The notes under the pieces were generated by a model. That model ran no database searches, had not been told where the DNA came from, and was given only the letters and a program-made list of their open reading frames with translations. From positions 6,882,001 through 6,946,000 of the forward strand of contig NZ_MWQN01000001.1 of NCBI RefSeq assembly GCF_002024165.1: a stretch of 64,000 nucleotides of DNA. The letters run 5' to 3'. Positions 1 through 64,000 of the stretch are shown one piece after another. Source of the stretch: Embleya scabrispora. Its GTDB lineage: Bacteria > Actinomycetota > Actinomycetes > Streptomycetales > Streptomycetaceae. Made by a program: the position numbers and the translations under genes. The first letter of the stretch is position 1. Each line of letters starts with the position of its first letter.

Positions 1-1
1 G

Positions 2-514
2 ATCGTGCTGACCGCCGGCGTCGTCGTCGGCGCCACCGCCTGCGAGGCGGGCGTGGAGAAGAAGGACAAGACCGCGCCCGCCACCACCGCGCAGGGCACC
101 GGGACGCCGGCGCCGTCCTCGGCGAGCGAGCGGCCGAGCACTTCGACCACGGCGAGCACGCCGGTGGCGCCCAAGCCCGGCAAGACCGGCAAGGCCGACA
201 CCTCCACGCCGGCCGCGCCGATCACGCCCAAGGGGAACGACACGATCGTGATCTCCGGCAGCGGCGAGAAGCCGACCACCGATTGCACGGGCCGTGACGT
301 GCGGATCGAGGGCACCACGATCGCACTCACGCTCACCGGCTTCTGCAAGAGCCTGACCGTGGTGGGCGGCGAGGGCGACAGCATCGAGGTGGCCTGGTTC
401 GACAAGATCACCGTCTCCGGCACGAACCACCTGGTGATGTACGGCGTGAAGTCGGACGGCACCGTGCCGCAGATCAACGACAACGGGCTGAGCAACCGGA
501 TCACCAGCAGGTGA
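2..514 (+). CDS. DUF3060 lipoprotein, 5' end cut by window
   Basis: The frame is already open at the window edge, so the true start lies upstream. The visible N-terminus is hydrophobic (LTAGVVVGATAC) and ends in a Cys that could be a lipobox, although the charged start of the signal peptide is missing. A Pro/Thr/Ser-rich linker of about 65 residues follows. The C-terminal ~90 residues contain two Cys and the repeated GxxxxIxV-type strands typical of DUF3060, a small secreted beta-rich family of unknown function in actinobacteria. Probably a membrane-anchored surface lipoprotein. The family assignment is from recognised pattern, not from a search. Confidence 0.75.
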   Translation: MVLTAGVVVGATACEAGVEKKDKTAPATTAQGTGTPAPSSASERPSTSTTASTPVAPKPGKTGKADTSTPAAPITPKGNDTIVISGSGEKPTTDCTGRDVRIEGTTIALTLTGFCKSLTVVGGEGDSIEVAWFDKITVSGTNHLVMYGVKSDGTVPQINDNGLSNRITSR

Positions 515-519
515 GGGGA

Positions 520-554
520 GCGGGCGGCCGCGATGGTGGGGGGCGGCCGCCCGC
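520..554. terminator. Hairpin after the DUF3060 gene
   Basis: A perfect 12-bp stem (GCGGGCGGCCGC at 520-531, complement at 543-554) with an 11-nt loop begins 6 bp after the stop codon. It has no T-run, as is usual for intrinsic terminators in high-GC actinobacteria. Confidence 0.6.
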
Positions 555-985
555 CCGGGAAGGCGTTCGGCTCGACGTATTCGGCGTTCTCTCTTCGGAG
601 GGACGCCGTTTCGTCTTTTCCGGGGATTTCGCTTTCTGATTTCCTGGAGAAAAGACGAGGAAACGTTTCTCTCAGGAATTGATACAGGCGGTAGATGTTT
701 GTTCGTGCTCGATTATGATCGAGTGTGATCGTCGGGTCAAGGTCGTGAGCTGGTGTAATACCGCACAGTCAGAGATCGAACACATACAGCTACGCTGGAT
801 CCGGGCCGTCGGTGTCGGAACCGAACGGCTCTGCCCTGTGTACGTTCCGGATGGGTTCCGTTCACGGACGGTTCATTCCGTCGATTCCGCTCCCCTGCGG
901 TTTTCAATTCCGCCGCGGCGATATCCCGGCCGGAAAAAACGTCACCGCACGATGATCCACGCTCCACCGAAAGGAACGACCCGCG
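555..985. other. Gene-free interval with an inverted repeat
   Basis: No convincing gene lies here; the short open frames lack an RBS and the codon bias of the neighbours. The stretch is less GC-rich than its surroundings. It holds a 10-bp inverted repeat (TCGTCTTTTC at 611-620 with its complement at 649-658) and a small palindrome around 709-724 (CTCGAT / ATCGAG). The promoter and leader of the downstream deacetylase must lie in this interval. The repeat could be a second terminator or a leader structure; no function can be assigned. Confidence 0.4.
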
Positions 986-1714
986 ATGCGTAGCCTTCAC
1001 ACCGGTCACCCCCGAGTACGCCGTCGCCGCCTGGCGACCCTCACCGCGTTACTCGTGTGCGTGGCCACTGCCTGGATCGCCTCTCCGGCCGCCACGGCGG
1101 CCCCCGCCGCCGGGCCGGTGAGCCCGGCCCTGGTGACCACGACCGCCCACCCCGGCAACCAGGTGGCGCTCACCTTCGACGACGGGCCCAGTCCGCAATT
1201 CACCCCCCAACTGCTCCAAGTGCTGAGGAAGCACCAGGTCAAGGCGGTGTTCTGCCTGGTCGGCGAGCAGGTCGAATGGCAGCAGGCGCAGGTGCGCGCG
1301 ATCGTCGCCGACGGCCACACCCTGTGCAACCACACCTACCGCCACCGCGACCTCACCACGGTCCCCCCGGCCGAGATCGAGGCGGACATCAAGCAGACCA
1401 ACGCGCAGATCCGCGCCGCGGTGCCCGGTGTGGACATCCCGTACTTCCGTGCGCCGTACGGCAATTGGGGCCAGTCGCCGGCCGTGGCCGCGAACCTCGG
1501 CCTGCGTCCGCTGAGTTGGACCCTGATGCCCGGCGACTGGGAACTGCCCGGCGCCGACGTGCTGCTCCAGCGCCTGCGGGACGGCATCACCCCGACCGGG
1601 GTGGTCACCCTCCACGATGCGGGCGGTGACCGGCAGCAGACGGTGGACGCGGTGGACCGACTGATCCCCGAATTCAAGGCCAAGGGCTGGAACTTCGACC
1701 TGCCGGCGCGCTGA
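986..1714 (+). CDS. Secreted polysaccharide deacetylase (NodB domain)
   Basis: A 242-residue exported hydrolase. Residues 1-38 form an Arg-rich n-region plus an Ala-rich hydrophobic core ending near AAP, a Sec signal peptide. The rest is one NodB homology domain (carbohydrate esterase family 4) with its motifs in order: TFDDGP (motif 1, base and metal Asp), HTYRH (motif 2, metal His pair), RAPYG (motif 3), a DW element (motif 4) and TLHD (motif 5, catalytic His). CE4 enzymes remove N-acetyl groups from chitin oligomers, peptidoglycan or xylan; the substrate here is not decided by sequence. An AAGGA ribosome site precedes the ATG. The gene stands alone, convergent with the MFS gene. Confidence 0.9.
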   Translation: MRSLHTGHPRVRRRRLATLTALLVCVATAWIASPAATAAPAAGPVSPALVTTTAHPGNQVALTFDDGPSPQFTPQLLQVLRKHQVKAVFCLVGEQVEWQQAQVRAIVADGHTLCNHTYRHRDLTTVPPAEIEADIKQTNAQIRAAVPGVDIPYFRAPYGNWGQSPAVAANLGLRPLSWTLMPGDWELPGADVLLQRLRDGITPTGVVTLHDAGGDRQQTVDAVDRLIPEFKAKGWNFDLPAR

Positions 1715-1734
1715 TCGCCACCCTTGCGAAGGTC

Positions 1735-1778
1735 CGGTTCGGCGCCGAGCGTGAGCGGGCACGCTCGGCGCCGAACCG
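1735..1778. terminator. Bidirectional hairpin between convergent genes
   Basis: A perfect 19-bp stem (CGGTTCGGCGCCGAGCGTG at 1735-1753 and its complement at 1760-1778) with a 6-nt loop lies in the gap between the convergent deacetylase and MFS genes. It can serve both strands. Confidence 0.8.
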
Positions 1779-1801
1779 CCGCCGGCCGGCGGTCCCAAGG
1801 C

Positions 1802-3367
1802 TCAACGCGCGGCGCGCTCCGCCGTCGCCCGGATCCGCAGCGCCGTCGGGACGGCGATCAGCGCGAGCAGGGCGGTGAGGCCGAACGTGACGCCGAGGGC
1901 CGTGCCCAGGCCCGCGCCGTGCGCGTGGGCGACGGCGACCGCGCCGCCGCCGAGGCCGCTGAGCACGGCGATGGCGAACGTCTGGGACAACTGCAACGCC
2001 GCGCCGGTGCGACCCTGTTGGTCCGCCGGGGCCTGGGCGAGCACCGCGGCGGACGACGCGTTGTACGCCACGCCCATGCCGAACCCGCCGATCGCCCAGC
2101 CCAGTACGGCCACCAGCGGCGGGATCCGGTCCACCAGGACGGCGCTCGCCAACACCGCGATGCCCGCGCACAACACGAAGCTGCCCAGCACGGCGTGGGT
2201 CGGGCGCAGCCGGGCACCGTGCCGGTCGTCCCAGCGGGCCTGGAGGGCCGATCCGGCGACCCAGGTCAGCGCGCCCGCCGACAGCCCCAGGCCCGCCTCG
2301 ATGGTGCCCAGTCCGCGCAACTCGGTCAGCCCGAGCGGCAGGAAGGTGTCGGCGCCGAAGTAGGCCCCCGCCAGCAACCAGCGCATGGCGACGCCCGCCG
2401 GCAGCCCGCGTCCGGCACGGATGGTCCCCGGCGGGGTGAGCGCGCGATAGGCGAGCACGGCGACGACCGCGCCGAGTACCGCGAGCACGATCACCGGAAC
2501 CAACGCCGTGAACTCGAACGCCGCGATCATCACCCCGGTCCCGGCCGCGAGCACCAGGCTCAGGGCGAGATCGGGCAGCCGCCGCAATCCGCGCCCGCGC
2601 GCCGCGTCGCCGGCCGCATCCGCGCTCTCGGCCGGTTCGTTCCCGGATCCGCCCAACCCGCGCAGCGCCGGCAGGGTGAGCAGGGCGGCGAATACGACGG
2701 GAATCGGCAGCAGCAGGAACAGCGCGCGCCACGAGAGCCGATCGGCCAGCGCGCCGGCCACGACCGGGCCGACCAGCGCGGGCAGGGTCCAGGCGGAGGA
2801 GGTCAGCGCGACCATGCGGGCCTGGAGATGGTCGCCGTAGGCCAGGCCGATCACCAGATACGCCAGACCCATCACGGCGCCGACGCCCAAGCCCTGGACG
2901 AATCGACCGGCGACGAAGACCCACCAGGTGGGTGCGGCCCCGGCCAGTACGCAGCCTGCGGCGAGGAGCGCGAGGGCCACCGCGAGGGGGCGCCGGGGGC
3001 CGAGTCGGTCGCCCGCCCCGCCCGCGACGACCGCGCCGAGCACGCCGGCCAGCATCAAGGCGGACAGGCCCCAGCCGTAGGACTCCAGACCGTCGAGGCC
3101 GCGGGCGATGCGGGGCATGATCGCGACGACGCCCATCGCCTCGAAGGCCACCAGACCCACCGAGATCAGCAGACCCAGGGACAACGCGCGGTGGTCGCGG
3201 TCCCAGATCCCGGCCCGACCCGGGGACTCCGGGGGAGGAGCGGTCTTCACCGGGGGTTCGGGGGTGCGATCCGCGTCGATACCCGCCGGGTGCCGGCCCG
3301 TGTGGGGATGCGGTTCGAGTTCGCGTTGCCGTTCGGCTGCCAAGGTCGGCTCCCGGGTCGAGTCCAT
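1802..3367 (-). CDS. MFS multidrug-type exporter (DHA2-like)
   Basis: A 521-residue integral membrane protein. A hydrophilic N-terminal tail of about 60 residues precedes a full set of hydrophobic helices. The loop-2/3 signature of the major facilitator superfamily (GDRLGPRRP) and a following GRFVQGLGVGA stretch are visible. The length and the Asp/Arg placement resemble proton-driven drug exporters of the DHA2 group, often found beside TetR genes. It is divergent from the TetR gene starting at 3421, with a 20-bp palindrome between them, so efflux of the ligand sensed by that regulator is the likely role. The start is the ATG at 3367; the substrate is unknown. Confidence 0.85.
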   Translation of the reverse strand: MDSTREPTLAAERQRELEPHPHTGRHPAGIDADRTPEPPVKTAPPPESPGRAGIWDRDHRALSLGLLISVGLVAFEAMGVVAIMPRIARGLDGLESYGWGLSALMLAGVLGAVVAGGAGDRLGPRRPLAVALALLAAGCVLAGAAPTWWVFVAGRFVQGLGVGAVMGLAYLVIGLAYGDHLQARMVALTSSAWTLPALVGPVVAGALADRLSWRALFLLLPIPVVFAALLTLPALRGLGGSGNEPAESADAAGDAARGRGLRRLPDLALSLVLAAGTGVMIAAFEFTALVPVIVLAVLGAVVAVLAYRALTPPGTIRAGRGLPAGVAMRWLLAGAYFGADTFLPLGLTELRGLGTIEAGLGLSAGALTWVAGSALQARWDDRHGARLRPTHAVLGSFVLCAGIAVLASAVLVDRIPPLVAVLGWAIGGFGMGVAYNASSAAVLAQAPADQQGRTGAALQLSQTFAIAVLSGLGGGAVAVAHAHGAGLGTALGVTFGLTALLALIAVPTALRIRATAERAAR

Positions 3368-3371
3368 TTAT

Positions 3372-3391
3372 GTTCCGTTCCGGAACAGAAC
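3372..3391. promoter_or_regulatory. Palindromic operator between MFS and TetR genes
   Basis: GTTCCGTTCCGGAACAGAAC is an inverted repeat matching in 9 of 10 base pairs. It lies 5 bp before the MFS start codon and 17 bp before the TATACT element of the TetR gene, so a bound dimer could block both. This fits a TetR autoregulatory operator. Binding is inferred. Confidence 0.65.
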
Positions 3392-3407
3392 GATATTAGA
3401 CCCGATC

Positions 3408-3413
3408 TATACT
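3408..3413 (+). promoter_or_regulatory. -10 element for a probably leaderless TetR mRNA
   Basis: TATACT ends 7 bp before the ATG at 3421, which places the predicted transcription start at or next to the start codon. There is no Shine-Dalgarno sequence upstream of either candidate start. Together these suggest a leaderless transcript, which is common in actinobacteria, and favour 3421 over the GTG at 3415. Confidence 0.5.
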
Positions 3414-3420
3414 CGTGACC

Positions 3421-4062
3421 ATGGCCACCTTCGATGTGCGATCGATTCCGACCGGTCGCGGTCGCCCCCGCGACCACCGCATCGACGAGGCGGTCCTCGC
3501 GGCCACCATGCGATTGCTCGAGGAGGGCGGCTACGCCGACTTCACCCTCGAAGGTGTCGCCCTGCGGGCCGGCACCACCAAACCGGCGATCCGCCGCCGC
3601 TGGCCGTCCCGCCGGCACCTGGTGATCGACGCCCTGGTGACCGCGATGGGCGAGGCCCCCACACCCGACACGGGATGCACCCACTGTGATCTGATCGTCG
3701 GGATCGCCACCCTCACCACGGCATTCGCCGGACCGGGCACCCGGCGGGTGTGGCCCGCCCTCGTCGCGGACCTGGCCGCCGATCCGGCGCTGGCCGAGAC
3801 GTTCTTCGCCCGACTGTTCGATCCGCGCCGCGCCGCGACGGCGGCGGCACTGCGGCGGGGGATCGCGCGCGGCGACATCCGGCCGGACACGGACCTGGAC
3901 CTGCTCCTGGACCTGCTGGCCTCCACCACCTACTACCGGGCGCTGTTCGGCCACCTGCCGATCACCGACACACTGGCCGAGGACATCGTGATGATCGTGA
4001 TGTCCGGCGTGGCCACGGACACCTGGCGGGCGGAACACGAGCGTCCGCACACGCACGGCTGA
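3421..4062 (+). CDS. TetR-family transcriptional regulator
   Basis: A 213-residue protein whose N-terminal ~60 residues hold the TetR helix-turn-helix (GGYADFTLEGVALRAGTTKPAIRRRWPSR, written here as the region around residues 38-66). The remaining helical part is the ligand-binding and dimerisation domain with a TetR_C-like composition. It is divergent from the MFS exporter, and the 3372-3391 palindrome is its likely operator, so it probably represses the exporter and itself until a toxic ligand binds. A GTG six bases upstream (3415) is an alternative start. Confidence 0.85.
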   Translation: MATFDVRSIPTGRGRPRDHRIDEAVLAATMRLLEEGGYADFTLEGVALRAGTTKPAIRRRWPSRRHLVIDALVTAMGEAPTPDTGCTHCDLIVGIATLTTAFAGPGTRRVWPALVADLAADPALAETFFARLFDPRRAATAAALRRGIARGDIRPDTDLDLLLDLLASTTYYRALFGHLPITDTLAEDIVMIVMSGVATDTWRAEHERPHTHG

Positions 4063-4121
4063 ACGCCCGGGCGCGGCGGGCGGTGTGTGTATCGGATTGC
4101 GTGGTGGGCGACGAGCCGCCG

Positions 4122-5393
4122 CTACGCGGACTTCTCGTGCGGGGGTTGCCGCAGGACCACGATCGGCTCGGCGCCGTCGGTCACCGTGCGCTCGTTGATC
4201 ACGACCTTGGCCACGTCCGTGCGTCCGGGGATGTCGTACATGATCGGACGCAGGACCAGCTCCATGATCGCCCGCAGTCCCCGGGCGCCGGTGCCGCGCA
4301 CGATGGTCCGGTCCACGATGGCCTCCAACGCCGAGCGGCTGAACTCCAGTTCGACGTCGTCCATCAGGAACGACTTCCGATACTGCTTCACCAGCGCGTT
4401 GCTCGGCTCGGTGAGGGTGCGCAGCAACGCGCTCCGGTCCAGGCCGGTCACCCGCGCGACGATCGGCAGCCGGCCGACGAACTCGGGGATGAGGCCGAAC
4501 GCGATCAGGTCGGCCGGCATGACGCCGGCGAACACGTCGCCGTCGGGGACGGCGGACCGGATGGGCCCGGCGGGCGGTTCGGCGGCGAAGCCCATACCGC
4601 GTTTGCCCACCCGTTCGTCGATGATGCGCTCCAGGCCGGCGAACGCGCCCGCCACGACGAACAGTACGTTCGTCGTGTCGATGTGGATGAACTCCTGGTT
4701 GGGGTGCTTGCGTCCGCCCTGGGGCGGCACCGCGGCGACGGTGCCCTCCAGGATCTTCAGCAGCGCCTGCTGCACGCCCTCGCCCGAGACGTCGCGGGTG
4801 ATCGAGGTGTTCTCGCCCTTGCGGGCGATCTTGTCGATCTCGTCGATGTAGACGATGCCGGTCTCGGCGCGCGGAACGTCGTAGTCGGCCGCGCGCAGCA
4901 GTTTGAGCAGGATGTTCTCGACGTCTTCGCCGACGTAGCCGGCCTCGGTGAGGGTGGTCGCGTCGGCGATGGCGAACGGCACGTCCAGCATCTTCGCCAG
5001 GGTCTGGGCGAGGTAGGTCTTGCCACAACCGGTGGGCCCGAGCAGGAGGACGTTGGACTTGGCCACCTCGACCGCGCCCGCGCGGTGGTCGCCGGCCCGG
5101 ACCCGCTTGTAGTGGTTGTAGACGGCGACCGCCAACGTGCGCTTGGCGGCGTCCTGTCCGATCACGTAACGGCCGAGGAAACGGTGGATCTCGGCCGGGA
5201 CCGGCAGGTCGCCGTTTCGCGGCGGGTCGGGGTCCGGGACCGGCTCCTCGTCGATCAACTCGTTGCACAGGCCCACACATTCGTCGCAGATGTACAGGCC
5301 GGCGGGTCCGGCGACGAGTTTGCGCACCTGCTTTCGGGTCTTCGCGCAGAAGGAGCACTTCATCAAGAATTCACCGTCGCCGATGCGTGCCAT
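4122..5393 (-). CDS. clpX: ClpX-type AAA+ unfoldase (probably an accessory paralogue)
   Basis: A 423-residue ATP-dependent unfoldase that recognises substrates and feeds them to ClpP. The N-terminal zinc-binding domain keeps both Cys pairs (CSFC and CDEC, 18 residues apart). The AAA+ core has Walker A GPTGCGKT, Walker B IVYIDEID, the pore-loop GYVGED and the arginine-finger region IPEFVGR. The tripeptide that docks on ClpP appears as MGF instead of the usual IGF or LGF. The ATG at 5393 was chosen over the longer frame because [16 protein letters not shown] aligns with the canonical ClpX start. It is not next to trigger factor or a clpP operon, unlike the housekeeping gene, so this is probably a second copy. 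It is convergent with the upstream TetR gene. Confidence 0.85.
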
Positions 5394-5482
5394 GACCTCG
5401 GACCCGTCCCCTCCGGCGCGCGGCCGAATGTGCGCCGTGCCGGCGTTCGGACCCGGCCGGCGTACGTCAAGTGGTCGCAACA

Positions 5483-5497
5483 GATGGTCTCACCATC
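5483..5497. promoter_or_regulatory. Palindrome between clpX and a TetR gene
   Basis: GATGGT-CTC-ACCATC is a perfect 6-bp inverted repeat in the 176-bp divergent promoter region between clpX and the TetR gene at 5570. It may be an operator for that regulator. It is short, so confidence is modest. Confidence 0.35.
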
Positions 5498-5569
5498 CGG
5501 ATAGTACGATACTTTGACCGTCGGGGAACGGCGGAACGCTTGGGCGGGGGCGTCCGGACAGGGAGAGCG

Positions 5570-6676
5570 ATGGCCCGGCTGAGCAGGGCGCAGACGCAAC
5601 AGCGCACGCGGGCCCGGGTATTGGCCGCCGCTCGCGCCGAATTCGCCGAATTCGGCTTCCGCGCCGCCCGGATCGACGCCATCGCCGAACGCGCGGCCCT
5701 CACCCGCGGCGCCGTCTACTCCAACTTCCCCGGCAAACGTGCGCTCTACCTGGCAGTGTTGGCCGAACTCGCCGAACGTCCCGGCGAGTTCGCGTCGGCA
5801 TCGCCGGACACGACCATGCGCGAGGCGTTGGGCGCGCTCGCCCGGACCTGGGTGGCGCGGCTGCCGCACGCCGACACCGATCCGCACGACCTCGCCCGGC
5901 TCGGCTCGGACCTGATCCCCGAGGTGCTGGCCGACGAGCGCATGCGTCTGCCGTACTCCCAACTGATGAACCTGGACGCGCTGTTGGTGGCGCTCGCGCT
6001 GGAGGGCCTGGACCCGCCCGAGACGGTACCCGGGGCGCCGCCGGCCCGGCGGGTGCGATTGGCCGAGACGGTGCTCACCGCGCTGCACGGGGCGAGCCAA
6101 ATGGCCGCCGTGGCACCGGGGTTCGTCGAGCCGTTCGACATCGTCACGGCCTGCGAGCGGTTGGCCGGGCTGCGCCTCGGCGACTGGTGGTCGCCGCCGG
6201 CCGTGGTCGCGCCCGCGCATCGGGTGGACGAACGTTGGGCGCCGCCGCCGGCGTTCGACCTGGTTCGGGCCGCGCCCGCCGACCTGCTCGACGACGGTCT
6301 GGTGGCGATCCTGGGCCTGCACCGACTCGCCGCTGCCGAGCAGTCGGTACGCGCCACGCCGCCCGGCGCGGCGGTGACCGTCGTCATGGTCACCGGGGAC
6401 CCGCGGGAGTTGACCCCGCTGGCCCGGCTGATCCTCGCCGAGTTGTGCGACTGCCTGCGGCGGGCGTTCCCGCGCTCGGCCTGGCCGCGGCTGCGGGTGG
6501 TATGCGACGAGTCGGGCGCGGTCGCGGCGGCGGCCGGGGTGTCCGCGGTCAGCGACGCGACCGAGACGGCGATCCGCATCGGAGCCGGCCGGATCCTCGC
6601 CCGGGCCGAGGGCTCCGGCGCCTGCCACGCGGCGGCATCGGCGGTACCCGCGCCGACCCCGTCCGCCACGGGCTGA
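5570..6676 (+). CDS. TetR-family regulator with long C-terminal extension
   Basis: A 368-residue protein, far longer than the usual ~200. Residues 1-60 carry a clear TetR DNA-binding domain (RARVLAAARAEFAEFG followed by the helix-turn-helix ending in SNFPGKRAL). The middle part to about residue 200 resembles a TetR ligand domain. The last ~170 residues are Ala/Pro/Arg-rich with an alternating beta-alpha character (for example GAAVTVVMVTGDP) and match no family I can name. The ATG at 5570 was chosen because GGGAGAG precedes it. It is divergent from clpX, which may be its target. Confidence 0.8.
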   Translation: MARLSRAQTQQRTRARVLAAARAEFAEFGFRAARIDAIAERAALTRGAVYSNFPGKRALYLAVLAELAERPGEFASASPDTTMREALGALARTWVARLPHADTDPHDLARLGSDLIPEVLADERMRLPYSQLMNLDALLVALALEGLDPPETVPGAPPARRVRLAETVLTALHGASQMAAVAPGFVEPFDIVTACERLAGLRLGDWWSPPAVVAPAHRVDERWAPPPAFDLVRAAPADLLDDGLVAILGLHRLAAAEQSVRATPPGAAVTVVMVTGDPRELTPLARLILAELCDCLRRAFPRSAWPRLRVVCDESGAVAAAAGVSAVSDATETAIRIGAGRILARAEGSGACHAAASAVPAPTPSATG

Positions 6677-6719
6677 CCCCCGGCCCGGTCGCCCCGAACG
6701 ACCCGGCGCCGCCGGAGGG

Positions 6720-7739
6720 TCAGCGCGGGCCGTGCGTGTGCAGGTACAGCACCGCACCGTCGCCGAGGTCGCCGCGTGCGTTCATGTCGCGCAGGGCCGC
6801 CAACGCCTTGGCGGTGTAGACCGGTTCCAGCTCCGGGCCGCCGATGGTCCGACTGTCGCGGATGACGCGTTCGGCCTCCGGTGTCGGATGCCCGTATCCG
6901 GTGCCCAGCCAGTCGCGGGTCGTCGTCACGTCCTCGGGACGCGGACCCGCGACCCTGAAGTCGCCGGTCCGCTTGCGCAGCAGCCGCGCGGTCTTGTTCG
7001 CCATCCTGGCGATCCGCTCGGAATCCGCGCGCAGTTGGTCGTTCACCACGACTCCCGTCACGCGGGTGCGCAGGCCGGCCAGGCGCAGTCCGAGGGCGAG
7101 CCCGGCGGCCGTGCCCCCGCTGCCGACCGGGAGCACGACGTGCGACGGCTCGGGCAGTTCGCCCGCACCGACCTGCGCGGCGATCTCCAGGCCGCACTCG
7201 ACGTACCCGAGCATCCCGACCGGTGACGAGCCGCCGGGCGGCAGGACGTACGCGGGCCTGAACCGCCCGCCGACGAAGCGGCCGTGACGCAGGATCAGCC
7301 ACGGCGCCGACAGGCGGGTGCGGCCCTTGGTGCGGGTGCGGTGAATCGTCGCACCGCAGGCCTCGAGTTGCTCCGACCGCAGGCGCGCATGCTCGTCGAG
7401 CGGCTGGTCCGCCAGGGCGAGCGCGACGCCGAGCCCGTGCGCGCGGGCGAACCGCGCCGTCGCCAACCCGTGGTCGGTGCCGAGCGCCCCGAAGGTGAGG
7501 ACGGTCGGCGAGCGCCGCGCCAGTGCCTCGGCGATCACCCACTCCAGCTTGCGGACCTTGTTGCCGCCCCAGAGATCGCCGAACCCGCTCTCGTCCTTGA
7601 TCCACACCTCGGCCGCGCCGTCCGCGAGCCCGGTGAGCCGGCCGACGGGGGTGGGCCGCTCGCCGAGCGGGAGGTGGCGGAAGAACGGCGCATCGGGGTC
7701 GTGCGAGGGAAAACGCTCGTACAGCAGCGGGGTGTTCAC
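6720..7739 (-). CDS. PLP-dependent D-cysteine desulfhydrase / ACC deaminase-like enzyme
   Basis: A protein of about 339 residues of the tryptophan-synthase-beta (fold II) PLP superfamily. The GGNKVRKLE motif supplies the Schiff-base Lys and is diagnostic of the D-cysteine desulfhydrase / 1-aminocyclopropane-1-carboxylate deaminase group. GSGGTAAGL is the phosphate-binding loop. Such enzymes degrade D-cysteine to pyruvate, H2S and ammonia, or open ACC; the sequence alone does not separate them. The GTG at 7739 gives the N-terminus MNTPLLYERF expected for this group. An ATG at 7802 in the same frame is the alternative and would put the start within 20 bp of the iron box. Confidence 0.8.
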   Translation of the reverse strand: MNTPLLYERFPSHDPDAPFFRHLPLGERPTPVGRLTGLADGAAEVWIKDESGFGDLWGGNKVRKLEWVIAEALARRSPTVLTFGALGTDHGLATARFARAHGLGVALALADQPLDEHARLRSEQLEACGATIHRTRTKGRTRLSAPWLILRHGRFVGGRFRPAYVLPPGGSSPVGMLGYVECGLEIAAQVGAGELPEPSHVVLPVGSGGTAAGLALGLRLAGLRTRVTGVVVNDQLRADSERIARMANKTARLLRKRTGDFRVAGPRPEDVTTTRDWLGTGYGHPTPEAERVIRDSRTIGGPELEPVYTAKALAALRDMNARGDLGDGAVLYLHTHGPR

Positions 7740-7820
7740 GGTGTCCAGCCTACGGATCACCGGGCGCCGCGATCGGCGTGTGGATCTCGGGGAGGGGTGC
7801 ATAAAGGGGCAGTCCGGGGG

Positions 7821-7839
7821 TTAGCTTAGGCTGTCCTAA
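7821..7839. promoter_or_regulatory. Iron box (DmdR/IdeR-type operator)
   Basis: TTAGCTTAGGCTGTCCTAA matches the actinobacterial iron-repressor consensus TTAGGTTAGGCTAACCTAA at 16 of 19 positions. It lies about 100 bp before the siderophore-binding protein gene. Iron-loaded DmdR/IdeR should repress the uptake operon here. Confidence 0.85.
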
Positions 7840-7939
7840 CAAGCACGAGATCTTCGGGCTGTACGACACTGCTCTCGCTCGGTGATGCTGCGTAGTTCGT
7901 TCGTTACCGACTGTATGGTTGGCAAGAAAGAGGTCATCG

Positions 7940-9022
7940 ATGTCTCTCCGGTTCGAGGGCAGGATTCGCCGCCGATTCGTGGCGCCCGTCGCGGCGGTTG
8001 CCATGGCGCTCGTGCTGGGTGCCTGTGGATCGAAGGACGACAAGGACGACAAGTCCGCCGGGACCGACCGTCCCGCCGGCTCCGCGGGAGCGCCCGCCGC
8101 CGACGTTCCCGGGGCCTTCCCGGTCAGCATCAAAAGTGCCCTGGGCACCGCCACGATTCCCAAGAGGCCCGAGCGGGTCGTGACGCTGGGGCAGGGCTCG
8201 GCGGAGACCTCGATCGCGTTGGGACGGGTCCCCGTCGGCATCGAGAGCTACGCCTGGGGCAGCGACGGATCCGGCTATCTGCCGTGGATCCACGAGGCGG
8301 TCACCAAGTCCGGCGGCAAGCTGCCGAAGCAGTTCAAGGGCGGCGAGGAACTCGACATCGAGGCCGTCGCCGCGCTGGAACCGGACGTCATCCTCGCGCC
8401 CTGGTCCGGCATCACGCAGAAGCAGTACGACCTGCTGAAGGACATCGCGCCCACGGTCGCGTACCCGGACAAGGCCTGGAGCACCGACTGGGACCAGCAG
8501 ATCGACATCGTCGGCAAGGCGCTCGGCCAACCGGACCGGGCCAAGGAGGCGACCGCCAAGATCAAGCAGCAGTTGGCGGACGCGGCGGCGACCCGGCCGA
8601 ACTACAAGAACGTCACCTTCTCCTACATCTACACCACCGGCCCCGGCACGCTCGGTGTCTTCAAGCCCGAGGAGCAGCGGGTCTCCGTGGTCTCCTCGCT
8701 CGGGCTCAAGGTCGACCCGATCGTGAACACGTTCCCGGAGACCGACGGCACCGACTCGGCGGTCATCGGCCTGGAGAACGCCGACAAACTCGCCGCCAGC
8801 GATGTCGTCTTCACCTTCTACACGGACGACAAGACGCGCCGTGAGATCGAGGCCCAGCCGCTCTACGCGTCGATACCGGCGGTCAAGCGCGGCGCCGTCG
8901 TGGCGAGCAACGACAACCCGTTCGTCACCGCGTCGTCGATGATCAACCCGCTGACCGTGCCGTGGAGCATCCAGCGCTACCTGCCACAGATCGACGCCGC
9001 GGTCGCCAAGGCCGGCAAGTAG
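7940..9022 (+). CDS. Iron-siderophore ABC transporter substrate-binding lipoprotein
   Basis: A 360-residue periplasmic-binding-type protein that captures ferric siderophore outside the cell. A lipoprotein signal ends in LGAC, so the mature protein is tethered by its N-terminal Cys; a charged Asp/Lys linker follows. The mature part has the FepB/FhuD-like features TIPKRPERVVTLG and ALEPDVILAPW, plus a C-terminal lobe. The ATG at 7940 was chosen because AAAGAGG lies 7 nt upstream; an in-frame TTG at 7919 is less likely. First gene of a four-gene operon behind the iron box. Confidence 0.92.
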   Translation: MSLRFEGRIRRRFVAPVAAVAMALVLGACGSKDDKDDKSAGTDRPAGSAGAPAADVPGAFPVSIKSALGTATIPKRPERVVTLGQGSAETSIALGRVPVGIESYAWGSDGSGYLPWIHEAVTKSGGKLPKQFKGGEELDIEAVAALEPDVILAPWSGITQKQYDLLKDIAPTVAYPDKAWSTDWDQQIDIVGKALGQPDRAKEATAKIKQQLADAAATRPNYKNVTFSYIYTTGPGTLGVFKPEEQRVSVVSSLGLKVDPIVNTFPETDGTDSAVIGLENADKLAASDVVFTFYTDDKTRREIEAQPLYASIPAVKRGAVVASNDNPFVTASSMINPLTVPWSIQRYLPQIDAAVAKAGK

Positions 9023-9042
9023 CCCCGACCCGACCGACGCGC

Positions 9043-10131
9043 ATGAAAGCCCACAGCGCAGTCGCCGACGGCGGCTCCGGAACCGACACGGCAACGGGCC
9101 ACGCCGCCGCCGCCGCGACCACCGGCGTCACCCGGCGCGGCGGCGGGACGCCGCGGACCACCACCCTCCTTGCCGGGTGCCTCGTCCTGCTGCTCGTCGC
9201 GCTTTTCGCGAGCGTGATGTTCGGCAGCAAGACGACGTCCTTCGGGGACGTGATCGACGTGCTCACCGGCAACGGCGACCCGTACCTGACGACAGTGGTC
9301 GAGAGCCGCTACCCCCGGACCGCGCTCGGCGTACTCGCCGGCGCGAGTCTGGCCGTCGCCGGCACCCTGATGCAGGGCGTCACCCGAAATCCCCTGGCCG
9401 ACCCGGGACTTCTGGGCATCAACGCCGGTGCGGCGGCCGGCATCGTGACCGGCACCGCCTTCGCCGGCGCCACCGGCAGCTGGGCGGCCCTGTGGTGGGC
9501 GCTGCCCGGCGCGCTGCTCGCCGGCGGATTCGTGCACGTCCTGGGCGGGGGCGGCACGGGCGGCGGCACCGTGCGCCTCGTGCTGGCCGGCGCCGTGTTG
9601 TCCGCGGTGCTCGGCGCGTACATCCAGGCGGTCGCGCTCAGCAAGCCCAAGGTGTTCGACAGCTACCGCTACTGGGTCGTGGGCGCACTGGGCGGGCGCG
9701 GGTGGGACGTGTTCTGGTCGGTGTTGCCGCCGGCCGGCCTCGGGCTGGCCGCCGCGCTCCTGCTCGGCTCCGGGCTGAACGCCCTTGCCCTGGGCGACGA
9801 GTCGGCCGCCGCGCTCGGCGCCAATCCGGCCCTGTTGCGTGCGGGCGGCCTGGCCGCGGCCACCGTCGCGAGCGCCGCGGCGACCGCCGCCGTCGGGCCG
9901 ATCGCCTTCGTCGGCCTGGGGGTTCCGCACATCGTGCGAGCGATGGTGGGCACCGACTTCCGGCGCCAGATCGCCTTCTCGGCCCTGCTCGGACCGGCCC
10001 TGCTGCTCCTCGCCGACGTGCTGGGCCGGATCCTGCTCCGCCCCCAGGAGTTGATGGTCGGCGTGGTCACGGCCTTCGTGGGCGCGCCGGCGCTCCTGGT
10101 CGCGGTACGGCGGATGCGGGTGGCGGCATGA
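9043..10131 (+). CDS. Siderophore ABC permease (FecCD family), first subunit
   Basis: A 362-residue inner-membrane permease. After a hydrophilic tail of ~40 residues there are about nine to ten hydrophobic helices. FecCD-family hallmarks are ESRYPRTALGVLAGASLAVAG, TRNPLADPGLLGINAGA and a GPIAFVGLGVPHIVR stretch near the C-terminus, the region that contacts the ATPase. It lies 20 bp after the binding protein and overlaps the next permease by an ATGA junction, so the genes are co-transcribed and probably translationally coupled. It forms the transport channel together with the following gene. Confidence 0.93.
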   Translation: MKAHSAVADGGSGTDTATGHAAAAATTGVTRRGGGTPRTTTLLAGCLVLLLVALFASVMFGSKTTSFGDVIDVLTGNGDPYLTTVVESRYPRTALGVLAGASLAVAGTLMQGVTRNPLADPGLLGINAGAAAGIVTGTAFAGATGSWAALWWALPGALLAGGFVHVLGGGGTGGGTVRLVLAGAVLSAVLGAYIQAVALSKPKVFDSYRYWVVGALGGRGWDVFWSVLPPAGLGLAAALLLGSGLNALALGDESAAALGANPALLRAGGLAAATVASAAATAAVGPIAFVGLGVPHIVRAMVGTDFRRQIAFSALLGPALLLLADVLGRILLRPQELMVGVVTAFVGAPALLVAVRRMRVAA

Positions 10132-11216
10132 GCACGGTCGAGACCGAACCCGACGGTGGTGCGGCCACGTCGGGCGAGGTGCGTCGCCCGCGCGGCTACC
10201 TGCGGATCGGGAACGCGGTCGCGCTGCCCGTGCGCGGCGTCACCGTGCTCGCGGCGATCGTCGTGCTGGTCCTGACCGTCGCGGCGGCCGTCGCCACGCT
10301 GACCCTGGGCCGACTCGGGATCGCGCCGGACGACCTGCTGCCGGCGATCTTCGGCGGTGCGGAGGGCAGGGAGAAGTTCGTCCTGAACCGGCTGCGCGGG
10401 CCCCGGCTCGTGGTCTGTCTGGGTGCGGGAGCGGCGTTCGGGCTCTCGGGCGCACTGTTCCAGACGGCCACCCGCAATCCGCTGGCCAGCCCGGACGTGA
10501 TCGGGCTCGCAAGCGGCGCGGGCGCGGGTGCGGCGATCTTCGCGCTGGCCATGCCCGGCGGCGCGCCCGTGTGGCTCGGCGCGCTCCTGGGCGCGACCGG
10601 CGCGATGGGCATCGTGCACCTGGCCACCGGCACCGGCTTTCGCGATCCGGGGCGGCTGGTCGTCGCCGGGATCGGGGTGGCCGCGATCGGTACCGCGATC
10701 ACCCAATACGTGGTCTACGTCGTCGAGCGGGACAAGGCGAGCGCGCTGAGCGCGTACGTCAACGGCAGCGTCGCGGCCCGCTCCTGGGACGACGCCTCGA
10801 CCATCGGCCTGGTCCTGCTCGTGGTGGCCGTCCCGGCCGTGGTCCTGTCCCGGCACCTGGATCTCGGCGAGATGGGCGACGACGTGGCCCGCTCGCTCGG
10901 CGGCAACCCCGGCCGGGCCCGAACCTGTGCGGTGGTCCTGGCCATCGTGCTGTCCGCGGGTGCCGTCACCGTGGCCGGCCCGGTCGCGTTCATCGCACTC
11001 ACCGCGCCGCAGATCGCCCGCAGGCTGACCCGCGGATCCGGCCCGCACCTGGTGCTCTCCACCCTGGTCGGGATGCTGCTGCTGACCGTCGCCGACCTGG
11101 CCGCCCAGCAACTGCCCTATGTCGAACCGCTTCCCGTCGGCATCTACACCCTCGCCTTCGGCGGGGCCTACCTCGGATTCCTGCTGACCCGCGAGTGGAG
11201 GAGTGGTCGACTGTGA
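10128..11216 (+). CDS. Siderophore ABC permease (FecCD family), second subunit
   Basis: A 362-residue partner of the preceding permease. It shows RGPRLVVCLGAGAAFGLSGALFQ-type entry helices, TRNPLASPDVIGL, and the coupling element GPVAFIALTAPQIARRL near the C-terminus. It begins at an ATG overlapping the previous stop (ATGA) and its own stop overlaps the GTG of the ATPase gene. The pair is probably a heterodimer like FepD/FepG. Confidence 0.93.
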   Translation: MSTVETEPDGGAATSGEVRRPRGYLRIGNAVALPVRGVTVLAAIVVLVLTVAAAVATLTLGRLGIAPDDLLPAIFGGAEGREKFVLNRLRGPRLVVCLGAGAAFGLSGALFQTATRNPLASPDVIGLASGAGAGAAIFALAMPGGAPVWLGALLGATGAMGIVHLATGTGFRDPGRLVVAGIGVAAIGTAITQYVVYVVERDKASALSAYVNGSVAARSWDDASTIGLVLLVVAVPAVVLSRHLDLGEMGDDVARSLGGNPGRARTCAVVLAIVLSAGAVTVAGPVAFIALTAPQIARRLTRGSGPHLVLSTLVGMLLLTVADLAAQQLPYVEPLPVGIYTLAFGGAYLGFLLTREWRSGRL

Positions 11217-12067
11217 CCGCCGAACCGGCCCCCGCGCCCGTCGGGCTGAGCGCCCGCGACGTGACCCTGTCGTACGGCCGGACCCCGGTGGTCGAGGGCG
11301 TCGACCTCGACCTCCCCGACGGGGGCCTCACCGTGATCGTGGGCCCCAACGGCTGCGGGAAGTCCACGCTGCTCAAGTCGTTCGCCCGGGTGCTGCGTCC
11401 CGTCGGGGGCACGATCACCCTCGCCGGTCGGGACGTACACGCGCACCGGGGGCGGGAGTTCGCCCGCAAGGTGGCGCTGCTGCCGCAGAGCCCGATCGCC
11501 CCCGAGGGCATCACGGTGCGCGGCCTGGTCCGCCGCGGCCGGCACCCGCACCACACCCTGCTGCGCCAGTGGTCCCCGGACGACGACCGCGCGATCGCCT
11601 TCGCCCTCGACCGCACCGGCCTCGCCGACCTGGCGGACACCCCGGTGGGCGACCTGTCCGGCGGGCAGCGGCAACGTGCGTGGATCGCGATGGTGCTCGC
11701 CCAGCAGACCCCGGTGATCCTGCTCGACGAGCCGACCACCTTCCTGGACATCGCGCATCAGTACGAACTCCTGGAGCTGTGCGCCGAGTTGAACCGCGAG
11801 GGCCGCACGATCGCGGCCGTCCTGCACGACCTCGACCAGGCCGCCCGCTTCGCCTCGAACCTGGTCGTGATGAAGTCCGGCCGCATCGTCGCCGAGGGCC
11901 CGCCCGACGCGGTCCTGACCGCCGAACGTGTCCACGACGTCTTCGCCCTCCCCTGCGACATCACCCGGGACCCGATCACCGGAACACCCAAGGTCATTCC
12001 GCACACCCGCACCCAGCGCAGCGGTCCGGGCGTCATGCCGAACGGCGGTACAGCCGCACGGCCTTGA
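11213..12067 (+). CDS. Siderophore ABC transporter ATP-binding protein
   Basis: A 284-residue ATPase of the FepC type that powers the two permeases. It has Walker A GPNGCGKST, Q-loop LLPQSPIAP, signature LSGGQRQR, Walker B VILLDEPT and the switch His in AVLHDLDQA. It starts at a GTG in a GTGA overlap with the upstream permease. The last ~30 residues extend beyond the core fold. It ends the operon, followed by a strong hairpin. Confidence 0.94.
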   Translation: MTAEPAPAPVGLSARDVTLSYGRTPVVEGVDLDLPDGGLTVIVGPNGCGKSTLLKSFARVLRPVGGTITLAGRDVHAHRGREFARKVALLPQSPIAPEGITVRGLVRRGRHPHHTLLRQWSPDDDRAIAFALDRTGLADLADTPVGDLSGGQRQRAWIAMVLAQQTPVILLDEPTTFLDIAHQYELLELCAELNREGRTIAAVLHDLDQAARFASNLVVMKSGRIVAEGPPDAVLTAERVHDVFALPCDITRDPITGTPKVIPHTRTQRSGPGVMPNGGTAARP

Positions 12068-12109
12068 CCATGGCGACGGCGCCATCCGGCCGCCGTCTTC
12101 ACGGGGCCG

Positions 12110-12160
12110 CGAAACGCCGTATGGCCCGCCGAGGATCTCGGCGGGCCATACGGCGTTTCG
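12110..12160. terminator. Long perfect hairpin between convergent operons
   Basis: A 24-bp perfect stem (12110-12133 with 12137-12160) closed by a 3-nt loop (GAT) separates the siderophore operon from the convergent MFS gene. It is a strong bidirectional terminator candidate; its length and perfection are unusual. Confidence 0.85.
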
Positions 12161-12203
12161 GTGGGTGGGCGGGAGGTGCGACCGCAGCCTCCCTCCCGGG
12201 TGT

Positions 12204-13406
12204 TCAGCCGCGCCTCGTGCGCCACATGGCCAGGGAGGTCAGCGCGGTCAGGACGGCGCCGGAGAGCAGGATGCCGGTGGGGGAGATGGCGTCGACCACG
12301 ATGCCGCCGAGCAGGGCGCCGAGCGCGATGGCCAGGTTGAACATCGAGGTGTTGAGGGCGGTCGCGGCCTCGGTGTCCTCGGCGGCCGAGGAGCGAAGGA
12401 TCCAGGTCTGCACGCTCACCGGCACACCGCCGAAGGCCAGGCCCCACAGCAGGAGCATTCCCGCGCCGCTGACCGGGGTGGTGCCCAGGAGCGGGAACAG
12501 GGCCAGGACACCGGCCAGTACCGCGCTGATCGCCACGATCGTGCCGCGCAGGTTGCGGGCCGCGGCGGTGCCGGCGAGGAAGTTCCCGGCGATGCCGGCG
12601 ATGCCGAAGCCGAGCAGCAGCGGGCCGACCATGCCCTTGTCCAGGCCGGAGACGTCCTCGAGGACGGGGCCGACGAAGGTGAAGGCGGCGAAGTGCCCGC
12701 TGACCAGGAGGAAGGTGGCCAGCACGCTGGTACGCACGGCCGGGTTGCGGAACTGGGCGGGCAGCGCGCGCAGTCGGACCGGTTCGCCGGCCGGGATCGG
12801 CGGGACCAGGAAGACCAGTGCGGTGATCACGAGCAGGCCGAGCGCGGCGACGGACAGGAAGGCCACCCGCCAGCCGGCGACGTTGCCGATCAGGGTTCCG
12901 GCCGGCACGCCGAGGACGTTGGCGGCGGTGGCGCCGCCGAAGGTGATCGCGACGGCACGGGGGATGTGCGCCTCGGGCACGAGGCGGACGGCGAGGCCGG
13001 CCGCCAGGGCCCAGAACCCGCCGATGCCGATGCCGACGAGGAACCGGGTGACCAGCAGGACGGCGAAGTTCGGGGCGAACGCCGAGCCGAGGGTGGCCAC
13101 GACCATCAGGGTGATCAGCGCGAGGAGGACCAGGCGGCGGTCGAGCCTGCCGATCAGGACGGGAAGTATCGGCGCGGTCGCGGCGGCGACCAGGCCCGGG
13201 ATGGTGACCATGAGGCCGGCCAGGCCCTCGGACACCCCGAGCGATCCGCCGACGGAGGTCAGCAGGCCGACCGGGAGTTGTTCGACGGTCACCACGGAGA
13301 ACGTGCCGACCGCGAGGGCCACCACGGCGAGCCAACGCTTGAGTGAAACCGTCGAGGTGGTGGTGGCGGCCGAGTTCCCGTGCGGGTCGGTGTGGGCGGT
13401 GGTCAT
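12204..13406 (-). CDS. MFS transporter (AraJ/DHA1-like exporter)
   Basis: A 400-residue, 12-helix major facilitator. The loop-2/3 motif appears as GRLDRRLVL, and TRFLVGIGIGGFWALAAG marks helix 4 of the DHA1 drug/sugar exporter group (AraJ, YdhP and chloramphenicol-resistance relatives). Size and hydropathy fit a full-length protein. A perfect 14-bp palindrome lies about 30 bp upstream of the ATG, so it is probably controlled by a dimeric repressor not encoded next to it. The substrate is unknown. Confidence 0.87.
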   Translation of the reverse strand: MTTAHTDPHGNSAATTTSTVSLKRWLAVVALAVGTFSVVTVEQLPVGLLTSVGGSLGVSEGLAGLMVTIPGLVAAATAPILPVLIGRLDRRLVLLALITLMVVATLGSAFAPNFAVLLVTRFLVGIGIGGFWALAAGLAVRLVPEAHIPRAVAITFGGATAANVLGVPAGTLIGNVAGWRVAFLSVAALGLLVITALVFLVPPIPAGEPVRLRALPAQFRNPAVRTSVLATFLLVSGHFAAFTFVGPVLEDVSGLDKGMVGPLLLGFGIAGIAGNFLAGTAAARNLRGTIVAISAVLAGVLALFPLLGTTPVSGAGMLLLWGLAFGGVPVSVQTWILRSSAAEDTEAATALNTSMFNLAIALGALLGGIVVDAISPTGILLSGAVLTALTSLAMWRTRRG

Positions 13407-13434
13407 GACGGGCTCCCTCTGAGCGCCTGGTGTG

Positions 13435-13448
13435 TCTTAGCGCTAAGA
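13435..13448. promoter_or_regulatory. Perfect palindrome upstream of the MFS gene
   Basis: TCTTAGCGCTAAGA is self-complementary over 14 bp and lies in the promoter region of the minus-strand MFS gene. The TTAGCGCTAA core is of the kind bound by TetR or MarR dimers. No matching regulator gene is adjacent. Confidence 0.55.
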
Positions 13449-13623
13449 GAAAACCAGAAAACTCGATGAACGTCAACTAAATGAACGTTGAGATAAATCG
13501 GCCCGCCGGCGCCCCCGCGAGTGGCCCGCCCGGGACCGACCGGCGGACCCCCCACGGGGCGCGCCGATTTCGCCTGCGGCGGACAACGCGGAAACGGCGC
13601 GGGGTCGCGGCCTACGATGAACC

Positions 13624-14052
13624 ATGGCCGAGACCGCTCCCCCGCTTTCGCCCCGCACCGACGACGAGGCGCGCCTCGCGCCGGCGCCCGCGCCCGGCGC
13701 GCCGGTGCCCGTCGCGCCCGCGCCGACGGCCGCGCCTCGCCGCCCGGCCCCCGCGCCGGCCCGCGAGCCGCTGTGGAGACACGTGCTCGGCGAACACCTG
13801 CGATCGCTGCGCCACGAACGCGGCGAAACCCTCGCCGAGACGGCGGGCCGGGCGGGTCTGTCACCCCAATACCTCTCCGAGGTGGAGCGGGGCATCAAGG
13901 AGCCGTCCAGCGAGATGATCGCGGCCCTCGGCGGCGCGCTCGACGTGACCCTCGGCGATCTGACGATCGCCGTCGCCGACATCCTCACGCGCGCCCGCCC
14001 GACCGGCCGTTCCGCCCCGGTGTGCCGCGCCGCGCTCGGCCTGGCGGCCTGA
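13624..14052 (+). CDS. popR: PopR/ClgR-like XRE-family regulator
   Basis: A 142-residue protein. A Pro/Ala-rich disordered head of about 55 residues precedes one XRE helix-turn-helix (GEHLRSLRHERGETLAETAG followed by LSPQYLSEVERG). The LGEHLRxLR...YLSEVERGxKEPSSE pattern is that of ClgR and PopR, activators of clp genes in Streptomyces and other actinobacteria. The C-terminus ends in Ala-Ala (LGLAA), like the ClpP-dependent degron described for PopR/ClgR. It converges on the clpP pair, separated by 60 bp. An imperfect TTCGCC-TGC-GGCGGA repeat at 13569-13583 could be its own control site. Identification as PopR rests on pattern plus context. Confidence 0.7.
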   Translation: MAETAPPLSPRTDDEARLAPAPAPGAPVPVAPAPTAAPRRPAPAPAREPLWRHVLGEHLRSLRHERGETLAETAGRAGLSPQYLSEVERGIKEPSSEMIAALGGALDVTLGDLTIAVADILTRARPTGRSAPVCRAALGLAA

Positions 14053-14112
14053 CCGCACACCGTCACCGGGAGAGCGGGGGCGCGCGGGGCCGAGCACGTC
14101 GGTGTCAGCGCG

Positions 14113-14700
14113 TCACCGCTCCTCCAACACCATGTCGATCAGGCCGTACTCCTTCGCGCCCTCGGCGGTGAAGACCCGATCGTGGTCGGTGTCCGCGCGC
14201 AGGGTGGCCGTGCTGTTGCCGGTGTGCCGGGACAGGATCTGCTCGATGTCCGCCCGCACCCGCACCACTTCGTCGGCCTGCAGGATCAGATCCGGGATGG
14301 CGCCACGACCCTGCGCGGCGGGCTGGTGCAGCACCACCCGCGCGTGCGGCAGCGCGGCGCGCTTGCCCGGTGCGCCGGCCGCCAGCAACACCGCGCCGAC
14401 CGCGACCGCCTGGCCGACGCACGTGGTGGCGATCTCGGAACGCACGTACCGCATCGTGTCGTAGACCGCCAACATCGCGCTGGGGTCGCCGCCCTCGCAG
14501 TTGATGTAGAACTGGATCTCGCGATCGTGGTTGTCCGCCTCCAGGAACAACAACTGCGCCACGAGCGCGTTGGCCACACCCGCGTCGATCGCGGTGCCGA
14601 GGTAGACGACGCGCTCCGCGAGCAGATGCGAATACACGTCCATGATGCGTTCGCCGCGCGAGTCGCGGGTGATCACGTTCGGAATGGCGTAGGTGCTCAT
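14113..14700 (-). CDS. ClpP-family subunit lacking the catalytic serine
   Basis: A 195-residue ClpP fold with the expected length and no long propeptide. Catalytic His125 (LHQP) and Asp174 (DTDHDR) are in place with normal spacing (25 and 49 residues), but the nucleophile position is Ala100: the segment reads GQAVAVGA where active ClpP has GQAASMGA. The oxyanion loop is also altered (GGD in place of GGS). It should be proteolytically inactive, like plant ClpR, and probably mixes with the upstream subunit in a heteromeric ring. The ATG overlaps the upstream stop codon (ATGA), giving translational coupling and near-equal synthesis. Confidence 0.88.
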   Translation of the reverse strand: MSTYAIPNVITRDSRGERIMDVYSHLLAERVVYLGTAIDAGVANALVAQLLFLEADNHDREIQFYINCEGGDPSAMLAVYDTMRYVRSEIATTCVGQAVAVGAVLLAAGAPGKRAALPHARVVLHQPAAQGRGAIPDLILQADEVVRVRADIEQILSRHTGNSTATLRADTDHDRVFTAEGAKEYGLIDMVLEER

Positions 14701-15326
14701 GCCAGGGCCCCCTGGAATCCGGCGTTGGTGGTGAGGCGGCGCGGACCGCGCGGCGCGATCTCGGCGAAGTCCGCCACGATCGCGTCGATGAAGCCGTAGT
14801 CGAGCGCTTCGCGCGCGGTGTACCAGCGGTCGTGCAGCGAGTCCTCGAAGATGCGTTCGCCCGGCTGTCCGGTGTCCTCCGCGATCAGGCCGAGCACCGT
14901 GTCGCGGGTGTGCCGAAGGTCGTTGGCCTGCAACTCGATGTCGACGGCCGTGCCGCCGATGCCCGCGGAACCCTGGTGCATCAGCACCCGGGCGTGCGGG
15001 AGCGCCCGGCGCTTGCCGCGCGTGCCCGCCGAGAGCAGGAACTGGCCCGCGCTGTACGCGATTCCGAGCACCAGCGTGGACACGTCGCACGGGATCACCC
15101 GCATGACGTCGCGGATCGCGAGCATCGCCGGCACCGAGCCGCCCGGCGAATGGATCCACAGGGCGATGTCGGCTTTCGGGTCCTCTGCCGCCAGGGTCAA
15201 CAACTGCGTGGTGAGCAGCGTGCCGTTGTCGTCGTCCAACGGTCCGTCGAGCAGCAGCACGCGCTGCGTGTACAGGTCGCGTCGGGTGTGTTCGAGGAGG
15301 ATGGGGCTCTTCGGGTCATCGCTCAT
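14697..15326 (-). CDS. clpP: ClpP-family serine protease subunit, accessory copy
   Basis: A 209-residue ATP-dependent Clp protease subunit. The triad is intact: Ser92 (GIAYSAG), His117 (LMHQG) and Asp166 (DSLHDR), with the standard 25- and 49-residue spacings, and the oxyanion motif SPGGSV is kept. Sequence around the Ser differs from housekeeping ClpP (IAYS in place of QAAS), as expected for a divergent paralogue. The ATG at 15326 was chosen since GGTGGAG precedes it; the frame extends upstream without support. First gene of a two-gene operon with the serine-less ClpP and convergent PopR-like gene, the arrangement of a Streptomyces clpP3-clpP4-like locus. Confidence 0.9.
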   Translation of the reverse strand: MSDDPKSPILLEHTRRDLYTQRVLLLDGPLDDDNGTLLTTQLLTLAAEDPKADIALWIHSPGGSVPAMLAIRDVMRVIPCDVSTLVLGIAYSAGQFLLSAGTRGKRRALPHARVLMHQGSAGIGGTAVDIELQANDLRHTRDTVLGLIAEDTGQPGERIFEDSLHDRWYTAREALDYGFIDAIVADFAEIAPRGPRRLTTNAGFQGALA

Positions 15327-15364
15327 GTCTCCACCCTGAGCCCTCGGCCCGGGCGGCGGCGACC

Positions 15365-15400
15365 GGATCTGCCGTGGGCGGATCCGCTCACAGCAGATCC
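15365..15400. promoter_or_regulatory. Two overlapping inverted repeats, probable PopR operators
   Basis: Site 1 is GGATCTGCC (15365-15373), 3 bp, then GGCGGATCC (15377-15385). Site 2 is GGATCCGCT (15380-15388), 3 bp, then AGCAGATCC (15392-15400). Each matches in 8 of 9 pairs. The form agrees with the reported S. lividans PopR motif TTCTGCC-N3-GGCAGAA as I recall it. The sites lie 39-74 bp upstream of the clpP start, in a good place for an activator. Confidence 0.65.
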
Positions 15401-15436
15401 CCGAGGCTCGCCCGCGCACGACCCGAACGCGCCGCG

Positions 15437-17341
15437 CTATCGCGGCAGTCGGATGGTGAAGGTCGAACCCTCGCCGAGGGTGCTGTGGGCGGTGATCTCG
15501 CCGTCGTGCGCCCGGGTGAGGCGCTGGACGATCGCCAGGCCCAGGCCGGTGCCACCGGTGCGGCGGTTACGGGACTTGTCCGCGCGCCAGAACCGGTCGA
15601 ACACGTGCGGCAGGTCGTCACGGGCGATGCCCGTCCCGGTGTCCGCCACCTCGAACACGACCGCCGACCCGTCGTCGCGGACCCGCACCGTCACCCGTCC
15701 ACCCGCCGGCGTGTGGCGTACCGCGTTGGACACCAGATTGCCCACCATCTGCCGCAGCCGCACCGGGTCGGCCCGCAGCACCGCCCCCGGCTCGCCGCGC
15801 ACCACCAACGCGACGCCGGCCGCCGTGGCCCGGGCCAGATGCGCCGCGACCACCTGCTGCGCCACGTCGTACGACGACACCGATTCCAACCGCAACCCGA
15901 GCCGGCCCGCGTCGGCCTCGGCGAGGTCCTGGAGGTCGTCGATCACGTGCTGGAGCAACAGCGCCTCCTCCAGCAGCGACGCCGTCCACGCGCGGTCCGG
16001 CACCGCGACGCCGTCCTCGACCGCCTCCAGCCGGCCGCGGATGTTGCTCAGCGGCGTGCGCAACTCGTGCGCCACGTCGCCGACCATCTGCTTGCGCTGC
16101 TCCTCCAGTCGGCTCCTGTGCTCGGCCATGTCGTTGAACGCCTGGGCGAGTCGGCCGATCTCGTGATCGGCGGCGAGGTCCACCCGGGTGGCGTCGTCGC
16201 CGTCGCGCATGCGGCCGGCCGCGTCGGTGAGTGCGCGCAGCGGCCGGATCAACCGGGCCGCGACCAGGCCGGTGACGGCCGCGGTGAGCAGCAGGATCAG
16301 CGCGGCGACGGCGGCGATGCGTACCGTGTCGGCGCGGTCCAGGTCGAACGCGGGAGCGGTGGAGCCGTCGTGGTCGCCGACGAACAGCAGCGTCGCGGGG
16401 ACCACGTACGGGGTCAGCTGCTCGCGCCGCGCGGTGTCCACGCACGCGGCGACGTCCCGGGCGCCGGGCGGCGCGGCGTCGTGGTCCCAGGTCAGGTCTG
16501 GGCCCAGGGTGAGCGGCGGCAGGCGCCTGCGGTCCAGGCAGGCCGCGAGCAGTGCGTTGAGTTCGGCCAGGGCCCGCTGCTCGGTCGCGGTCGGGGTGTT
16601 CAGCCGGCCGAGGCCGCACCGTTCGCCGACCGCGGCGTCGTCGGCTCCCGGACGCACGCCCGGCGGGCCGGTCGCCACACTCGGACGCGGCCGCGAGGCC
16701 GAGTCGGTCGCGGGCGCGGGTGCGGGCTCGGTCACCGAGGCCCCGGAGGGTGTGCCGCCGCCGCCCGTGAGGGTGACCGTCGAGCGCCCGTTCGGCCGCT
16801 GTCCGACCTCCCCGGTCCGATCCGCCGCGGCCAGGCACTGCACGACCAGGTCGGCGTCCGTGCGCGACTGCGCGCGTTCGGCGTCGGTGAGTCGAAACGG
16901 TCCCACCGCCTCGGGGTCGATCCGGTCCGATCCGGTGGTCGGCACCAAGGCCGCGTCGACCGCGAGCGGATCGACCACCGCCGACGGCCGGGCGAACGGC
17001 GGCGGCGAGGCCGGCCCCGCGTCCGAGTCGGCGATCGGCGCACCCTCGCGCGTGCTCAGCGCGATGCGGCGACCGGTGTCCCGGGACAACGCGCGCAACA
17101 CCGGCTCGACCCCGGCCCACTGCGCGTGGGTCGCCGCATACGTGGACAGGGTGCGGTAGATCCGGGTGTCGTCGGCCAGCACCCGGCTCTGCCCGTCCCG
17201 GATCGCCCCCTCGGTGGTCTGCGCCGCCAGCCACGCGGTCGCCGCCACCGCGCAGGCCGCGACCAGGATCGAGGAGGCGAGCAAACGCACGAGCAGACTG
17301 CGGTGCAGCGGAACCCTACGCGCCACCGGGGCACTCCCCAC
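15437..17341 (-). CDS. Sensor histidine kinase with large extracytoplasmic domain
   Basis: A 634-residue membrane kinase. One transmembrane helix near residues 18-40 and a second near 340-362 bracket an extracytoplasmic region of about 300 residues, rich in Pro/Thr and containing several Cys; it matches no domain I can name. HAMP, then the H-box DVAHELRTPLSN (phospho-acceptor His), N-box NLVSNAVRHTP, G1 DTGTGI, F-box FDRFWRAD and G2 GGTGLGLAIV complete an HPK1-type kinase. The GTG at 17341 overlaps the response-regulator gene; a GTG at 17326 with GGGGAG 7 nt upstream is an equally good start. It probably phosphorylates the adjacent regulator. Confidence 0.9.
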   Translation of the reverse strand: MGSAPVARRVPLHRSLLVRLLASSILVAACAVAATAWLAAQTTEGAIRDGQSRVLADDTRIYRTLSTYAATHAQWAGVEPVLRALSRDTGRRIALSTREGAPIADSDAGPASPPPFARPSAVVDPLAVDAALVPTTGSDRIDPEAVGPFRLTDAERAQSRTDADLVVQCLAAADRTGEVGQRPNGRSTVTLTGGGGTPSGASVTEPAPAPATDSASRPRPSVATGPPGVRPGADDAAVGERCGLGRLNTPTATEQRALAELNALLAACLDRRRLPPLTLGPDLTWDHDAAPPGARDVAACVDTARREQLTPYVVPATLLFVGDHDGSTAPAFDLDRADTVRIAAVAALILLLTAAVTGLVAARLIRPLRALTDAAGRMRDGDDATRVDLAADHEIGRLAQAFNDMAEHRSRLEEQRKQMVGDVAHELRTPLSNIRGRLEAVEDGVAVPDRAWTASLLEEALLLQHVIDDLQDLAEADAGRLGLRLESVSSYDVAQQVVAAHLARATAAGVALVVRGEPGAVLRADPVRLRQMVGNLVSNAVRHTPAGGRVTVRVRDDGSAVVFEVADTGTGIARDDLPHVFDRFWRADKSRNRRTGGTGLGLAIVQRLTRAHDGEITAHSTLGEGSTFTIRLPR

Positions 17342-18038
17342 GCGGGTTCGCGGCGGGCTCGGCCGGCTTGTAGCCGACGCCGAACACCGTCACCAGATAC
17401 GCCGGGCGTTGCGGGTCGGCCTCGACCTTGCGCCGCAGGTTCATGATGTGCACGTCGACCGTACGCACCGTGACATAGCGGTCGAACCCGTGTGCCCGGT
17501 CGAGCAGCTGCTGTCGGGTGTACACCCGACCCGGCTCGGTGATCAGCGCCTCCAGGATCCGGAACTCGCCGGGCGTACAGTCCACCCGCCGGCCGTCGAC
17601 GGCCACCTCGTGGCGTACCGGGTCCACCGACAGCCCGCCGACCCGCAACACCGGATCCGGCGGCGGCACCGGGCGCGCGCCGCGGCGCAACAGGGTGCGT
17701 ACCCGCGCCATCAGCTCGCGCGGGCTGTACGGCTTGGTCAGGTAGTCGTCCGCGCCCAGGTCCAGGCCGAGCAGCAGATCGTCCTCGGTCGAGCGGGCGG
17801 TGAGCATCAGGATCGGCAGTTCGCTCTCGCGGCGCAGTACGCGGGTAACGTCCAGCCCGTCGACGCGCGGCATCATCACGTCCAGGACGAGGATGTCGGG
17901 TCGCCCGGTACGGGCCGCGTCGATCGCGTCCCGACCGTCGTGGACGACGGTGACCACGTGTCCCTCTCGCTCCAGGTACAGGCGGACCAGTTCGGCCTGC
18001 TTCTCGTCGTCCTCGGCCACCAAAACGTGCGCACACAT
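17316..18038 (-). CDS. OmpR-family response regulator
   Basis: A 240-residue two-domain regulator. The receiver domain has the acidic pair EDD near residue 9, phospho-acceptor Asp in LVLDVMMP, the Thr in LTARS and the Lys in TKPYSP. The C-terminal winged helix (about residues 135-225) ends in VRTVDVHIMNLRRK and TVFGVGYK. The ATG at 18038 begins MCAHVLVAEDDE. Its gene overlaps that of the kinase. It is divergent from the lipoprotein and ABC export operon, with three CCTGAC repeats in between that it probably binds. Confidence 0.93.
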   Translation of the reverse strand: MCAHVLVAEDDEKQAELVRLYLEREGHVVTVVHDGRDAIDAARTGRPDILVLDVMMPRVDGLDVTRVLRRESELPILMLTARSTEDDLLLGLDLGADDYLTKPYSPRELMARVRTLLRRGARPVPPPDPVLRVGGLSVDPVRHEVAVDGRRVDCTPGEFRILEALITEPGRVYTRQQLLDRAHGFDRYVTVRTVDVHIMNLRRKVEADPQRPAYLVTVFGVGYKPAEPAANPRGECPGGA

Positions 18039-18074
18039 GCGCCGATGGTAGGTGTCGCAATCACATCCGATCGC

Positions 18075-18098
18075 AATCGGGACCGGGTCGTCCCGATT
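18075..18098. promoter_or_regulatory. Inverted repeat in the divergent promoter region
   Basis: AATCGGGAC (18075-18083) and its perfect complement (18090-18098) are separated by 6 bp. The repeat lies 37 bp upstream of the response-regulator start and could be a leader hairpin or a binding site. Confidence 0.4.
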
Positions 18099-18108
18099 CG
18101 GATCGCAT

Positions 18109-18136
18109 CCTGACCACGACCTGACAGGTTCCTGAC
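18109..18136. promoter_or_regulatory. Three CCTGAC direct repeats at 11-bp spacing
   Basis: CCTGAC occurs at 18109, 18120 and 18131, exactly one helical turn apart. Tandem direct repeats at 10-11 bp are the usual target of OmpR-family dimers. The position is 24-51 bp before the lipoprotein start and between the divergent regulator and export operon, so it probably controls both. Confidence 0.6.
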
Positions 18137-18159
18137 ATCCGGTCGGCAGCATCACCGCC

Positions 18160-18822
18160 ATGCCTCGATCCATCCCTCGACACACGTCGCGTTTCGACGT
18201 GTGTTCCACCCCCGCCCGCCGCCGCTCGAACTCGATCGGCCTGCCCGCGATCGGCCTCGCGGCCCTGCTCGTGTCGACCGGGTGCGGCGGCGGCGATTCC
18301 GACGAATCCACCACGCAGGTCGCCTCGCTGCCCACGACCGCCGCCTCGGCCCCGACCGCGGGGCAGGGCGCCGCCCCGGGGGATGCCGCGCCCGCCACGA
18401 GTGCGGCGGGTACGTCGTCCGACGCGCCCGCCGGCGCCCGTCCGCAGCGCCGCCTCGACACCTCGGAGGAGGAGGAGAAGCGCATGTGGGCCGCGTACGA
18501 GGCGTGCCTGACGAGCAAGGGCGTGGACACCCGGCAGTCCGGATCCGTCGAGGGCGAGATCGCCCGCACCAAGCGCTACGCCCGGGAGTTCAAGGAGTGC
18601 GAGGTCAAGCTGCCGCTGATGCCGCCGGAGATGGACCCGAAGCAGAACCCCGAGTACAACGACGGCATGCGCGCCTGGGTCAAGTGCATGAACGACAAGG
18701 GCATGAAGGTCAAGCTCGTCTCCGACGGATGGACCTACACGGGCGAGTCGAGCCTGACCAACGAGCAGCAGCGCAGGGTCGAACAGGAATGCAAGATGGA
18801 GGCATTCGGTGGCAAGCGCTGA
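18160..18822 (+). CDS. Secreted lipoprotein of the export operon
   Basis: A 220-residue protein with an Arg-rich start and hydrophobic core ending in the lipobox STGC. A Thr/Ala/Pro-rich linker of about 70 residues leads to a soluble domain with four Cys in the contexts YEACL, FKECE, VKCMND and QECKM. The paired CxxxxG-like elements suggest two disulfides. I do not recognise the family; similar Cys-bearing lipoproteins occur beside MacAB-like exporters in Streptomyces and may deliver or sense the exported molecule. It overlaps the next gene by 14 bp, so it belongs to the operon. Confidence 0.75.
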   Translation: MPRSIPRHTSRFDVCSTPARRRSNSIGLPAIGLAALLVSTGCGGGDSDESTTQVASLPTTAASAPTAGQGAAPGDAAPATSAAGTSSDAPAGARPQRRLDTSEEEEKRMWAAYEACLTSKGVDTRQSGSVEGEIARTKRYAREFKECEVKLPLMPPEMDPKQNPEYNDGMRAWVKCMNDKGMKVKLVSDGWTYTGESSLTNEQQRRVEQECKMEAFGGKR

Positions 18823-20116
18823 CGACACCGTCGCCCCGGCCCCGGCCTCGGCCGGGATGCCCGACCCGGGGCGCGGCCGGGTCGGTCGCCGGGTCGGGCT
18901 GATCGTGGTCGTGGTGCTGGTCCTGGGCGCGGTGGGCGTGTTCGCCGTCACCGGTCGTGGCGGCGGGTCGGGCGGTTCGGCGAAGAAGTCGGCGGGCGTG
19001 CGGACGACCACCGTGGCCCGGACCGACCTGTCCGACGCCCGCGACCTCCCGGGCACGCTCGGCTTCGGGGCGGAACAGCCGATCAAGGCGGGCCGCAAGG
19101 GCATCGTGACGTGGCTGCCCAAGAGCGGTGACACGATCACGCGCGGCAAGCCGCTGTACCGGCTCGACGATCGGCCGGTCTCGCTGTTCTACGGGACGAC
19201 GCCGATGTTCCGGCCGCTGGGGCGGGCGGAGGGCACGGACTCGAACCGGGCCGAGGGGAAGACGGACCCGAAGCAGGGCACGGCCGGAAAGGACGCCGCC
19301 GGCGGCAAGGAGACCGACAAGCCCGACGAACCCAAGCGGGACACGCCCAAGCAGGACGCCAAGCAGGACCCCGCCAAGCCCGCGCAGGGTCGCGACGTGC
19401 GCATGGTCGCGGACAACCTCAAGGCCCTCGGCCACGACATCGGCACCCAGCCCGCCGGCACTCCGCAGGGCGAGGCCACGTGGACCCCGGCACTGTCCGC
19501 CGCGGTGAAGAAGTGGCAGAAGGCGATCGGCGTCCCGCAGACCGGGGTCATCGAGGTCGGCGACGTCACCGTGCTCCCCGGTGAGATCCGGGTGGGCGCG
19601 CCCACCGCCGCGCTCGGCGACGACGCGTCCACGACGCCGGTGCTCACCGCCACGCCGACCGCGAAGGCGGTGAGCGTGTCCGTGGCCGCGACCGACATCG
19701 GCGCGATCGTGGCGGACACCCCGGTGACGGTGATCCTCCCGGACGGCACCGAGGCCGCGGGCACGGTGTCCACGATCGGCCGCAGCGTCGAACGCAAGGA
19801 CGCCGGCCTGGGCGCCGGCAGCGGCCCCGACGCCTCGGGCGGGGCGAAGATGACCGTGACGGTGACCCTGGACGACCCCGGCGTGGTGAAGCACCTCGAC
19901 GCGGCCGGTGTGCAGGTCCGCTTCGTCACGGAGACGCGCAAGGGTGTGCTGACCGTGCCGATCGGCGCCCTGGTCGCGCTGCGCGAGGGCGGCTACGCCG
20001 TACAACTCGGCGACGGCCGGCTGATCGCGGTCAAGACCGGGCTGTTCGTCAAGGGCATGGTCGAGGTCGAGGGCGGCGGCCTGGAACCGGGCCTGCGGGT
20101 GGTGACCACGCCGTGA
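18809..20116 (+). CDS. Membrane-fusion (HlyD-like) protein with peptidoglycan-binding domain
   Basis: A 435-residue membrane-anchored adaptor. A transmembrane helix (about residues 27-47) is followed by a beta-barrel and lipoyl-like part with [20 protein letters not shown], a Lys/Asp-rich low-complexity linker, a peptidoglycan-binding-1-like segment ([13 protein letters not shown] ... [17 protein letters not shown]) and a C-terminal beta-barrel region. It probably couples the ABC pump below to the cell wall. The GTG at 18809 has GGAGG 6 nt upstream and lies within the preceding gene; its end overlaps the ATPase start (GTGA). Confidence 0.85.
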
Positions 20117-20877
20117 GACCGGTCCTCGAAGTGGTACACGCGAGCAAGGTGTATCCCGGCGGCGTGACCGCCCTGGACGACGTGTCGCTCACCATCGAGG
20201 CGGGCGAACTCGTCGGCATCGTCGGGCCGTCCGGGTCGGGCAAGTCGACCCTGCTCAACCTGATGGGCACCCTCGACACACCGACCGGGGGCACGGTGTC
20301 GATCCTGGGCCACGACGTCGGCGCGCTGTCCGACCGTCGGCTGTCCGCGCTGCGCGGTCGCCTGCTCGGCTTCGTGTTCCAACAGTTCCATCTCACCGAC
20401 GGCCTCACCGCCGCGGAGAACGTCGCGACCGGCCTGCTGTACGCGGGTGTGCCGCGCCGCCGTCGACTTCCCATGGCGGTGGAGGCGCTGGGCCGGGTCG
20501 GTCTGGCCCGCCGCGCCGGACACCGCCCGCACGAACTCTCCGGCGGCGAACGCCAACGCGTCGCGATCGCCCGGGCGTTGGTCAACACCCCGGCACTGGT
20601 GCTGGCGGACGAGCCCACCGGCGCACTGGACACGACCAACGGCCGCGCGGTGTTGGAACTGCTGACCCACCTGAACGCCGAGGGCGCCACGATCGCGATC
20701 ATCACCCACGACCGCGACATCGCGGCGGGACTGCCGCGCCGAGTGGAGGTCCGGGACGGTCGGCTGGTCGCCGACACCGGACATTTGCCGACCGAACAGG
20801 GCCTTTCCACAAGCGAGTTCGAGCCGATCGCGGCGGTCGCCCAGTCGTCTCCCGGCTCCGGCGGAGGCCGCCCGTGA
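20113..20877 (+). CDS. ABC transporter ATP-binding protein (MacB/LolD-type)
   Basis: A 254-residue ATPase of the MacB/LolD/FtsE branch. It has Walker [10 protein letters not shown], the [11 protein letters not shown]-loop typical of this branch, signature LSGGERQR, Walker [13 protein letters not shown] and switch His in IITHD. It begins at a GTG overlapping the upstream stop and its stop overlaps the permease start, so the two are coupled. It energises the FtsX-type permease encoded next. Confidence 0.93.
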
Positions 20878-22160
20878 GCCGCCGCCGCGCCGACCCGAAG
20901 CGAGAGGCACGGGCCGCCGGCATACGCGTGTCGCGCACCGGGCGCTCGACGCCCCCGGACGACACGACCCGCCCCGTGCGACTGGCCCCGGCCGACGTGC
21001 TGCGGCTGGGGCTGCTCGGCATCCGGACCCGGCGGATGCGCGCCGCGCTGTCCGCCCTCGGCATCTCGATCGGCATCGCCACGATGATCATCGTCATCGG
21101 TATTCCGGCGTCGAGCCAAAAGGCGCTGTTGAACGAACTCGCCGCACTCGGTACGGACACCCTGCGCGCCGAACCGCAACCGGACCAGCGGCCCCCGGTG
21201 CGGCTGCCCGAGGGCGCCGATGCCATGGCCGCCCGCATCGGCCCGGTCACGCTCACCAGCGCGGTGGCCAACACCCATGCGGTGGTGCGTCGTTCGGACC
21301 GCATCGATCCGAACGACGACTCGGGCCTGGCGGTGTTGGCGAGTCGGGCCAACCTCCTCGACGCGATCCACGGCAAGGTTCGTTCGGGTCGTTTCCTGGA
21401 CGCGGTGACCGAGCGGTTCCCCACCGTCGTGCTCGGCCACGAGGCGGGGATCCGGCTGGGATTCGACACGTTGGCGCCGGGTCGTACGCCGCCCCAGGTC
21501 CTGATCGGCAACCGCTGGTTCACCGTCGTCGGTGTCCTCGAACCGGCCCCGCTGGCACCCGACATCGATCGCGCGGTGCTGGTCGGCTGGGAGAGCGCCC
21601 GGATCGACCTGGGCTTCGACGGGCACCCGACCGTCGTCTACGTCCGCACCGCCGAATCGGCGATCGAGTCGGTGCGCGAGGTGTTGCCCCGGACGGTTCA
21701 TCCGGCGATGCCCGGTCTGGTCCAGGTCAGTCGGCCCTCCGACGCGCTGGCCGCGAAGCGGGCCACGGAGAACACCTTCTCCGCGCTGTTCCTGGGCCTG
21801 GCCGGAGTGGCTCTGCTGGTCGGCGGCATCGGAGTGGCCAACACGATGTTCATCTCGGTCCTGGAACGCCGCAAGGAGATCGGCCTGCGGCGCGCCCTGG
21901 GCGCCAACCGGGGCCAGATCCGCGGCCAGTTCCTCACCGAATCGGTGGCCCTGTCCACCCTCGGCGGCCTTGCCGGCACCGCCCTCGGGGTGGCCGCGAC
22001 ATTCGGCTACGCCTGGTCCCAGGACTGGCCCGCGGTCGTCTCGCCCGGCTCGGTCGCGGCCGGTTTCGGCGGCGCGATCCTGGTCGGCGCGGTCGCCGGC
22101 GTCTACCCGTCGATCCGGGCCGGCCGGCCGACCCCGACGGAAGCCCTGTCCGGTACCTGA
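20874..22160 (+). CDS. ABC transporter permease (MacB/FtsX family)
   Basis: A 428-residue permease. A cytosolic tail leads to the first helix ([19 protein letters not shown]). A large extracytoplasmic domain (residues ~75-295) follows, then three helices with the FtsX-family signature [29 protein letters not shown] split across residues ~310-345. Such pumps act by mechanotransmission and typically export antimicrobial peptides, macrolides or lipoproteins. With the fusion protein, ATPase and the two-component system it forms a MacAB-like export system, perhaps for antibiotic self-defence. Confidence 0.93.
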
Positions 22161-22165
22161 ACCCG

Positions 22166-22203
22166 ACCGACGTGCCGCCGGCCCCGGCCGGGGGCACGTC
22201 GGT
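22166..22203. terminator. Hairpin after the ABC export operon
   Basis: An 11-bp perfect stem (ACCGACGTGCC at 22166-22176 with 22193-22203) starts 6 bp after the permease stop and just before the end of the convergent protease gene. Bidirectional terminator candidate. Confidence 0.7.
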
Positions 22204-22210
22204 GTGCGGG

Positions 22211-23416
22211 TCAGACGGTCGCGTTCCGAGCGACGTCGTACATCGCCCGGGTCAGGTCGCCGAAGCCGTTGGACATCAGGTACGGGCCGTACGCCCAGTT
22301 GGGGGTGCCGCCGTGCACGATCGCCCAGGCCGCGTTCCACCAGGGGGAGGTACCGGTGGTGTCGGTGAACCGCGAGGTGACCGCGATCTGGGTGCCGGTA
22401 CCGGTGGCCGGGTCGAAGTTCATCAGCCAGGGGCCGCCGCTGGAGCCGGGGGACATCGCCGAGGCCATGTCGTGGGCCAGGCCGACGGTCGAGTCGTCGA
22501 TGGTGTCGCCGCGCGCGTACATCAGGGTCCGGCCGTCGAATCCGCGTCGCAGTGAGGGGGCGACGCCGAAGTCGGCGGCGGTGCTGCCGTCGCTGTTCCT
22601 CGACCAGTACCAGTTGCGATTGTTGTCGGTCGGGTAGCCGAACTGATGCAGCGTCAGCGGGTTTGCGGCCACCCCGAACGCGATGTTCTGGCCGCCGGTG
22701 ATCTGCTGGATCGGGGTGGGGTCGCCGGGGCGTTCGACGGTGGCCATGGCGACGTCGCCGCCGGACCGGAAGGTGCTGTCACCATCCCACGTGGGGGTGA
22801 TCCAGGCGCGCGTGACACCCCAGACGCCGTACGGGGCGACGTCGGTGCCGGGCGGGGGCGCGGTCGAGTCGTCGGTGCCGGTGAAGCGGGGCACGTTCGC
22901 GCCGTTGAAGCCGGGGATGAACACCGCGTTGACCACGACGTCGTCGCCGAGCGCGCCCCGCAGGTTGGCCGTCACCTTGAAGCAGTGGCCGGCGGTGACG
23001 ATGGTGCTCCTGTTCGCGGCGGTGATCACGTTCGCCGAGCACGCGGAGGGCACCAACTGGCTCGGGTCGAAGGAATTGCGGTACACCATCAGCAACTTGC
23101 CGGCGGTCCGCGACACCGTGCCCTGTCCGGCCCACGGCCGGCTGAGGTCGTCCCAGCCGCCCGGCGGGGGGAACGCGTCGGCGCCGTCGCCGTTGAGACC
23201 GTACTCGGCGATCCGCGCCAGGTTCCACCAGTTCACCTCGGCCTGCAACATGCCCGGGTGATTGATCGGGTCGCCCGTGACCAGGCGCGGCAGTTCGACC
23301 GGAGCGGTGTCGTCGGCGCGGGCCGCGGTCGGGGCCGCGAACAACGCCGCCGCGGTGAGTCCGAGTATGCCCACCAGTGTGGTGAGCCTGTCGCGTAACG
23401 TGCGTCGCAGGTACAT
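22211..23416 (-). CDS. Secreted trypsin-like serine protease
   Basis: A 401-residue exported chymotrypsin-fold protein. The ATG at 23416 (GGAG 8 nt upstream) gives an N-terminus with basic residues and a hydrophobic core ending in TAARADD, a Sec signal peptide. The triad is visible: His in TAGHC, Asp in GGDVAMATVE, Ser in SPGSSGGPW. Two Cys around the His region (SACS, GHC) fit a conserved disulfide. The region between His and Asp is longer than in trypsin. It resembles secreted actinobacterial glutamyl endopeptidase/V8-like proteins. Divergent from a TetR gene across an operator-like palindrome. Confidence 0.82.
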   Translation of the reverse strand: MYLRRTLRDRLTTLVGILGLTAAALFAAPTAARADDTAPVELPRLVTGDPINHPGMLQAEVNWWNLARIAEYGLNGDGADAFPPPGGWDDLSRPWAGQGTVSRTAGKLLMVYRNSFDPSQLVPSACSANVITAANRSTIVTAGHCFKVTANLRGALGDDVVVNAVFIPGFNGANVPRFTGTDDSTAPPPGTDVAPYGVWGVTRAWITPTWDGDSTFRSGGDVAMATVERPGDPTPIQQITGGQNIAFGVAANPLTLHQFGYPTDNNRNWYWSRNSDGSTAADFGVAPSLRRGFDGRTLMYARGDTIDDSTVGLAHDMASAMSPGSSGGPWLMNFDPATGTGTQIAVTSRFTDTTGTSPWWNAAWAIVHGGTPNWAYGPYLMSNGFGDLTRAMYDVARNATV

Positions 23417-23468
23417 GAAGTACTCCACGTCCTCTCGAACGGGTGGGAAAACAACGTCTGTTGCCTTC

Positions 23469-23488
23469 ATGACCGGCCGGTCGGTCAT
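23469..23488. promoter_or_regulatory. Palindromic operator between protease and TetR genes
   Basis: A 20-bp near-perfect palindrome (ATGACCGGCCGGTCGGTCAT, 9 of 10 pairs) lies between the divergent protease and TetR genes. The ACCGGCCGGT-like core is typical of TetR operators; it probably controls the protease, the regulator, or both. Confidence 0.65.
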
Positions 23489-23558
23489 AAGGTGGGCGCG
23501 ACGGGTACAACTGTCAAGACGACCAAGCGGTTCGGCCGTCGGGAAGTCGAGGTGGGCG

Positions 23559-24095
23559 ATGGCGCGGCCGGCCGGACCGGGACGCGAGGCGCTGTTGCGC
23601 GCGGGGCTCGAAGTCGCCGACACCTGCGGGCTGTCCAGGATGTCGGTGAACGCCGTGGTGGCCGCGGCGGGCATGGCCAAGGGCAGCTTCTACCAGCACT
23701 TCGCGGACCGTCGCGGCTATCTCGTGGCCCTGCACCGCAGATATCACGACGACATGGAGGAGCGGGTGCTCGCCGCCGTGGCCGGCCTCGAACCGGGCCC
23801 CGAACGGGTGATCGCCGGCGTGCACGGCTACCTGGACGCCGGACTGGCCACTACCGGCACCCGCGCACTGCTGGTCCAGGCCCGCACCGACCCCGACCTG
23901 TTCGAGGAGACGCGGGCCCGCAACGCCCGCACCCGGGAACTGCTCCGGCCCGAACTCGCCGCGGTGGGTTGGGTTCCGCCGGACGCGATGGCCCACCTGC
24001 TCGTCGCGATGGTCTTCGACATCAGCCTCGAGGAGTTGTTCGCCGGTCGCCGCGACGACCTGCGCGAAGCACTGTTGGCACTGGTCGTGCGCTGA
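23559..24095 (+). CDS. TetR-family regulator
   Basis: A 178-residue regulator. The helix-turn-helix spans residues ~24-48 (MSVNAVVAAAGMAKGSFYQHF), followed by a helical effector domain with a LLVQARTDPDLFEETRARN stretch. The ATG at 23559 is preferred to the long upstream frame, which runs through the operator and into the protease gene. It probably represses through the 23469-23488 palindrome. The inducer is unknown. Confidence 0.85.
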   Translation: MARPAGPGREALLRAGLEVADTCGLSRMSVNAVVAAAGMAKGSFYQHFADRRGYLVALHRRYHDDMEERVLAAVAGLEPGPERVIAGVHGYLDAGLATTGTRALLVQARTDPDLFEETRARNARTRELLRPELAAVGWVPPDAMAHLLVAMVFDISLEELFAGRRDDLREALLALVVR

Positions 24096-24112
24096 CATCG
24101 CGCGGGATGGAC

Positions 24113-24141
24113 GAGGCCGCCGTCCGGGCGCCGGCGGCCTC
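24113..24141. terminator. Hairpin after the TetR gene
   Basis: A 10-bp perfect stem (GAGGCCGCCG at 24113-24122 with 24132-24141) and a 9-nt loop lie 18 bp after the TetR stop codon. Confidence 0.55.
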
Positions 24142-24165
24142 CTCACGTGCACCCGAGCGCGCGGT

Positions 24166-24540
24166 TCAACCGGTACGCCGACCACCCGTCGGGGCGGAGG
24201 GCGGTGCGGTGCGTGGGGATCGGTTCTCCGGAGGAGTGATCCGGCGGTCGATCCCGGGGACCGTCTCCGGGGGTGTCGCGGAGTCCGACGCGGCCGCTCT
24301 CCTCGGCGGCGCGGTGGTGGGCGCGAACGGGCTCGGCGCGCCGGTGCTCGGCGCATTCTCGACGGGCGCGCCGGTGGGCGGCGCGGGCACGGCCGGCGGT
24401 ACGGTCACCGGGCGCGGGCCGTCGGGCGTCGACGTCGACCCGATCACCACCCAACCCGCCGCGGCCACCGCGATCACCACCGCCGGTACCGCCAGGCGCC
24501 ACGGAACACGCGGCCGACGCACCGGCGCGGCCGGCAGCAT
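24166..24540 (-). CDS. Possible small membrane-anchored Pro/Thr-rich protein
   Basis: A tentative gene of about 124 residues. A basic head (MLPAAPVRRPRVPWR) is followed by one hydrophobic helix (LAVPAVVIAVAAAGWVVIG) and then an extracytoplasmic tail of ~90 residues rich in Pro, Thr, Ala and Arg with no recognisable domain. The layout (basic, membrane, disordered) is that of a real signal-anchored protein, and the hairpin at 24113-24141 sits at its 3' end. The ribosome site is poor: AGGAG is too close to the ATG, and a TTG at 24549 is an alternative start. Could be spurious. Confidence 0.35.
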   Translation of the reverse strand: MLPAAPVRRPRVPWRLAVPAVVIAVAAAGWVVIGSTSTPDGPRPVTVPPAVPAPPTGAPVENAPSTGAPSPFAPTTAPPRRAAASDSATPPETVPGIDRRITPPENRSPRTAPPSAPTGGRRTG

Positions 24541-24792
24541 TCTCCTCAAGGACCGTCAACCACCCGGATCCCGTGCCATGAACACACGGAGGCCGGGGCC
24601 GCCACCATCCGGCGACAGCCATCCAGACGCCCGACGGCCCGCGGGGTTCCCACTCCCACGCAACTTTTTCCCAGGCATCCCGGCACCGTCCCCGACGATC
24701 CGCCCCGGCACGACAACCTCGAACGCGCGCTGCCAGGATCAACGGGCCGCCGATCGCGCGGCGCAGCCCAGATCGCATGAGAGGTACGAACG

Positions 24793-25245
24793 GTGCACTC
24801 CACACTGTTACGAGCCGTGGCCGCCTCCGGCATGGCGATCGCCCTCGGGGGCTGCACGGCTTCCGCCACCGAAACCGCGTGCACCGCCGATTGGCGCGTG
24901 CCCGTGACCATCGACATCGCCCCCGAAGTGGCCGATCGGGTCACCGACATCTCCATACGGTTGTGCCGGGCCGGATCCTGCCAGGAGCCCCGGGTGACCC
25001 TGTCACCCGCTCGGGACGGCTCCGCCCGGGTCGGGAGGATCCTCGACGCTAGCCTGACGGCGGAGCCGGTGGAGGCCACCGTGCTGGTGAGCACGGCGCC
25101 GGCCCCCGCCACCCGCGTCACACACCTGACGGTGACACCGCAGACGACGCGTCGCGGTACGAACTGCGGAGTCGAGCACCACGCCCGGCTCCGGATCGCC
25201 CTCGATGCCGGGGTCACCCAAGCCTGGGCGGGGGCGACGGCGTAG
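24793..25245 (+). CDS. Small lipoprotein of unknown function
   Basis: A 150-residue protein starting at a GTG with GAGAGG upstream. A short signal ends in the lipobox LGGC. The mature part is beta-strand-like (PVTIDIAPEVADRVTDISIRL) with four further Cys (TAC, RLC, GSC, TNC) that could form disulfides. No family is recognised. Its 3' end overlaps the end of the convergent DUF4328 gene by 32 bp. Confidence 0.7.
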   Translation: MHSTLLRAVAASGMAIALGGCTASATETACTADWRVPVTIDIAPEVADRVTDISIRLCRAGSCQEPRVTLSPARDGSARVGRILDASLTAEPVEATVLVSTAPAPATRVTHLTVTPQTTRRGTNCGVEHHARLRIALDAGVTQAWAGATA

Positions 25246-26170
25246 GCGGTGAGTGTGGGGCGCCGGGGAGGCCGGTGCCTGCCGCCGCCGCGGGTTCGAC
25301 GGCGTACGGGGCGAAGGTCGGCGGGGCCGGTGCGCCGAACGCGGGTCCGGCCCATGTCGCCCATGTCGCTTCGCGTTTGTTCTGCAGCGTCGTGATATGC
25401 GCGATCACGGCGATCACGAGACCGGCGGCGACGATTTGCACGACGAAGATGCCGGCCCTGACCAGGCTCACCGTCCGGGCGCCCTCGGCGTCGGCGACGG
25501 CGTCGACCAGGAGGGAGGAGATCTCGGGGTCGTCATCGGGGCCGAAGTAGCGGACGCCCAGCGCAATCGTCGTCGTGGCGACGAACGTGATCCACCAACC
25601 CCACACCAGGACGAGGCCGGCCCGCGGAATCCTGCCGCCGTGGTGGGCGCGAGGGTCACTGGCCCGCCACACGTCCAGTGTGATCCGCGGCGGAAACCAC
25701 AGGTTGACCACCGGACAGAACCAGCCGCCGATCGCCCAGCCGGAGGACAGTGTTCGCCGCTCCTGCCCCGGATACGTGTCGATGTTGCGCCGCGCGCGAT
25801 AGAACCAGACCAGGAACACCCCCATCAGGGCGAGTTGCGCGAACCCGTAAGGCCGCCAGAACAGGGCGAGGGTGTCGTTGAACTCGTTCGGTTCCCGAAT
25901 AGGGCGGCGTCCGTGCGCGATGTCGTCCCACAATCCCGCCCGGTAGATCAGGGTGACGACCGCGAACGCCGATACCAGCGCCGAGATTCCCAACATGACG
26001 TAGAGCGTGACGGCGAGCCCGCGCAACGAGCGAGGCCGCGGCGGATGACAGGCGTACGCGGCGGCGAACGGATGTGGTGGACCCGGGGAAAAGCCCGAGA
26101 ACGCCTGCCCACCGCACGCCCCACAAGGTCCGGGAACGACGGGTCGTCCAGCACAGAACGGGCACAGCAC
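25214..26170 (-). CDS. DUF4328 membrane protein with N-terminal zinc ribbon
   Basis: A 318-residue protein. The first ~20 residues carry CPFC and CGAC, a small zinc ribbon. Six hydrophobic helices follow, with the DUF4328 pattern: WFYRARRNIDTY, GWAIGGWFCPVVNLWFP and a VWRASDP element. The C-terminus is a Pro/Ala-rich tail. DUF4328 proteins are common in actinobacteria and have no known function. It is convergent with the lipoprotein gene upstream in coordinate, with a short 3' overlap. Confidence 0.82.
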   Translation of the reverse strand: MLCPFCAGRPVVPGPCGACGGQAFSGFSPGPPHPFAAAYACHPPRPRSLRGLAVTLYVMLGISALVSAFAVVTLIYRAGLWDDIAHGRRPIREPNEFNDTLALFWRPYGFAQLALMGVFLVWFYRARRNIDTYPGQERRTLSSGWAIGGWFCPVVNLWFPPRITLDVWRASDPRAHHGGRIPRAGLVLVWGWWITFVATTTIALGVRYFGPDDDPEISSLLVDAVADAEGARTVSLVRAGIFVVQIVAAGLVIAVIAHITTLQNKREATWATWAGPAFGAPAPPTFAPYAVEPAAAAGTGLPGAPHSPPTPSPPPRLG

Positions 26171-26709
26171 GAATCAAGGTCTCCTGTCGACGAGTCCGGA
26201 CCGTCCGCATGGTGTCCCGGCGCCGATCCGCGTCGGCCGCACGGGTTCGGCGGGGTGTCCGAGGCATCATCCCGTGATGATCGATCCGCGTCACGAGGTT
26301 TGGCCGCGCCGTCGATGTGAGCCGCATCTCGATCACGCGGCCCGCGACATCACGAACCACCGCGTCCGGTCGAACTGTTGCCCATCGGGGTCCATTCCGG
26401 GTCGAAGGCAGGCATCGCGTCGAAGTTCCTGTGATATGGGAGGTTCCCGTGGCGTGGGTATTGTCCTGAAACTCTTCTGGTGACGGTGATCCGGATCCGC
26501 TTACGGTGCCAGAGGCCGTCAACGAACCCGAGGGAGGCAAGCTCCGTATGACCGGCATCTGCCGGTGGGTGAGGGAAATGCGGCTCGGTCGGGCCCGGTT
26601 CGCGCCGGACGGGCAGGACCACATCGTGTAACCCGGACAACGCCCACGGTGTGCCCTCGGTCGCCGCGACGGCCCGTACCGAGAACCGAACCACCACCAA
26701 GAGGCGGAA
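26171..26709. other. 539-bp interval without a supported gene
   Basis: Open frames here read as shadows with no RBS. One small hairpin (ATCATC-CCGT-GATGAT, about 26267-26282) is visible. The promoters of the DUF4328 and lectin genes, which point away from each other, must lie within it. Nothing else is recognised. Confidence 0.4.
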
Positions 26710-27228
26710 ATGAGCAAAGCCAGCAAGTTCGTCACCACGGCAGCGGTTTGCGCGACCTCCTGCGCGGCCCTGGTGCTCTCCGGCGCGACGGCCTCGGCGG
26801 TCGGATCGAACCCGAACAGCGGGGCCACCCCGCTCGCCGCAACCGGTCCGATCGTGCACTGGGTCAGCGGGAAGTGCATGGACGTCGCCGGTGCCGGCGA
26901 CGCCAACGGCACCCCCGTACGGCTCGACGCCTGCAGCCCCGGCTCCGCGGCACAACAGTGGACCATCGCCAACGGCACCATCGTCGCCAAGGCCAAGTGT
27001 CTCGACGGCGGCAATCTGGGCGTGAGGACCGAACTCACCATCCGGGACTGCACCGGCGGTGCCAATCAGGAGTGGCGTCGCCTGAACTTCGACCGTCTGT
27101 ACAACCCGGCCTCGAGCCTTTGCATCAACGTTCCCAACGGCAACGCGACCAACGGCATCCGACTCGACCTCGAACCCTGCGCACGCACGGGCAACATGGT
27201 CTGGACCGTGCCCGCCGGTAGCTTCTGA
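26710..27228 (+). CDS. Secreted ricin-type beta-trefoil lectin
   Basis: A 172-residue protein. The signal peptide (about residues 1-31) ends at ATASAVG. The mature domain shows beta-trefoil repeats with the QxW elements QQWTI and QEWRR and a degenerate third (NMVWTV), each preceded by a KCLDV/LCINV-like strand (GKCMDVAGAGDANGT, AKCLDGGN, LCINVPNGN). Such domains bind galactose-type sugars and usually accompany glycosidases; here the lectin stands alone. AAGAGG precedes the ATG. Confidence 0.87.
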   Translation: MSKASKFVTTAAVCATSCAALVLSGATASAVGSNPNSGATPLAATGPIVHWVSGKCMDVAGAGDANGTPVRLDACSPGSAAQQWTIANGTIVAKAKCLDGGNLGVRTELTIRDCTGGANQEWRRLNFDRLYNPASSLCINVPNGNATNGIRLDLEPCARTGNMVWTVPAGSF

Positions 27229-27251
27229 GCCCAGGGCCTGTGAAAAGTTCG

Positions 27252-27281
27252 GCTCCGTTTCACAACGTGTCGTAACGGAGC
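27252..27281. terminator. Hairpin after the lectin gene
   Basis: An 8-bp perfect stem (GCTCCGTT at 27252-27259 with 27274-27281) and 14-nt loop lie 23 bp after the lectin stop. A separate 14-bp palindrome, CGCCGTTAACGGCG, occurs at 27407-27420 in the otherwise empty stretch that follows. Confidence 0.45.
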
Positions 27282-27488
27282 ATGGTTTCGGTCAGGCGTG
27301 ATCCGCTGTCGGATATGCCTGGGCCCGGCCCCGCCACACATTCGCGGCACGAGACGTCCGGCTCCCATGCGGACACCTTCTGCCCCGGCAGCCGTGGCGG
27401 GGCCGGCGCCGTTAACGGCGAGTACAGGCCTCCATCCCGGTCGGGCCGAGACGGGTTGCCGTGCCGGGCGCGGGCTTCGAGAACGGGC

Positions 27489-27890
27489 CTACTCACGCAC
27501 GGCGTGGCGACGGCGTTCGCGGAATTCCCTGCCCTTGCGGGAACTCCACGCCAGGACACCGATGCGGGCCGGCAGGAGCACGCCGCAGAGCGGGAAGACG
27601 AGCGCCGGGAACAGCCAGACGTCCGTGCCGCTCTCGCCCATCGCGATGCGGACGATCACCGTCACCACATAGGCGGCGACTCCGGTGCCGATCCACCACT
27701 TCCACGCGCTCTTGCTGGCCCCCTCGGTGGGGCCGTGGGGGTCCTCGCCCCTCCGAGTGCTGACCGGCTGCCCCTTCGCCTTGCGCCACAGGGCCCGGAC
27801 CAGGAAGGCGCCACCGAAAACGGCCAGGATCGTGGCCAGCAGCCCCCACTCCGCAGGCGAATCCGGCACCCCTCGGGCGTACTCGTTCAC
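27489..27890 (-). CDS. Small two-helix membrane protein
   Basis: A 133-residue protein with two hydrophobic segments (LLATILAVFGGAFLVRALW near residue 18 and WWIGTGVAAYVVTVIVRIAM near 67) plus a third weaker one before an Arg-rich C-terminus. The GTG at 27890 was chosen because GGAGGTGGG precedes it; the frame extends 15 codons further without an RBS. No family is recognised and the neighbours give no role. Confidence 0.65.
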   Translation of the reverse strand: MNEYARGVPDSPAEWGLLATILAVFGGAFLVRALWRKAKGQPVSTRRGEDPHGPTEGASKSAWKWWIGTGVAAYVVTVIVRIAMGESGTDVWLFPALVFPLCGVLLPARIGVLAWSSRKGREFRERRRHAVRE

Positions 27891-28019
27891 GTCCCACCTC
27901 CGCCACCGATCCCCGTGCTGTAGTCGGAGGCACATCTGCCCGGAGTGGGAAACCCCATGCTCCGATGCCGAGTTCCGATCACCCGAGCCACCGGTCCCCC
28001 TCCCGTGCTCCGCACGAAC

Positions 28020-28931
28020 TCAGCGGCCGGTCACCAGGACGATCTGGTCCCCTCCGACCTCGGTGGTTGCCGCGTGCGCCAGCAGGCCGGCGAGCCCGGC
28101 CGAGCCCGCCGCGGTGGGATGTACTCCGTGGCGGGCCAGCACCGCCTGGGCGGCGAGCAGTGCGGCGTCGTCGGCGGCATGGACCGCGCCGCCCGAGGCG
28201 GATATCGCGGCCAGGGCCTCGGGGCCGTGTAGGGCGTGCCGGTTGACCAGTGGCTCGTTGTGCTCCGTCGTGACCACCTCGTGGCTCGACAGCGTGCGAT
28301 ACGCGCCCGGCCAGCTCGTCACGATCGGGTTGTTGCCGGGGGAGCCGACGGCGTGCAGGGCCACCGGCCAGGCCAGGAGGCGGGCTTGGCGGTGGGCGGC
28401 GACGATCGTCGTACCGTTGCCGACCGGGATCCAGACAGCGGCCGCGGCGCCGCCCAGTTCACGGTGCAGCACGCGGACCACATGTCCGTGTCCCGCCAGG
28501 ATCGCGTCCGTGCAGGGCCCGTCGACGTTGCCGTCCAGCGCCCCCAACTCGACGGCCAGGCGGTGGGATTCGTCCACGGCGTCCTCATAACCGCCGTGGA
28601 CGAAACGGACGTCGGCCCCGGCGGTCGCGACGGCGGCCCCGCCGTCGCCCCATTCCGCGGGCAGCACCACGGTGGACCGCAGGCCCGCCGCCGCGCACGC
28701 CGTTGCCATCGCCCGCCCGTAGCTGCCGCACGAGCCCACGACGACCCGGTCGTGCCCTTCGGCGACGGCGCGCGCCACGACCGCGCGCGCGGCGGGCTCC
28801 TTGTGACTGCCGGAGGCGTAACGGGACTCGTCCTTGACGAAGACACGAACACCCGGCAGGAGGCCGTCCGCGACGATCAGGGGGGTCAGGTACGGATCGG
28901 TGGGCGGCGCGACGGAGATCGGAGGCAACAA
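28020..28931 (-). CDS. PLP-dependent enzyme of the threonine synthase/serine dehydratase fold
   Basis: A 303-residue fold-type II PLP protein. The Schiff-base Lys lies in YASGSHKEPAA, as in threonine synthase (GSHKDR). The substrate loop reads GSCGSYGRAMA and the phosphate-binding turn PVGNGTT. It is shorter than threonine synthase and the catalytic loop is divergent, so its reaction (beta/gamma-elimination or replacement) is open. It lies 13 bp downstream of the NRPS gene on the same strand and may make a non-proteinogenic precursor such as a diamino acid for it. The start is a TTG with AAGGGA upstream. Confidence 0.72.
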   Translation of the reverse strand: MLPPISVAPPTDPYLTPLIVADGLLPGVRVFVKDESRYASGSHKEPAARAVVARAVAEGHDRVVVGSCGSYGRAMATACAAAGLRSTVVLPAEWGDGGAAVATAGADVRFVHGGYEDAVDESHRLAVELGALDGNVDGPCTDAILAGHGHVVRVLHRELGGAAAAVWIPVGNGTTIVAAHRQARLLAWPVALHAVGSPGNNPIVTSWPGAYRTLSSHEVVTTEHNEPLVNRHALHGPEALAAISASGGAVHAADDAALLAAQAVLARHGVHPTAAGSAGLAGLLAHAATTEVGGDQIVLVTGR

Positions 28932-28944
28932 GGAGGTGTTCCCT

Positions 28945-31900
28945 TCACCGGGTGCGGGCGGAGAGCAGTTCGTCGGCTTCGCGCTGCAGGTCGTCGCGCG
29001 TGCCGATCTCGGCGGGCGGTATCGCGTCGGGCAGTTCGTCCTCGATCAGTCGCAGCCGGTCGTCGAACCAGCCCCGGACGGACCAGGCCAGTTGCAGCAC
29101 TCCGCTCAGGACGATCAGCAGGGCCAGGCCCCGTCCCGGACCCTCGGATTCCAGGAGCGGCTGGACGAAGCGCTCGGCCAGGGGCCCGACCACGAGGTAA
29201 CCCAGTGGCATCGTCAACATCATCAGGGTGATGAACAGGGACAGCACCCGGCCCTGCAGTTCGAACCCGACCTTGCTCTGCACGATCGCGATCCAATGAC
29301 CCTCGGCCAGGGATTCACCGAACCCCACGAGGAACATCCCGGCCACGATCAGCGCCGGAACGGTGGAGATCCCGACCAGGATCATCGCGAAACTGCCGAT
29401 GCCCATCGCGATGAGCATCCCGTGACTGCGCCGGGCGGTACCGCCCCACAGACCCATCAGGACACTGCCGACGATCCCGCCGACGCCGCCGGCACCCAGC
29501 GCCAGACCCAACACCGAATCCGACTGCTCCGCCAGCAACATCGGCGTGATGACGGCGAAGCCCAGGGTGTAGAAGACGTGGTCGACGACGAAGAACCGAA
29601 GCGCCGCGCGCAGGCCGGGCCGGCGGGTGATGTAGCGCCAGCCGTTGCGGATCTCCGCGCCGAAGGTCTCCTCGCGTACCCGGAACATCAGGTTCGGGAA
29701 GCGCACGAGAAGCAGCGTGAGTGCCCCGATCGCGAAGGTGCCCGTGTCGACGAGGAGCACGCCGTCGATGCCGATCGGGTCGATCAGCGCGGCACCGAGC
29801 ATGGGGGAGAACACCAGCCCCACGCCGACCCCGAGTTGCCCGATCCCGGCGGCGTGGCCGAGATAGCGCTTGGGTACGAGCTGCGCGACCGCCGCGAGGT
29901 AGGCCGGCCGCTGGAACGCTCCGGCCACCGACGTCACCGACACGACCAGGTAGACGTGCCACAGGTGCAGGCCGTCACTGTGCATGAGGACGACCAGGGC
30001 CGCCATCGAGAGCCCGGCCGCGGTGTCGCTCGCCAACATCACCCTGCGGCGGTCCCACCGGTCGGCGACGGCCCCGGCGACCGGCCCCACGAGGATGCCG
30101 GGGAGCAGTCCGATCGCGCTCACCACCGCGAAGGAGGTGAGCGAGCCGGTCCGGTCCAGCACCCAGATGCTCAGTACCAGTGTGCTCAGCCCGCTGCCCA
30201 TCATCGACAGGAGCTGGCCCAACGCGACCAGCGCGAACTTGCGCAGATCGGGCGCCGTCCCCGCCGCCGGGCCCCGGGCCCCGGCGGGGAAGCGCACGAT
30301 CGGCGAAGCCGGCGCCCGCACGGTCGACGCGGCGTTCGGCGAAACCGTCGCCCGCGACGCGCCGGAGACGACCCCCACCAAAGCCTCCGCCAGCGGCCCC
30401 GCATGGCTCTTGAGGAAGAAGTGCCCCGCCCGCGGCAACACGGCAAGGCCCAGGTCGCCCTCGGTGAAGTGCCGCCACTCCTGGTGGCGTTCCTGATAAT
30501 GCTCGGTGACCCGGTCCCGGGCGCCGACGACCGTCAGCACCGGCGCCCGCAGCGGACGGTACGGCCGCCGGTACGCCGCCGTGAAGTACTCCTCGGCGTC
30601 GCGCGCGTCGTGCCGGACGTTGCGCAGTACGAAGGCCTCCTGCTCCTCGTCGTCCAGATCGGTGAAGCCGCCGCGCGCGCGGAGGTAGGCCAGATACTCA
30701 CGGTCGGAGGTGAAACGGTCCACCGGCACATGCCGGTAGATCCAGTCGAAGAACCGTCCGGGCAGCCGGGCGGTCGGGAATCCCGCCCCGAGCGCGACCC
30801 CGGCCAGCGATACCCCCGCCGCCTCGGCGCGCCGGGCCACCTCCACCGTGAGTGCGACGCCGAGGCAGTGCCCGTACAGGAGGACCGGGCCCTCGATCAT
30901 GCGCATCTCGTCGACGATGCGGTCCGAGACGACGGCGATCGGCTCCAATTCCTCGTCCGGCCTGGATCGGTCGTGGCCCGGCAACTCCACCGCCCGCAAC
31001 GCCCAGTTCGCCGGGAGCGCGTCGGCGAGCGGCTGATAGGCGACGGCGCTGCCCCCGGAGTAGGGCACCGCCACGACGGTGTGCCCGCCGGTCGCCGGGT
31101 CGGCGTCCGTCGCGGTGAGCCGCTGCAGCAACCACTGTTCGGCGGGCCCGTCCGCCGACCGCGCGTCGAGATGCGCGGCCAGTCGACGGATGGTCGCGTA
31201 CCGGTAGAACTCGACCAGGCTGGGCGCCGGTTCGACGCGCCGAACGACCCTGAGCGCCGAGAACGAGTCGCCGCCGAGGTCGAAGAAGCCGTCGTCGATG
31301 CCGGGTTCGGGAACCCCGAGAACCTCCGCCCAGATCGCCGCGATCCGCTTCTCGGTATCGGTCCGAGCCGGCGTCCCGGCGGATTCGGGACCCGTCCCGG
31401 CCGGTGCGGGCAGTGCGCGCCGGTCCAGTTTTCCGTTCGGCGTCGACGGCAGCGCGGGCAGTGTGACGATACGGGTGGGGACCATGTGCGCCGGCAGACG
31501 CGCGGCGAGCATCTCGCGGAAGGCGGCCTCGTCGGCCTCCGCCCCATCACGGGTCACCACGTAGCCGACGAGCCGGCTGGTGCCGCCGGGCGGCCCGTGT
31601 ACGGCCACCGCGCATGCCGCCACCTGCGCCGGCGCACCGAGTCGGGCCTCGATCTCGCCGAGTTCGATCCGGTACCCGTTGATCTTGACCTGGTCGTCGA
31701 GCCTGCCGAGGAAGTCGACCGTGCCGTCGCGGTGGAAACGCGCCGAGTCGCCGGTGCGGTACATCCGGGCGCCGGGCGCGGTAACGAACGGATCGCACAC
31801 GAACCGCTCGGCGGTCAGCTCGGGCCGGTCGTGATAGCCGGGTACGACGCCGAGCCCGCCCAGGTACAGTTCGCCGACCACGCCCGCGGGGACCGGCCGG

Positions 31901-34900
31901 CGGTGCGCGTCGAGGACGTAGACCCGGTTGTTCGGGAAGGGCCGCCCGATCGGCAACGGCGCGTCGTCGGCGAGGTGTTCGACCGAACCCTCGAACAGCA
32001 CGTTGTCGACGGTGGCCTCGGTGACACCGTACGAGTTGACGACACGGTTGCCCGGACCGACGAGGCGTTTCGCCAGCGCGTACTCCTTGACGTGCCACTT
32101 CTCGCCGCCGCCGATCAGCAGCCGGACGAACGACAGGTCCGCCCCGCTGCGCTCGGTGTGGTCGAGGAGGGCGCGCAGCACCGCGGGCACCAGTTCGGTG
32201 CAGGCTACGTGCTCGGTCTTCATCAGCGCGTGGAGATCGGCCGGGTCCAGCAGCGTCTCGCGCGGGGCGACCACCAGCCGGCCGCCGCTGAGCTGCGCCC
32301 GGAGCGTTTCGCCCACGAACATGTCGAAGGAGAAGCTGGCCGCCTGAAGGTAGGTCCACTCCGGCCGCAGCCGGTACGCCTGCCGCCACATGCCGGCCGC
32401 GTGCACGAGGTTGCCGTGCGTGACCACGACTCCCTTGGGCCTGCCGGTGGATCCCGAGGTGTAGATGACATACGCGGGATCGTCGGCCGAGTTGCACAGG
32501 GGCGGATCGCGGTCGTCCTCGGAAAGTCCTTCGAGCGGCCCTTCGAGCGGTCCTTCGGCGAGGTAGTCCCGGTTGATCACCACCGTCGCGCCGCTGTCCG
32601 CCAGCATGTATTCCAGCCGGTCGCTCGGGTAGGCCGGATCCAGCGGCACATAGGCGCCGCCCGACTTGAGCACCGCCCACATCGCGGTGAAGAGCTCGAC
32701 GCCGCGATCCAGGTCGATCGCCACCCGGTGGCCCGGCCGAACCCCCTCCCGGCGCAGTCTGCGGGCGAGCCGGTTGGCCCGGCGGTTCAACTCCCCGTAT
32801 CCCAGGGTGACGTCGCCGACGGTCAGCGCGGGCGCGTCGGGCGTGGCCGCGGCGTGGCGTTCGAACAGCTGGTGTACGGCGACGGCATCCGGTATCGGGG
32901 CGACGACGTCGTTCCAGTCCTCCACGATGCGGCGATGCTCGCGGTCGGTGAGCATCGGCAGCCGGGTGACCGGCGTGCTCGCCCCGCCGATCGCCGCGTC
33001 GAGCAGCGTCAGAAGGTGGTCGACGAACGCCTCGACGCGTGCCCCGTCGAAGAGTTCGGCGGCATAGTCCGCGTTCAACACCGCGCCGTCGGCGGGGAAG
33101 TCGAGCCCGATCGCGAGGTCGACCATGGTCGCGGCCGGCGCCGACTCACCGGCGTAGCACAGGAGTCGGTCGTCCGCCGTCGGGGTGTTGTGCACGGTCA
33201 GCATCACCGGGCTCAGCCGTTTGGCCCCGCCGGGCCGCGCCAGCGCGTCCACCAGATCCGGCAGCGCGAGCCGCCCGTGGTCGAGGTCGCTCAACACCGC
33301 GTCCCGCACCCGCGCGACGAGCTGTGCGAACGACGGATCGCCGGACACATCGCCGCGCAGTGGCAGCACGTTCAACGCGGGCCCGATCAACGAGGCCGAC
33401 TCGGCGCTCGACCGCCCGGCGACCGGTGCGAGCACCGTGACGTCCGTCCGCCCGGTGTACCGCCGCAGGACGACCTGGAGCCCGGCCAGGAGCACCATGA
33501 ACAGGCTCGCCCGCTGTTCGCCGGCATAGGAACGCAGCCGGTCCAGGAGATCGGGGCCGAGGGGACGGCTGATGCGGCCGGCGGCGTACGAGGGCGCGGC
33601 CGGGCGAGGCCGGTCGGTGGGCAGTTCCGCATCGAGATCGGCGCCGTCGAACCGCTCCCGCCAGTACGAGACCAGCGCCGCGTCGGCCTTCGCGTCGGCG
33701 CTGCGGGCGGCGAGATCGGGCACGGGGACGGCCGGGGGCAGCCCGGCGCCGGTGATCGGATCCGCACCGTCGCGCACGGCCCGGTACAGGGCGGCGAGTT
33801 CCCGCCCCAGCACACCCGCCGACCAACCGTCGAAAGCGAGGTGATGCACGATCAGCACCAGCGCGTCGCCGTTCAGGAAGGCGTGTGCGATCGGGCCGTG
33901 CCGAACGTCGATGCCCGCGCGATCCGGCTCGCCCAGCGTCAGCGGGATCCGCGCCGCGGGTTCGACGACCATGCTCGGCTCGACGCCGTCATCGGGAAAG
34001 CGCGCCCGCAACAGCGGGTGCCTGCGCGAGAGTTCCGCGAGGGCCGTGGTCAATGCCGCGACATCCACCGGCTCTGTCCAGCGGTAGCGGATTCCCAGCG
34101 TGTACACGGGCAGATCGGCACACAGCTGCTCGGCGATCCAATAGTCGCGCTGCATCGGACTCAGCCGGTGCGGAACCCCCTCGGCCAGTGTGGCGACGGG
34201 GGGCCGGGCCACCGCGCCCTTCCCACCGCCGATCAGCCCCGCCAGCGCGGCGACGGTCGGATCCGCGTACCAGCGGGTGAGCGTCAGCTCCGCGCCGTGC
34301 CGCAACCGCAGGGCGGCGATGAGCCGTACGGCGTCCAGGGAATCGCCGCCGAGGGTAAGGAAATCGTCGGCCGCGCCCGTCACGGGGACGCCGAGAATCT
34401 CCTCCATCAGCGCGCCCGCGCCGCGCTCCGCCGCCGAGCCGGCGACGTCCGGAGCGTCCTGCCGCGGCGACGGCACCGTCGCCGCGAGCGCCGCCTTGTC
34501 GATCTTCCCCTGCGGGTTCAGCGGAAACCGCCGGTGTCCGACCAGCGCGGCGGGCACGAGGTGTGCGGGCACCAGTGCGGCGAGCGCGGCCCGAACCCTC
34601 GCCAGGTCGGTCGTGGCCTCGGTGACGACGTGCCCGATCAGCTTGGCGCGGCCGGTGTGCTCGTCGACCAGGACCACGGCGTCGGTGATGCCGTCGAGCG
34701 TGCGCAGCGTCGCCTCGACCTCCGCCGGTTCGACCCGGTGGCCCCGGATCTTCACCTGGTCGTCGAGCCGCCCCAGGAACTCCAACTGCCCGTCGGCGGA
34801 ACGGCGTACGCGGTCGCCGGTGCGATACTCGCGGCCCCGCCCCGGCGTCGTCACGAACCGCTCGGCGGTCAGCTCGGGACGGTTCAGATAGCCGTCGACC

Positions 34901-35892
34901 ACGCCGATGCCGCCGATCAGCAGCTCGTCGTCGGCGCCGATCCGGCAGGTCACGCCCGGGTGCGGAAGGCCGATCGGGACCACGTCCCCCGACCACTCGG
35001 TCACATCCGCCGCCGTGGCGCCGACGGTGGTCTCGGTGGGGCCGTACGTGTTGAACAGCCGCGCGGCGCCGCCCACCGCCACCTGCCAGCGGCGTACCGC
35101 GTCGGGCCGCGCGGTCTCGCCGCCGATGATCACGCACCGTACGGCGGCCGGGAGTTCGGTCTCGCCCCGGTCCAGGGCCGCGACCAGTTGGTGCCAGTAC
35201 GCGGTCGGCAGGTCCAGGACGGTGACCCCGAGCGCGTCACAGCGATCGAAGAACAGGTCCGGCCTGCTGATCATGTCGTCGTCGCGCAGGACGAGGGTGG
35301 CGCCCCGCAGCAGCGGGCAGAAGATCTCCTCGACGCTGGTGTCGAAGCTCAACGAGGCGAACTGCAGGATCCGATCGCCCGCCGCGAAGCCGAAGCGGTC
35401 CGCGAACACCGCCGTGAAATCGCGGAGTTGCCTGCGCCCGACCAGGACGCCCTTCGGCCGACCGGTCGAACCGGAGGTGAAGATGACGTACGCGGGATCC
35501 CGTCGGCGCACGCTCTCGGCCAGCGGCAGCACACCGTCGGCCGTGATCAGCGCGCGCGGCCGGGTCTCCTCGATCATCAGGTCCAGGCGGGCCGCCGGAT
35601 ACACCGGGTCGAGGGGTACGTACCCGGCCCCGGCGCGCAGCACCGCCAGGATCGCCACGATGGCGTCCCGGCCGCGCGGCAGCCGGATCCCGACGAGGTC
35701 GCCCGGTCGTACGCCCGCGTCCGCCAGCCGGTCCGCCAGGTCGGCGACCAGGGCGAACAAGGTCGCGTAGTCCAGTTCGCCGTGCGCGTCGGCCAGTGCC
35801 GGCGCGTGCGGCGCCCGGGCGGCCTGCGTGGCCAGGGACGACCAGACGTCGCCGTCGACGGCGGCGGGCGACGTGTCGTGGGTTCGGGTCAC
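28945..35892 (-). CDS. Nonribosomal peptide synthetase fused to an MFS transporter (A-T-C-A-T-TE-MFS)
   Basis: A 2315-residue protein in one uninterrupted frame. Order: A1 (~20-470), carrier T1 (GGDS, Ser518), condensation domain (HHLAFDG at 683-689), A2 (~1010-1495), T2 (GGDS, Ser1543), thioesterase (~1605-1850; Cys1676 in GHCLG, Asp1793, His1824), then a complete MFS_3/EntS-like transporter (~1883-2280, ~12 helices, loop motif ADRWDRRR). Pocket residues read by eye: A1 D-T-E-D-I-G-T-V-G-K; A2 D-M-G-E-I-G-S-V-D-K, close to the ornithine code. It should join two amino acids, probably basic, release them by the Cys thioesterase and perhaps export the product directly. GTG at 35892 has GAGGAG 6 nt upstream; a GTG at 35913 overlapping the aldo/keto reductase stop is the alternative. 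Confidence 0.9.
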   Translation of the reverse strand: MTRTHDTSPAAVDGDVWSSLATQAARAPHAPALADAHGELDYATLFALVADLADRLADAGVRPGDLVGIRLPRGRDAIVAILAVLRAGAGYVPLDPVYPAARLDLMIEETRPRALITADGVLPLAESVRRRDPAYVIFTSGSTGRPKGVLVGRRQLRDFTAVFADRFGFAAGDRILQFASLSFDTSVEEIFCPLLRGATLVLRDDDMISRPDLFFDRCDALGVTVLDLPTAYWHQLVAALDRGETELPAAVRCVIIGGETARPDAVRRWQVAVGGAARLFNTYGPTETTVGATAADVTEWSGDVVPIGLPHPGVTCRIGADDELLIGGIGVVDGYLNRPELTAERFVTTPGRGREYRTGDRVRRSADGQLEFLGRLDDQVKIRGHRVEPAEVEATLRTLDGITDAVVLVDEHTGRAKLIGHVVTEATTDLARVRAALAALVPAHLVPAALVGHRRFPLNPQGKIDKAALAATVPSPRQDAPDVAGSAAERGAGALMEEILGVPVTGAADDFLTLGGDSLDAVRLIAALRLRHGAELTLTRWYADPTVAALAGLIGGGKGAVARPPVATLAEGVPHRLSPMQRDYWIAEQLCADLPVYTLGIRYRWTEPVDVAALTTALAELSRRHPLLRARFPDDGVEPSMVVEPAARIPLTLGEPDRAGIDVRHGPIAHAFLNGDALVLIVHHLAFDGWSAGVLGRELAALYRAVRDGADPITGAGLPPAVPVPDLAARSADAKADAALVSYWRERFDGADLDAELPTDRPRPAAPSYAAGRISRPLGPDLLDRLRSYAGEQRASLFMVLLAGLQVVLRRYTGRTDVTVLAPVAGRSSAESASLIGPALNVLPLRGDVSGDPSFAQLVARVRDAVLSDLDHGRLALPDLVDALARPGGAKRLSPVMLTVHNTPTADDRLLCYAGESAPAATMVDLAIGLDFPADGAVLNADYAAELFDGARVEAFVDHLLTLLDAAIGGASTPVTRLPMLTDREHRRIVEDWNDVVAPIPDAVAVHQLFERHAAATPDAPALTVGDVTLGYGELNRRANRLARRLRREGVRPGHRVAIDLDRGVELFTAMWAVLKSGGAYVPLDPAYPSDRLEYMLADSGATVVINRDYLAEGPLEGPLEGLSEDDRDPPLCNSADDPAYVIYTSGSTGRPKGVVVTHGNLVHAAGMWRQAYRLRPEWTYLQAASFSFDMFVGETLRAQLSGGRLVVAPRETLLDPADLHALMKTEHVACTELVPAVLRALLDHTERSGADLSFVRLLIGGGEKWHVKEYALAKRLVGPGNRVVNSYGVTEATVDNVLFEGSVEHLADDAPLPIGRPFPNNRVYVLDAHRRPVPAGVVGELYLGGLGVVPGYHDRPELTAERFVCDPFVTAPGARMYRTGDSARFHRDGTVDFLGRLDDQVKINGYRIELGEIEARLGAPAQVAACAVAVHGPPGGTSRLVGYVVTRDGAEADEAAFREMLAARLPAHMVPTRIVTLPALPSTPNGKLDRRALPAPAGTGPESAGTPARTDTEKRIAAIWAEVLGVPEPGIDDGFFDLGGDSFSALRVVRRVEPAPSLVEFYRYATIRRLAAHLDARSADGPAEQWLLQRLTATDADPATGGHTVVAVPYSGGSAVAYQPLADALPANWALRAVELPGHDRSRPDEELEPIAVVSDRIVDEMRMIEGPVLLYGHCLGVALTVEVARRAEAAGVSLAGVALGAGFPTARLPGRFFDWIYRHVPVDRFTSDREYLAYLRARGGFTDLDDEEQEAFVLRNVRHDARDAEEYFTAAYRRPYRPLRAPVLTVVGARDRVTEHYQERHQEWRHFTEGDLGLAVLPRAGHFFLKSHAGPLAEALVGVVSGASRATVSPNAASTVRAPASPIVRFPAGARGPAAGTAPDLRKFALVALGQLLSMMGSGLSTLVLSIWVLDRTGSLTSFAVVSAIGLLPGILVGPVAGAVADRWDRRRVMLASDTAAGLSMAALVVLMHSDGLHLWHVYLVVSVTSVAGAFQRPAYLAAVAQLVPKRYLGHAAGIGQLGVGVGLVFSPMLGAALIDPIGIDGVLLVDTGTFAIGALTLLLVRFPNLMFRVREETFGAEIRNGWRYITRRPGLRAALRFFVVDHVFYTLGFAVITPMLLAEQSDSVLGLALGAGGVGGIVGSVLMGLWGGTARRSHGMLIAMGIGSFAMILVGISTVPALIVAGMFLVGFGESLAEGHWIAIVQSKVGFELQGRVLSLFITLMMLTMPLGYLVVGPLAERFVQPLLESEGPGRGLALLIVLSGVLQLAWSVRGWFDDRLRLIEDELPDAIPPAEIGTRDDLQREADELLSARTR

Positions 35893-35909
35893 CCGGATCT
35901 CCTCGGTGC

Positions 35910-36920
35910 TCACATCGACCAGTGCGTCGGCTGCCGGTCCCAGCGGTGGGCGCGCAGGGCTTCGAGCAGTTCCGCCGGCAGTGGCGTCGATCCGGACACG
36001 CGCAGGTTCGAGCGCACGTGCTCGGGGCGGCGCATGCCGGGGATGACGACGGAGACGGCGGGGTGGTGCAGTGCGAAACGCAGCGCCAGTTCCGGCAGGG
36101 TGTGGCCGGCGGGGACGAGGCCGCGCAGCGCGTCCACACGTTCGATGGTGGGCGGCAGGTTCTCCGGCCCGAAGTAGACGGCTCGCCAGTCCTCGGGCGG
36201 GAATACGGTGTCGGCGCTCAGGTTCCCGGTCAGCGAACCCTCGTCGAAGGGCACCCTGGCGATGATCGAGATGTCCTCCTCGATGGCACGCGGGAACAGT
36301 TCGTCCTCGGGGGCCTGGTCGAAGATGTTGTAGATGACCTGGATCGCGTCGACCAGCCCGGTGTCGAGCGCGGCGAAGCAGTTCGTCGGCTCCCAGCGGT
36401 TGACGCTGATGCCGAATCCGTCGATCAGATCCTGCTCCTTGAGCAGGGTGACGGCCTTTTGCCAGGCGGGATCCGCGGCCCAGCGGTCCTCCCAGACGTG
36501 GAGTTGGAGAAGGTCGATCCTGTCGACGCCGAGGTTGTCCAGGCTGCGCCGCGTGTAGTCGAGGATGTGGTCGAGGGGGAAGACGTCCTCGAGAGTGTCC
36601 TGCGGGCGCGGAGGCCATTCGCGGTTGAGCGGGGGAACCTTGGTGGCCAGCCGGATCCCGGCGTCGGGGCGGCGCTCGCGCAGTTCGCCGAGCAGGTTCT
36701 CGGACTTGCCCCGTCCGTAGGCCCAGGCCGTGTCGAAGAACGTGCATCCCATGTCCACGGCGAGGTCGAGGGCGTCCGGGGCGATGTCGTAGTCCCAGCC
36801 GGTGAATCCGCCCGGGCCGCCGCCGATTCCCCACATGCCGTAGCCGACCTCGCCGACCCGCCAGCCCAGCCGTCCCATGGCGCGCCGGCGCATCGGCGTC
36901 TGTTGCTCGTCGACGACCAT
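35910..36920 (-). CDS. Aldo/keto reductase
   Basis: A 336-residue NAD(P)H-dependent oxidoreductase of the AKR superfamily. The tetrad is visible: Asp and Tyr in FFDTAWAYGRGKSE, Lys in LATKVPP, His in LLQLHVWED. The NADPH-binding end includes IPGMRRPEHVRSN. The ATG at 36920 has AAGGAG 6 nt upstream. It lies between the A-T-reductase gene and the large NRPS gene with minimal spacing, so it is probably part of the pathway, for instance reducing the aldehyde released by the reductase domain to an alcohol. Confidence 0.87.
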   Translation of the reverse strand: MVVDEQQTPMRRRAMGRLGWRVGEVGYGMWGIGGGPGGFTGWDYDIAPDALDLAVDMGCTFFDTAWAYGRGKSENLLGELRERRPDAGIRLATKVPPLNREWPPRPQDTLEDVFPLDHILDYTRRSLDNLGVDRIDLLQLHVWEDRWAADPAWQKAVTLLKEQDLIDGFGISVNRWEPTNCFAALDTGLVDAIQVIYNIFDQAPEDELFPRAIEEDISIIARVPFDEGSLTGNLSADTVFPPEDWRAVYFGPENLPPTIERVDALRGLVPAGHTLPELALRFALHHPAVSVVIPGMRRPEHVRSNLRVSGSTPLPAELLEALRAHRWDRQPTHWSM

Positions 36921-36933
36921 CGGTCGCTCCTTG

Positions 36934-39900
36934 TCATGCACCGACAGGCTCCTTCGGGCGGGTGTGCGATGTGGTGAACAGTGCGGGGTTGTCCTGGAGA
37001 AGGTTTTCGAGCACCGCGCGGATGCCCGCCTCGTCGTCGCCGCAGCCGGCGGCGCGGTGCTCGAAGACGGCGAGCAGTGCGCCCAGTTCGGCGTCCCCGG
37101 CCGCCGCGGCGGTGCGCAGCCGGGACAGGAAGAGCGAACAGGGCACCCGCTGTGCACGCGCGCCGGCCAGGTCGTCGAAGTGCACGCTGCCGGGGCTGAA
37201 GAGGTGCGCGGCACGCCCGCGCGGCGCCGGGTCCCGGATCGCGTCGACGATGGCCCGCGCGATCGTGTCGAGCGGGCTGTAGTCCGACCGGATCGTCGCC
37301 CGGGGCACCGTGCCCAGCCGCTCGAAGGCGGTGAGCAGCAGATGGGTCAGCGCGGTCGGGTTGGGTACGGCGGCGGCATCGGCGGCCGGCATGACCTCGC
37401 CCAGGCGCAGCACCGTCACCGGCAGGTCGTCGGCGGCCAGGACGAGCCGCTCGGCCACCCACTTCGACAGGCTGTATCCGCTCAACGGCGGGGTCACGGC
37501 GGTGATGTCCACGTCTGCGGGCACCGGTTGGCCGACGGCCACCGCGTGGTCGTACAGGACGCCGAGCGTGGAGATGTAGTGCAGGGGGATGCCGCCGGCC
37601 GCACGGGCGAGGCGAATGATCTCCGCCGTGCCCAGCACGTTGGGCTCACGGTGCATGCGGTAGTCGTACAGGAGGTTGACCAGGGCGCCGCCGTGCACGA
37701 TCAGGTCGCACTCCTCGGCGAGCCGGTGCTGGCGGGTGTCCGTCAGTCCGAGGCCGGGGAGGGCCAGGTCTGCGGCGACCGCGGTGATTCGTCCGGCATA
37801 CCCGGCGTGGTTCAGGCCCTGCGCGGACAGGGCGTCCAGGAGACGTTGCCGCGCGTGGGAGTCGTTGTCCCCGCGGGTCAGGCAGAGCACCGACAGGTCG
37901 GTCTGTTCGAGGAGTTCGTGCAGCAGGCGCGTACCGACGAACCCCGTCGCGCCGGTGAGCAACACCGTGCGCGCGGCCCGGCTTCGCCGCGCGGGACCAA
38001 GCGCCGGGATCGCCACGAGGCCGGCGAGGTCGGCGGCGACCAGGTCGGCCGAGGACGGTATGCGATCGTGCCCGCGCCGTGCGATCAGCCGGCCCAGGCC
38101 ACTCGCCGTCGGATGCTCGACGACGTCCCGGACGCCGATGTCCGTGCCGAACCGGTCGCTCAACTCGACCACGACCGCAACCGCCTGCAACGAGTTTCCG
38201 CCCGCGGCGAAGAAGTCGTCGTCGGCCGCGAAGTCCGGGCGCCGCAGGGCGCTTCGGAAGATGGCCAGTACCGGATCGGCGCCTCCGGCGGAGGGCGGCG
38301 AGTCGGGCCGCTCCACCCGGGCGGCCAACCGGCGCCGATCGATCTTTCCCGCCTCGGTCAGCGGCATGTCGGGCACGATCACCACGCGTTGCGGGATGCC
38401 GGCGCGAGGGAGCCGGGCCCGCAGGTGGGCAAGCACCTGCTCCTCGCCGGCCGTTCCGGTGATGACGAGCAACAGTTCACGCGCGCGGCTCTCGGTGGAT
38501 CCGACGACCAGTGCGACGGCCTGCCGAACTCCCTTGCAGGCCAGGCCCACGTTCTCGATCTCGCCCGGCTCGAGGCGTACCCCACCGACCTTGATCTGAT
38601 GATCGACGCGCCCGCCGAAGTGGAAGCGACCCTCGGCGTCGAGGTGCCCGAGGTCGCCGGTGCGATACATCCGGCCGAACGGCGGGGAATCGAAGAAGCG
38701 TCGCGCGGTGCGATGCGGGTCGCCGTGGTACCCGGCGCCCACACAGGCGCCGCCGATGACGATCTCCCCGGTCGCTCCGGGCGGCAGGGGCCGCCCGTCG
38801 ACGTCGACGACGACGGCGACGCAGTTGTCGATCGGCCGCCCCAGCGGGATGTCGTCGCCGTCCTCGGCGGTCACCTCGTGAAAGATCATCCCGATGGACG
38901 CCTCCGAGGGCCCGTACGCGTTGCTGACGCGCAATCCAGGCAGCAACTCCCGCAGAGCCCGCACGTCCTGCGGATTGATCTGCTCGCCACCGACCACCAG
39001 GTGCCGCAGCGAGCGCAATCGCTCGACCGTCGCCGGCCGCCGTTCCAACAGGGTCAACAACGCGCCCAGTACCGCCGGTACGAAGTCGGTGACCGTCACG
39101 GCGTGGGTGTCGATGAGGTCGATGGTGTGCTGCAGGTCGAGATGCTCACCGGCGGTGGGAACCACCGTGGCCCCGCCGGTGGTCAGCGGCCAGAACAGCT
39201 GCCAGAAAGCCGAATCGAAGGTGTGCCGGGTGTTCTGCAGCACCACCTCGCGGTCCGGCGGGGGACCGAACCAGCGATCCATGAAGGCGAGTCGGTTCGC
39301 CAGGCCCCCGTGCAGGTTGACCGCGCACTGGGGCGTTCCGGTCGTGCCGGAGGTGTAGACGCCGTAGACGACGTCGTGCGGCGCCGGTTCCGGTGTTGCG
39401 TCTCCGAAAATGAACTGCGTTGCTGTGTCCCGAGTTCGACGACGAACGCCCGGTCGCGGTGGGAGGCGGGGACGACGGCCGGATCGGTGCACAACACCAC
39501 GGGCGCGTCGAGCAGATCGAGGATGTGCGCGATGCGCACGGCGGGCCAGCGGGGGTCGATCGGTACATAGCCGATCCCGGCCATCATCGCGGCGGCCCAG
39601 GACACCGGCAGGGCGAGGCCGTCCGCGACGAGGATGGGTACCAATGTGCCGGTTCTCGGTGCGGCGGCGCGGATCCGGGCGGCCAGCGTGCCGGCGTGCG
39701 CGAGGAACTGCCGGTAGGTCAGCGTCGCGTCGGCGGCGTACACCGCCACGGCATCCGGGAGGGACCGGCCGACGGCCAGAATCCGTTCCGGGACACTGCG
39801 GTAGGGGCCGTGGTCCACCCGTGTCCCCGCGAGCGGGCCCAGCACCGCCGACTCGGTGTCCGGGGACAGCGCGGCGACCCCACCGAGGTCGAGGTCCGGG

Positions 39901-40235
39901 TCGGGATCGGCCAGCACCGCGCCCAGCAGTTCGGCGTGCATCTCGGAGACCGCCGCAGCGGCCCGCTCCCAGACATCGCCGGGAGGACATCGCAGTTCCA
40001 CCGACAGCCAGCCGGCGGGGTCGATCCGTACCCGCACGGTCGGCCCGGCCGTGTCGTCGGCCGCGTCGTGCGTGTGAACGGCGACCGTCTTCGGGTCGAT
40101 CGCGGTCGCGTCGAGCGCCAGTTCCCGTCCCAGCCGTCGGGCGACTTCCGCCAACGTCCGGACGGCGGCGTCCGTTAAAGAGATGTCGGGCCTGAGAAGG
40201 ACGGGATGCCGGTGGCCCCGCCAACCGAGGTTCAT
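36934..40235 (-). CDS. NRPS-like A-T-thioester reductase, reading frame broken once
   Basis: Homology runs from MNLGWRGHRHP (ATG at 40235) through a ~170-residue head and the first half of an adenylation domain, then continues in another frame from about 39395-39440 with VVYGVYTSGTTG onward; a single-base difference separates the halves. The second half holds the A core (pocket D-S-W-D-V-G-A-I-G-K), a carrier domain (AAGGNS) and a C-terminal reductase of the SDR type (LLTGATGFVGTRL, YSLSKWVAE). Such proteins release a bound amino acid as an aldehyde using NADPH. It is first in the minus-strand cluster. Either the gene is inactivated or the assembly has a one-base error. Confidence 0.75.
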
Positions 40236-40237
40236 GG

Positions 40238-40260
40238 CCCCAACGTAGGTCGCGTTGGGG
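40238..40260. promoter_or_regulatory. Inverted repeat at the NRPS-cluster start
   Basis: CCCCAACG (40238-40245) and its perfect complement (40253-40260) with a 7-bp gap end 3 bp before the A-T-reductase start codon. In the mRNA it would form a hairpin just upstream of the ATG; in DNA it could be an operator. Farther into the same divergent region CGATGATC is repeated at 40296 and 40308 (12-bp period), and GTTGG-CAT-CCAAC forms a small repeat at 40280-40292. Confidence 0.5.
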
Positions 40261-40359
40261 ATCATTGGTGTGACCGGAAGTTGGCATCCAACCGACGATG
40301 ATCTTAACGATGATCGCGATTCCCCTACTACGCCGGCGAGTTGCGCATACTGGCTGGTC

Positions 40360-41238
40360 ATGGACATCGGTGTGGCGGCAACCACGGCACGAGCGAGCGC
40401 ACACAGCGCCGGCACCAGATCCGGCGTGCGCATCCGGATGTTGGATTCGACAGCGAGCGGTCACGCCTGCGCCCGCTTTCTCTGCGAGGTCTGGCAGACC
40501 GAGCCGGACCGCCCGCCGCTCGCCGGTGACGTCGTCAAGGCGATGGCCGACGCGGGCAGTTACGTGGCGGGAGCGTTCGACGAGGCGGACGGCGACGCCC
40601 GGCTGCTCGGGGCATGCGTCGGCCTCTGGGGTCCACCGGGCCGGCCCGGAATGCACAGCCACATCGCCGGCGTCCACGTCGGCGCGCGCGGACGCGACGT
40701 CGGCTACGCGCTCAAACTGGACCAGCGGGCGCACGCCCTGGAACACGGCGTCGACCGCATCACCTGGACCTTCGACCCACTCGTCGCCCGCAACGCCCAC
40801 TTCAACCTCCACAAACTCGGCGGCACGGCGGACACGTACCTGCCCGACTACTACGGCCCCCTCTCGGACGGACTCAACGCCGCCGACGAGTCGGATCGAC
40901 TGATGCTGCGCTGGGATCTGCGCGACGAAAGAGTCGTGGCAGCCTGCGACGAGGACGACGAACCGACGCCCACTCCCGCTTCGGCCGGGCCGACCCGCCG
41001 AACCCTTCTCGACATCGACGGCGACCGGCCGGTGACCCGGCAGGCGGGGGAGGGGACGGTCCTGGTCGCCATACCGCCCGACATCGACCTTCTCCGGGCC
41101 CGGCAACCGTCCGCGGCCCGTGACTGGCGCCTGGCCCTGCGGGACACCCTGGGCAACCTGTTGGCCGACGGCGCCCGGCTGGTCGACTTCGACCGCGCGG
41201 CATGCGCTTACGTACTCACCCGAGGCGAGGGACGATGA
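40360..41238 (+). CDS. GNAT-superfamily acyltransferase-like protein (COG3375 type)
   Basis: A 292-residue protein. The N-terminal ~190 residues resemble the predicted GNAT acetyltransferases of COG3375, with the stretch GMHSHIAGVHVGARGRDVGYALKLDQRAHAL as the acyl-CoA-binding region and ITWTFDPLVARNAHFNLHKLG downstream. The C-terminus adds a region ending in VLTRGEGR. Members of this group are commonly coupled to N-succinylamino acid racemases, as here: the next gene starts in an ATGA overlap. It may add the acyl (succinyl) group. CATACT at 40346-40351 places transcription close to the ATG, so the mRNA may be leaderless. Divergent from the NRPS cluster. Confidence 0.72.
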   Translation: MDIGVAATTARASAHSAGTRSGVRIRMLDSTASGHACARFLCEVWQTEPDRPPLAGDVVKAMADAGSYVAGAFDEADGDARLLGACVGLWGPPGRPGMHSHIAGVHVGARGRDVGYALKLDQRAHALEHGVDRITWTFDPLVARNAHFNLHKLGGTADTYLPDYYGPLSDGLNAADESDRLMLRWDLRDERVVAACDEDDEPTPTPASAGPTRRTLLDIDGDRPVTRQAGEGTVLVAIPPDIDLLRARQPSAARDWRLALRDTLGNLLADGARLVDFDRAACAYVLTRGEGR

Positions 41239-42374
41239 GGATCGAGCGCGTCCGCCTTCGACACATCGCCCTACCGCTGGTCAGCCCCTTCCGCACGTCC
41301 CTGGGCATCGAATACGAACGCTCGGCGCTCGTGGTGCAGGTGACCACACCGGACGCCGAAGGATGGGGGGAGTGCGTCGCCGGAGCCGAACCCGACTACT
41401 CCTCGGAATACGTCGAGGGCGCCCAGGACGTCCTCCTGCGCCACCTGGTGCCCCGACTGCTGTCGGCCGAGTCCGTGACCGCCCACACGGTGGCACCCCT
41501 GCTCGCTGCGGTCAAAGGCCACCGCATGGCGAAGGCCGCCCTCGAAATGGCGGTCCTGGACGCCGAACTGCGCTCCCGGGGCCTGTCGTTCGCGGCCGGT
41601 CTGGGCGCCGTCGCCGACCGCGTCCCCAGCGGGGTGTCGGTCGGCATCATGGACTCGGTCCCGGAACTGATCGACGCCGTGGCGGACTATCTGGCGCAGG
41701 GCTACCGACGCGTCAAACTGAAAATCGAACCCGGCTGGGACATCGCGCCGGTCCGCGCGGTCCGCGAACGCTTCGGCGACGACACCCTCATGCAAGTCGA
41801 CGCGAACGCCGCCTACACCCGTGCCGACACCCGACACCTCGCCCGACTCGACGCCTTCGACCTCCTGCTGATCGAACAACCGCTCGACGAAGAAGACCTG
41901 CTCGGACACGCCGCCCTCGCCCGTACGCTGCGCACCCCGATCTGCCTCGACGAATCCGTGGTCTCGGCCCGCTCCGCCGCCGACGCCATCGCGCTGGGCG
42001 CCTGCCACATCGTCAACATCAAACCAGGCCGCGTCGGCGGCTACCTCGAGGCCCGCCGAATCCACGACGTCTGCGCCGCCGCCGGCATCCCGGTGTGGTG
42101 CGGCGGAATGCTCGAAACCGGCCTCGGCCGAGCCGGCAACACGGCACTGGCCGCACTACCGAACTTCACCCTGCCGGGAGACGTCTCCGCCTCGAACCGC
42201 TACTTCGCCACCGACATCACAGAGCCCTTCACGCTGCAAGACGGCCACCTGACAGTCCCCCAAGGCCCCGGCCTCGGCGTCACACCCATCCCGGCGGCAC
42301 TGGACGAGGCCACCACGACAACAACCGAACTCCACCGAAGCCGACCGGGGACAGGTCGCCGCGGGAGTCCTTGA
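41235..42374 (+). CDS. N-succinylamino acid racemase / o-succinylbenzoate synthase-like enolase
   Basis: A 379-residue enolase-superfamily enzyme of the muconate-lactonising subgroup. Catalytic and metal residues are visible in order: KLK (acid/base Lys pair), VDANAAY (metal Asp), IEQPL (metal Glu), LDES (metal Asp), NIKPGRVGG (second catalytic Lys). Paired with a COG3375 acyltransferase instead of menaquinone genes, it is more likely an N-acylamino acid racemase than a menC. The pair would convert D- and L-forms of an amino acid via N-acyl intermediates and could supply or recycle an NRPS substrate. The expected deacylase is not present in the window. Confidence 0.83.
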   Translation: MRIERVRLRHIALPLVSPFRTSLGIEYERSALVVQVTTPDAEGWGECVAGAEPDYSSEYVEGAQDVLLRHLVPRLLSAESVTAHTVAPLLAAVKGHRMAKAALEMAVLDAELRSRGLSFAAGLGAVADRVPSGVSVGIMDSVPELIDAVADYLAQGYRRVKLKIEPGWDIAPVRAVRERFGDDTLMQVDANAAYTRADTRHLARLDAFDLLLIEQPLDEEDLLGHAALARTLRTPICLDESVVSARSAADAIALGACHIVNIKPGRVGGYLEARRIHDVCAAAGIPVWCGGMLETGLGRAGNTALAALPNFTLPGDVSASNRYFATDITEPFTLQDGHLTVPQGPGLGVTPIPAALDEATTTTTELHRSRPGTGRRGSP

Positions 42375-42388
42375 TCGCTGCGGCATCG

Positions 42389-44371
42389 TCAGACCGGCGG
42401 CATCAGATCGCTCTCGCTGACGGTGTATGCCAGCAGGGGGTAGGTGAAGTCCGTCTCCTCGTTCTCACGGCGCCGCAGTCGGTAAAATCGACGCCTCTGC
42501 TCATCATCGGCCGACACGAGGCGTGTTCCGTGCGAAAGGTATGCGTATCCGTCGCGAAACCGAACGAAGGTCTTGGACGTTCGAAACGTCACACCCAACC
42601 ATTGATTGTCCGCCTTCCGGTCGGGTGTGTCCAAAACGATCTTGTGCCTGAACCGCCGATTCGAGTCGACAGAGAACGCGACGACACTGTCGTGGGCGAG
42701 AGGAATCTCGAACTTCTCGCCATCGGACCCCTTCGACTCGAAGACCAGCTTCCTCGGCAGGCTCGCGTCGGGGTGTCGATAGCAGGAAAAGACGGCGATA
42801 AACGACTCGTCGGCCAGATCGAGGGCCTGGTCGGAATGGCTGCCCATGGTTGTGTAGGCGTTCGTATAGATCTCGATGAGAGCGTTGTTGAAATCGACGG
42901 AAAGCGCCGCACGCTCTCGGATCCGTTGCGCCAGCCGTTCGTGCACCGCCCGGAAACGCTGTGCCGGGGTGCTGTATCGAGTGGTGGTACGAACGAGGGC
43001 CACCCCACCGGCCTCGTCGACCCTGGTGAGCACGGCGCCTCGCCGACCCTTTCCGACGTCTTCCCAACGAACCGACGCGGACAGCTCCGCAAAGAGATTC
43101 TCCTCGGTCGGCAAGGTGCAGGAGAGGATCGCGTCCGGGACTCTAGACCCGAGGGGCAATGTAGTCCCCCTGTTCATGCTGAAAACGAACTCGTTCCCAT
43201 AGTCGATGAAGGACGAGGTCCTGTTCTCCTCGGCGTACAGCCTGCGCAACTCGTCCATGCCGGCCGGTGTGGGCGGCCCCAACCTCACCAGATCCTCGGC
43301 CACTTTGAGGAACGTGTGGCCGTCCTTGTGAACAGCTTCGGCGTTCGAACAGCGCACCACGTATCCCAGGCGGGTGGGGAGCAGCTCGGCGTCCAACGTC
43401 GACGGCCGGATCTCGTGCGTGTACAGGCGGTTGGTGGACAGCGGCATGAAGAACACGGAGCCGGGATAGAGCGTCAGGGTGAACTGCGAGGGGAGCGCGA
43501 CCCCATCGCGTTCGTCGATCGGCTCCTTGAGGTGAAAGCGCAGTCTGGTCAGCCCGCCGGCACGCTTCACGCCGTAGTCGAACGGGTCTTCGGCCAGGGG
43601 CTGCAGCTTGTCGAGACCGTCATAGAACGTGCAGAAGGCCATGATGCCATTGACCGGCATGTCCTTGGTCTTGTCGGCATGCGCCGAGATCTTGGCCTTG
43701 GACTGCTTGCGCTCGGCCGTGGCAAGGGTGTTGTGGTAAATCTGGGCAAGAACGTGATTCAGCGGTGCGTGATTCCGGAAAACGGTGGCGGCCTCGCGAT
43801 TCAGCGCCTCGACGATGTGCGTGTCGGTCGAGCGAAAGCCCTCGGTCGGCCCCGAGAGATTCGTGGAGCAGCGGAGCAAACGGAAATGCAGTTCGTCACC
43901 GCTTCGGGTGACCGGCGTCAGATAGATCCCACTGCGATGGGCTGTTCCGGGCTTGGTGGACTCCGTCAGGGACTGGAACGCGTGCTCGGCACTGATCCGC
44001 CCGAAGTGGTCGGCGTCGAGTGCGAAAAAGCGGCGGTAGTACACGCCGACGCCGTGCACCCGGATGGGAACGCGGCCGAGGTCGACGAGCGTCCATGGTT
44101 CGTCGACGTCCTCGTGGTAGCCGTGCGACAGCTCCCGGATGACGAATACCCGCGCAGCCGCCCGCAGTTGACGGCCGCTGATCGCGGATATATCGCCACA
44201 CAGATAGACAGTCCTCTGCGCGAGATCGGGCGGAGCGGAGGCCAGATCCTCCGGCGTGATCGTGGACCCGAAGAATTCCCTGAGCAAGTCATTGTCACGC
44301 AACCCCGAGGGCGCAACCAGGATGTTGCTCGCATCCTCGATACGGGCTTCTGCCAACTCTGGTGTGTGCAT
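42389..44371 (-). CDS. Tandem AlkB-like 2-oxoglutarate/Fe(II) dioxygenase-like protein
   Basis: A 660-residue protein without signal or membrane segments. Two segments carry the double-stranded beta-helix residues of AlkB enzymes. In the first: His231-x-Asp233, His319, Arg334-x5-Arg340. In the second: His512-x-Asp514 (GSHSDQ), His576, and Arg597 in GVTFR, with Trp591 where the first Arg would be. The region before the second (RTTTRYSTPAQRFRAVHERL) also resembles AlkB-like proteins. AlkB relatives demethylate DNA or RNA, or hydroxylate other substrates; the role here is unknown. Codon choice is visibly less GC-biased than in neighbours, suggesting transfer. It ends 14 bp from the racemase end, convergent. 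Confidence 0.65.
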   Translation of the reverse strand: MHTPELAEARIEDASNILVAPSGLRDNDLLREFFGSTITPEDLASAPPDLAQRTVYLCGDISAISGRQLRAAARVFVIRELSHGYHEDVDEPWTLVDLGRVPIRVHGVGVYYRRFFALDADHFGRISAEHAFQSLTESTKPGTAHRSGIYLTPVTRSGDELHFRLLRCSTNLSGPTEGFRSTDTHIVEALNREAATVFRNHAPLNHVLAQIYHNTLATAERKQSKAKISAHADKTKDMPVNGIMAFCTFYDGLDKLQPLAEDPFDYGVKRAGGLTRLRFHLKEPIDERDGVALPSQFTLTLYPGSVFFMPLSTNRLYTHEIRPSTLDAELLPTRLGYVVRCSNAEAVHKDGHTFLKVAEDLVRLGPPTPAGMDELRRLYAEENRTSSFIDYGNEFVFSMNRGTTLPLGSRVPDAILSCTLPTEENLFAELSASVRWEDVGKGRRGAVLTRVDEAGGVALVRTTTRYSTPAQRFRAVHERLAQRIRERAALSVDFNNALIEIYTNAYTTMGSHSDQALDLADESFIAVFSCYRHPDASLPRKLVFESKGSDGEKFEIPLAHDSVVAFSVDSNRRFRHKIVLDTPDRKADNQWLGVTFRTSKTFVRFRDGYAYLSHGTRLVSADDEQRRRFYRLRRRENEETDFTYPLLAYTVSESDLMPPV

Positions 44372-44610
44372 CGTGCGTTACCTGCCGTTCGCTCAAAACC
44401 TTGATGCTCTCACGGGCCTCCACAGTGGGCAACGGGCCACAGCGGTCCCGGGCAGAGAGCGCCCGGCGAGGTGCGGTGGGCACGTCGTGTGCGCGCTCGA
44501 CCCGGAACACGACCGTCGTGGCCGCCGACCACGCCCGCGAACCGCGCCTCGATCACGGGCCGTTCGCCCGCATCACGACTTTCGGGCAACGACGAGCCGC
44601 TCGGTGTCCG

Positions 44611-47013
44611 TCAGGCTCTCGCCCCGAACGCCGGTGAATCCGGCGCCGGCGAACCGGGCCGAGGCCCGAGCCACGCGGGGAACCGTGCCGATCTCCGTGC
44701 GGAGTCGTCCGTCGGGGGCACCGCCCACCGGTACACCGCTCCCTCGCGGCCGGGACTGGTGACCAACAGCGACCCGTCCGGCGAGAACGCCACCGCGACG
44801 ACTCGGCCGGTGTGCCCGATGGGGGCACCGACCGGGCGACCGGTGGCCGGATCCCACAACCGCACGGTCTCGTCGGCGCCGCCGGTGACCAACAGCGACC
44901 CGCCCGGCGAGAACACCACCACCCGGATCGTATCGGTGTGGCCGTCGAGGGGGCCGCCGACCGGGCGACCGGTGACCGGGTCCCACAACCGCACGGTCTT
45001 GTCGACGCCGCCGGTGGCCAGCAGCGATCCGTCCGGGGAGAACGCCGCCGCGAACACTTCGCCGGTGTGGCCGATGAGGGGATCGCCGACCGGACGTCGC
45101 GCGGCCGGGCGCCACAAGCGCACGATCTCGTCGGTGCCGCAGGCGGCCAACACCGACCCGTCCGGGGAGAACGCCACCGCAAGGACCCGCCCTCGGTGGT
45201 CGAGGGGATCACCGACCGGGCGACCGGTGGCCGGGTCCCACAATCGCAGCGTCTCGTGGCCGCCGTCGTCGCATCCGGTCGCGAGCAGAGCCCCATCCGG
45301 GGAGAAGGCCACCGCGAAGACTCCGCCGGGGTGGCGGAGGCGTCCGCTCCGACGACCGGTGGCCGGTTCCCACAACCGCACGGTCTTGTCGGCGCCGCAG
45401 GTGGCCAGCAGCGATCCGTCCGGGGAGAACGCCGCCGCGAACACTTCGCCGGTGTGGCCGATGAGGGGATCGCCGACCGGACGTCGCGTGGCCGGTTCCC
45501 ACAACCGCACGGTCTCGTCGGCGCCGCCCGTGACCAGCACCGACCCGTCCGGGGAGAACGCCAGCGCCGGAACCCGGCCACGATGGCCGGTCAGCGGCAG
45601 CAACGGCACCACCCCGGCGGCGACGACATCGGCGCAGAACGCCCGCTCGGCGAGCGTCGCGGACAGCGTGCGCGGGGCGAGGCGGGCGTACAACCGCACC
45701 GACCTGTCATCGCCGCCGGACGCCAGCAGCGCGCCGTCCGGCGAGAACGCCACCGCGAAGACCGCACCGGCATGGCCGGCCAGGGGATTGCCGACCAAGC
45801 GGCCGGTGGCAAGGTCCCACAATCGCACGGCGCCGTCCTCGCCGCCGGAGGCGAGCAGCGCACCGTCCGGGGAGAACGCCACCGCGAGGACCGTGCCGGC
45901 ATGGCCGGTCAGGCCGTCGCCCACGGGGCGTCGGGCGGCCGGGTCCCACAGCCGTACCACCCCGTCGTAGCCGCCGGAGGCCAGCAGCGCACCGTCAGGA
46001 GAGAACGCCAGCGCCCGGACCACGCCCGTGTGGCCGGTGAGGGGTTCTCCGATCTGTTCCAGGGTGACCGGGTCCCACAGTTGCACCCGGTTTTTGTAGC
46101 CGCAGGTGGCCAGCAGCGACCCGTCCGGGGAGAACACGACCGCGAAGACCCGTCCGGAGCGTCCGGTGAACAGCCTGTCGACGTGGCGTCGGGTGTCCGG
46201 GTCCCACCGGAGCACCGACCCGTCGGTGCCACCGGAGGCCAGCAGCGACCCGTCGGGAGAGAACGCCACGGCGAGGATCGTTCCGGCATGGCCCCCGGCG
46301 AGGGGGCCGCCGACCGGGCGTCGGGCGGCCGGGTCCCACAGCCGCACCGACCCCTCGGTGCCACCGGAGGCCAGCAGCGACCCGTTCGAGGAGAACGCCA
46401 AAGCGACGATCCGCCCGGGGTGGGCGGTCAGGGGATCGCCGACCGGGCGGCCGGTGTCCGGGTTCGAGAACCGCACTTCGCCGTCCTCGCCGCCGGTGGC
46501 CAGCAGCGACCCGTCCGGGGAGAATACGACCGCCCGGACCGCGCCGAGGTGGCCGGTGAGGGGGGCGCCGGCCGGGGCGTAGCGGGCCGGGAGAGGGGGC
46601 AGCCGAGGCAGCGGTACGGCCGCGTTCGCGCCCCCGACCTCCCCGTTGTCCTCGTCGCCTGCACGGCCGCGCACCGGACCGGGGGTCGGTCGGTCGGCCA
46701 TCGAGAGGGCATCGCGGTCCGCCAGCCACAACTCGTGGAAGCGCAGCACCTCCCCCTCCACGTCCGGACGGCGTACCGAGGCGGCCGCCAAGTGCCGCAC
46801 GACGGCCTCCAAGCGCGGCCAGTCCGGGACCGACCGCCCGTTCAGCAACTGGCCCAGCGTCTCGCGGCTGACCGGCGCCGGAAGGCTGTCGTCCCCGGTG
46901 ATCGCCTTGGCGGCCACGTGCGTGCTGGGCCGCCCCGCATCGGTATACAGCCGGTGCAGCGCCACGATCAGGTCCCGCCGCGCCCCCGGGGGCACCCGCT
47001 CCTCGCCCGGCAT
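44611..47013 (-). CDS. WD40 protein with 14 repeats and helical N-terminus
   Basis: An 800-residue protein. The N-terminal ~110 residues are helical with VSRETLGQLLNGRSVPDWPRLEAVVRHL, which resembles the XRE-like heads of actinobacterial WD40 and NTPase signalling proteins. Fourteen WD40 repeats follow (FSPDGSLLATGG...VRLWDPATGRPVG...), enough for two seven-blade propellers; an irregular insert sits after blade 7. Repeats are so alike that 88 bp of blade DNA are identical at 45014-45101 and 45401-45488. It is probably a scaffold for protein-protein contacts. The ATG at 47013 is chosen; a GTG at 47025 is possible. Confidence 0.85.
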   Translation of the reverse strand: MPGEERVPPGARRDLIVALHRLYTDAGRPSTHVAAKAITGDDSLPAPVSRETLGQLLNGRSVPDWPRLEAVVRHLAAASVRRPDVEGEVLRFHELWLADRDALSMADRPTPGPVRGRAGDEDNGEVGGANAAVPLPRLPPLPARYAPAGAPLTGHLGAVRAVVFSPDGSLLATGGEDGEVRFSNPDTGRPVGDPLTAHPGRIVALAFSSNGSLLASGGTEGSVRLWDPAARRPVGGPLAGGHAGTILAVAFSPDGSLLASGGTDGSVLRWDPDTRRHVDRLFTGRSGRVFAVVFSPDGSLLATCGYKNRVQLWDPVTLEQIGEPLTGHTGVVRALAFSPDGALLASGGYDGVVRLWDPAARRPVGDGLTGHAGTVLAVAFSPDGALLASGGEDGAVRLWDLATGRLVGNPLAGHAGAVFAVAFSPDGALLASGGDDRSVRLYARLAPRTLSATLAERAFCADVVAAGVVPLLPLTGHRGRVPALAFSPDGSVLVTGGADETVRLWEPATRRPVGDPLIGHTGEVFAAAFSPDGSLLATCGADKTVRLWEPATGRRSGRLRHPGGVFAVAFSPDGALLATGCDDGGHETLRLWDPATGRPVGDPLDHRGRVLAVAFSPDGSVLAACGTDEIVRLWRPAARRPVGDPLIGHTGEVFAAAFSPDGSLLATGGVDKTVRLWDPVTGRPVGGPLDGHTDTIRVVVFSPGGSLLVTGGADETVRLWDPATGRPVGAPIGHTGRVVAVAFSPDGSLLVTSPGREGAVYRWAVPPTDDSARRSARFPAWLGPRPGSPAPDSPAFGARA
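45014..45101. repeat. 88-bp exact repeat inside the WD40 gene, copy 1
   Basis: Identical to 45401-45488. The offset of 387 bp equals three 129-bp blade units, so this is a recent duplication or gene conversion among blades. Confidence 0.85.
45401..45488. repeat. 88-bp exact repeat inside the WD40 gene, copy 2
   Basis: Identical to 45014-45101, in direct orientation and in the same reading frame. Confidence 0.85.
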
Positions 47014-47256
47014 CGCGATCGCCACACGCCCCCCGCCCCGCGCACACGCGCCCCATCGCAAGCAGCCGCCCAGATCTGCCAAGTCTCCTCCCCGGCAACG
47101 ACGTTCGCAGGCCAACCGCCGACAAGAACCGCCCGAACCCGGCGGCCTCCCGCCCATGATCGGCAGGACGTGACCGAAACCGGTCCGGCGCAGTGACCAG
47201 GGCCGACGGTGGAAACACGGGGCAACAAGCCCCGCCGACACCCACCGGGGGACGCC

Positions 47257-47565
47257 ATGACCAGCCCGCTCACCACCACCGCCGCGCCGGTCCTGGCGCC
47301 CCTGTTCTCCGCCGCCGTGAAGGCGCCCGCATGGATCACCTTGCCGCTGTTCGCCCTGGGCGCGGCGGCGGTGATCGTGCACCTGGTCCTGCAACTGCGC
47401 GCCGCACGCGAGCAGGAACGCGCCACCCGGCACGCCGAACAACGCCGGGCCGCCCTCGAAGACGAAGCCGTCCACGCCGCCCGCACCATCACCGACGCCA
47501 CCGAACGCACAGCCGTCCTCGTCGACCTCGCCGCCCTGCGCACCAGACCCCCCGACCCGCCGTAG
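47257..47565 (+). CDS. Small single-pass membrane protein
   Basis: A 102-residue protein: a short polar head, one hydrophobic helix (AWITLPLFALGAAAVIVHLVLQL, about residues 25-47) and a charged helical tail (RAAREQERATRHAEQRRAALEDEAV region) likely to form a coiled coil. GGGGGA precedes the ATG at 47257. It is divergent from the WD40 gene with about 240 bp between. No family is recognised; it could be a membrane partner of the WD40 protein, which is only a guess from position. Confidence 0.65.
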   Translation: MTSPLTTTAAPVLAPLFSAAVKAPAWITLPLFALGAAAVIVHLVLQLRAAREQERATRHAEQRRAALEDEAVHAARTITDATERTAVLVDLAALRTRPPDPP

Positions 47566-47697
47566 ACGACCTGTCGAATCGCGCAGCGTCGTGGTGCTCG
47601 TGCCCCGTCTGTCGACGTCACCCGAGTGGATCCCGACGCCGGCACGCTGCCGAGCCGGACGGCGGAGCGAGGCTCCTCGCATCTTCGCCTCGGCCGG

Positions 47698-48459
47698 TCA
47701 GGGGGTGGTCAGTGTGCGGCTGTAGTGCAGGAGTTCATTGCAGCCGCCGGACTTGTCGACGTTGTGGCTCCATCGCCAGGAACCGTCGGAGCGTCCCTCG
47801 ACGCGGGTGAGCGGGTGGTTGGTGAAGGTGGTGATCGTCAGGCAGAACACGTCGTTGCGGAAGGCGCCGGTGGTGTCCGTCGCCGCGCTGATCCCGTCGT
47901 TGGTGTGGTGTTGGTCGTGGGCCGTGCGGGTCCAACCGCTCGGCGTGAACCAGTTCCAGTCGGAGTGGTGCCGACTGGTCAGGCCTCGTTGCGGATCCGG
48001 CGCCCACTCGAGCGCGGCGTCCGTGGCGGTGACCTCGATGCCGAGCGGGTCGACGACGGCCACTCGCAGGTCCAGTGTCCAGGGCGCGGGGTGCGAGGCG
48101 GTACCCGTGCCGTGTGCCGTCGGGTCGGTTCGCGTCGCGGCCTTGACGGCGTCCGTTCGGGTGCGGCTGACCGTCGTGCGGGTGCAGGTGGCGGCGTCGT
48201 ACGCGGTCTCGACGACGGTCGTCGTGACGGCGGAGCGCGCGGAACCGGCGGAGCCGGAGCCGCTTTCGGTGAAGCGGCATGTGCCGTCGGACAGTCGTCG
48301 GCCGCGTTGGGTCTGCGACACCTCTTCCGAGCCGGGCGGGGCGGCCGAAGCGGATGCGGCGCCGACGGCGGGCGAGGGGCCCACGGCGAGCGTCGCCACG
48401 GCGGCGAGCACGAGCGCGAGCAGCCTGCGACCGAAGCGGCCGTTTCGGATATCGGGCAT
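47698..48459 (-). CDS. Secreted protein of unknown function
   Basis: A 253-residue protein with a signal peptide (RRLLALVLAAVATLAVG, cleavage near VGAAS). The mature part is Thr-rich, with repeated TRT motifs, four Cys (GTC, ATC, VFC, GGC), and aromatic segments HSDWNWFTPSGW and SDGSWRWSHNVD. The beta-rich, disulfide-bearing composition suggests an extracellular domain of about 200 residues, but I cannot name a family. GGAGG lies 6-10 nt before the ATG at 48459. Confidence 0.72.
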   Translation of the reverse strand: MPDIRNGRFGRRLLALVLAAVATLAVGPSPAVGAASASAAPPGSEEVSQTQRGRRLSDGTCRFTESGSGSAGSARSAVTTTVVETAYDAATCTRTTVSRTRTDAVKAATRTDPTAHGTGTASHPAPWTLDLRVAVVDPLGIEVTATDAALEWAPDPQRGLTSRHHSDWNWFTPSGWTRTAHDQHHTNDGISAATDTTGAFRNDVFCLTITTFTNHPLTRVEGRSDGSWRWSHNVDKSGGCNELLHYSRTLTTP

Positions 48460-49078
48460 ACGCAACCTCCGTGACGAGACGAGGCGTTTGTTCCCATCGT
48501 GTGTCCCCCTGTATAGCGACTCCCGCATGACTCCGGGGCCGCCGTTCGAGTGAGATCCACCGGGGTTCGCGCGGTGCTCGGAGATACCGGCGCGACGTGG
48601 CGGCCAAGCCGATGCCCCGGCGACGTCGTCCCGCGTGTTCGCGGTGCGCCGGTCCGGGTTCCGCCGACTGTCGGGCGAGGCGGCGGTCGGCGACACGATC
48701 CGCATCGCGGGGGCCGCACGGGAGGACCGCCCGGCATCTCATCGGCCGACCGCAGGCTCCGGAGCCCGGGAGCGTTGGCGCAACGAAAGGACGCGTCGAT
48801 GGGACGTGCGGGATAGGTTGATGTGCAGCTGATGGTTGCGCTGAGGTCGGGAGAGTCTGAATCCCCCCATGGGCCCTCCGGGCGCGACGCCGTCGTCGGC
48901 TCCTCGCCCATGGCGCGCCGAGGCCCTGCCCGGGGCGACTGGCGTACTCCCTGGCCCGGTGGAGAGCGCGGTCCCCACGCATCCGGCGCAACTGCCAGGC
49001 CTGCGACTCGCGTTGGCTCGGCAACCACCCGAAGTGTGCGCCCAACGCGTCGCGCCGTCCGTGACGTAGGTTCGCACG
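48460..49078. other. About 620 bp without a supported gene
   Basis: The divergent promoters of the secreted protein and the EEP gene must lie here. Open frames on both strands lack an RBS and codon bias typical of the neighbours. No strong repeat, palindrome or RNA gene is seen. Confidence 0.4.
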
Positions 49079-49888
49079 ATGCGCATCATCTCGATCAATG
49101 CCTGGGGCGGCGCGAGGTACGGCGTCCTCGGTCCCTGGCTCGAAACCTGCCGGGCCGATGTCCTGTGTGTGCAGGAAGTGACCCACACGCCGGGACTCGG
49201 CGGTTGGACGCGATACGACGACGCGGAACGGTCGCTGCCCCAACGCGCGGACCTGTTGGCCGACATCCGGGCGAGGCTGCCCCGGCACCACGGACTCCAC
49301 GTCGCCGGTGACTCCGGGCCCGTCCACGACGAGGACCGTCGGCGCCACCGACAGGACTTCGGCGTGGCGACGTTCGTTCACGACGGGTCGGCGCTCATCG
49401 GCGTGCGTTCGGCCTTCCTGCACGGCGACTACACCGAACACCGGGACGAATGGCCCGCGGGCGACCGGCCCCGAGCGGCCCTGGCCGTACGCCTCTTCGA
49501 CCGCGCGGCCCGACGCCACGTCACCGTCGTCAACGTGCACGGCCTGCGCGACCCGCAGGGCAAGGGCGATACCGAAGCCCGCCGCGCCCAGGCCCACCGC
49601 CTGGCACGGTTGGTGACCGACACCCGCCGACCCGCAGACCTCACCGTGGTCGCGGGCGACTTCAACGTGCTGCCCGACAGCGAAACCCACCGGATCCTGG
49701 CCGACCTGGGACTGACCGACCTGGTCGGCCGATCCGACACCAGAACCTCCCACTACGCCAAGGCATGCCGGCACGCGAGCTACCTGCTGGTGTCCGACCC
49801 CGACGCCGTGACGCGCTTCGAAGTCCAGACCACACCCGAGGTGTCCGACCACCGCGCGTTGCTGCTCGAACTCCGAAGCGCTCAATAG
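49079..49888 (+). CDS. Endonuclease/exonuclease/phosphatase (EEP) family hydrolase
   Basis: A 269-residue metal-dependent phosphoesterase. EEP landmarks in order: ISINAWGG (first strand with metal Asn), CVQEVTH (metal Glu), VVNVHGLRDPQGKGD (His), VAGDFNVLPDSETH (Asp/Asn) and the C-terminal SDHRALL (catalytic His). No signal peptide is seen, so it acts inside the cell or its export is unclear. The family includes nucleases, sphingomyelinases and inositol phosphatases; the substrate cannot be told from sequence. Confidence 0.87.
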   Translation: MRIISINAWGGARYGVLGPWLETCRADVLCVQEVTHTPGLGGWTRYDDAERSLPQRADLLADIRARLPRHHGLHVAGDSGPVHDEDRRRHRQDFGVATFVHDGSALIGVRSAFLHGDYTEHRDEWPAGDRPRAALAVRLFDRAARRHVTVVNVHGLRDPQGKGDTEARRAQAHRLARLVTDTRRPADLTVVAGDFNVLPDSETHRILADLGLTDLVGRSDTRTSHYAKACRHASYLLVSDPDAVTRFEVQTTPEVSDHRALLLELRSAQ

Positions 49889-49889
49889 G

Positions 49890-49925
49890 GCCGGCCCATC
49901 CGGCGCTGCCCGTGGATGGGCCGGC
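49890..49925. terminator. Hairpin between convergent EEP and anti-sigma-like genes
   Basis: A perfect 12-bp stem (GCCGGCCCATCC at 49890-49901 with 49914-49925) and 12-nt loop immediately follow the EEP stop. Bidirectional terminator candidate. Confidence 0.75.
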
Positions 49926-49931
49926 TGCGGC

Positions 49932-50924
49932 TCAACGGTTGCCGGCGGTCCAGGGCAGTGCCGGGCGGCACGTGGCCGGGTCGGGCTCGGCGTGACCCTT
50001 GTAGTCGAGAACCCGGCCGTCGGGGGTGCGGACGCATTCCGCCGACCCCGGTTCGGGGATGTCTCGGGCGGAGTCCCAGATCAGCTTGCCCGCCGCGTCG
50101 TAGCCGCGGATCCGGGGAAATCGCCCGGCCTGGAACGCCTCGGCGGCCTCGCGCGTGTACCCGACGGTCTCCGCCGCGTACCAGACGCCGCCCGACATGA
50201 TCGCCGAGCGCTCTCCGGTGCCCCGGTCCATGGTGACTCGCGCCACGGGGGCGTTGTAGCGGCCCGCGGCGTAATCGGTCCAGGCGGAACCGGACTTGGT
50301 ACCACCGCTGTTGTCCACCTGCACGGTCCCTGTCAGCAGTTCGAAATCCGACTGGACCCACTGAGCCGTGGGCGAAGCCGAGCCGGAACACTGCAACGCG
50401 TGGCGTCCGGACGGGTCGACCGCGACGGCGTAGACGTGCCCGGGGTCGGCGGCGCGCGGGCTGCGTACCGTGAAGTAGGGGCGGTATCCGCTTGCGGTGG
50501 CCGGGTCGAGTCGGGAAGCGGCGCACGCGGCGACGAATCGGCCGGCCTCGGCGTCGGGTACCGCGACCTCGGCGGGTACCGGTACCTGCCCGGGCGGCAG
50601 CGTGCGGTCCACGACGGGGGGCGTGGGGACGGTCGCGGAGGGTACTGCCGACGGCGGGCCGGCCGGCCCCGGAATCCGGGTGGCCCGGTCGTCGTCGGAG
50701 ACCCCGAGCAGGACGCCGGTGACGAGGCCGGCGACCGTCGCCGCGGCAGCCAGTGGCAGCAGTACCCGGCGCGGCGGTACCAGCCGATCCGGGATGCGCC
50801 GCCGGGCCGTGGGTGGTTCCGACACCTGGGTGTCGGCGAGGGGAAGGAGGGCGAGCAGCTCGGCGCGGCGGGCGGCGCTGTGCGGCAACTCCCGCTCGGC
50901 CGGGATCGGGTTCGGCGACTTCAC
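49932..50924 (-). CDS. Membrane protein paired with an ECF sigma factor, probable anti-sigma regulator
   Basis: A 330-residue protein. A cytosolic head (~50 residues, ARRAELLALLPLAD) is followed by one helix (VLLPLAAAATVAGLVTGVLLGV) and a large extracytoplasmic domain containing Cys and Trp residues. Its ATG overlaps the stop of the sigma gene (ATGA), the usual arrangement of a sigma/anti-sigma pair. No zinc anti-sigma HxxxCxxC motif is present, so the assignment rests on topology and coupling. Confidence 0.72.
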   Translation of the reverse strand: MKSPNPIPAERELPHSAARRAELLALLPLADTQVSEPPTARRRIPDRLVPPRRVLLPLAAAATVAGLVTGVLLGVSDDDRATRIPGPAGPPSAVPSATVPTPPVVDRTLPPGQVPVPAEVAVPDAEAGRFVAACAASRLDPATASGYRPYFTVRSPRAADPGHVYAVAVDPSGRHALQCSGSASPTAQWVQSDFELLTGTVQVDNSGGTKSGSAWTDYAAGRYNAPVARVTMDRGTGERSAIMSGGVWYAAETVGYTREAAEAFQAGRFPRIRGYDAAGKLIWDSARDIPEPGSAECVRTPDGRVLDYKGHAEPDPATCRPALPWTAGNR

Positions 50925-51523
50925 GATGTCTCCTCGGCGACGGCGTGGGAGTTGCGGGAGGACGGTGCGTGTTCACGCAGGTCGTCGCCGAGTCGGCGGC
51001 GGGCGCGGTGCAGGCGCGACTTGACGGTGCCCACGGCCACGCCCAGCGCGATGGCGGCGGCCTGTTGGTCCAGTCCGCTCCACACACACAGTTCGATCAC
51101 CCCGCGTTCGTGTACGGGCAGGCGAGCGACGGATTCACGCAGTGCGACGAGGGCGCGCTCCTCGTCGATGCGATCGGCGACGTCCTGGGCATGGTCGGGG
51201 ACCGGTGACGGCGTGGGAAGGCGTTCCTTGAGCGCCTGATAGCGCCGGCGAGCCCGCCCGCCATTGGCGGCGGTGTTGCGGGCGATGCCCAGCAGCCACG
51301 GCAGCGCGCTGTCCCGGTCCAGGGTGACGCCGTTTCGATGACGCCAGGCCTGCAGGAAGACGACCGACGTCAGATCCTCGGCCTCGACCCACGAAGCGGT
51401 GCGGCGGGACAGGTGGTTGAAGACGGCGCGGGAGTGCCGGTCGAAGATGACCCCGAACGCCTCGGGGTCACCTGCGCACGCCCTCTCCCACAACTCGCGG
51501 TCGGATATCGCGGTGATGGTCAC
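50921..51523 (-). CDS. ECF-type RNA polymerase sigma factor
   Basis: A 200-residue sigma-70 family protein. Region 2 spans residues ~8-75 (DPEAFGVIFDRHSRAVFNHL...WVEAEDLTSVVFLQAWRH) and region 4 ~120-175 (LPVHERGVIELCVWSGLDQQAAAIALGVAVGTVKSRLHRARRRL), with no region 1 or 3, as in extracytoplasmic-function sigmas. The GTG at 51523 gives MTITAISDRE; its RBS is weak. It is co-transcribed with the membrane partner downstream. Confidence 0.92.
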   Translation of the reverse strand: MTITAISDRELWERACAGDPEAFGVIFDRHSRAVFNHLSRRTASWVEAEDLTSVVFLQAWRHRNGVTLDRDSALPWLLGIARNTAANGGRARRRYQALKERLPTPSPVPDHAQDVADRIDEERALVALRESVARLPVHERGVIELCVWSGLDQQAAAIALGVAVGTVKSRLHRARRRLGDDLREHAPSSRNSHAVAEETS

Positions 51524-51705
51524 ACCCTGTCTTGTACGGCGGACCGTCTCGGGTTCCCGAACGGATCGCCCACCGCCGCACGCGAGATCGACGGCGGCCC
51601 GCCGTGGAGCCCGCCGCTTTCCACCGCGCGGAGTTGCCGCGCGGTGGGATCGCGACCACGACCGCGCCCCCGCCGAAAGGCGCTGTCGACCCTCGACGAA
51701 GCCGG

Positions 51706-51993
51706 CTACGAAACGTGGAGGAAGTCGGCGCCGCCGGGGCGGATGGTGGGGTGGAAGCGGAGGATTTCGGCGGTGGCGGCGCCGGTGACGATGAACGGGT
51801 CGGAGGCGACGGCGGCCTCGACGGCGGCATGTTCGCCCTCGGCGATGATCACCCCGCCCGTGCGGGGTTCCAACGGTCCGGCGTAGCGCACCATGCCCTT
51901 GGCGAACACGCCGTCCGGGTTGGTGTAGTGCGCGTCCTTGAGCGCGTCGATGGTCGTCAGGGGGGCTTGGTAGCGCAGCACAATCACGTACAT
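51706..51993 (-). CDS. YciI-like protein
   Basis: A 95-residue protein of the YciI/dimeric alpha-beta barrel fold: MYVIVLRYQAPL at the start, then HYTNPDGVFAKGMVRYAGPLEPRTGGVIIAEG and a C-terminal strand with DPFIVTGAATAEILRFHP. The YciI family includes the chloro-muconolactone dehalogenase-like TftG; most members have no known activity. The ATG at 51993 gives the standard N-terminus; the frame extends upstream without need. Divergent from a LysR gene. Confidence 0.82.
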   Translation of the reverse strand: MYVIVLRYQAPLTTIDALKDAHYTNPDGVFAKGMVRYAGPLEPRTGGVIIAEGEHAAVEAAVASDPFIVTGAATAEILRFHPTIRPGGADFLHVS

Positions 51994-52060
51994 GAGCCCA
52001 GCAAAGACCACGGCGACCGGAACGCGCCAAGACCTGTCCGCGTCCACGCCATAGGCTGAC

Positions 52061-52076
52061 ACCTATACGTACAGGT
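52061..52076. promoter_or_regulatory. Near-palindrome upstream of a LysR gene
   Basis: ACCTATACGTACAGGT is a 16-bp inverted repeat with one mismatched pair, in the gap between the divergent YciI-like and LysR genes. It contains a T-N-A type LysR core and is a plausible autoregulatory site. Confidence 0.45.
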
Positions 52077-52090
52077 CGAAGGAACGTGGC

Positions 52091-52960
52091 ATGGACGATG
52101 TCCCCGACGTGGAGCTGCGGCAACTGCGCTATTTCGCCGCGGTCGCCGAGGCCGGCACCGTCACCGAGGCGGCCCGGCGGTTGCGGATCGCCCAGCCCAG
52201 CCTCAGTCAGCAGATCCGGCGACTGGAACAACGTATCGGCACCCCGCTGTTCCGACGCACGCCGCAGGGCATGGAACCCACCGAAGCCGGGAGCCTGCTG
52301 CTGAACGGCGTCAACCGGGCCCTGGACGAACTGCGCTCCTCGATCGCGGCGGCACGCGACGTCCGGCCGACGGCGACCGTCGGGGTGTGCCACGGGGTGC
52401 CCCGATCCGTCCTGACCCGGGCCGAGGAGGCGATGACGCGGAGACGAGCGCTGCTCCTCGACTACCGGCAGGTCGATTCGCAGTCCCAGGGCGACATGCT
52501 GCGCGCGGGGACGCTGGCATTCGGGATCCTTCGTACCCCGGTCGACCCATCGGGTCTCGTCCTGCACCTTGTGGACGACGCGCCGCTCGGCGTCGTCCTG
52601 CACCGACGTCATCCGCTCGCGGACTGCCCGGAGCTGACCTGGTCGGACCTGTCCGGACAGCGCCTGCTCTGGTTCCCGGCCGAGCGTGCGCCCGGCTACG
52701 CGGCGGGCGTCCTCGCGCGTCTTCGCGAGCACGGTTGGATCCCGGAGACCGTGATTGAGGAGCACAGCGGCCACACCCTCTACCGGCACCGCCTCATCGG
52801 CCATGACGACCTGATCGCCCTGCGCACCCGTGACGGTTCGACCGACGACCCGGACCTCGCCTGGCGCCCGGTCGGCCCGAACCCGCCCCGCGAACGCTTG
52901 GCGCTGGCCGCAGCCGCCCACACACCCTGGGCCGAACAGTTGACCGACATCCCGGCCTGA
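52091..52960 (+). CDS. LysR-family transcriptional regulator
   Basis: A 289-residue protein. The N-terminal winged helix is clear (LRQLRYFAAVAEAGTVTEAARRLRIAQPSLSQQIRRLEQRIG). A substrate-binding-like domain follows from about residue 90 to the end. The ATG has GAAGGAAC about 8 nt upstream. It is divergent from the YciI-like gene, its most likely target. Confidence 0.9.
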   Translation: MDDVPDVELRQLRYFAAVAEAGTVTEAARRLRIAQPSLSQQIRRLEQRIGTPLFRRTPQGMEPTEAGSLLLNGVNRALDELRSSIAAARDVRPTATVGVCHGVPRSVLTRAEEAMTRRRALLLDYRQVDSQSQGDMLRAGTLAFGILRTPVDPSGLVLHLVDDAPLGVVLHRRHPLADCPELTWSDLSGQRLLWFPAERAPGYAAGVLARLREHGWIPETVIEEHSGHTLYRHRLIGHDDLIALRTRDGSTDDPDLAWRPVGPNPPRERLALAAAAHTPWAEQLTDIPA

Positions 52961-53023
52961 CGACCGCCCCTCGCCTCCCGACGCCCACGCCATCACCACC
53001 GGCGCAGCCCTCGTCCCCCGGCA

Positions 53024-53959
53024 TCACAGCCCCTGACAGCCCGTCCTCCGCGAGCTGTTCGGCGGATCCTGGTCGATGGCCTTCAGCAGGTTGCCGACCA
53101 GGGGGCTTCGGTCGTCTGTGCGCCAGGCGATGGCGACGCGGGTGTGGGGGGCGTCGGGGTCGATGGTGCGGAAGGTGACGCCCTGGAGGCGGATGCGGCG
53201 GATGCTTGCCGGGGCGAGGGACACGCCGAGGCCGGCTTCCACCAGGGCGCAGACGGTCTGCCATTCGACGGCGTGTTGGACGACGTGTGGGGTGAAGCCG
53301 GCGGTGGTGCACAGGTCGATGATGCGGTCGTGCAGGTGTGGGCCGACGTGGCGCGGCAGGAGTACGAAGGGCGAGTCGGCCAACTGGGCGACGCGCAGTG
53401 TTCGTCGGGTCGCGAGGGGATGGGTGCGGGGCAGTACCGCGACGAAGGGTTCGGTCAGTACGGTCCTGAAGCCGAGTCGGGGTTCGTCGTCGGTGGGCGG
53501 TTCGCGCATCAGGCCGATGTCGATGCTGCGGTCGTGGAGTGCGGCGAGTTGCGGTGTGGTGGTCATCTCCCGGATGTGCAGACGTACGTCGGGGAACCGC
53601 TCGTGGAAGGTGCGCAGCAGGCCCGGCAGTACGGTCGGGGCGAGGGAGGCGGCGAAGCCGATGCGCAGGTGGCCGACCCGTCCGCTGCCGGCGGCGCGCG
53701 CCGCCGCCAGGGCGTCCGCGAGGTGGGCCAGGATCCGGCGTGCGGCGGGCAGGAGTTCCCGGCCCGCGGGGGTGAGCGTCACGCGTCCCGGTTCGCGGCT
53801 GAACAGCGCGTGGCCGACCTTGTCTTCGAGGCGGCGGATCTGCTGGCTCAGCGGGGGCTGCGCGATGCCCAGGCGGGCGGCGGCACGGCCGAAGTGCAGT
53901 TCCTCGGCGAGCACGACGAAGGCGTGCAGCTGCGGCAGGGGAAGTTCGGGGCGTTCCAT
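53024..53959 (-). CDS. LysR-family transcriptional regulator
   Basis: A 311-residue LysR protein with HTH LHAFVVLAEELHFGRAAARLGIAQPPLSQQIRRLE and a typical effector domain (LRIGFAASLAPTVLPGLLRTF, then VLPRTHPLA). It is divergent from the RidA-like gene at 54031. The intergenic region has GACGTAT repeated at 53989 and 53998, a possible half-site pair. It is convergent with the other LysR gene with only 63 bp between. Confidence 0.9.
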   Translation of the reverse strand: MERPELPLPQLHAFVVLAEELHFGRAAARLGIAQPPLSQQIRRLEDKVGHALFSREPGRVTLTPAGRELLPAARRILAHLADALAAARAAGSGRVGHLRIGFAASLAPTVLPGLLRTFHERFPDVRLHIREMTTTPQLAALHDRSIDIGLMREPPTDDEPRLGFRTVLTEPFVAVLPRTHPLATRRTLRVAQLADSPFVLLPRHVGPHLHDRIIDLCTTAGFTPHVVQHAVEWQTVCALVEAGLGVSLAPASIRRIRLQGVTFRTIDPDAPHTRVAIAWRTDDRSPLVGNLLKAIDQDPPNSSRRTGCQGL

Positions 53960-54030
53960 ACGCGCAGGGATATCACACGACAACGAACGACGTATTGGAC
54001 GTATCGACCACGCTCGCCTAACTTCGCCGC

Positions 54031-54420
54031 ATGACAGAACGACGCGCGATCCTCGGCGGCTCGACGTTCGAGGAACACATCGGCTACGCCCGAGCCGTGG
54101 TGGACGGCGACTGGGTACACGTGTCCGGAACGACCGGCTTCGACTACACCACCATGACGATCCCCGACGACGTGGTGGAACAGGCACGACAATGCCTGCG
54201 CAACATCGAGACCGCCCTGACCGAGGCGCGGTGCGGCTTCGCCGACGTCGTGCGGGTGCGATACCTGCTGCCCGACCGGGCCGACTTCGAACCGTGTTGG
54301 CCGGTGCTGCGCCGGTGCTTCGGCCGGGTGCGACCGGCGGCCACGATGTTGGTGTGCGGGCTTGCCGATCCCCGGATGAGGATCGAGATCGAGGTGTACG
54401 CCCGGCGGGCGACCGCGTAG
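54031..54420 (+). CDS. RidA-family protein
   Basis: A 129-residue member of the YjgF/YER057c/UK114 (RidA) family. Landmarks are YARAVVDGDWVHVSGTTG near the N-terminus, QARQCLRNIETALTEARCGFADVVRVRYLLPD in the middle and MRIEIEVYAR at the end, with the substrate-binding Arg-containing final strand. RidA proteins deaminate reactive enamines/imines such as 2-aminoacrylate; others are catabolic deaminases. Divergent from a LysR gene that probably controls it. Confidence 0.87.
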   Translation: MTERRAILGGSTFEEHIGYARAVVDGDWVHVSGTTGFDYTTMTIPDDVVEQARQCLRNIETALTEARCGFADVVRVRYLLPDRADFEPCWPVLRRCFGRVRPAATMLVCGLADPRMRIEIEVYARRATA

Positions 54421-54557
54421 CGGGCCACCGGGCGCAACCGGCCACGCGCGAATCGAAAGCCGGGCCGAGGTCGGGGCACTGAGCGACGGCGTCCGTGTCC
54501 GATGAACGCACGGATCCAGGGCGGTCCGAGCGGATGTCTCGGGTAGGCGGGAAGGTC

Positions 54558-56531
54558 TCACGCCGACGGCGGAGCCATCGTCACTGCGGCACCCAATTCC
54601 TCGGACGTCTCGCAGAGTTGCCGCCCGGTGCGGATGCCGCTGACCTTGATCAGCACGATCTCGGCGATGGTGCGGTTGCGAGGATCGGGATACGACCGGT
54701 GCACCAACCGTACGGTGCAGGCGGCATCGGCGCCCGTTCCGATCTCGGGGCTCACGAAGGCCTGTCGCCCGCCCAGAATGCCCGGGCGGCCGGTGCTCGT
54801 GTTCGGGGGTTCGCTTCGATCGAACTGGATGTCGATGCCGCCTTTGCCCGCGGTACTGCGCCAGCGGCAACGCCAGTTGCCGAAACCGGGCTCCGGCGCC
54901 GAGGCCTCGATACCGGGTACCCGGCCCAGTGCACCGGGACCCAACAGTCGGCAGGCGTCCTGCCGGGCCAACGACTCGGGGGAGGGCGGTGCGGATCGCG
55001 GGGGAGTGCCGTGGTCGCGCAGCAGGCGCGCGGCGCGTTCGGTCGTGAGGTCGGTGATCCGACACACATCGGGCGACCGGTCACCATAGCCCTGCGACGC
55101 GATCGTGACCCGGATCCGGTCGGGCAGTCGCAGCAGGCGACGACACGAACCGTCGCCGTCCGCCCGCGTGGCGACCGCGGTGTCGTCGACTCGGTCGCCG
55201 GGCGCCGGCGACGCCGAATCCCTTGGGCCGAGACCGAGTACGAGCCGCACACCGGCGACCTTGTCACCCCCGGCATCACGCACCAGCAGGTCGCACCGGT
55301 CGAAGTTGCCGAAGGCCGGCTCGACCGAGGTCGCCCCGAAACCGGACAGGGCCGTCGGGTCCAGCAGGGCACACGGATCCACCGCACGGACGTCGGTCAG
55401 GGCCGGCGTCGCAGGCGCCGCGTTCGGTGACGCCGGCGGCGACCCGGAGGCGCCCGCGCTCTCTTGCCGAGGTTCGTCCTCGAGCCGGGGCGCGACCACC
55501 AGCGCCGCCGTCACGACCGTTGCGACCACCACGGCCGCGACGGCGAGGTGCTTGCGCCCGACCCACCATCGCCGATCCACTCCGTCGGCTCGTCCGCTCG
55601 CGTCGTGGGAGCCGGTGGGGACAGGCGCGGACAGAGGCGGCAACGATACGACCATCGGCGGGCATCCGACCGATACCTCCACGGACACGTTCCGTGCTTG
55701 GGCGGAATCGTCCCGCCAGGCGGGCGTCGCGGGTGGGGAGGCGCCCGCGAGCCGCTCCGCGACGTGTGTCGCGTCGGGGCGGAGTGTGGGTTCGACCGAC
55801 AGGAGTTCGGTGAGGATTCGGGTCAGCGGTCCGGCTCGGGTCGGCGGATCGATCAACCCTTCGACGGCGCGCTCGACGAAAGTGATCGGATCCTCGGTCG
55901 CGCCGTAGGGCGAGCATCCCTCGATCGCGGCGAAGAGCGTGGCCCCGAGCGAGAACATGTCCGAGGCCCGGCCCGCGCGCCCGGCCCGTACGACCTCCGG
56001 GGCGAGATAACGCGGCTTGCCCTGCGCCACGCCCGGGCCCACCCCGGTGCCGCCGGCTCCCAGCGCGCGCGAGATGCCGAAGTCGGCCAGCTTGGCCACC
56101 CACTCGCCGGTGACCAGGATGTTCTCCGGGGTCACATCGCCGTGCACCACACCGTGCCGGTGCACCACCTGCAATGCCCGCGCCACCTGGTGCCCGATCC
56201 ACATGGCCTGCTCGGGGACGAACAGGCCCTGCTCACGTATGATTTGCGCGAGGCTGCGGGAAGGCACGTACTCCATCACCAGCCACCAGGTGTCGTCCTC
56301 GACCAGGGTGTCGTACACGTTCACGATGTGTGCGCTGCTGAATCGCGCGGCGATCCGCGCCTCCTCTCTGAGACGATCGGCGCTGCCCACGTCGTTCAAG
56401 CGCGCGCACTTGATCGCCACCGGTCGGTGCAACTCGGTGTCCTTGGCCAACCACACCAAGCCCATTCCGCCCGAACCGATCTGCGTCGACAACTCGTAGC
56501 GACCGGCGCCCACGTGCCCGTTGTGCACCAT
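54558..56531 (-). CDS. Membrane Ser/Thr protein kinase with duplicated extracellular module
   Basis: A 657-residue PknB-type kinase. Kinase domain residues ~10-275: IGSGGMGLVW (P-loop), VAIKCAR (Lys), catalytic loop HGDVTPENILV (HRD Arg replaced by Gly), DFGIS (metal Asp), APEV. A Pro/Ser-rich linker and one helix (KHLAVAAVVVATVVTAALVV, ~320-340) lead to an extracytoplasmic part with two similar units, beginning DPCALLDPTALSGFG and DACRLLGPGALGRVPG, each with Cys pairs and resembling DUF3558. The ATG at 56531 is preferred. It probably senses an envelope signal. Confidence 0.88.
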   Translation of the reverse strand: MVHNGHVGAGRYELSTQIGSGGMGLVWLAKDTELHRPVAIKCARLNDVGSADRLREEARIAARFSSAHIVNVYDTLVEDDTWWLVMEYVPSRSLAQIIREQGLFVPEQAMWIGHQVARALQVVHRHGVVHGDVTPENILVTGEWVAKLADFGISRALGAGGTGVGPGVAQGKPRYLAPEVVRAGRAGRASDMFSLGATLFAAIEGCSPYGATEDPITFVERAVEGLIDPPTRAGPLTRILTELLSVEPTLRPDATHVAERLAGASPPATPAWRDDSAQARNVSVEVSVGCPPMVVSLPPLSAPVPTGSHDASGRADGVDRRWWVGRKHLAVAAVVVATVVTAALVVAPRLEDEPRQESAGASGSPPASPNAAPATPALTDVRAVDPCALLDPTALSGFGATSVEPAFGNFDRCDLLVRDAGGDKVAGVRLVLGLGPRDSASPAPGDRVDDTAVATRADGDGSCRRLLRLPDRIRVTIASQGYGDRSPDVCRITDLTTERAARLLRDHGTPPRSAPPSPESLARQDACRLLGPGALGRVPGIEASAPEPGFGNWRCRWRSTAGKGGIDIQFDRSEPPNTSTGRPGILGGRQAFVSPEIGTGADAACTVRLVHRSYPDPRNRTIAEIVLIKVSGIRTGRQLCETSEELGAAVTMAPPSA

Positions 56532-56935
56532 GACCAGACCCCCTACCCTGTGCGATCCCACGGGCACGCAGAGTATGCCGAATGTGTGTCATCAGGGTCG
56601 GATTCCGGCCATTCTCAACTATCCGGATGACGCGAACACCCGACGGGCGCGGGAAATCGCGAGCACGGCTGCGAGGTGCGATCCGGGCCAGGTACGGGGG
56701 AGTTCGGCCGGCGGTCGAAGCGCCGGCGCAGGCGCCCGGCTGCAACGCGTCGACGCCGGGCGCGCGGGGCGCCGGAGACCGGGCCGTGGTCGCGCGGCGA
56801 ACTCGGTGGTCGGGATCCGTTCCACCGCCGCGCAGCAGCGGCTCCGCCTCGGGCGCGCCCACGCGGCCGGCGCGGCGCGTACGGTCGCCAGGCACCGGTC
56901 CCATTCCGGGCCGGGGTATCGGGGCTGTGCCGGTC
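56532..56935. other. About 400 bp without a supported gene
   Basis: Lies between the kinase gene (reading away) and the end of the FMN reductase gene. Open frames are shadow-like. It must hold the kinase promoter; no clear repeat or hairpin was found. Confidence 0.4.
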
Positions 56936-57544
56936 CTACTGCTGGTCGTCCTGGAGGGCTTCGAGCATTTGCTCGTCGATGGCCCTGATTTGGTCGCGGT
57001 AGGGGTGGAGGGTGGCTTCGATGTCCTTGAGCTGCCAGTTCTCGTCCACGTCCGCGTCTGTGATCACCAGTTCCAGGTGGGTGTCCAGGGCGCGCATGTG
57101 CAGGCCCTGCAGGACGGACAGGAGTTGGGCGACTCCCTTGTTCCCGCCGCGGGTGCCGTAGCCGGCGACCGCGGCCGGCTTGTCGTGCCATTCCCGGTAC
57201 AGGAAGTCCAGGGCGTTCTTCAGGACGGCGGGGTAGCCCCAGTTGTACTGCGGGAAGACGAACACGAAGCCGCTGTAGGAGCCGACGGTGCGGCTCCACC
57301 GGCGGGTGTGCTCGTGCTCGTACTGCTGGAGCGCGGCCTTCAGCGGTTCGTCGAGCAGGGGAAGGTCGACGTCGGCGAGGTCGAGCAGTTCGTAGGTCAG
57401 GGGGCTGTCCCGCTGGAGGGCCGTGCGGATCCATTCGGCGATGCCGGGGCAGATCCGGGTCGGGCGGGTGCTGCCGACCACGACGGCGACGCGATCGCCC
57501 GCCCGCCGCGTCGCCTGGGCGTTCGGGGTCTGGGCGTCGTCCAT
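56936..57544 (-). CDS. NADPH-dependent FMN reductase family protein
   Basis: A 202-residue flavodoxin-fold oxidoreductase. VAVVVGSTRPTRIC is the FMN-phosphate loop, and FVFPQYNWGYPAVLKNALDFLYREW is the family's second flavin-binding stretch (usual form PEYNxSxPxxLKNAIDxL). GYGTRGGNKG follows. Such enzymes (Ssu/ArsH/azoreductase-like) reduce FMN, quinones or azo compounds. GGAGG lies 6-10 nt before the ATG. It stands alone. Confidence 0.9.
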   Translation of the reverse strand: MDDAQTPNAQATRRAGDRVAVVVGSTRPTRICPGIAEWIRTALQRDSPLTYELLDLADVDLPLLDEPLKAALQQYEHEHTRRWSRTVGSYSGFVFVFPQYNWGYPAVLKNALDFLYREWHDKPAAVAGYGTRGGNKGVAQLLSVLQGLHMRALDTHLELVITDADVDENWQLKDIEATLHPYRDQIRAIDEQMLEALQDDQQ

Positions 57545-58100
57545 GTGAGACCTCCTTGCGGTGTGCTCGGGTGCCGCCGGATGACCCTGTCGGCCGTGCC
57601 CGTGGTCTTCGGCGGCTCCCGGATCCGCCGCGGTTCGCCACGAGCGTGACGGATGACGGCGGCCACGAATCCTTCACCGGCTGTCCCCGGCGCGGGGCAA
57701 GCGTGCCACATGTCTGGGCTCGTCCCGAATCGGTGCCTCGCCCCGTGCCTCACGGTTCAGCGGACAACCGGCACCGAACACCGATCCCGACGCCGCATGG
57801 GTGTGTCGGTGTGGTTCGGCGGTCCGACCCGAAGCAGCCGACCGGGGGTCGGGTCGTCGCTGCGGCGAGCAGGAGGACGATCGCCACGCCTGTTGCCCAG
57901 GTGTGGCGGATCGACCGCAGAGCCTTCGAGTTGCGGAGTCTGCCTCGTAGAGCGTGGATCACCATGCCGTCCTTTCGATCGGATACCCGGTGCCCGGTGC
58001 CCGGTGCCCGGTGCCCGGTGGCCGGTGGCCGGTGGCCCGGGCGCGGGGGAGGGGGTGTGGTCGGCGGTCGGGAGTCCGTGCCCGAAGTCGCCCGAGCCGG
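57545..58100. other. Gene-poor interval upstream of the FMN reductase gene
   Basis: No gene is supported. The only distinct structure is the heptamer tandem repeat at 57989-58037, listed separately. Frames crossing it code for low-complexity Pro/Gly/Arg peptide and lack an RBS. Confidence 0.4.
57989..58037. repeat. Seven-copy 7-bp tandem repeat
   Basis: Four copies of GGTGCCC (57989-58016) followed by three of GGTGGCC (58017-58037), without interruption. The step change from one variant to the other suggests separate slippage expansions. It is intergenic and probably length-variable between strains. Confidence 0.85.
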
Positions 58101-58135
58101 CCGAGGCCCGCCGGGAGAATCCCGGCGGGCCTCGG
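58101..58135. terminator. Strong hairpin downstream of the secreted four-Cys protein gene
   Basis: A perfect 16-bp stem (58101-58116 with 58120-58135) and 3-nt loop (GAA). It lies about 70 bp after the minus-strand gene end; on the plus strand it is followed by TTGTT. Confidence 0.75.
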
Positions 58136-58205
58136 TTGTTCCCCGGCGGCACGCCCCGTCGTCGCCTCCGGGCGGCCTCGAACGTGTCATACGGGGTTCA
58201 GTGGA

Positions 58206-58574
58206 TTACACGTCCTTGATGGCGGAACACGAGATTCCCCACGTGCCTTCCTCACACACCTGCATGCCATACGTCGAGTTCCGCACATTCGCGTTGCCGC
58301 AACCCGCCTTCGACCCGTTGCCGTCCCCCACCTTCTGCACGCTCGGGAAGTCCTCGGGGTTGAAGAACTTGGCGAACACCCCGTTGCCGTCCCGCTCCAT
58401 GTCGCACACCTCGACCCAGCGGCCCCAGGGGTGCGTGGCCGTTTCGATCGAGGCGTAGTTGTCCCCCAGGTACTTCCGGAGATTCTGGGCGTTTGCCGGC
58501 CCCGACCCGACGAAGACGAGGGCGCCCGCGGCGGCCGCCGCGCAGACGGTCATCCCGATCCTGTTGCGTGCCAT
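58206..58574 (-). CDS. Small secreted four-cysteine protein
   Basis: A 122-residue protein. The signal peptide (TVCAAAAAGALVFVG core) ends at ANAQ. The mature ~93 residues have four Cys (EVCDM, AGCGN, QVCEE, ISCSA), giving two probable disulfides, and motifs HPWGRWVEVCDMERDGNGVFAKFF and YGMQVCEEGTWGISCS. Comparable small secreted proteins are common in Streptomyces and lack a known role. GGAAGGA precedes the ATG. Confidence 0.75.
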   Translation of the reverse strand: MARNRIGMTVCAAAAAGALVFVGSGPANAQNLRKYLGDNYASIETATHPWGRWVEVCDMERDGNGVFAKFFNPEDFPSVQKVGDGNGSKAGCGNANVRNSTYGMQVCEEGTWGISCSAIKDV

Positions 58575-58876
58575 GTGTGTTCCTTCCCGTAGTGGTTGTC
58601 GACCGTTGGGTGTCGGCGTCCACGTGCGTACCGTCGCGGCCGGGAACGACGTGTACCTCGCGCCCCCGTCGGCTCGACGCCGCCACCGCGACCGGCGAGT
58701 CATCGGCCGGCCGGCTCCCGTGCCCACAAACCCCGACGTGATGCCGGTCACGCCCCAGCCTGCGCCGTGGACGAAGCCGACCGGTACTGCACAGTCATAG
58801 GTTCCGCAACCGAAGCCGACCTGCTACGGGCCCGACCACCTTCCCTGCCCGCGACCCCGTCCGCGATCGACGTGGT
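58575..58876. other. 302-bp interval without a supported gene
   Basis: Holds the promoter of the small secreted protein and the 3' side of the IclR gene. No clear hairpin or repeat was found. Confidence 0.35.
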
Positions 58877-59707
58877 TCAGCGCGCCGGGCGGGGCGCGCC
58901 CAGTTCGCGGGAGATGCTGCGGGCGGCGGTTTGGACGGCGAGGCCCAGTTGGTGGGGGTGGGCCGTGTGGTGGGGGACGAGTACTCCGAGGGCGGCGGCC
59001 GGGGTGTCGTCCCGGCCGAAGACGGGGGCGGCGACGGAGACGATGGTCTCGGACGCGTCCTGGCGGCGGAAGACCGTCAGGCGCCGGCGGCGGATCTCGG
59101 CGAGGGTGCGGCGCAGGTCCTGCGGGTGGATGGGGTCGTTGCCGGGTTCGGTGTACAGGGGGCGGGCGAGCATGTCCTCCTGGACGTCGGAGGGGGCGAA
59201 GGCCAGCAGTGTCAGGCCGACGCCGGTGGAGTGCAGGGGGAGGTGGTCGCCGGTGTGGTAGTCGACGGGTGCGGCATGGGGGGCGGAGAGGCGTTCGACG
59301 AGCATCGCGGACGGGCCGTCGCGGACGGCCAGTTGCACGTGTTGTCGGGTGACCTCGGCGAGGTCGTGCATGAACGGCAGGGCGACCTGGCGCAGCCCGT
59401 GGCCGCGCGGGGCGAGTGTGGCGACTTGGAGGAGTCGCAGGCCGATGGAGTATCGCAGGGCGCTGTCGCGTTCGAGGGCGCCCCACGCGGTCAGTCGGTT
59501 CGCCAGACGCAGGACGGAACTGGCGGGCATCGCGGTGCGGCGGCTCAGTTCGCTGAGGCTGAGTGTGCGGTGGTCGGTGTCGAAGGCGGCGAGGAGCGAG
59601 AGCGCGCGGTCGACCACGGGCTCGCCGTGTGCGGGACGCCGGCCGCGGCGGGGCGGCGGGTCGTCCTCGGGAGGCGGGAGGTCCCCGGGGTTCGCGGTGG
59701 TCGGCAT
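58877..59707 (-). CDS. IclR-family transcriptional regulator
   Basis: A 276-residue regulator. A winged helix occupies residues ~33-90 (VDRALSLLAAF ... LSLSELSRRTAMPASSVLRLANRLTAWGALER), followed by the IclR effector domain with the expected HSTGVGLTLLAFA and VAAPVFGRDDTPAAALGV elements. The ATG at 59707 begins MPTTANPG. It is the last gene of a minus-strand set of catabolic enzymes and probably controls them. Confidence 0.9.
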   Translation of the reverse strand: MPTTANPGDLPPPEDDPPPRRGRRPAHGEPVVDRALSLLAAFDTDHRTLSLSELSRRTAMPASSVLRLANRLTAWGALERDSALRYSIGLRLLQVATLAPRGHGLRQVALPFMHDLAEVTRQHVQLAVRDGPSAMLVERLSAPHAAPVDYHTGDHLPLHSTGVGLTLLAFAPSDVQEDMLARPLYTEPGNDPIHPQDLRRTLAEIRRRRLTVFRRQDASETIVSVAAPVFGRDDTPAAALGVLVPHHTAHPHQLGLAVQTAARSISRELGAPRPAR

Positions 59708-59735
59708 CGTCGGGCACGGTATCGCGGTCGCCGCA

Positions 59736-60611
59736 CTACTCCTGTCCCGGCCCGGGCGCGGCTCGCCCGGGGGCATCCGGGAGCGAGCGCAGGAATGCGA
59801 CCGTGCGCCGCACGATGCCCGCCACGTCGGCCACGCGGGCCCACATGTGGCCCGCCCCCGGAACGAGGTCGAGTTCCACCCGTCGAGCCCCCGCATCACG
59901 CAGCGCCTTCGCCAGCCGGATGCTCTGCGCGGGCGGCACCATGCGGTCGGCCGCACCGTGCATGAGCAGGACCGGCGGGGCGTCCGCGTGGGCATACGCC
60001 GTCGGGGCGGCGGATCGGGCCAGTTCGGGGACGTCCGACGGCGGAGCGCCGAGCATTCGCGCCTCGCGCGAGTCGGGACCGGTGTCCGCCGGCGCGCCGA
60101 TCGCGGCGAGGTCCGCGGGCAGGCCCAGGAGGTCGGTGGGCGGATACCAGGCGACCACCCCCGCGACATCGAGACCGGGCCGCCCGCCCGCGCCGCCTCG
60201 TCCGCCTCCCGCGTCCGCCCCGTCCTCCGCGCCCGCGCCGAGCGCGGCGAGGAGGGCGAGGTGCGCGCCGGCGGACTCGCCCCACAGGTACACCGGCACG
60301 CCGGGCGGCCCGTGTTCGCACACCCACGCGACGGCGGCCCGTACGTCGTGCAGCGGCGCGGGAAACCGGGCCTCCCCGCTCAGCGCGTAGTCCGCGGCGG
60401 CGACCGCGAAGCCGAGTCCGGCCAGTTCCTCGTAGAACGCGAGGCCGCCGAGCGCGGGCAGCGGTTCGCGGCGTGAGCCGCGCCGCCATCCACCGCCGTG
60501 CAGATACACGATCGTGGCCGAGGGCTCCGGCGGCAGGTACAGGTCCAGTTCGGGCGCGCGGCGGCCCGCCGGCTGCCGGTAGGCCACCGTGCGTACGGTG
60601 GGCGCCGTCAC
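59736..60611 (-). CDS. Alpha/beta hydrolase (esterase/lipase, HSL-like)
   Basis: A 291-residue hydrolase. The HGGGW oxyanion motif, nucleophile elbow GESAGA, a later Asp in HGAADRMVPP and His in GAGHMWA make up the expected set. A Gly-rich insertion of about 15 residues (GAGAEDGADAGGGRGGAGG region) follows the nucleophile helix. It belongs to the hormone-sensitive-lipase-like carboxylesterases. The GTG at 60611 overlaps the amidohydrolase stop (GTGA), so they are coupled. Confidence 0.9.
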   Translation of the reverse strand: MTAPTVRTVAYRQPAGRRAPELDLYLPPEPSATIVYLHGGGWRRGSRREPLPALGGLAFYEELAGLGFAVAAADYALSGEARFPAPLHDVRAAVAWVCEHGPPGVPVYLWGESAGAHLALLAALGAGAEDGADAGGGRGGAGGRPGLDVAGVVAWYPPTDLLGLPADLAAIGAPADTGPDSREARMLGAPPSDVPELARSAAPTAYAHADAPPVLLMHGAADRMVPPAQSIRLAKALRDAGARRVELDLVPGAGHMWARVADVAGIVRRTVAFLRSLPDAPGRAAPGPGQE

Positions 60612-61903
60612 CGTGCCCCGCCCGGCAGCGATTCGGTGATCTTGTGGAATCGGCCGCCTTGCATGATCGCGAGGAAGTTGCCCGGGTCCTGCATGAGGGC
60701 GATGTCCTCGGTCGGGTCGCCGCGAACCACGAGGATGTCGGCGTGGTGGCCCGGGGTGAGCCGACCGACCGGCATGTCCATGAGCAGGCCACCGTAGAAG
60801 GTCGCCGCGCGAAGGGCCTCCGCCGGCGTGTGCTCGAACAAGGAGACGAAAAGCTCCAGGTCGCGTGCGTTGCGGCCGATCGGGTTGTTGGGGAAGCCAT
60901 AGTCGCCGCCCGGGAGTACGCGCAGTCCGCGCTTGCGCAGCTCCGGGTAGAGCCTGGTCATCGAGTCGAGCGATGCGACCGAGCCCATGGTGGCTGCCGT
61001 GGCCTCGTCGATCCCGAACTCCGCGCCCTCATGCACGTTTGCCCACATGATGCCGACGGCGGGCGAGAGGAAAACGGAGTCCTTGTGGGCCTCCAGGAGA
61101 TCGATGGCATCGGCGTCGGCGTACGAGCAGTGGTAGATCGAGCGGAATCCGTTGCGGACCGCGAGCTTGATCGAATCGGGGGACTGGGCATGGCAGTTGA
61201 GCCACACGCCCGACTCGCGGGCCTCGGCGCCCGCGGCGGCGGCCTCGTCAGGACTGTACTGGGTGACCATCGAGCCGCCGGCGAGGAAGACATCGTCATT
61301 GCTGAGCAGGAACTTCACGCTGTCGAAGCCGAGTCGGGCCTGTTCGCGGACGAACTCGCGCACCGCGTTCGGGCCGGTGGCCTGTGGCGCCGGGCCGGAA
61401 GGCCCCATCCGCACCGGGTTGTTGTCCCGCTCGAAGGAGGCCGCGCGCAGACGCGGACCGGGCACTTCCCCGGCCGCGATGCGGTCGCGCAGGCGTACCT
61501 CGATGGGAACCGGCGTCAGCGAACCGGCCGAGTAGGCACTCGTGAAGCCGTGGTCGAGCAGGATGCGCGCATTGCGTTCGGCGATCGCCAAGTGCTCGTC
61601 GGGCGACGGCATGTGCCGGAAAAAGCCGACGTCCATCGGCGGATTGAAGGACGGGTCGAGATGCCCGACCGCGGAGGGGAAGGTGAGGTGTGCGTGCGAC
61701 TCGATCATGCCGGGCATGACCGTGGCGCCGCGGCAGTCCACGACGCGGTCGTCCGGCCGCGGCTCGCCGCCGGTGCCCGCGCGAACGCTTTCGATACGGT
61801 CGCCGCGCACCACGACCTCGCCCGGTACGCTCGGCGCGCCGGACCCGTCGAACACGAGGCCGCCGACGAACCGCACGCGGCCGTTGATCGCGCTGTCATC
61901 CAT
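60608..61903 (-). CDS. Metal-dependent amidohydrolase
   Basis: A 431-residue amidohydrolase-superfamily enzyme (imidazolonepropionase-like branch). Metal ligands are visible: HAH in ESHAHLTF, a Lys in SVKFLLS that would be the bridging carboxylated Lys, His in NCHAQ, His in YHCSYAD, and Asp in GGDYGF. The N-terminal strands and the C-terminal HADILVV strand form the composite beta-sandwich. Substrates of this branch include hydantoin-, dipeptide- and carbamate-like amides. GGGAAGG precedes the ATG at 61903. Upstream gene: an SDR. Confidence 0.88.
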   Translation of the reverse strand: MDDSAINGRVRFVGGLVFDGSGAPSVPGEVVVRGDRIESVRAGTGGEPRPDDRVVDCRGATVMPGMIESHAHLTFPSAVGHLDPSFNPPMDVGFFRHMPSPDEHLAIAERNARILLDHGFTSAYSAGSLTPVPIEVRLRDRIAAGEVPGPRLRAASFERDNNPVRMGPSGPAPQATGPNAVREFVREQARLGFDSVKFLLSNDDVFLAGGSMVTQYSPDEAAAAGAEARESGVWLNCHAQSPDSIKLAVRNGFRSIYHCSYADADAIDLLEAHKDSVFLSPAVGIMWANVHEGAEFGIDEATAATMGSVASLDSMTRLYPELRKRGLRVLPGGDYGFPNNPIGRNARDLELFVSLFEHTPAEALRAATFYGGLLMDMPVGRLTPGHHADILVVRGDPTEDIALMQDPGNFLAIMQGGRFHKITESLPGGAR

Positions 61904-62030
61904 GGCAGTTGCCTTCCCGAGACGCGTCAGGTGTCGTTCGTCAGGTGGTACCGGTCCGGGTGTGCCGCTCCGGCTGTGCCGTGCGGTGGTACTCGCCCGG
62001 TGCCGCCGTGTTTGGCAGGCGTGCCCGGGA

Positions 62031-62807
62031 TCAGGCGCCGACCATGTTGTAGCCGCCGTCGGCGATGAGAAAACCGCCGGTGACGTGGGCGGCGTCCTCG
62101 GTGGCGAGGAAGAGCGCGGCGCCGGCGAGTTCCGCGGGGCCGGGGATGCGCCCCAGCGGCGTGTTCGCCCGCAACGTCTCGCCGCGGCCGGACTGCCAGT
62201 CCCGGCGGCCGAGCGTCGCCTCGGTCTCGATGAACCCGGGCGCGAAGACGTTGACACGCACGGTCGGGGCGAAAGCGTGGGCGTACGACTTGGTGAGACC
62301 GATGACGCCGTACTTCGCGGCGGCGTACTGCGGTGCCCGGGCACTGCCGCGCACGACCACCGTCGAGCCGATGTTGACGATGGCCCCGCCGCCCTGGGCG
62401 AGAAGACGTGCGCCGAACTCGTGGGTGCACAACATGGTGCCCTTGACGTCCACGGCGAGGACGTGGTCGATCGACTCCTCGGTGATGTCCCGCCACGACA
62501 TCTGCTCGCGGGCGACGTCGCCGACGTTGTTGACGACCGCGTCCACGTGACCGAAGTGGTCCCAGACCTCGTCGGCCATGCGCTTGATGTGGTCCCACTC
62601 GGCGATGTCGGCCGCGACGAGGAACGCCTTGCGCCCGGCCTCCTCGATGCGGGCCGCCGTCCGCTCCGCGCCCGCGCGCGAACTGCGGTAGTGCACGGCG
62701 ACATCGGCGCCCTCACGGGCCGCGCGTACGGCGATCTCCGCGCCGAAGCCGGTGCCGGCGCCGGTGACCAGAACGGTCTTTCCGTCGAAGCGCTGGGGAA
62801 CAGCCAC
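62031..62807 (-). CDS. Short-chain dehydrogenase/reductase
   Basis: A 258-residue SDR. TGAGTGFG is the cofactor-binding turn, NNVGD the NNAG-like element, and Ser in NIGSTVV with Tyr and Lys in YAAAKYG the catalytic set; ADGGYN closes the fold. An Arg in HYRSSRAGAE right after strand 2 suggests NADP preference. The GTG at 62807 has GAGGAG 5 nt upstream. It is third of the minus-strand catabolic genes counting from 63607. Confidence 0.92.
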   Translation of the reverse strand: MAVPQRFDGKTVLVTGAGTGFGAEIAVRAAREGADVAVHYRSSRAGAERTAARIEEAGRKAFLVAADIAEWDHIKRMADEVWDHFGHVDAVVNNVGDVAREQMSWRDITEESIDHVLAVDVKGTMLCTHEFGARLLAQGGGAIVNIGSTVVVRGSARAPQYAAAKYGVIGLTKSYAHAFAPTVRVNVFAPGFIETEATLGRRDWQSGRGETLRANTPLGRIPGPAELAGAALFLATEDAAHVTGGFLIADGGYNMVGA

Positions 62808-62860
62808 GATTTCTCCTCGGGAGCGTGCAGTGGTACGGACGGCGGGTCGGGGGCGGGCAG

Positions 62861-63607
62861 TCAAACGAGGGTGCGTCCGCCGTCGACGTACAGGACGTGG
62901 CCGGTGACGAAGGAGGCCTGGGCGGAGCACAGGAAGACGATCGGGCCGACCAGGTCCTCGACGGTCCCGAGACGCCCCGCCGGGACGAGGGCGGTCAGGG
63001 ACTCGCGTACGCCGTCCCGGTCCAGGTGCCCCCGGGTCAGACCGGTCTCGGTGTAGCCGGGGGCGACCGCGTTCACCGTGACCCCCGAGGCCGCCCACTC
63101 GCGCGCCATGACTCGGCACAACTGGTTGACGCCTCCCTTGGTGGCCGCATACGGCGCGTGGTCCGCGTGGGCGAGCAGCCCGGACACCGAGGAGAGGTAG
63201 ACGATGCGGCCGTGGCCCGCCTCGACCATCAGCGCCCCGGCGGCCTTGCCGGTCCAGAACGCGCTGTCGAGGTTGATCCGGACGACGTCGCGCCAGAGCT
63301 CGTCGGGCGTCTCCAGCACGGGACGGCGGTCGTTGACGCCGACGGCGTGCACGAAGACGTCGAGTCCGCCCAGGAGCGACGCCGCCTCGCCGACGCAGGA
63401 ACGGCAGCCCTCCGGCGACGTGAGGTCCGCGGCGAGCGGACTGATTCCGGGGACGTCGGCCGCCAGGGACTCGAGCCGGTCCTCGTCGACATCGGCGACG
63501 ACCACGCGGGCGCCGGCCCGGGCGAGGCCGGCGGGGACGGCCGCGCCGATCCCCCCGGCGCCCGCCACCAGCGCCTTGCGACCCCGCAGGCCCAGCCAGT
63601 CCGTCAC
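62861..63607 (-). CDS. Short-chain dehydrogenase/reductase
   Basis: A 248-residue SDR with the glycine turn GAGGIGAA, acidic ADVDED after strand 2 (NAD preference), HAVGVND in place of NNAG, and catalytic SSVSG plus YAATKGG. C-terminal VDGGRT. The GTG at 63607 has GAGGT 6 nt upstream; the frame extends 14 codons further with no RBS. First gene of the minus-strand catabolic set, divergent from the decarboxylase-like gene. Confidence 0.92.
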   Translation of the reverse strand: MTDWLGLRGRKALVAGAGGIGAAVPAGLARAGARVVVADVDEDRLESLAADVPGISPLAADLTSPEGCRSCVGEAASLLGGLDVFVHAVGVNDRRPVLETPDELWRDVVRINLDSAFWTGKAAGALMVEAGHGRIVYLSSVSGLLAHADHAPYAATKGGVNQLCRVMAREWAASGVTVNAVAPGYTETGLTRGHLDRDGVRESLTALVPAGRLGTVEDLVGPIVFLCSAQASFVTGHVLYVDGGRTLV

Positions 63608-63842
63608 CACAACACCTCGCTGTCGTCGACCGTCGCCGGCCGTGTCCACCGGTCCATCTCCGCCGGTCGTCCCTTGCCGGTTCTTCCCCGGTCCGTCCTC
63701 ACCGGTCCATGCCGACCGGTGCCGTCCGCCGGGCTCACCGGCGATGCCGACGCTAGGTCCGCCCGTGGGCGGCCGGAACCGCGGTTTTCATTGAATGGCA
63801 GAACGGTTACGGGAGCCCGCCCGGATCGGGTGTGCTGGGCGC

Positions 63843-64000
63843 ATGAGCAGATTGCCGCTTTTCCACCCGGACGCGTTGGACGCGTCACAGCGCGAGCTGT
63901 ACGACGCCATCACCAACGGCCCGCGCGCCGCCGAACCGCCGTGGTTCGCCCTGACCGACGAGGCGGGCCGCCTTGCGGGCCCTTTCAACGCCATGCTTGT
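63843..64000 (+). CDS. Carboxymuconolactone decarboxylase-like protein, 3' end cut
   Basis: The first 52 codons are present: MSRLPLFHPDALDASQRELYDAI, then GRLAGPFNAML at the window edge. The DLDASQRELYDAI...GPFNAxL pattern is that of AhpD/carboxymuconolactone-decarboxylase-fold proteins, which carry a CxxC farther on that lies outside the window. Divergent from the SDR operon and likely part of the same catabolic unit. Partial, so the call is moderate. Confidence 0.7.
   Translation, partial: MSRLPLFHPDALDASQRELYDAITNGPRAAEPPWFALTDEAGRLAGPFNAML

Follow-up and report, generated by a model that had tools for sequence, protein, structure and literature searches.

A peptide synthetase joined in one open frame to a major facilitator transporter in Embleya scabrispora, and the clade of thioesterase–transporter fusions to which it belongs

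The stretch of Embleya scabrispora DNA analysed here (64,000 nucleotides, hereafter the window) carries a peptide synthetase (NRPS) gene whose thioesterase (TE) domain is followed, in the same open frame, by a complete transporter of the major facilitator superfamily (MFS). This NRPS–exporter fusion is real, old and maintained in actinomycetes, and it is not a singular oddity, being a member of a clade of at least 47 TE–MFS fusions. From the sequence and from structural modelling, the protein is probably a two-module NRPS anchored in the membrane, with its own MFS as the exporter of what it makes.

Architecture of the fusion gene and its operon

The gene is an open frame of 2315 codons, free of stops, on the minus strand. 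A preliminary description of this DNA had read it as A-T-C-A-T-TE (A, adenylation; T, carrier; C, condensation) followed by a 12-helix MFS, and this order is borne out by translation, by Pfam and by AlphaFold2. The Pfam matches comprise a first AMP-binding domain, Condensation (577-989), a second AMP-binding domain (1010-1354), AMP-binding_C (1413-1488), two PP-binding stretches (the best at 1516-1575), Thioesterase (1605-1836) and then the MFS, matched either as MFS_1 (1889-2231, 112 bits against a gathering score of 33.4) or as MFS_3 (1886-2242). The A, T and C domains are those of a modular NRPS with intact catalytic signatures, namely the carrier serines Ser518 and Ser1543 and the C-domain HHxxxDG at 683. 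The likely start is GTG 35892, preceded at good spacing by GAGGAG. Another possible start, GTG 35913, shares bases with the stop codon of the aldo/keto reductase gene upstream, and the two genes may therefore be translationally coupled. The features of the gene and of its operon are as follows (window coordinates, all on the minus strand).

28020-28931, minus: PLP-dependent enzyme of the PALP/threonine-synthase-like family, a family that accompanies the NRPS in 21 loci
28945-35892, minus: NRPS–MFS fusion gene, A1-T1-C-A2-T2-TE-MFS (translation, Pfam, Shine-Dalgarno (SD) motif GAGGAG before GTG 35892)
28948-29082, minus: cytoplasmic C-terminal tail, residues 2271-2315, conserved in the alignment, core LPDA
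29083-30243, minus: MFS transporter domain, residues 1884-2270, 12 predicted transmembrane helices (TM), motif-A-like ADRWDRRR between TM2 and TM3
30244-30357, minus: TE–MFS linker, residues 1846-1883, disordered, near-neutral, with no SD-linked start
30358-31095, minus: TE domain, residues 1600-1845, Cys1676-Asp1793-His1824, ObiF1-like
31153-31359, minus: T2 carrier domain, residues 1512-1580, Ser1543
31393-32895, minus: A2 adenylation domain, residues 1000-1500, code DMGEIGSVD
32938-34179, minus: C condensation domain, residues 572-985, HHLAFDG at 683
34213-34434, minus: T1 carrier domain, residues 487-560, Ser518 in GGDS
34453-35853, minus: A1 adenylation domain, residues 14-480, nine-residue code DTEDIGTVG
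35910-36941, minus: aldo/keto reductase, abutting or overlapping the start of the NRPS gene and conserved in 8 loci
36934-40236, minus: A-T-reductase gene, in the same operon as the fusion, frame broken near 39430

The conserved operon around the fusion gene is, together with the type of TE described below, a point absent from the preliminary description. The order A-T-reductase, aldo/keto reductase, NRPS–MFS and PALP enzyme is found in most Embleya, Amycolatopsis, Pseudonocardia and Kineosporia loci, and in Micromonospora, Nocardia and others the NRPS–MFS is accompanied by the PALP enzyme and a fatty-acid-desaturase-like protein. The A-T-reductase gene of the window is one base short near 39430 when compared with three Embleya relatives and is intact (1112 aa) in E. 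hyalina (L027); this frameshift may mean that the pathway is impaired in the source strain, or it may be an assembly error. Beyond the operon lies a divergent gene pair (40426-42374, plus strand). The first gene, which 8 loci conserve beside the operon, encodes a 270-aa protein with no Pfam match; the second encodes a member of the enolase superfamily that exceeds the cut-off for o-succinylbenzoate synthase (TIGR01928). The TIGR01928 family takes in N-acylamino acid racemases. Further on, beyond a 2OG-Fe(II)-oxygenase-like gene, there is a 1023-aa frame with WD40 repeats (44611-47682, minus strand). A role in a defence system was considered and rejected, PADLOC giving no match.

The one-base deletion in the nearby A-T-reductase gene and the prior odds are what could be said for regarding the fused frame itself as an artefact of assembly or annotation. 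Against it, the same open junction recurs across more than a dozen genera in independent genomes, and in all four Embleya genomes, which leaves that explanation a vanishingly small probability and upholds the earlier claim that the fusion is no annotation artefact. A different alternative is that one chain is made and then split, by proteolysis in the linker or through a second start, so that the NRPS and the exporter act separately. The linker is disordered, nearly unconstrained and variable in length (16-135 aa among relatives, about 30-40 residues in the window protein), and a start codon with an SD-like motif lies near the MFS in 6 of the 47 fused genes, as such splitting would predict. 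However, neither the window gene nor 41 of the 47 fused genes has an internal start with an SD-like motif ahead of the MFS, the linker has none of the sequence conservation expected of a protease site, and no split gene was found within the fused clade, where sampling by TE–MFS queries favours fused members and could miss split ones; splitting is thus rather unlikely.

Selection has acted on both ends of the protein. Between close relatives, dN/dS for the linker is 0.6-1.1, whereas the TE gives about 0.09-0.13 and the MFS 0.025-0.117; the MFS is thus under strong purifying selection, with values equal to or below those of the catalytic domains, and the low ratios of TE and MFS beside a near-neutral linker indicate that selection maintains both ends, with the linker as a spacer only. 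The evolutionary distances of TE and MFS are also correlated (r = 0.965; reached in 0 of 1000 permutations), a correlation also expected from simple vertical inheritance of one gene.

The cysteine thioesterase and the putative product

The catalytic triad of the TE (Cys1676, Asp1793 and His1824) is intact. By sequence, the solved structure closest to the TE is that of ObiF1 (131 bits, E 3.5e-37; the next best reaches 81 bits), and the fold neighbours of the domain in Foldseek are ObiF1, SulM (second entry), BorB and RifR. In the alignment, Cys, Asp and His match Cys1146, Asp1254 and His1284 of ObiF1, whose catalytic roles have been described (PMC6668435), and the motif YGHC is common to both. 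The domain thus has the cysteine nucleophile, the aspartate in the later, RifR-like position and the histidine of an ObiF-type cysteine TE. The cysteine is invariant in 26 aligned sequences and is the nucleophile in 43 of the 47 fused TEs, with serine in one sub-branch of four. This YGHS sub-branch (L060, L061, L067 and L068) provides a natural Cys/Ser comparison inside the fusion clade.

Two characterised systems can be compared with this domain. The obafluorin NRPS ObiF1 (PDB 6N8E; PMC6668435) likewise has a terminal cysteine TE with the nucleophile in YGHC, the aspartate on the later strand and the histidine, but it carries an MbtH-like domain after the TE where the fusion has its transporter; its β-lactone chemistry requires a β-hydroxy residue, and the resemblance of the fusion TE to it is one of sequence and predicted fold. 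The TE of the sulfazecin NRPS SulM (PDB 8W2D; PMC11298585) is also a cysteine enzyme of the same triad geometry, but no MFS fusion has been described for SulM and its Gln-Cys-Asn motif is replaced by His-Cys-Leu in the fusion. A SulM-type β-lactam TE was rejected on this criterion (PMC11298585). Cysteine TEs of such triad geometry form a β-lactone in the case of ObiF and a β-lactam in that of SulM (PMC11298585), an analogy which suggests that the fusion TE may also release its product by ring formation.

The adenylation codes vary little across the actinomycete loci. By the GrsA specificity positions and published code tables, the A1 code DTEDIGTVG appears to be Lys/β-Lys-like and the A2 code DMGEIGSVD Orn-like. 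The neighbouring genes of other loci fit lysine-type diamino acids, since the Actinoplanes loci hold a PLP decarboxylase of Orn/DAP type and another PALP enzyme nearby, and the Plantactinospora loci additional DapD-like and aminotransferase genes. Our working guess for the product is a dibasic dipeptide, perhaps cyclised.

The transporter domain and the coupling of synthesis to export

Prediction with AlphaFold2 for T2-TE-MFS, using an alignment of 26 relatives (mean pLDDT 78.9, pTM 0.76), gives a carrier domain, an alpha/beta hydrolase, a disordered segment at about 1845-1877 (pLDDT below 50) and twelve membrane helices. The helices had been marked for checking in the preliminary description, and both the model and the loop charges agree with twelve in an N-in topology, for which lysines and arginines in the MFS loops number 28 inside against 3 outside. 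Both ends of the MFS are accordingly predicted to lie in the cytoplasm, which would place the NRPS on the cytoplasmic face, as expected from the earlier proposal that the assembly line is tied to the membrane. Such anchoring is well supported by sequence and model. The domain shows the characters of the superfamily, namely a PF07690 match above the gathering score, twelve helices and a motif-A-like loop between TM2 and TM3 (GPVAGAVADRWDRRR). Its earlier labelling as MFS_3/EntS-like is right for MFS_3 but loose for EntS, which the domain resembles only weakly: PRK10489 gives 87.8 bits against a cut-off of 324, and an EntS orthologue was therefore rejected. The best NCBIfam model is TIGR00900 (H+ antiporter), with 208 bits, below its cut-off of 319.6. 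EntS and the TIGR00900 antiporters share the MFS_1/MFS_3 type, but they are not joined to a synthetase and the fusion MFS stays below both curated cut-offs. Among solved structures no homologue of the MFS was found by sequence at E up to 1, and the fold neighbours in Foldseek are the export-type MFS VMAT2, VMAT1 and MdfA, which are distant at about 15% identity (about 0.64-0.77 in TM-score by target). Because of these neighbours and of TIGR00900 as the closest profile, the MFS is likely an exporter.

We infer that the fused MFS exports the product of its own NRPS. In the favoured reading, the C-terminal MFS exporter would fix the two-module NRPS permanently in the cytoplasmic membrane, and the synthetase would couple two amino acids, probably basic (Lys/β-Lys-like and Orn-like); the TE cysteine would accept the dipeptide and then release it, possibly through ring closure, and the fused MFS, working as a proton-coupled exporter, would pump out the product freed beside the membrane. 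The advantage of such an arrangement would be a fixed 1:1 dosage and export at the place where the product is released, and would apply to a product that is harmful or lost when kept inside. A stronger version, in which TE and MFS form a release-and-export unit, the cysteine TE closing a strained or reactive ring and the MFS taking the product directly, must be held doubtful; were such a hand-over true, free product would be nearly absent from the cytoplasm and the product would be channelled from NRPS to transporter.

Two other functions of the MFS have to be weighed. It might export something else, as a self-resistance or general drug pump or for a siderophore, and serve mainly as a membrane anchor for the NRPS. 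The closest solved folds are indeed broad-specificity drug and amine antiporters, and in Gloeocapsa, Nostoc and Pseudanabaena related unfused MFS lie within siderophore loci; however, the pairing with a single TE type has been strict and of long standing, and there are unfused relatives next to NRPS genes, both of which speak for the NRPS product as the cargo, and other cargo appears improbable. A role of the MFS in import, or as a degenerate anchor that transports nothing, is very unlikely: transport direction cannot be read from sequence, but motif A, all twelve helices and a very low dN/dS have been retained beyond the needs of an anchor, and the family likeness is to antiporters and efflux proteins. 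Export of the NRPS product thus remains the favoured function.

Distribution, origin and novelty of the fusion

The fusion gene is present in four of four Embleya genomes, and the TE–MFS part of the window protein is 96% identical to that of E. hyalina and 92% to that of E. scabrispora. TE and MFS in one open frame were found at 25 loci, with identity down to about 42-60%, in 13 actinomycete genera (Embleya, Streptomyces, Amycolatopsis, Pseudonocardia, Kineosporia, Micromonospora, Catenuloplanes, Nocardia, Planotetraspora, Nonomuraea, Actinoplanes/Paractinoplanes, Plantactinospora and Sphaerisporangium) and in Dyella; most of these loci have the complete A-T-C-A-T-TE-MFS order. Three further NRPS-TE-MFS fusions occur in the source genome, in different clusters, and when the TE–MFS of one of them was used as the query in a survey of 297 sampled Actinomycetes genomes, 18 matched, at least 14 of them with TE and MFS in one frame. 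Fusions were also found in pSCL4 of Streptomyces clavuligerus and in two genomes of the gammaproteobacterial Dyella family; no relatives were found in viral contigs.

A tree of 75 MFS domains places the 47 that are fused, among them that of the window protein with its TE in the same open frame, in one clade (support 100/99), and a single change between the unfused and fused states suffices in 100% of the bootstrap trees, which fits a single fusion event. Some of the nearest unfused MFS, in Trichormus variabilis and on two Nostoc plasmids, are encoded 15, 33 or 1 bp downstream of TE-ended NRPS genes, so that a related MFS directly follows the TE as in the fusion, but as two genes 1-33 bp apart; more distant unfused relatives lie within NRPS or siderophore loci. 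The cyanobacterial TEs gave no match to the window TE in the search for TE relatives, and the fused TE therefore need not derive from that type. Adjacent genes for an NRPS and a following exporter were probably joined once; the fusion would then have been retained, multiplied by duplication, passed on by transfer and recruited to several assembly lines, its TE and MFS remaining together.

The synthetase–exporter fusion is a new arrangement of known parts. Among open-licence full texts, mostly judged by title or abstract, no discussion of a bacterial NRPS–MFS fusion was found. Database names combining "NRPS/MFS transporter" may exist, and annotators may already have met the architecture. Two fungal models also end in TE-MFS within one predicted protein, a Verticillium PKS (KS-AT-ACP-ACP-TE-MFS; PMC9495618) and an Ophiocordyceps gene model (...P-C-A-P-Te-MFS...; PMC11057048), both listed, in a table or in running text, without analysis; likened here by description only, they differ from the fusion in being fungal and, in Verticillium, a PKS, and they may be gene-model joins. 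A physical coupling of release to export is unusual, but its parts are familiar and its function putative. It bears on where in the cell an NRPS is located and on how its product reaches the exporter without harm to the producer, since in the fused clade evolution has settled synthetase and pump as one chain. The clade is a natural test object, in which the linker can be cut, the pump inactivated and the members compared. For genome mining, TE-MFS serves as a marker of the terminal module and identifies the exporter; it is also a possible engineering part by which export might be added to other assembly lines. Given the relation to ObiF-type cysteine TEs, strained-ring products are something definite to search for.

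Several variants were seen among the related loci. In Amycolatopsis oliviviridis (L015, 8756-12106, plus strand) only part of A2 and T-TE-MFS are present, without A1-T1-C and the upstream operon genes, apparently as a deletion remnant. In Streptosporangium (L039/L040, 5350-11464, plus strand) a reductase-ended NRPS is accompanied by a related MFS in an overlapping, separate frame. An 872-aa frame of Jiangella muralis (L046, 8525-11140, plus strand) has its MFS after about 485 residues with no Pfam match, and could represent an unrelated fusion or simply a frame that is too long. In the Dyella family (L082, genome G995), TE-MFS closes an open frame of 4796 codons, a much larger assembly line. 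Finally, in one actinomycete family (L071, 301-4104, minus strand, and L072) a methyltransferase follows TE-MFS in frame, giving the triple fusion T-TE-MFS-MT.

Follow-up and report, generated by a model that had tools for sequence, protein, structure and literature searches.

Paired AlkB-like oxygenase domains encoded by two overlapping genes in actinobacteria and by a single frame in Embleya scabrispora

The window, a stretch of 64,000 nucleotides from Embleya scabrispora, contains a minus-strand open frame of 660 amino acids with an ATG start (42389 to 44371). This frame carries two AlkB-like domains, according to the open reading frame list and the PF13532 matches. In 68 of the 69 actinobacterial loci fetched, the two halves lie in two different frames, and the single frame of the window is the exception in this group, a fact that the preliminary description had missed. 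The explanation we favour, and hold to be probable, is that the two AlkB-type units are an obligate pair, split and translationally coupled in actinobacteria, fused elsewhere, and most likely acting on nucleic acid. The anatomy of the paired units is very likely correct, and the nucleic-acid function is a more tentative part, to which we give somewhat less than an even chance.

Domain content and predicted folds

In terms of sequence families, PF13532 (Pfam) matches two stretches of the window protein, scoring 53.2 bits where the cut-off is 31.2. The single split genes of a Kitasatospora relative stay below this cut-off (20.6 and 29.2 bits), as does one fused homolog (30.1 bits). PHROGs gave a weak alkylated-DNA-repair match across domain 2 (E 0.0012), and NCBIfam gave no match for the window protein. 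A PDB sequence search with the single window protein found no match, and with an 11-sequence profile the search gave a weak ALKBH2 match (E 0.0008). The window genome holds four further PF13532 matches at E ≤0.01, three of them above the cut-off and one full-length, so an ordinary AlkB is also present there. Bacterial AlkB proteins are reportedly classified in van den Born 2009. PADLOC had no match for the two proteins searched, which ruled out a defence system for these.

The protein begins with a small alpha/beta unit (residues 1-100; 44072 to 44371, minus strand), recognised from DSSP of both models and from the alignment, and this region is barely covered by fold matches. It is followed by domain 1 (residues 101-345; 43337 to 44071, minus strand), with H231, D233, H319, R334 and R340, and by domain 2 (residues 414-660; 42392 to 43132, minus strand), with H512, D514, H576, W591 and R597. 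The motif residues lie where the preliminary description had placed them. In both domains, the HxD...H metal site and the last arginine are kept without exception across the 79 aligned rows, a count that ignores the relatedness of the sequences and leaves out two loci, L026 and L042. An RxxxxxR motif after the distal histidine is typical of the AlkB family. It is present in domain 1 (R334, R340) and absent from domain 2 (W591, R597) in all 79 rows; the substitution of tryptophan for the first arginine, already noticed in the preliminary description, is likewise invariant.

The model of the window protein was built from 61 aligned sequences (pLDDT 85.7, pTM 0.71). Its top Foldseek match is ALKBH2 (E 3e-10), and VIA places ALKBH2 (3bty_A) on residues 410 to 601 (domain 2), with Z 17.5 and rmsd 2.4 over 175 residues. 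For domain 1 we used a second model, that of the Kitasatospora gene 1 product (moderate confidence, pLDDT 72.6, pTM 0.76). ALKBH3 (8jnk_A) matches it on residues 101 to 344, with Z 14.5 and rmsd 3.0 over 167 residues. In these predicted models both halves are AlkB-like, each with an AlkB-type jelly-roll fold, and the best matches are human ALKBH2 and ALKBH3. The idea of two AlkB-like domains in tandem thus held up by profile, by invariant residues and by fold. The resemblance to ALKBH2 and ALKBH3 extends over the fold of both domains, the HxD...H residues and the last arginine. The differences are the presence of two domains per protein or gene pair, the extra N-terminal region, an extension after each barrel, the tryptophan of domain 2, and an identity of only 12-23% across the aligned parts.

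The two domains also resemble each other, with an hhalign probability of 97 across about 200 columns that include the helix after the barrel. This homology suggests that they derive from an old tandem duplication.

Two jelly-roll domains in one chain are also found in the prolyl hydroxylases OGFOD1/Tpa1, which a 2015 paper presents as the only class of tandem-DSBH 2OG oxygenases identified so far, with metal only in the N-terminal domain and a metal-free C-terminal domain (PMC4396695). OGFOD1/Tpa1 is in our Foldseek list (E 8.9e-9), but its superposition has an rmsd of 26. By analogy with that class, one domain of the pair could be catalytic and the other structural, and the lack of the first AlkB arginine in domain 2 would fit such a division. 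Unlike OGFOD1/Tpa1, however, both domains here keep their metal residues, H512, D514 and H576 do not vary across the 79 rows, and the C-terminal domain is not free of a metal site. We therefore regard a single catalytic domain as unlikely. The preliminary description had further proposed that the second half may be degenerate and serve in substrate binding. The invariance of H512, D514, H576, W591 and R597 speaks against this, as does the fact that domain 2 resembles known AlkB enzymes more closely than domain 1 does. From these conserved residues, both sites are probably active.

Split and fused copies among relatives

We compared the loci of the best 80 of 173 relatives and found 68 split copies, 11 copies aligned in one frame and one that is frame-scrambled (L042). 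All split copies are actinobacterial, and L042 is the only one of the 69 actinobacterial loci that is not split in two frames. This count omits L059, whose contig carries a Bifidobacterium label that is probably due to misbinning. A single tandem protein as the normal state is not confirmed for this lineage. The one-protein form is found in Myxococcota, Melainabacteria/Sericytochromatia, Holophagae and others.

Three of the copies have peculiarities of their own. The copy of Nannocystis exedens DSM 71 (L026) has an in-frame TAG after 207 amino acids (8622 to 8624 of that locus), with homology continuing beyond it, and was left out of the invariance counts and the tree. The copy of Streptomyces sp. 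CB01881 (L042) has several frame breaks, is either decaying or misread, and was left out of all counts. Finally, L059 is a fused copy on a contig labelled as a Bifidobacterium breve MAG, with a GC content of 0.70, that groups with Myxococcota in the tree.

In the split relatives, gene 1 encodes about 409 amino acids (N-terminal region and domain 1) and gene 2 about 256 (domain 2). The split point falls at residue 402/403, with a +1 offset in every split locus. The two genes overlap by 17 nt in 65 of 68 loci and by 29 nt in the other three, where the gene 1 stop, otherwise found at one place, has moved by 12 nt. Embleya NBC_00888 has CAG at the usual stop position. Since the fused homologs read FSMNxGDYxAPxY in frame at the junction, the split form differs from the fused form by an offset of one base; both forms are nearly equal in length around this point.

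Start signals of gene 2

The junction of the split loci has the consensus TTC AGY ATG AAY NNN GGR GAY TAY NNT GCN CCN, and its other frame contains a Shine-Dalgarno-like GGRGA followed, after about six bases, by NTG. This NTG start of gene 2 is at the homologous position in 68 of 68 split loci, as TTG (51), GTG (12), ATG (4) or CTG (1). The gene 1 codon that overlaps it ends in T in all 68, against a T frequency of 8.3% at the other third positions of gene 1, and the amino acid encoded by this codon is variable (V, I, L, R, G, D, S or A). The glycine codon under the Shine-Dalgarno-like sequence is GGA in 62 of 68 loci, against 299 of 2068 glycine codons elsewhere. We read these codon biases, whose figures take no account of how closely the sequences are related, as indications that a start signal is under selection. 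The retention of both GGRGA and NTG in 68/68 loci, close to the upstream stop, would be the signature of separate initiation of gene 2, coupled to the translation of gene 1.

A conserved overlap of this kind could also reflect programmed +1 ribosomal frameshifting, by which actinobacteria would join the halves into a fused protein. The offset is +1 in every split locus, the split and fused lengths agree closely around the junction, and its nucleotides are highly conserved, all as frameshifting would have it. It would not account for a start codon and a Shine-Dalgarno-like sequence of gene 2 conserved at the nucleotide level, nor for a gene 1 stop that has shifted in three loci and is replaced by CAG in Embleya NBC_00888. 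For these reasons we consider frameshifting improbable and prefer coupled initiation.

Coupled gene pairs that appear as frame transitions are described among the GeneTack clusters (PMC3711429). The present pair resembles them in that the stop and the downstream start are kept near each other. It differs in that AlkB is not named among them, with 0 occurrences in the main text of that paper. No report of a tandem AlkB was found among the literature matches listed.

The junction in the window genome

In the window, gene 2 as known from the split relatives is intact from its TTG to the stop (42389 to 43159, minus strand). Its length of 256 amino acids is the commonest among the relatives. The TTG start codon lies at 43157 to 43159 and is preceded by the Shine-Dalgarno-like AGGGGGAC at 43164 to 43171 (both minus strand). 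The TAG that ends gene 1 in relatives is present at 43143 to 43145 (minus strand), out of frame. The window junction reads ATGAACAGGGGGACTACATTGCCCCTCGGGTCTAGAG, compared with ATGAACACAGGAGACTACGTTGCCC in Embleya NBC_00888, and the base by which the window falls short of its relatives is in or next to AGGGGGAC. With one base fewer, the frames are merged and the conserved GDYxAP falls out of frame.

The tree, made by a quick method with SH-aLRT support only and a midpoint root, has a branch with support 100 that sets the 68 split rows and the window apart from all other rows; within that group the window is sister to Embleya hyalina (support 99). Since the window lies within the split clade beside E. 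hyalina, its fusion is by this placement derived and not ancestral. It is either a private mutation or an assembly error.

If it is a mutation, the 660-residue protein could be real and functional, a one-base deletion having recently fused the halves again in Embleya. The frame is open with its catalytic residues intact, fused homologs exist elsewhere, and frame switches are few in the stretches compared, 3 of 130 genes in the window genome. On the other side, the reading frame of the window is wrong through GDYxAP, which the fused homologs keep, and the matches in E. hyalina, E. scabrispora, Embleya NBC_00888 and NBC_00896 are in two pieces and two frames. A second frame switch relative to E. 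hyalina also occurs about 3 kb from the AlkB-like frame, in an NRPS gene. We judge a functional re-fusion to be rather unlikely.

The second switch concerns an NRPS adenylation gene (36934 to 40433, minus strand) that changes frame at about 39.4 kb, where its ortholog in E. hyalina stays in one frame. The same NRPS genes neighbour the pair in E. hyalina, at a distance greater by about 3.4 kb. Among the matches listed, AMP-binding matches in the window genome cover almost all of the domain. The two frame switches, lying within some 4 kb, may be local assembly errors, which is suggestive only. General poor assembly was ruled out as the cause of the fusion, the window genome being no worse than its relative over the 190 kb compared (3 of 130 genes against 7 of 125 the other way).

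Upstream box and leader hairpin

A gene-specific upstream box was located by pattern match at 44408 to 44434 (minus strand). Its pattern, CCGTTGCCC...GTGAGA, has three matches in 61 genomes with up to 3 mismatches, each just upstream of an AlkB-pair gene. After the box, 20 of the 68 split loci have a covarying leader hairpin of 60-68 nt that begins 113-129 nt before gene 1. In the window the box is present and the hairpin is absent.

Across the hairpin, pairing holds in 94.0% of cells and 7 pairs show changes in both partners, a result reached in 0 of 500 shuffles; the structure came from RNAalifold on the same sequences, with one pair added by hand, and this derivation from the tested rows favours it. 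Slid versions are 38-55% paired, with 3-4 such pairs. Rfam gave no leader match in the three loci searched, and for these a known leader RNA was ruled out. Lastly, a pattern scan of 69 sequences found no LexA-type or RecA-NDp-type sites upstream.

Base composition and distribution

The gene has a GC content of 62.3%, compared with 71.5% for the window. Its GC3 of 0.797 is the lowest among the 41 called window genes of at least 200 amino acids (the others have a mean of 0.897 and sd of 0.033). The lower GC noted in the preliminary description is therefore real. In all 68 split loci the gene is also poorer in GC than its flanks, with a mean difference of 7 points; most fused copies have a GC close to their surroundings.

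As for distribution, 13 of 61 near genomes were matched, the window genome included. One of them was matched only weakly through its ordinary AlkB, which leaves 12 that carry the pair. Class-wide, 4 of 394 genomes were matched, again including its own. Genera are mixed in the tree. Sequence similarity stops at the gene 2 stop and reaches some way upstream. We found no conserved neighbourhood or operon partner, the largest neighbour cluster covering 9 loci (crude gene calls, up to about 8 kb), and no neighbour gene indicates a substrate. In the window, the adjoining frame (44611 to 47682, minus strand) is rich in FSPDGxLLA...VRLWDP repeats that look WD40-like by eye.

Three records labelled as plasmids carry the pair, two from Embleya and one from Nonomuraea that, at 11.9 Mb, is chromosome-sized. 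Phage records and viral contigs gave no match, and a phage or virus origin was ruled out by these searches. Horizontal origin, which the preliminary description had drawn from the low GC, is plausible given the patchy spread, the mixed genera and the lack of a conserved neighbourhood. The low GC itself is no proof of recent arrival, because it is common to all 68 split relatives.

Discussion

We propose that an old duplication gave rise to two unlike AlkB-type 2-oxoglutarate/Fe(II) oxygenase units that became an obligate pair. In actinobacteria, a one-base offset would divide them into gene 1 and gene 2, overlapping by 17 nt and coupled through the Shine-Dalgarno-like sequence and NTG in the last part of gene 1. 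The two products would form a 1:1 heterodimer with two metal sites, a stoichiometry that we infer because of the coupling and the natural fusion. In the window genome, the loss of one base, by recent private mutation or by assembly error, would have joined the frames and left the gene 2 start in place.

Fe(II) and 2OG binding and C-H hydroxylation are established for the 2OG oxygenase superfamily. Judged by fold and residues, each unit of the pair would share this chemistry. The likeness to ALKBH2/3 suggests a nucleic-acid substrate, in which the pair may oxidise an alkyl group or a modified base. HxD is followed by KTK in domain 1 and by QAL in domain 2, and both differ from the pattern of repair AlkB enzymes, which makes RNA or a special modified base no less likely a target than alkylation damage.

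The same residues would also suit a protein or small molecule as the substrate in place of nucleic acid. AlkB folds serve other substrates too, and ALKBH7, which acts on substrates other than nucleic acid, is among the fold matches. Weighing against this, the best fold matches are ALKBH2 and ALKBH3, many of them solved with DNA. Such a substrate is a serious contender, to be given about as much weight as the nucleic-acid function we propose.

A bolder reading is that the pair constitutes an undescribed bifunctional oxygenase, with two unlike metallated AlkB sites in one chain or in a coupled heterodimer, both acting on the same modified nucleic acid. It would be a self-contained unit, spread horizontally together with a structured leader RNA of its own, and overlooked since its split copies resemble frameshifted genes. 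We put this forward as conjecture, with roughly one chance in three of being right.

Split or fused, this AlkB-like oxygenase pair has been little studied. If both sites are active, the pair would have two working centres in a tandem 2OG oxygenase, against one in the tandem-DSBH class of the 2015 paper (PMC4396695). The contrast between split and fused copies itself predicts a heterodimer, and coupling versus frameshifting could be tested cleanly on the conserved overlap. It also calls for caution, as a tandem architecture seen in one genome can hang on a single base.
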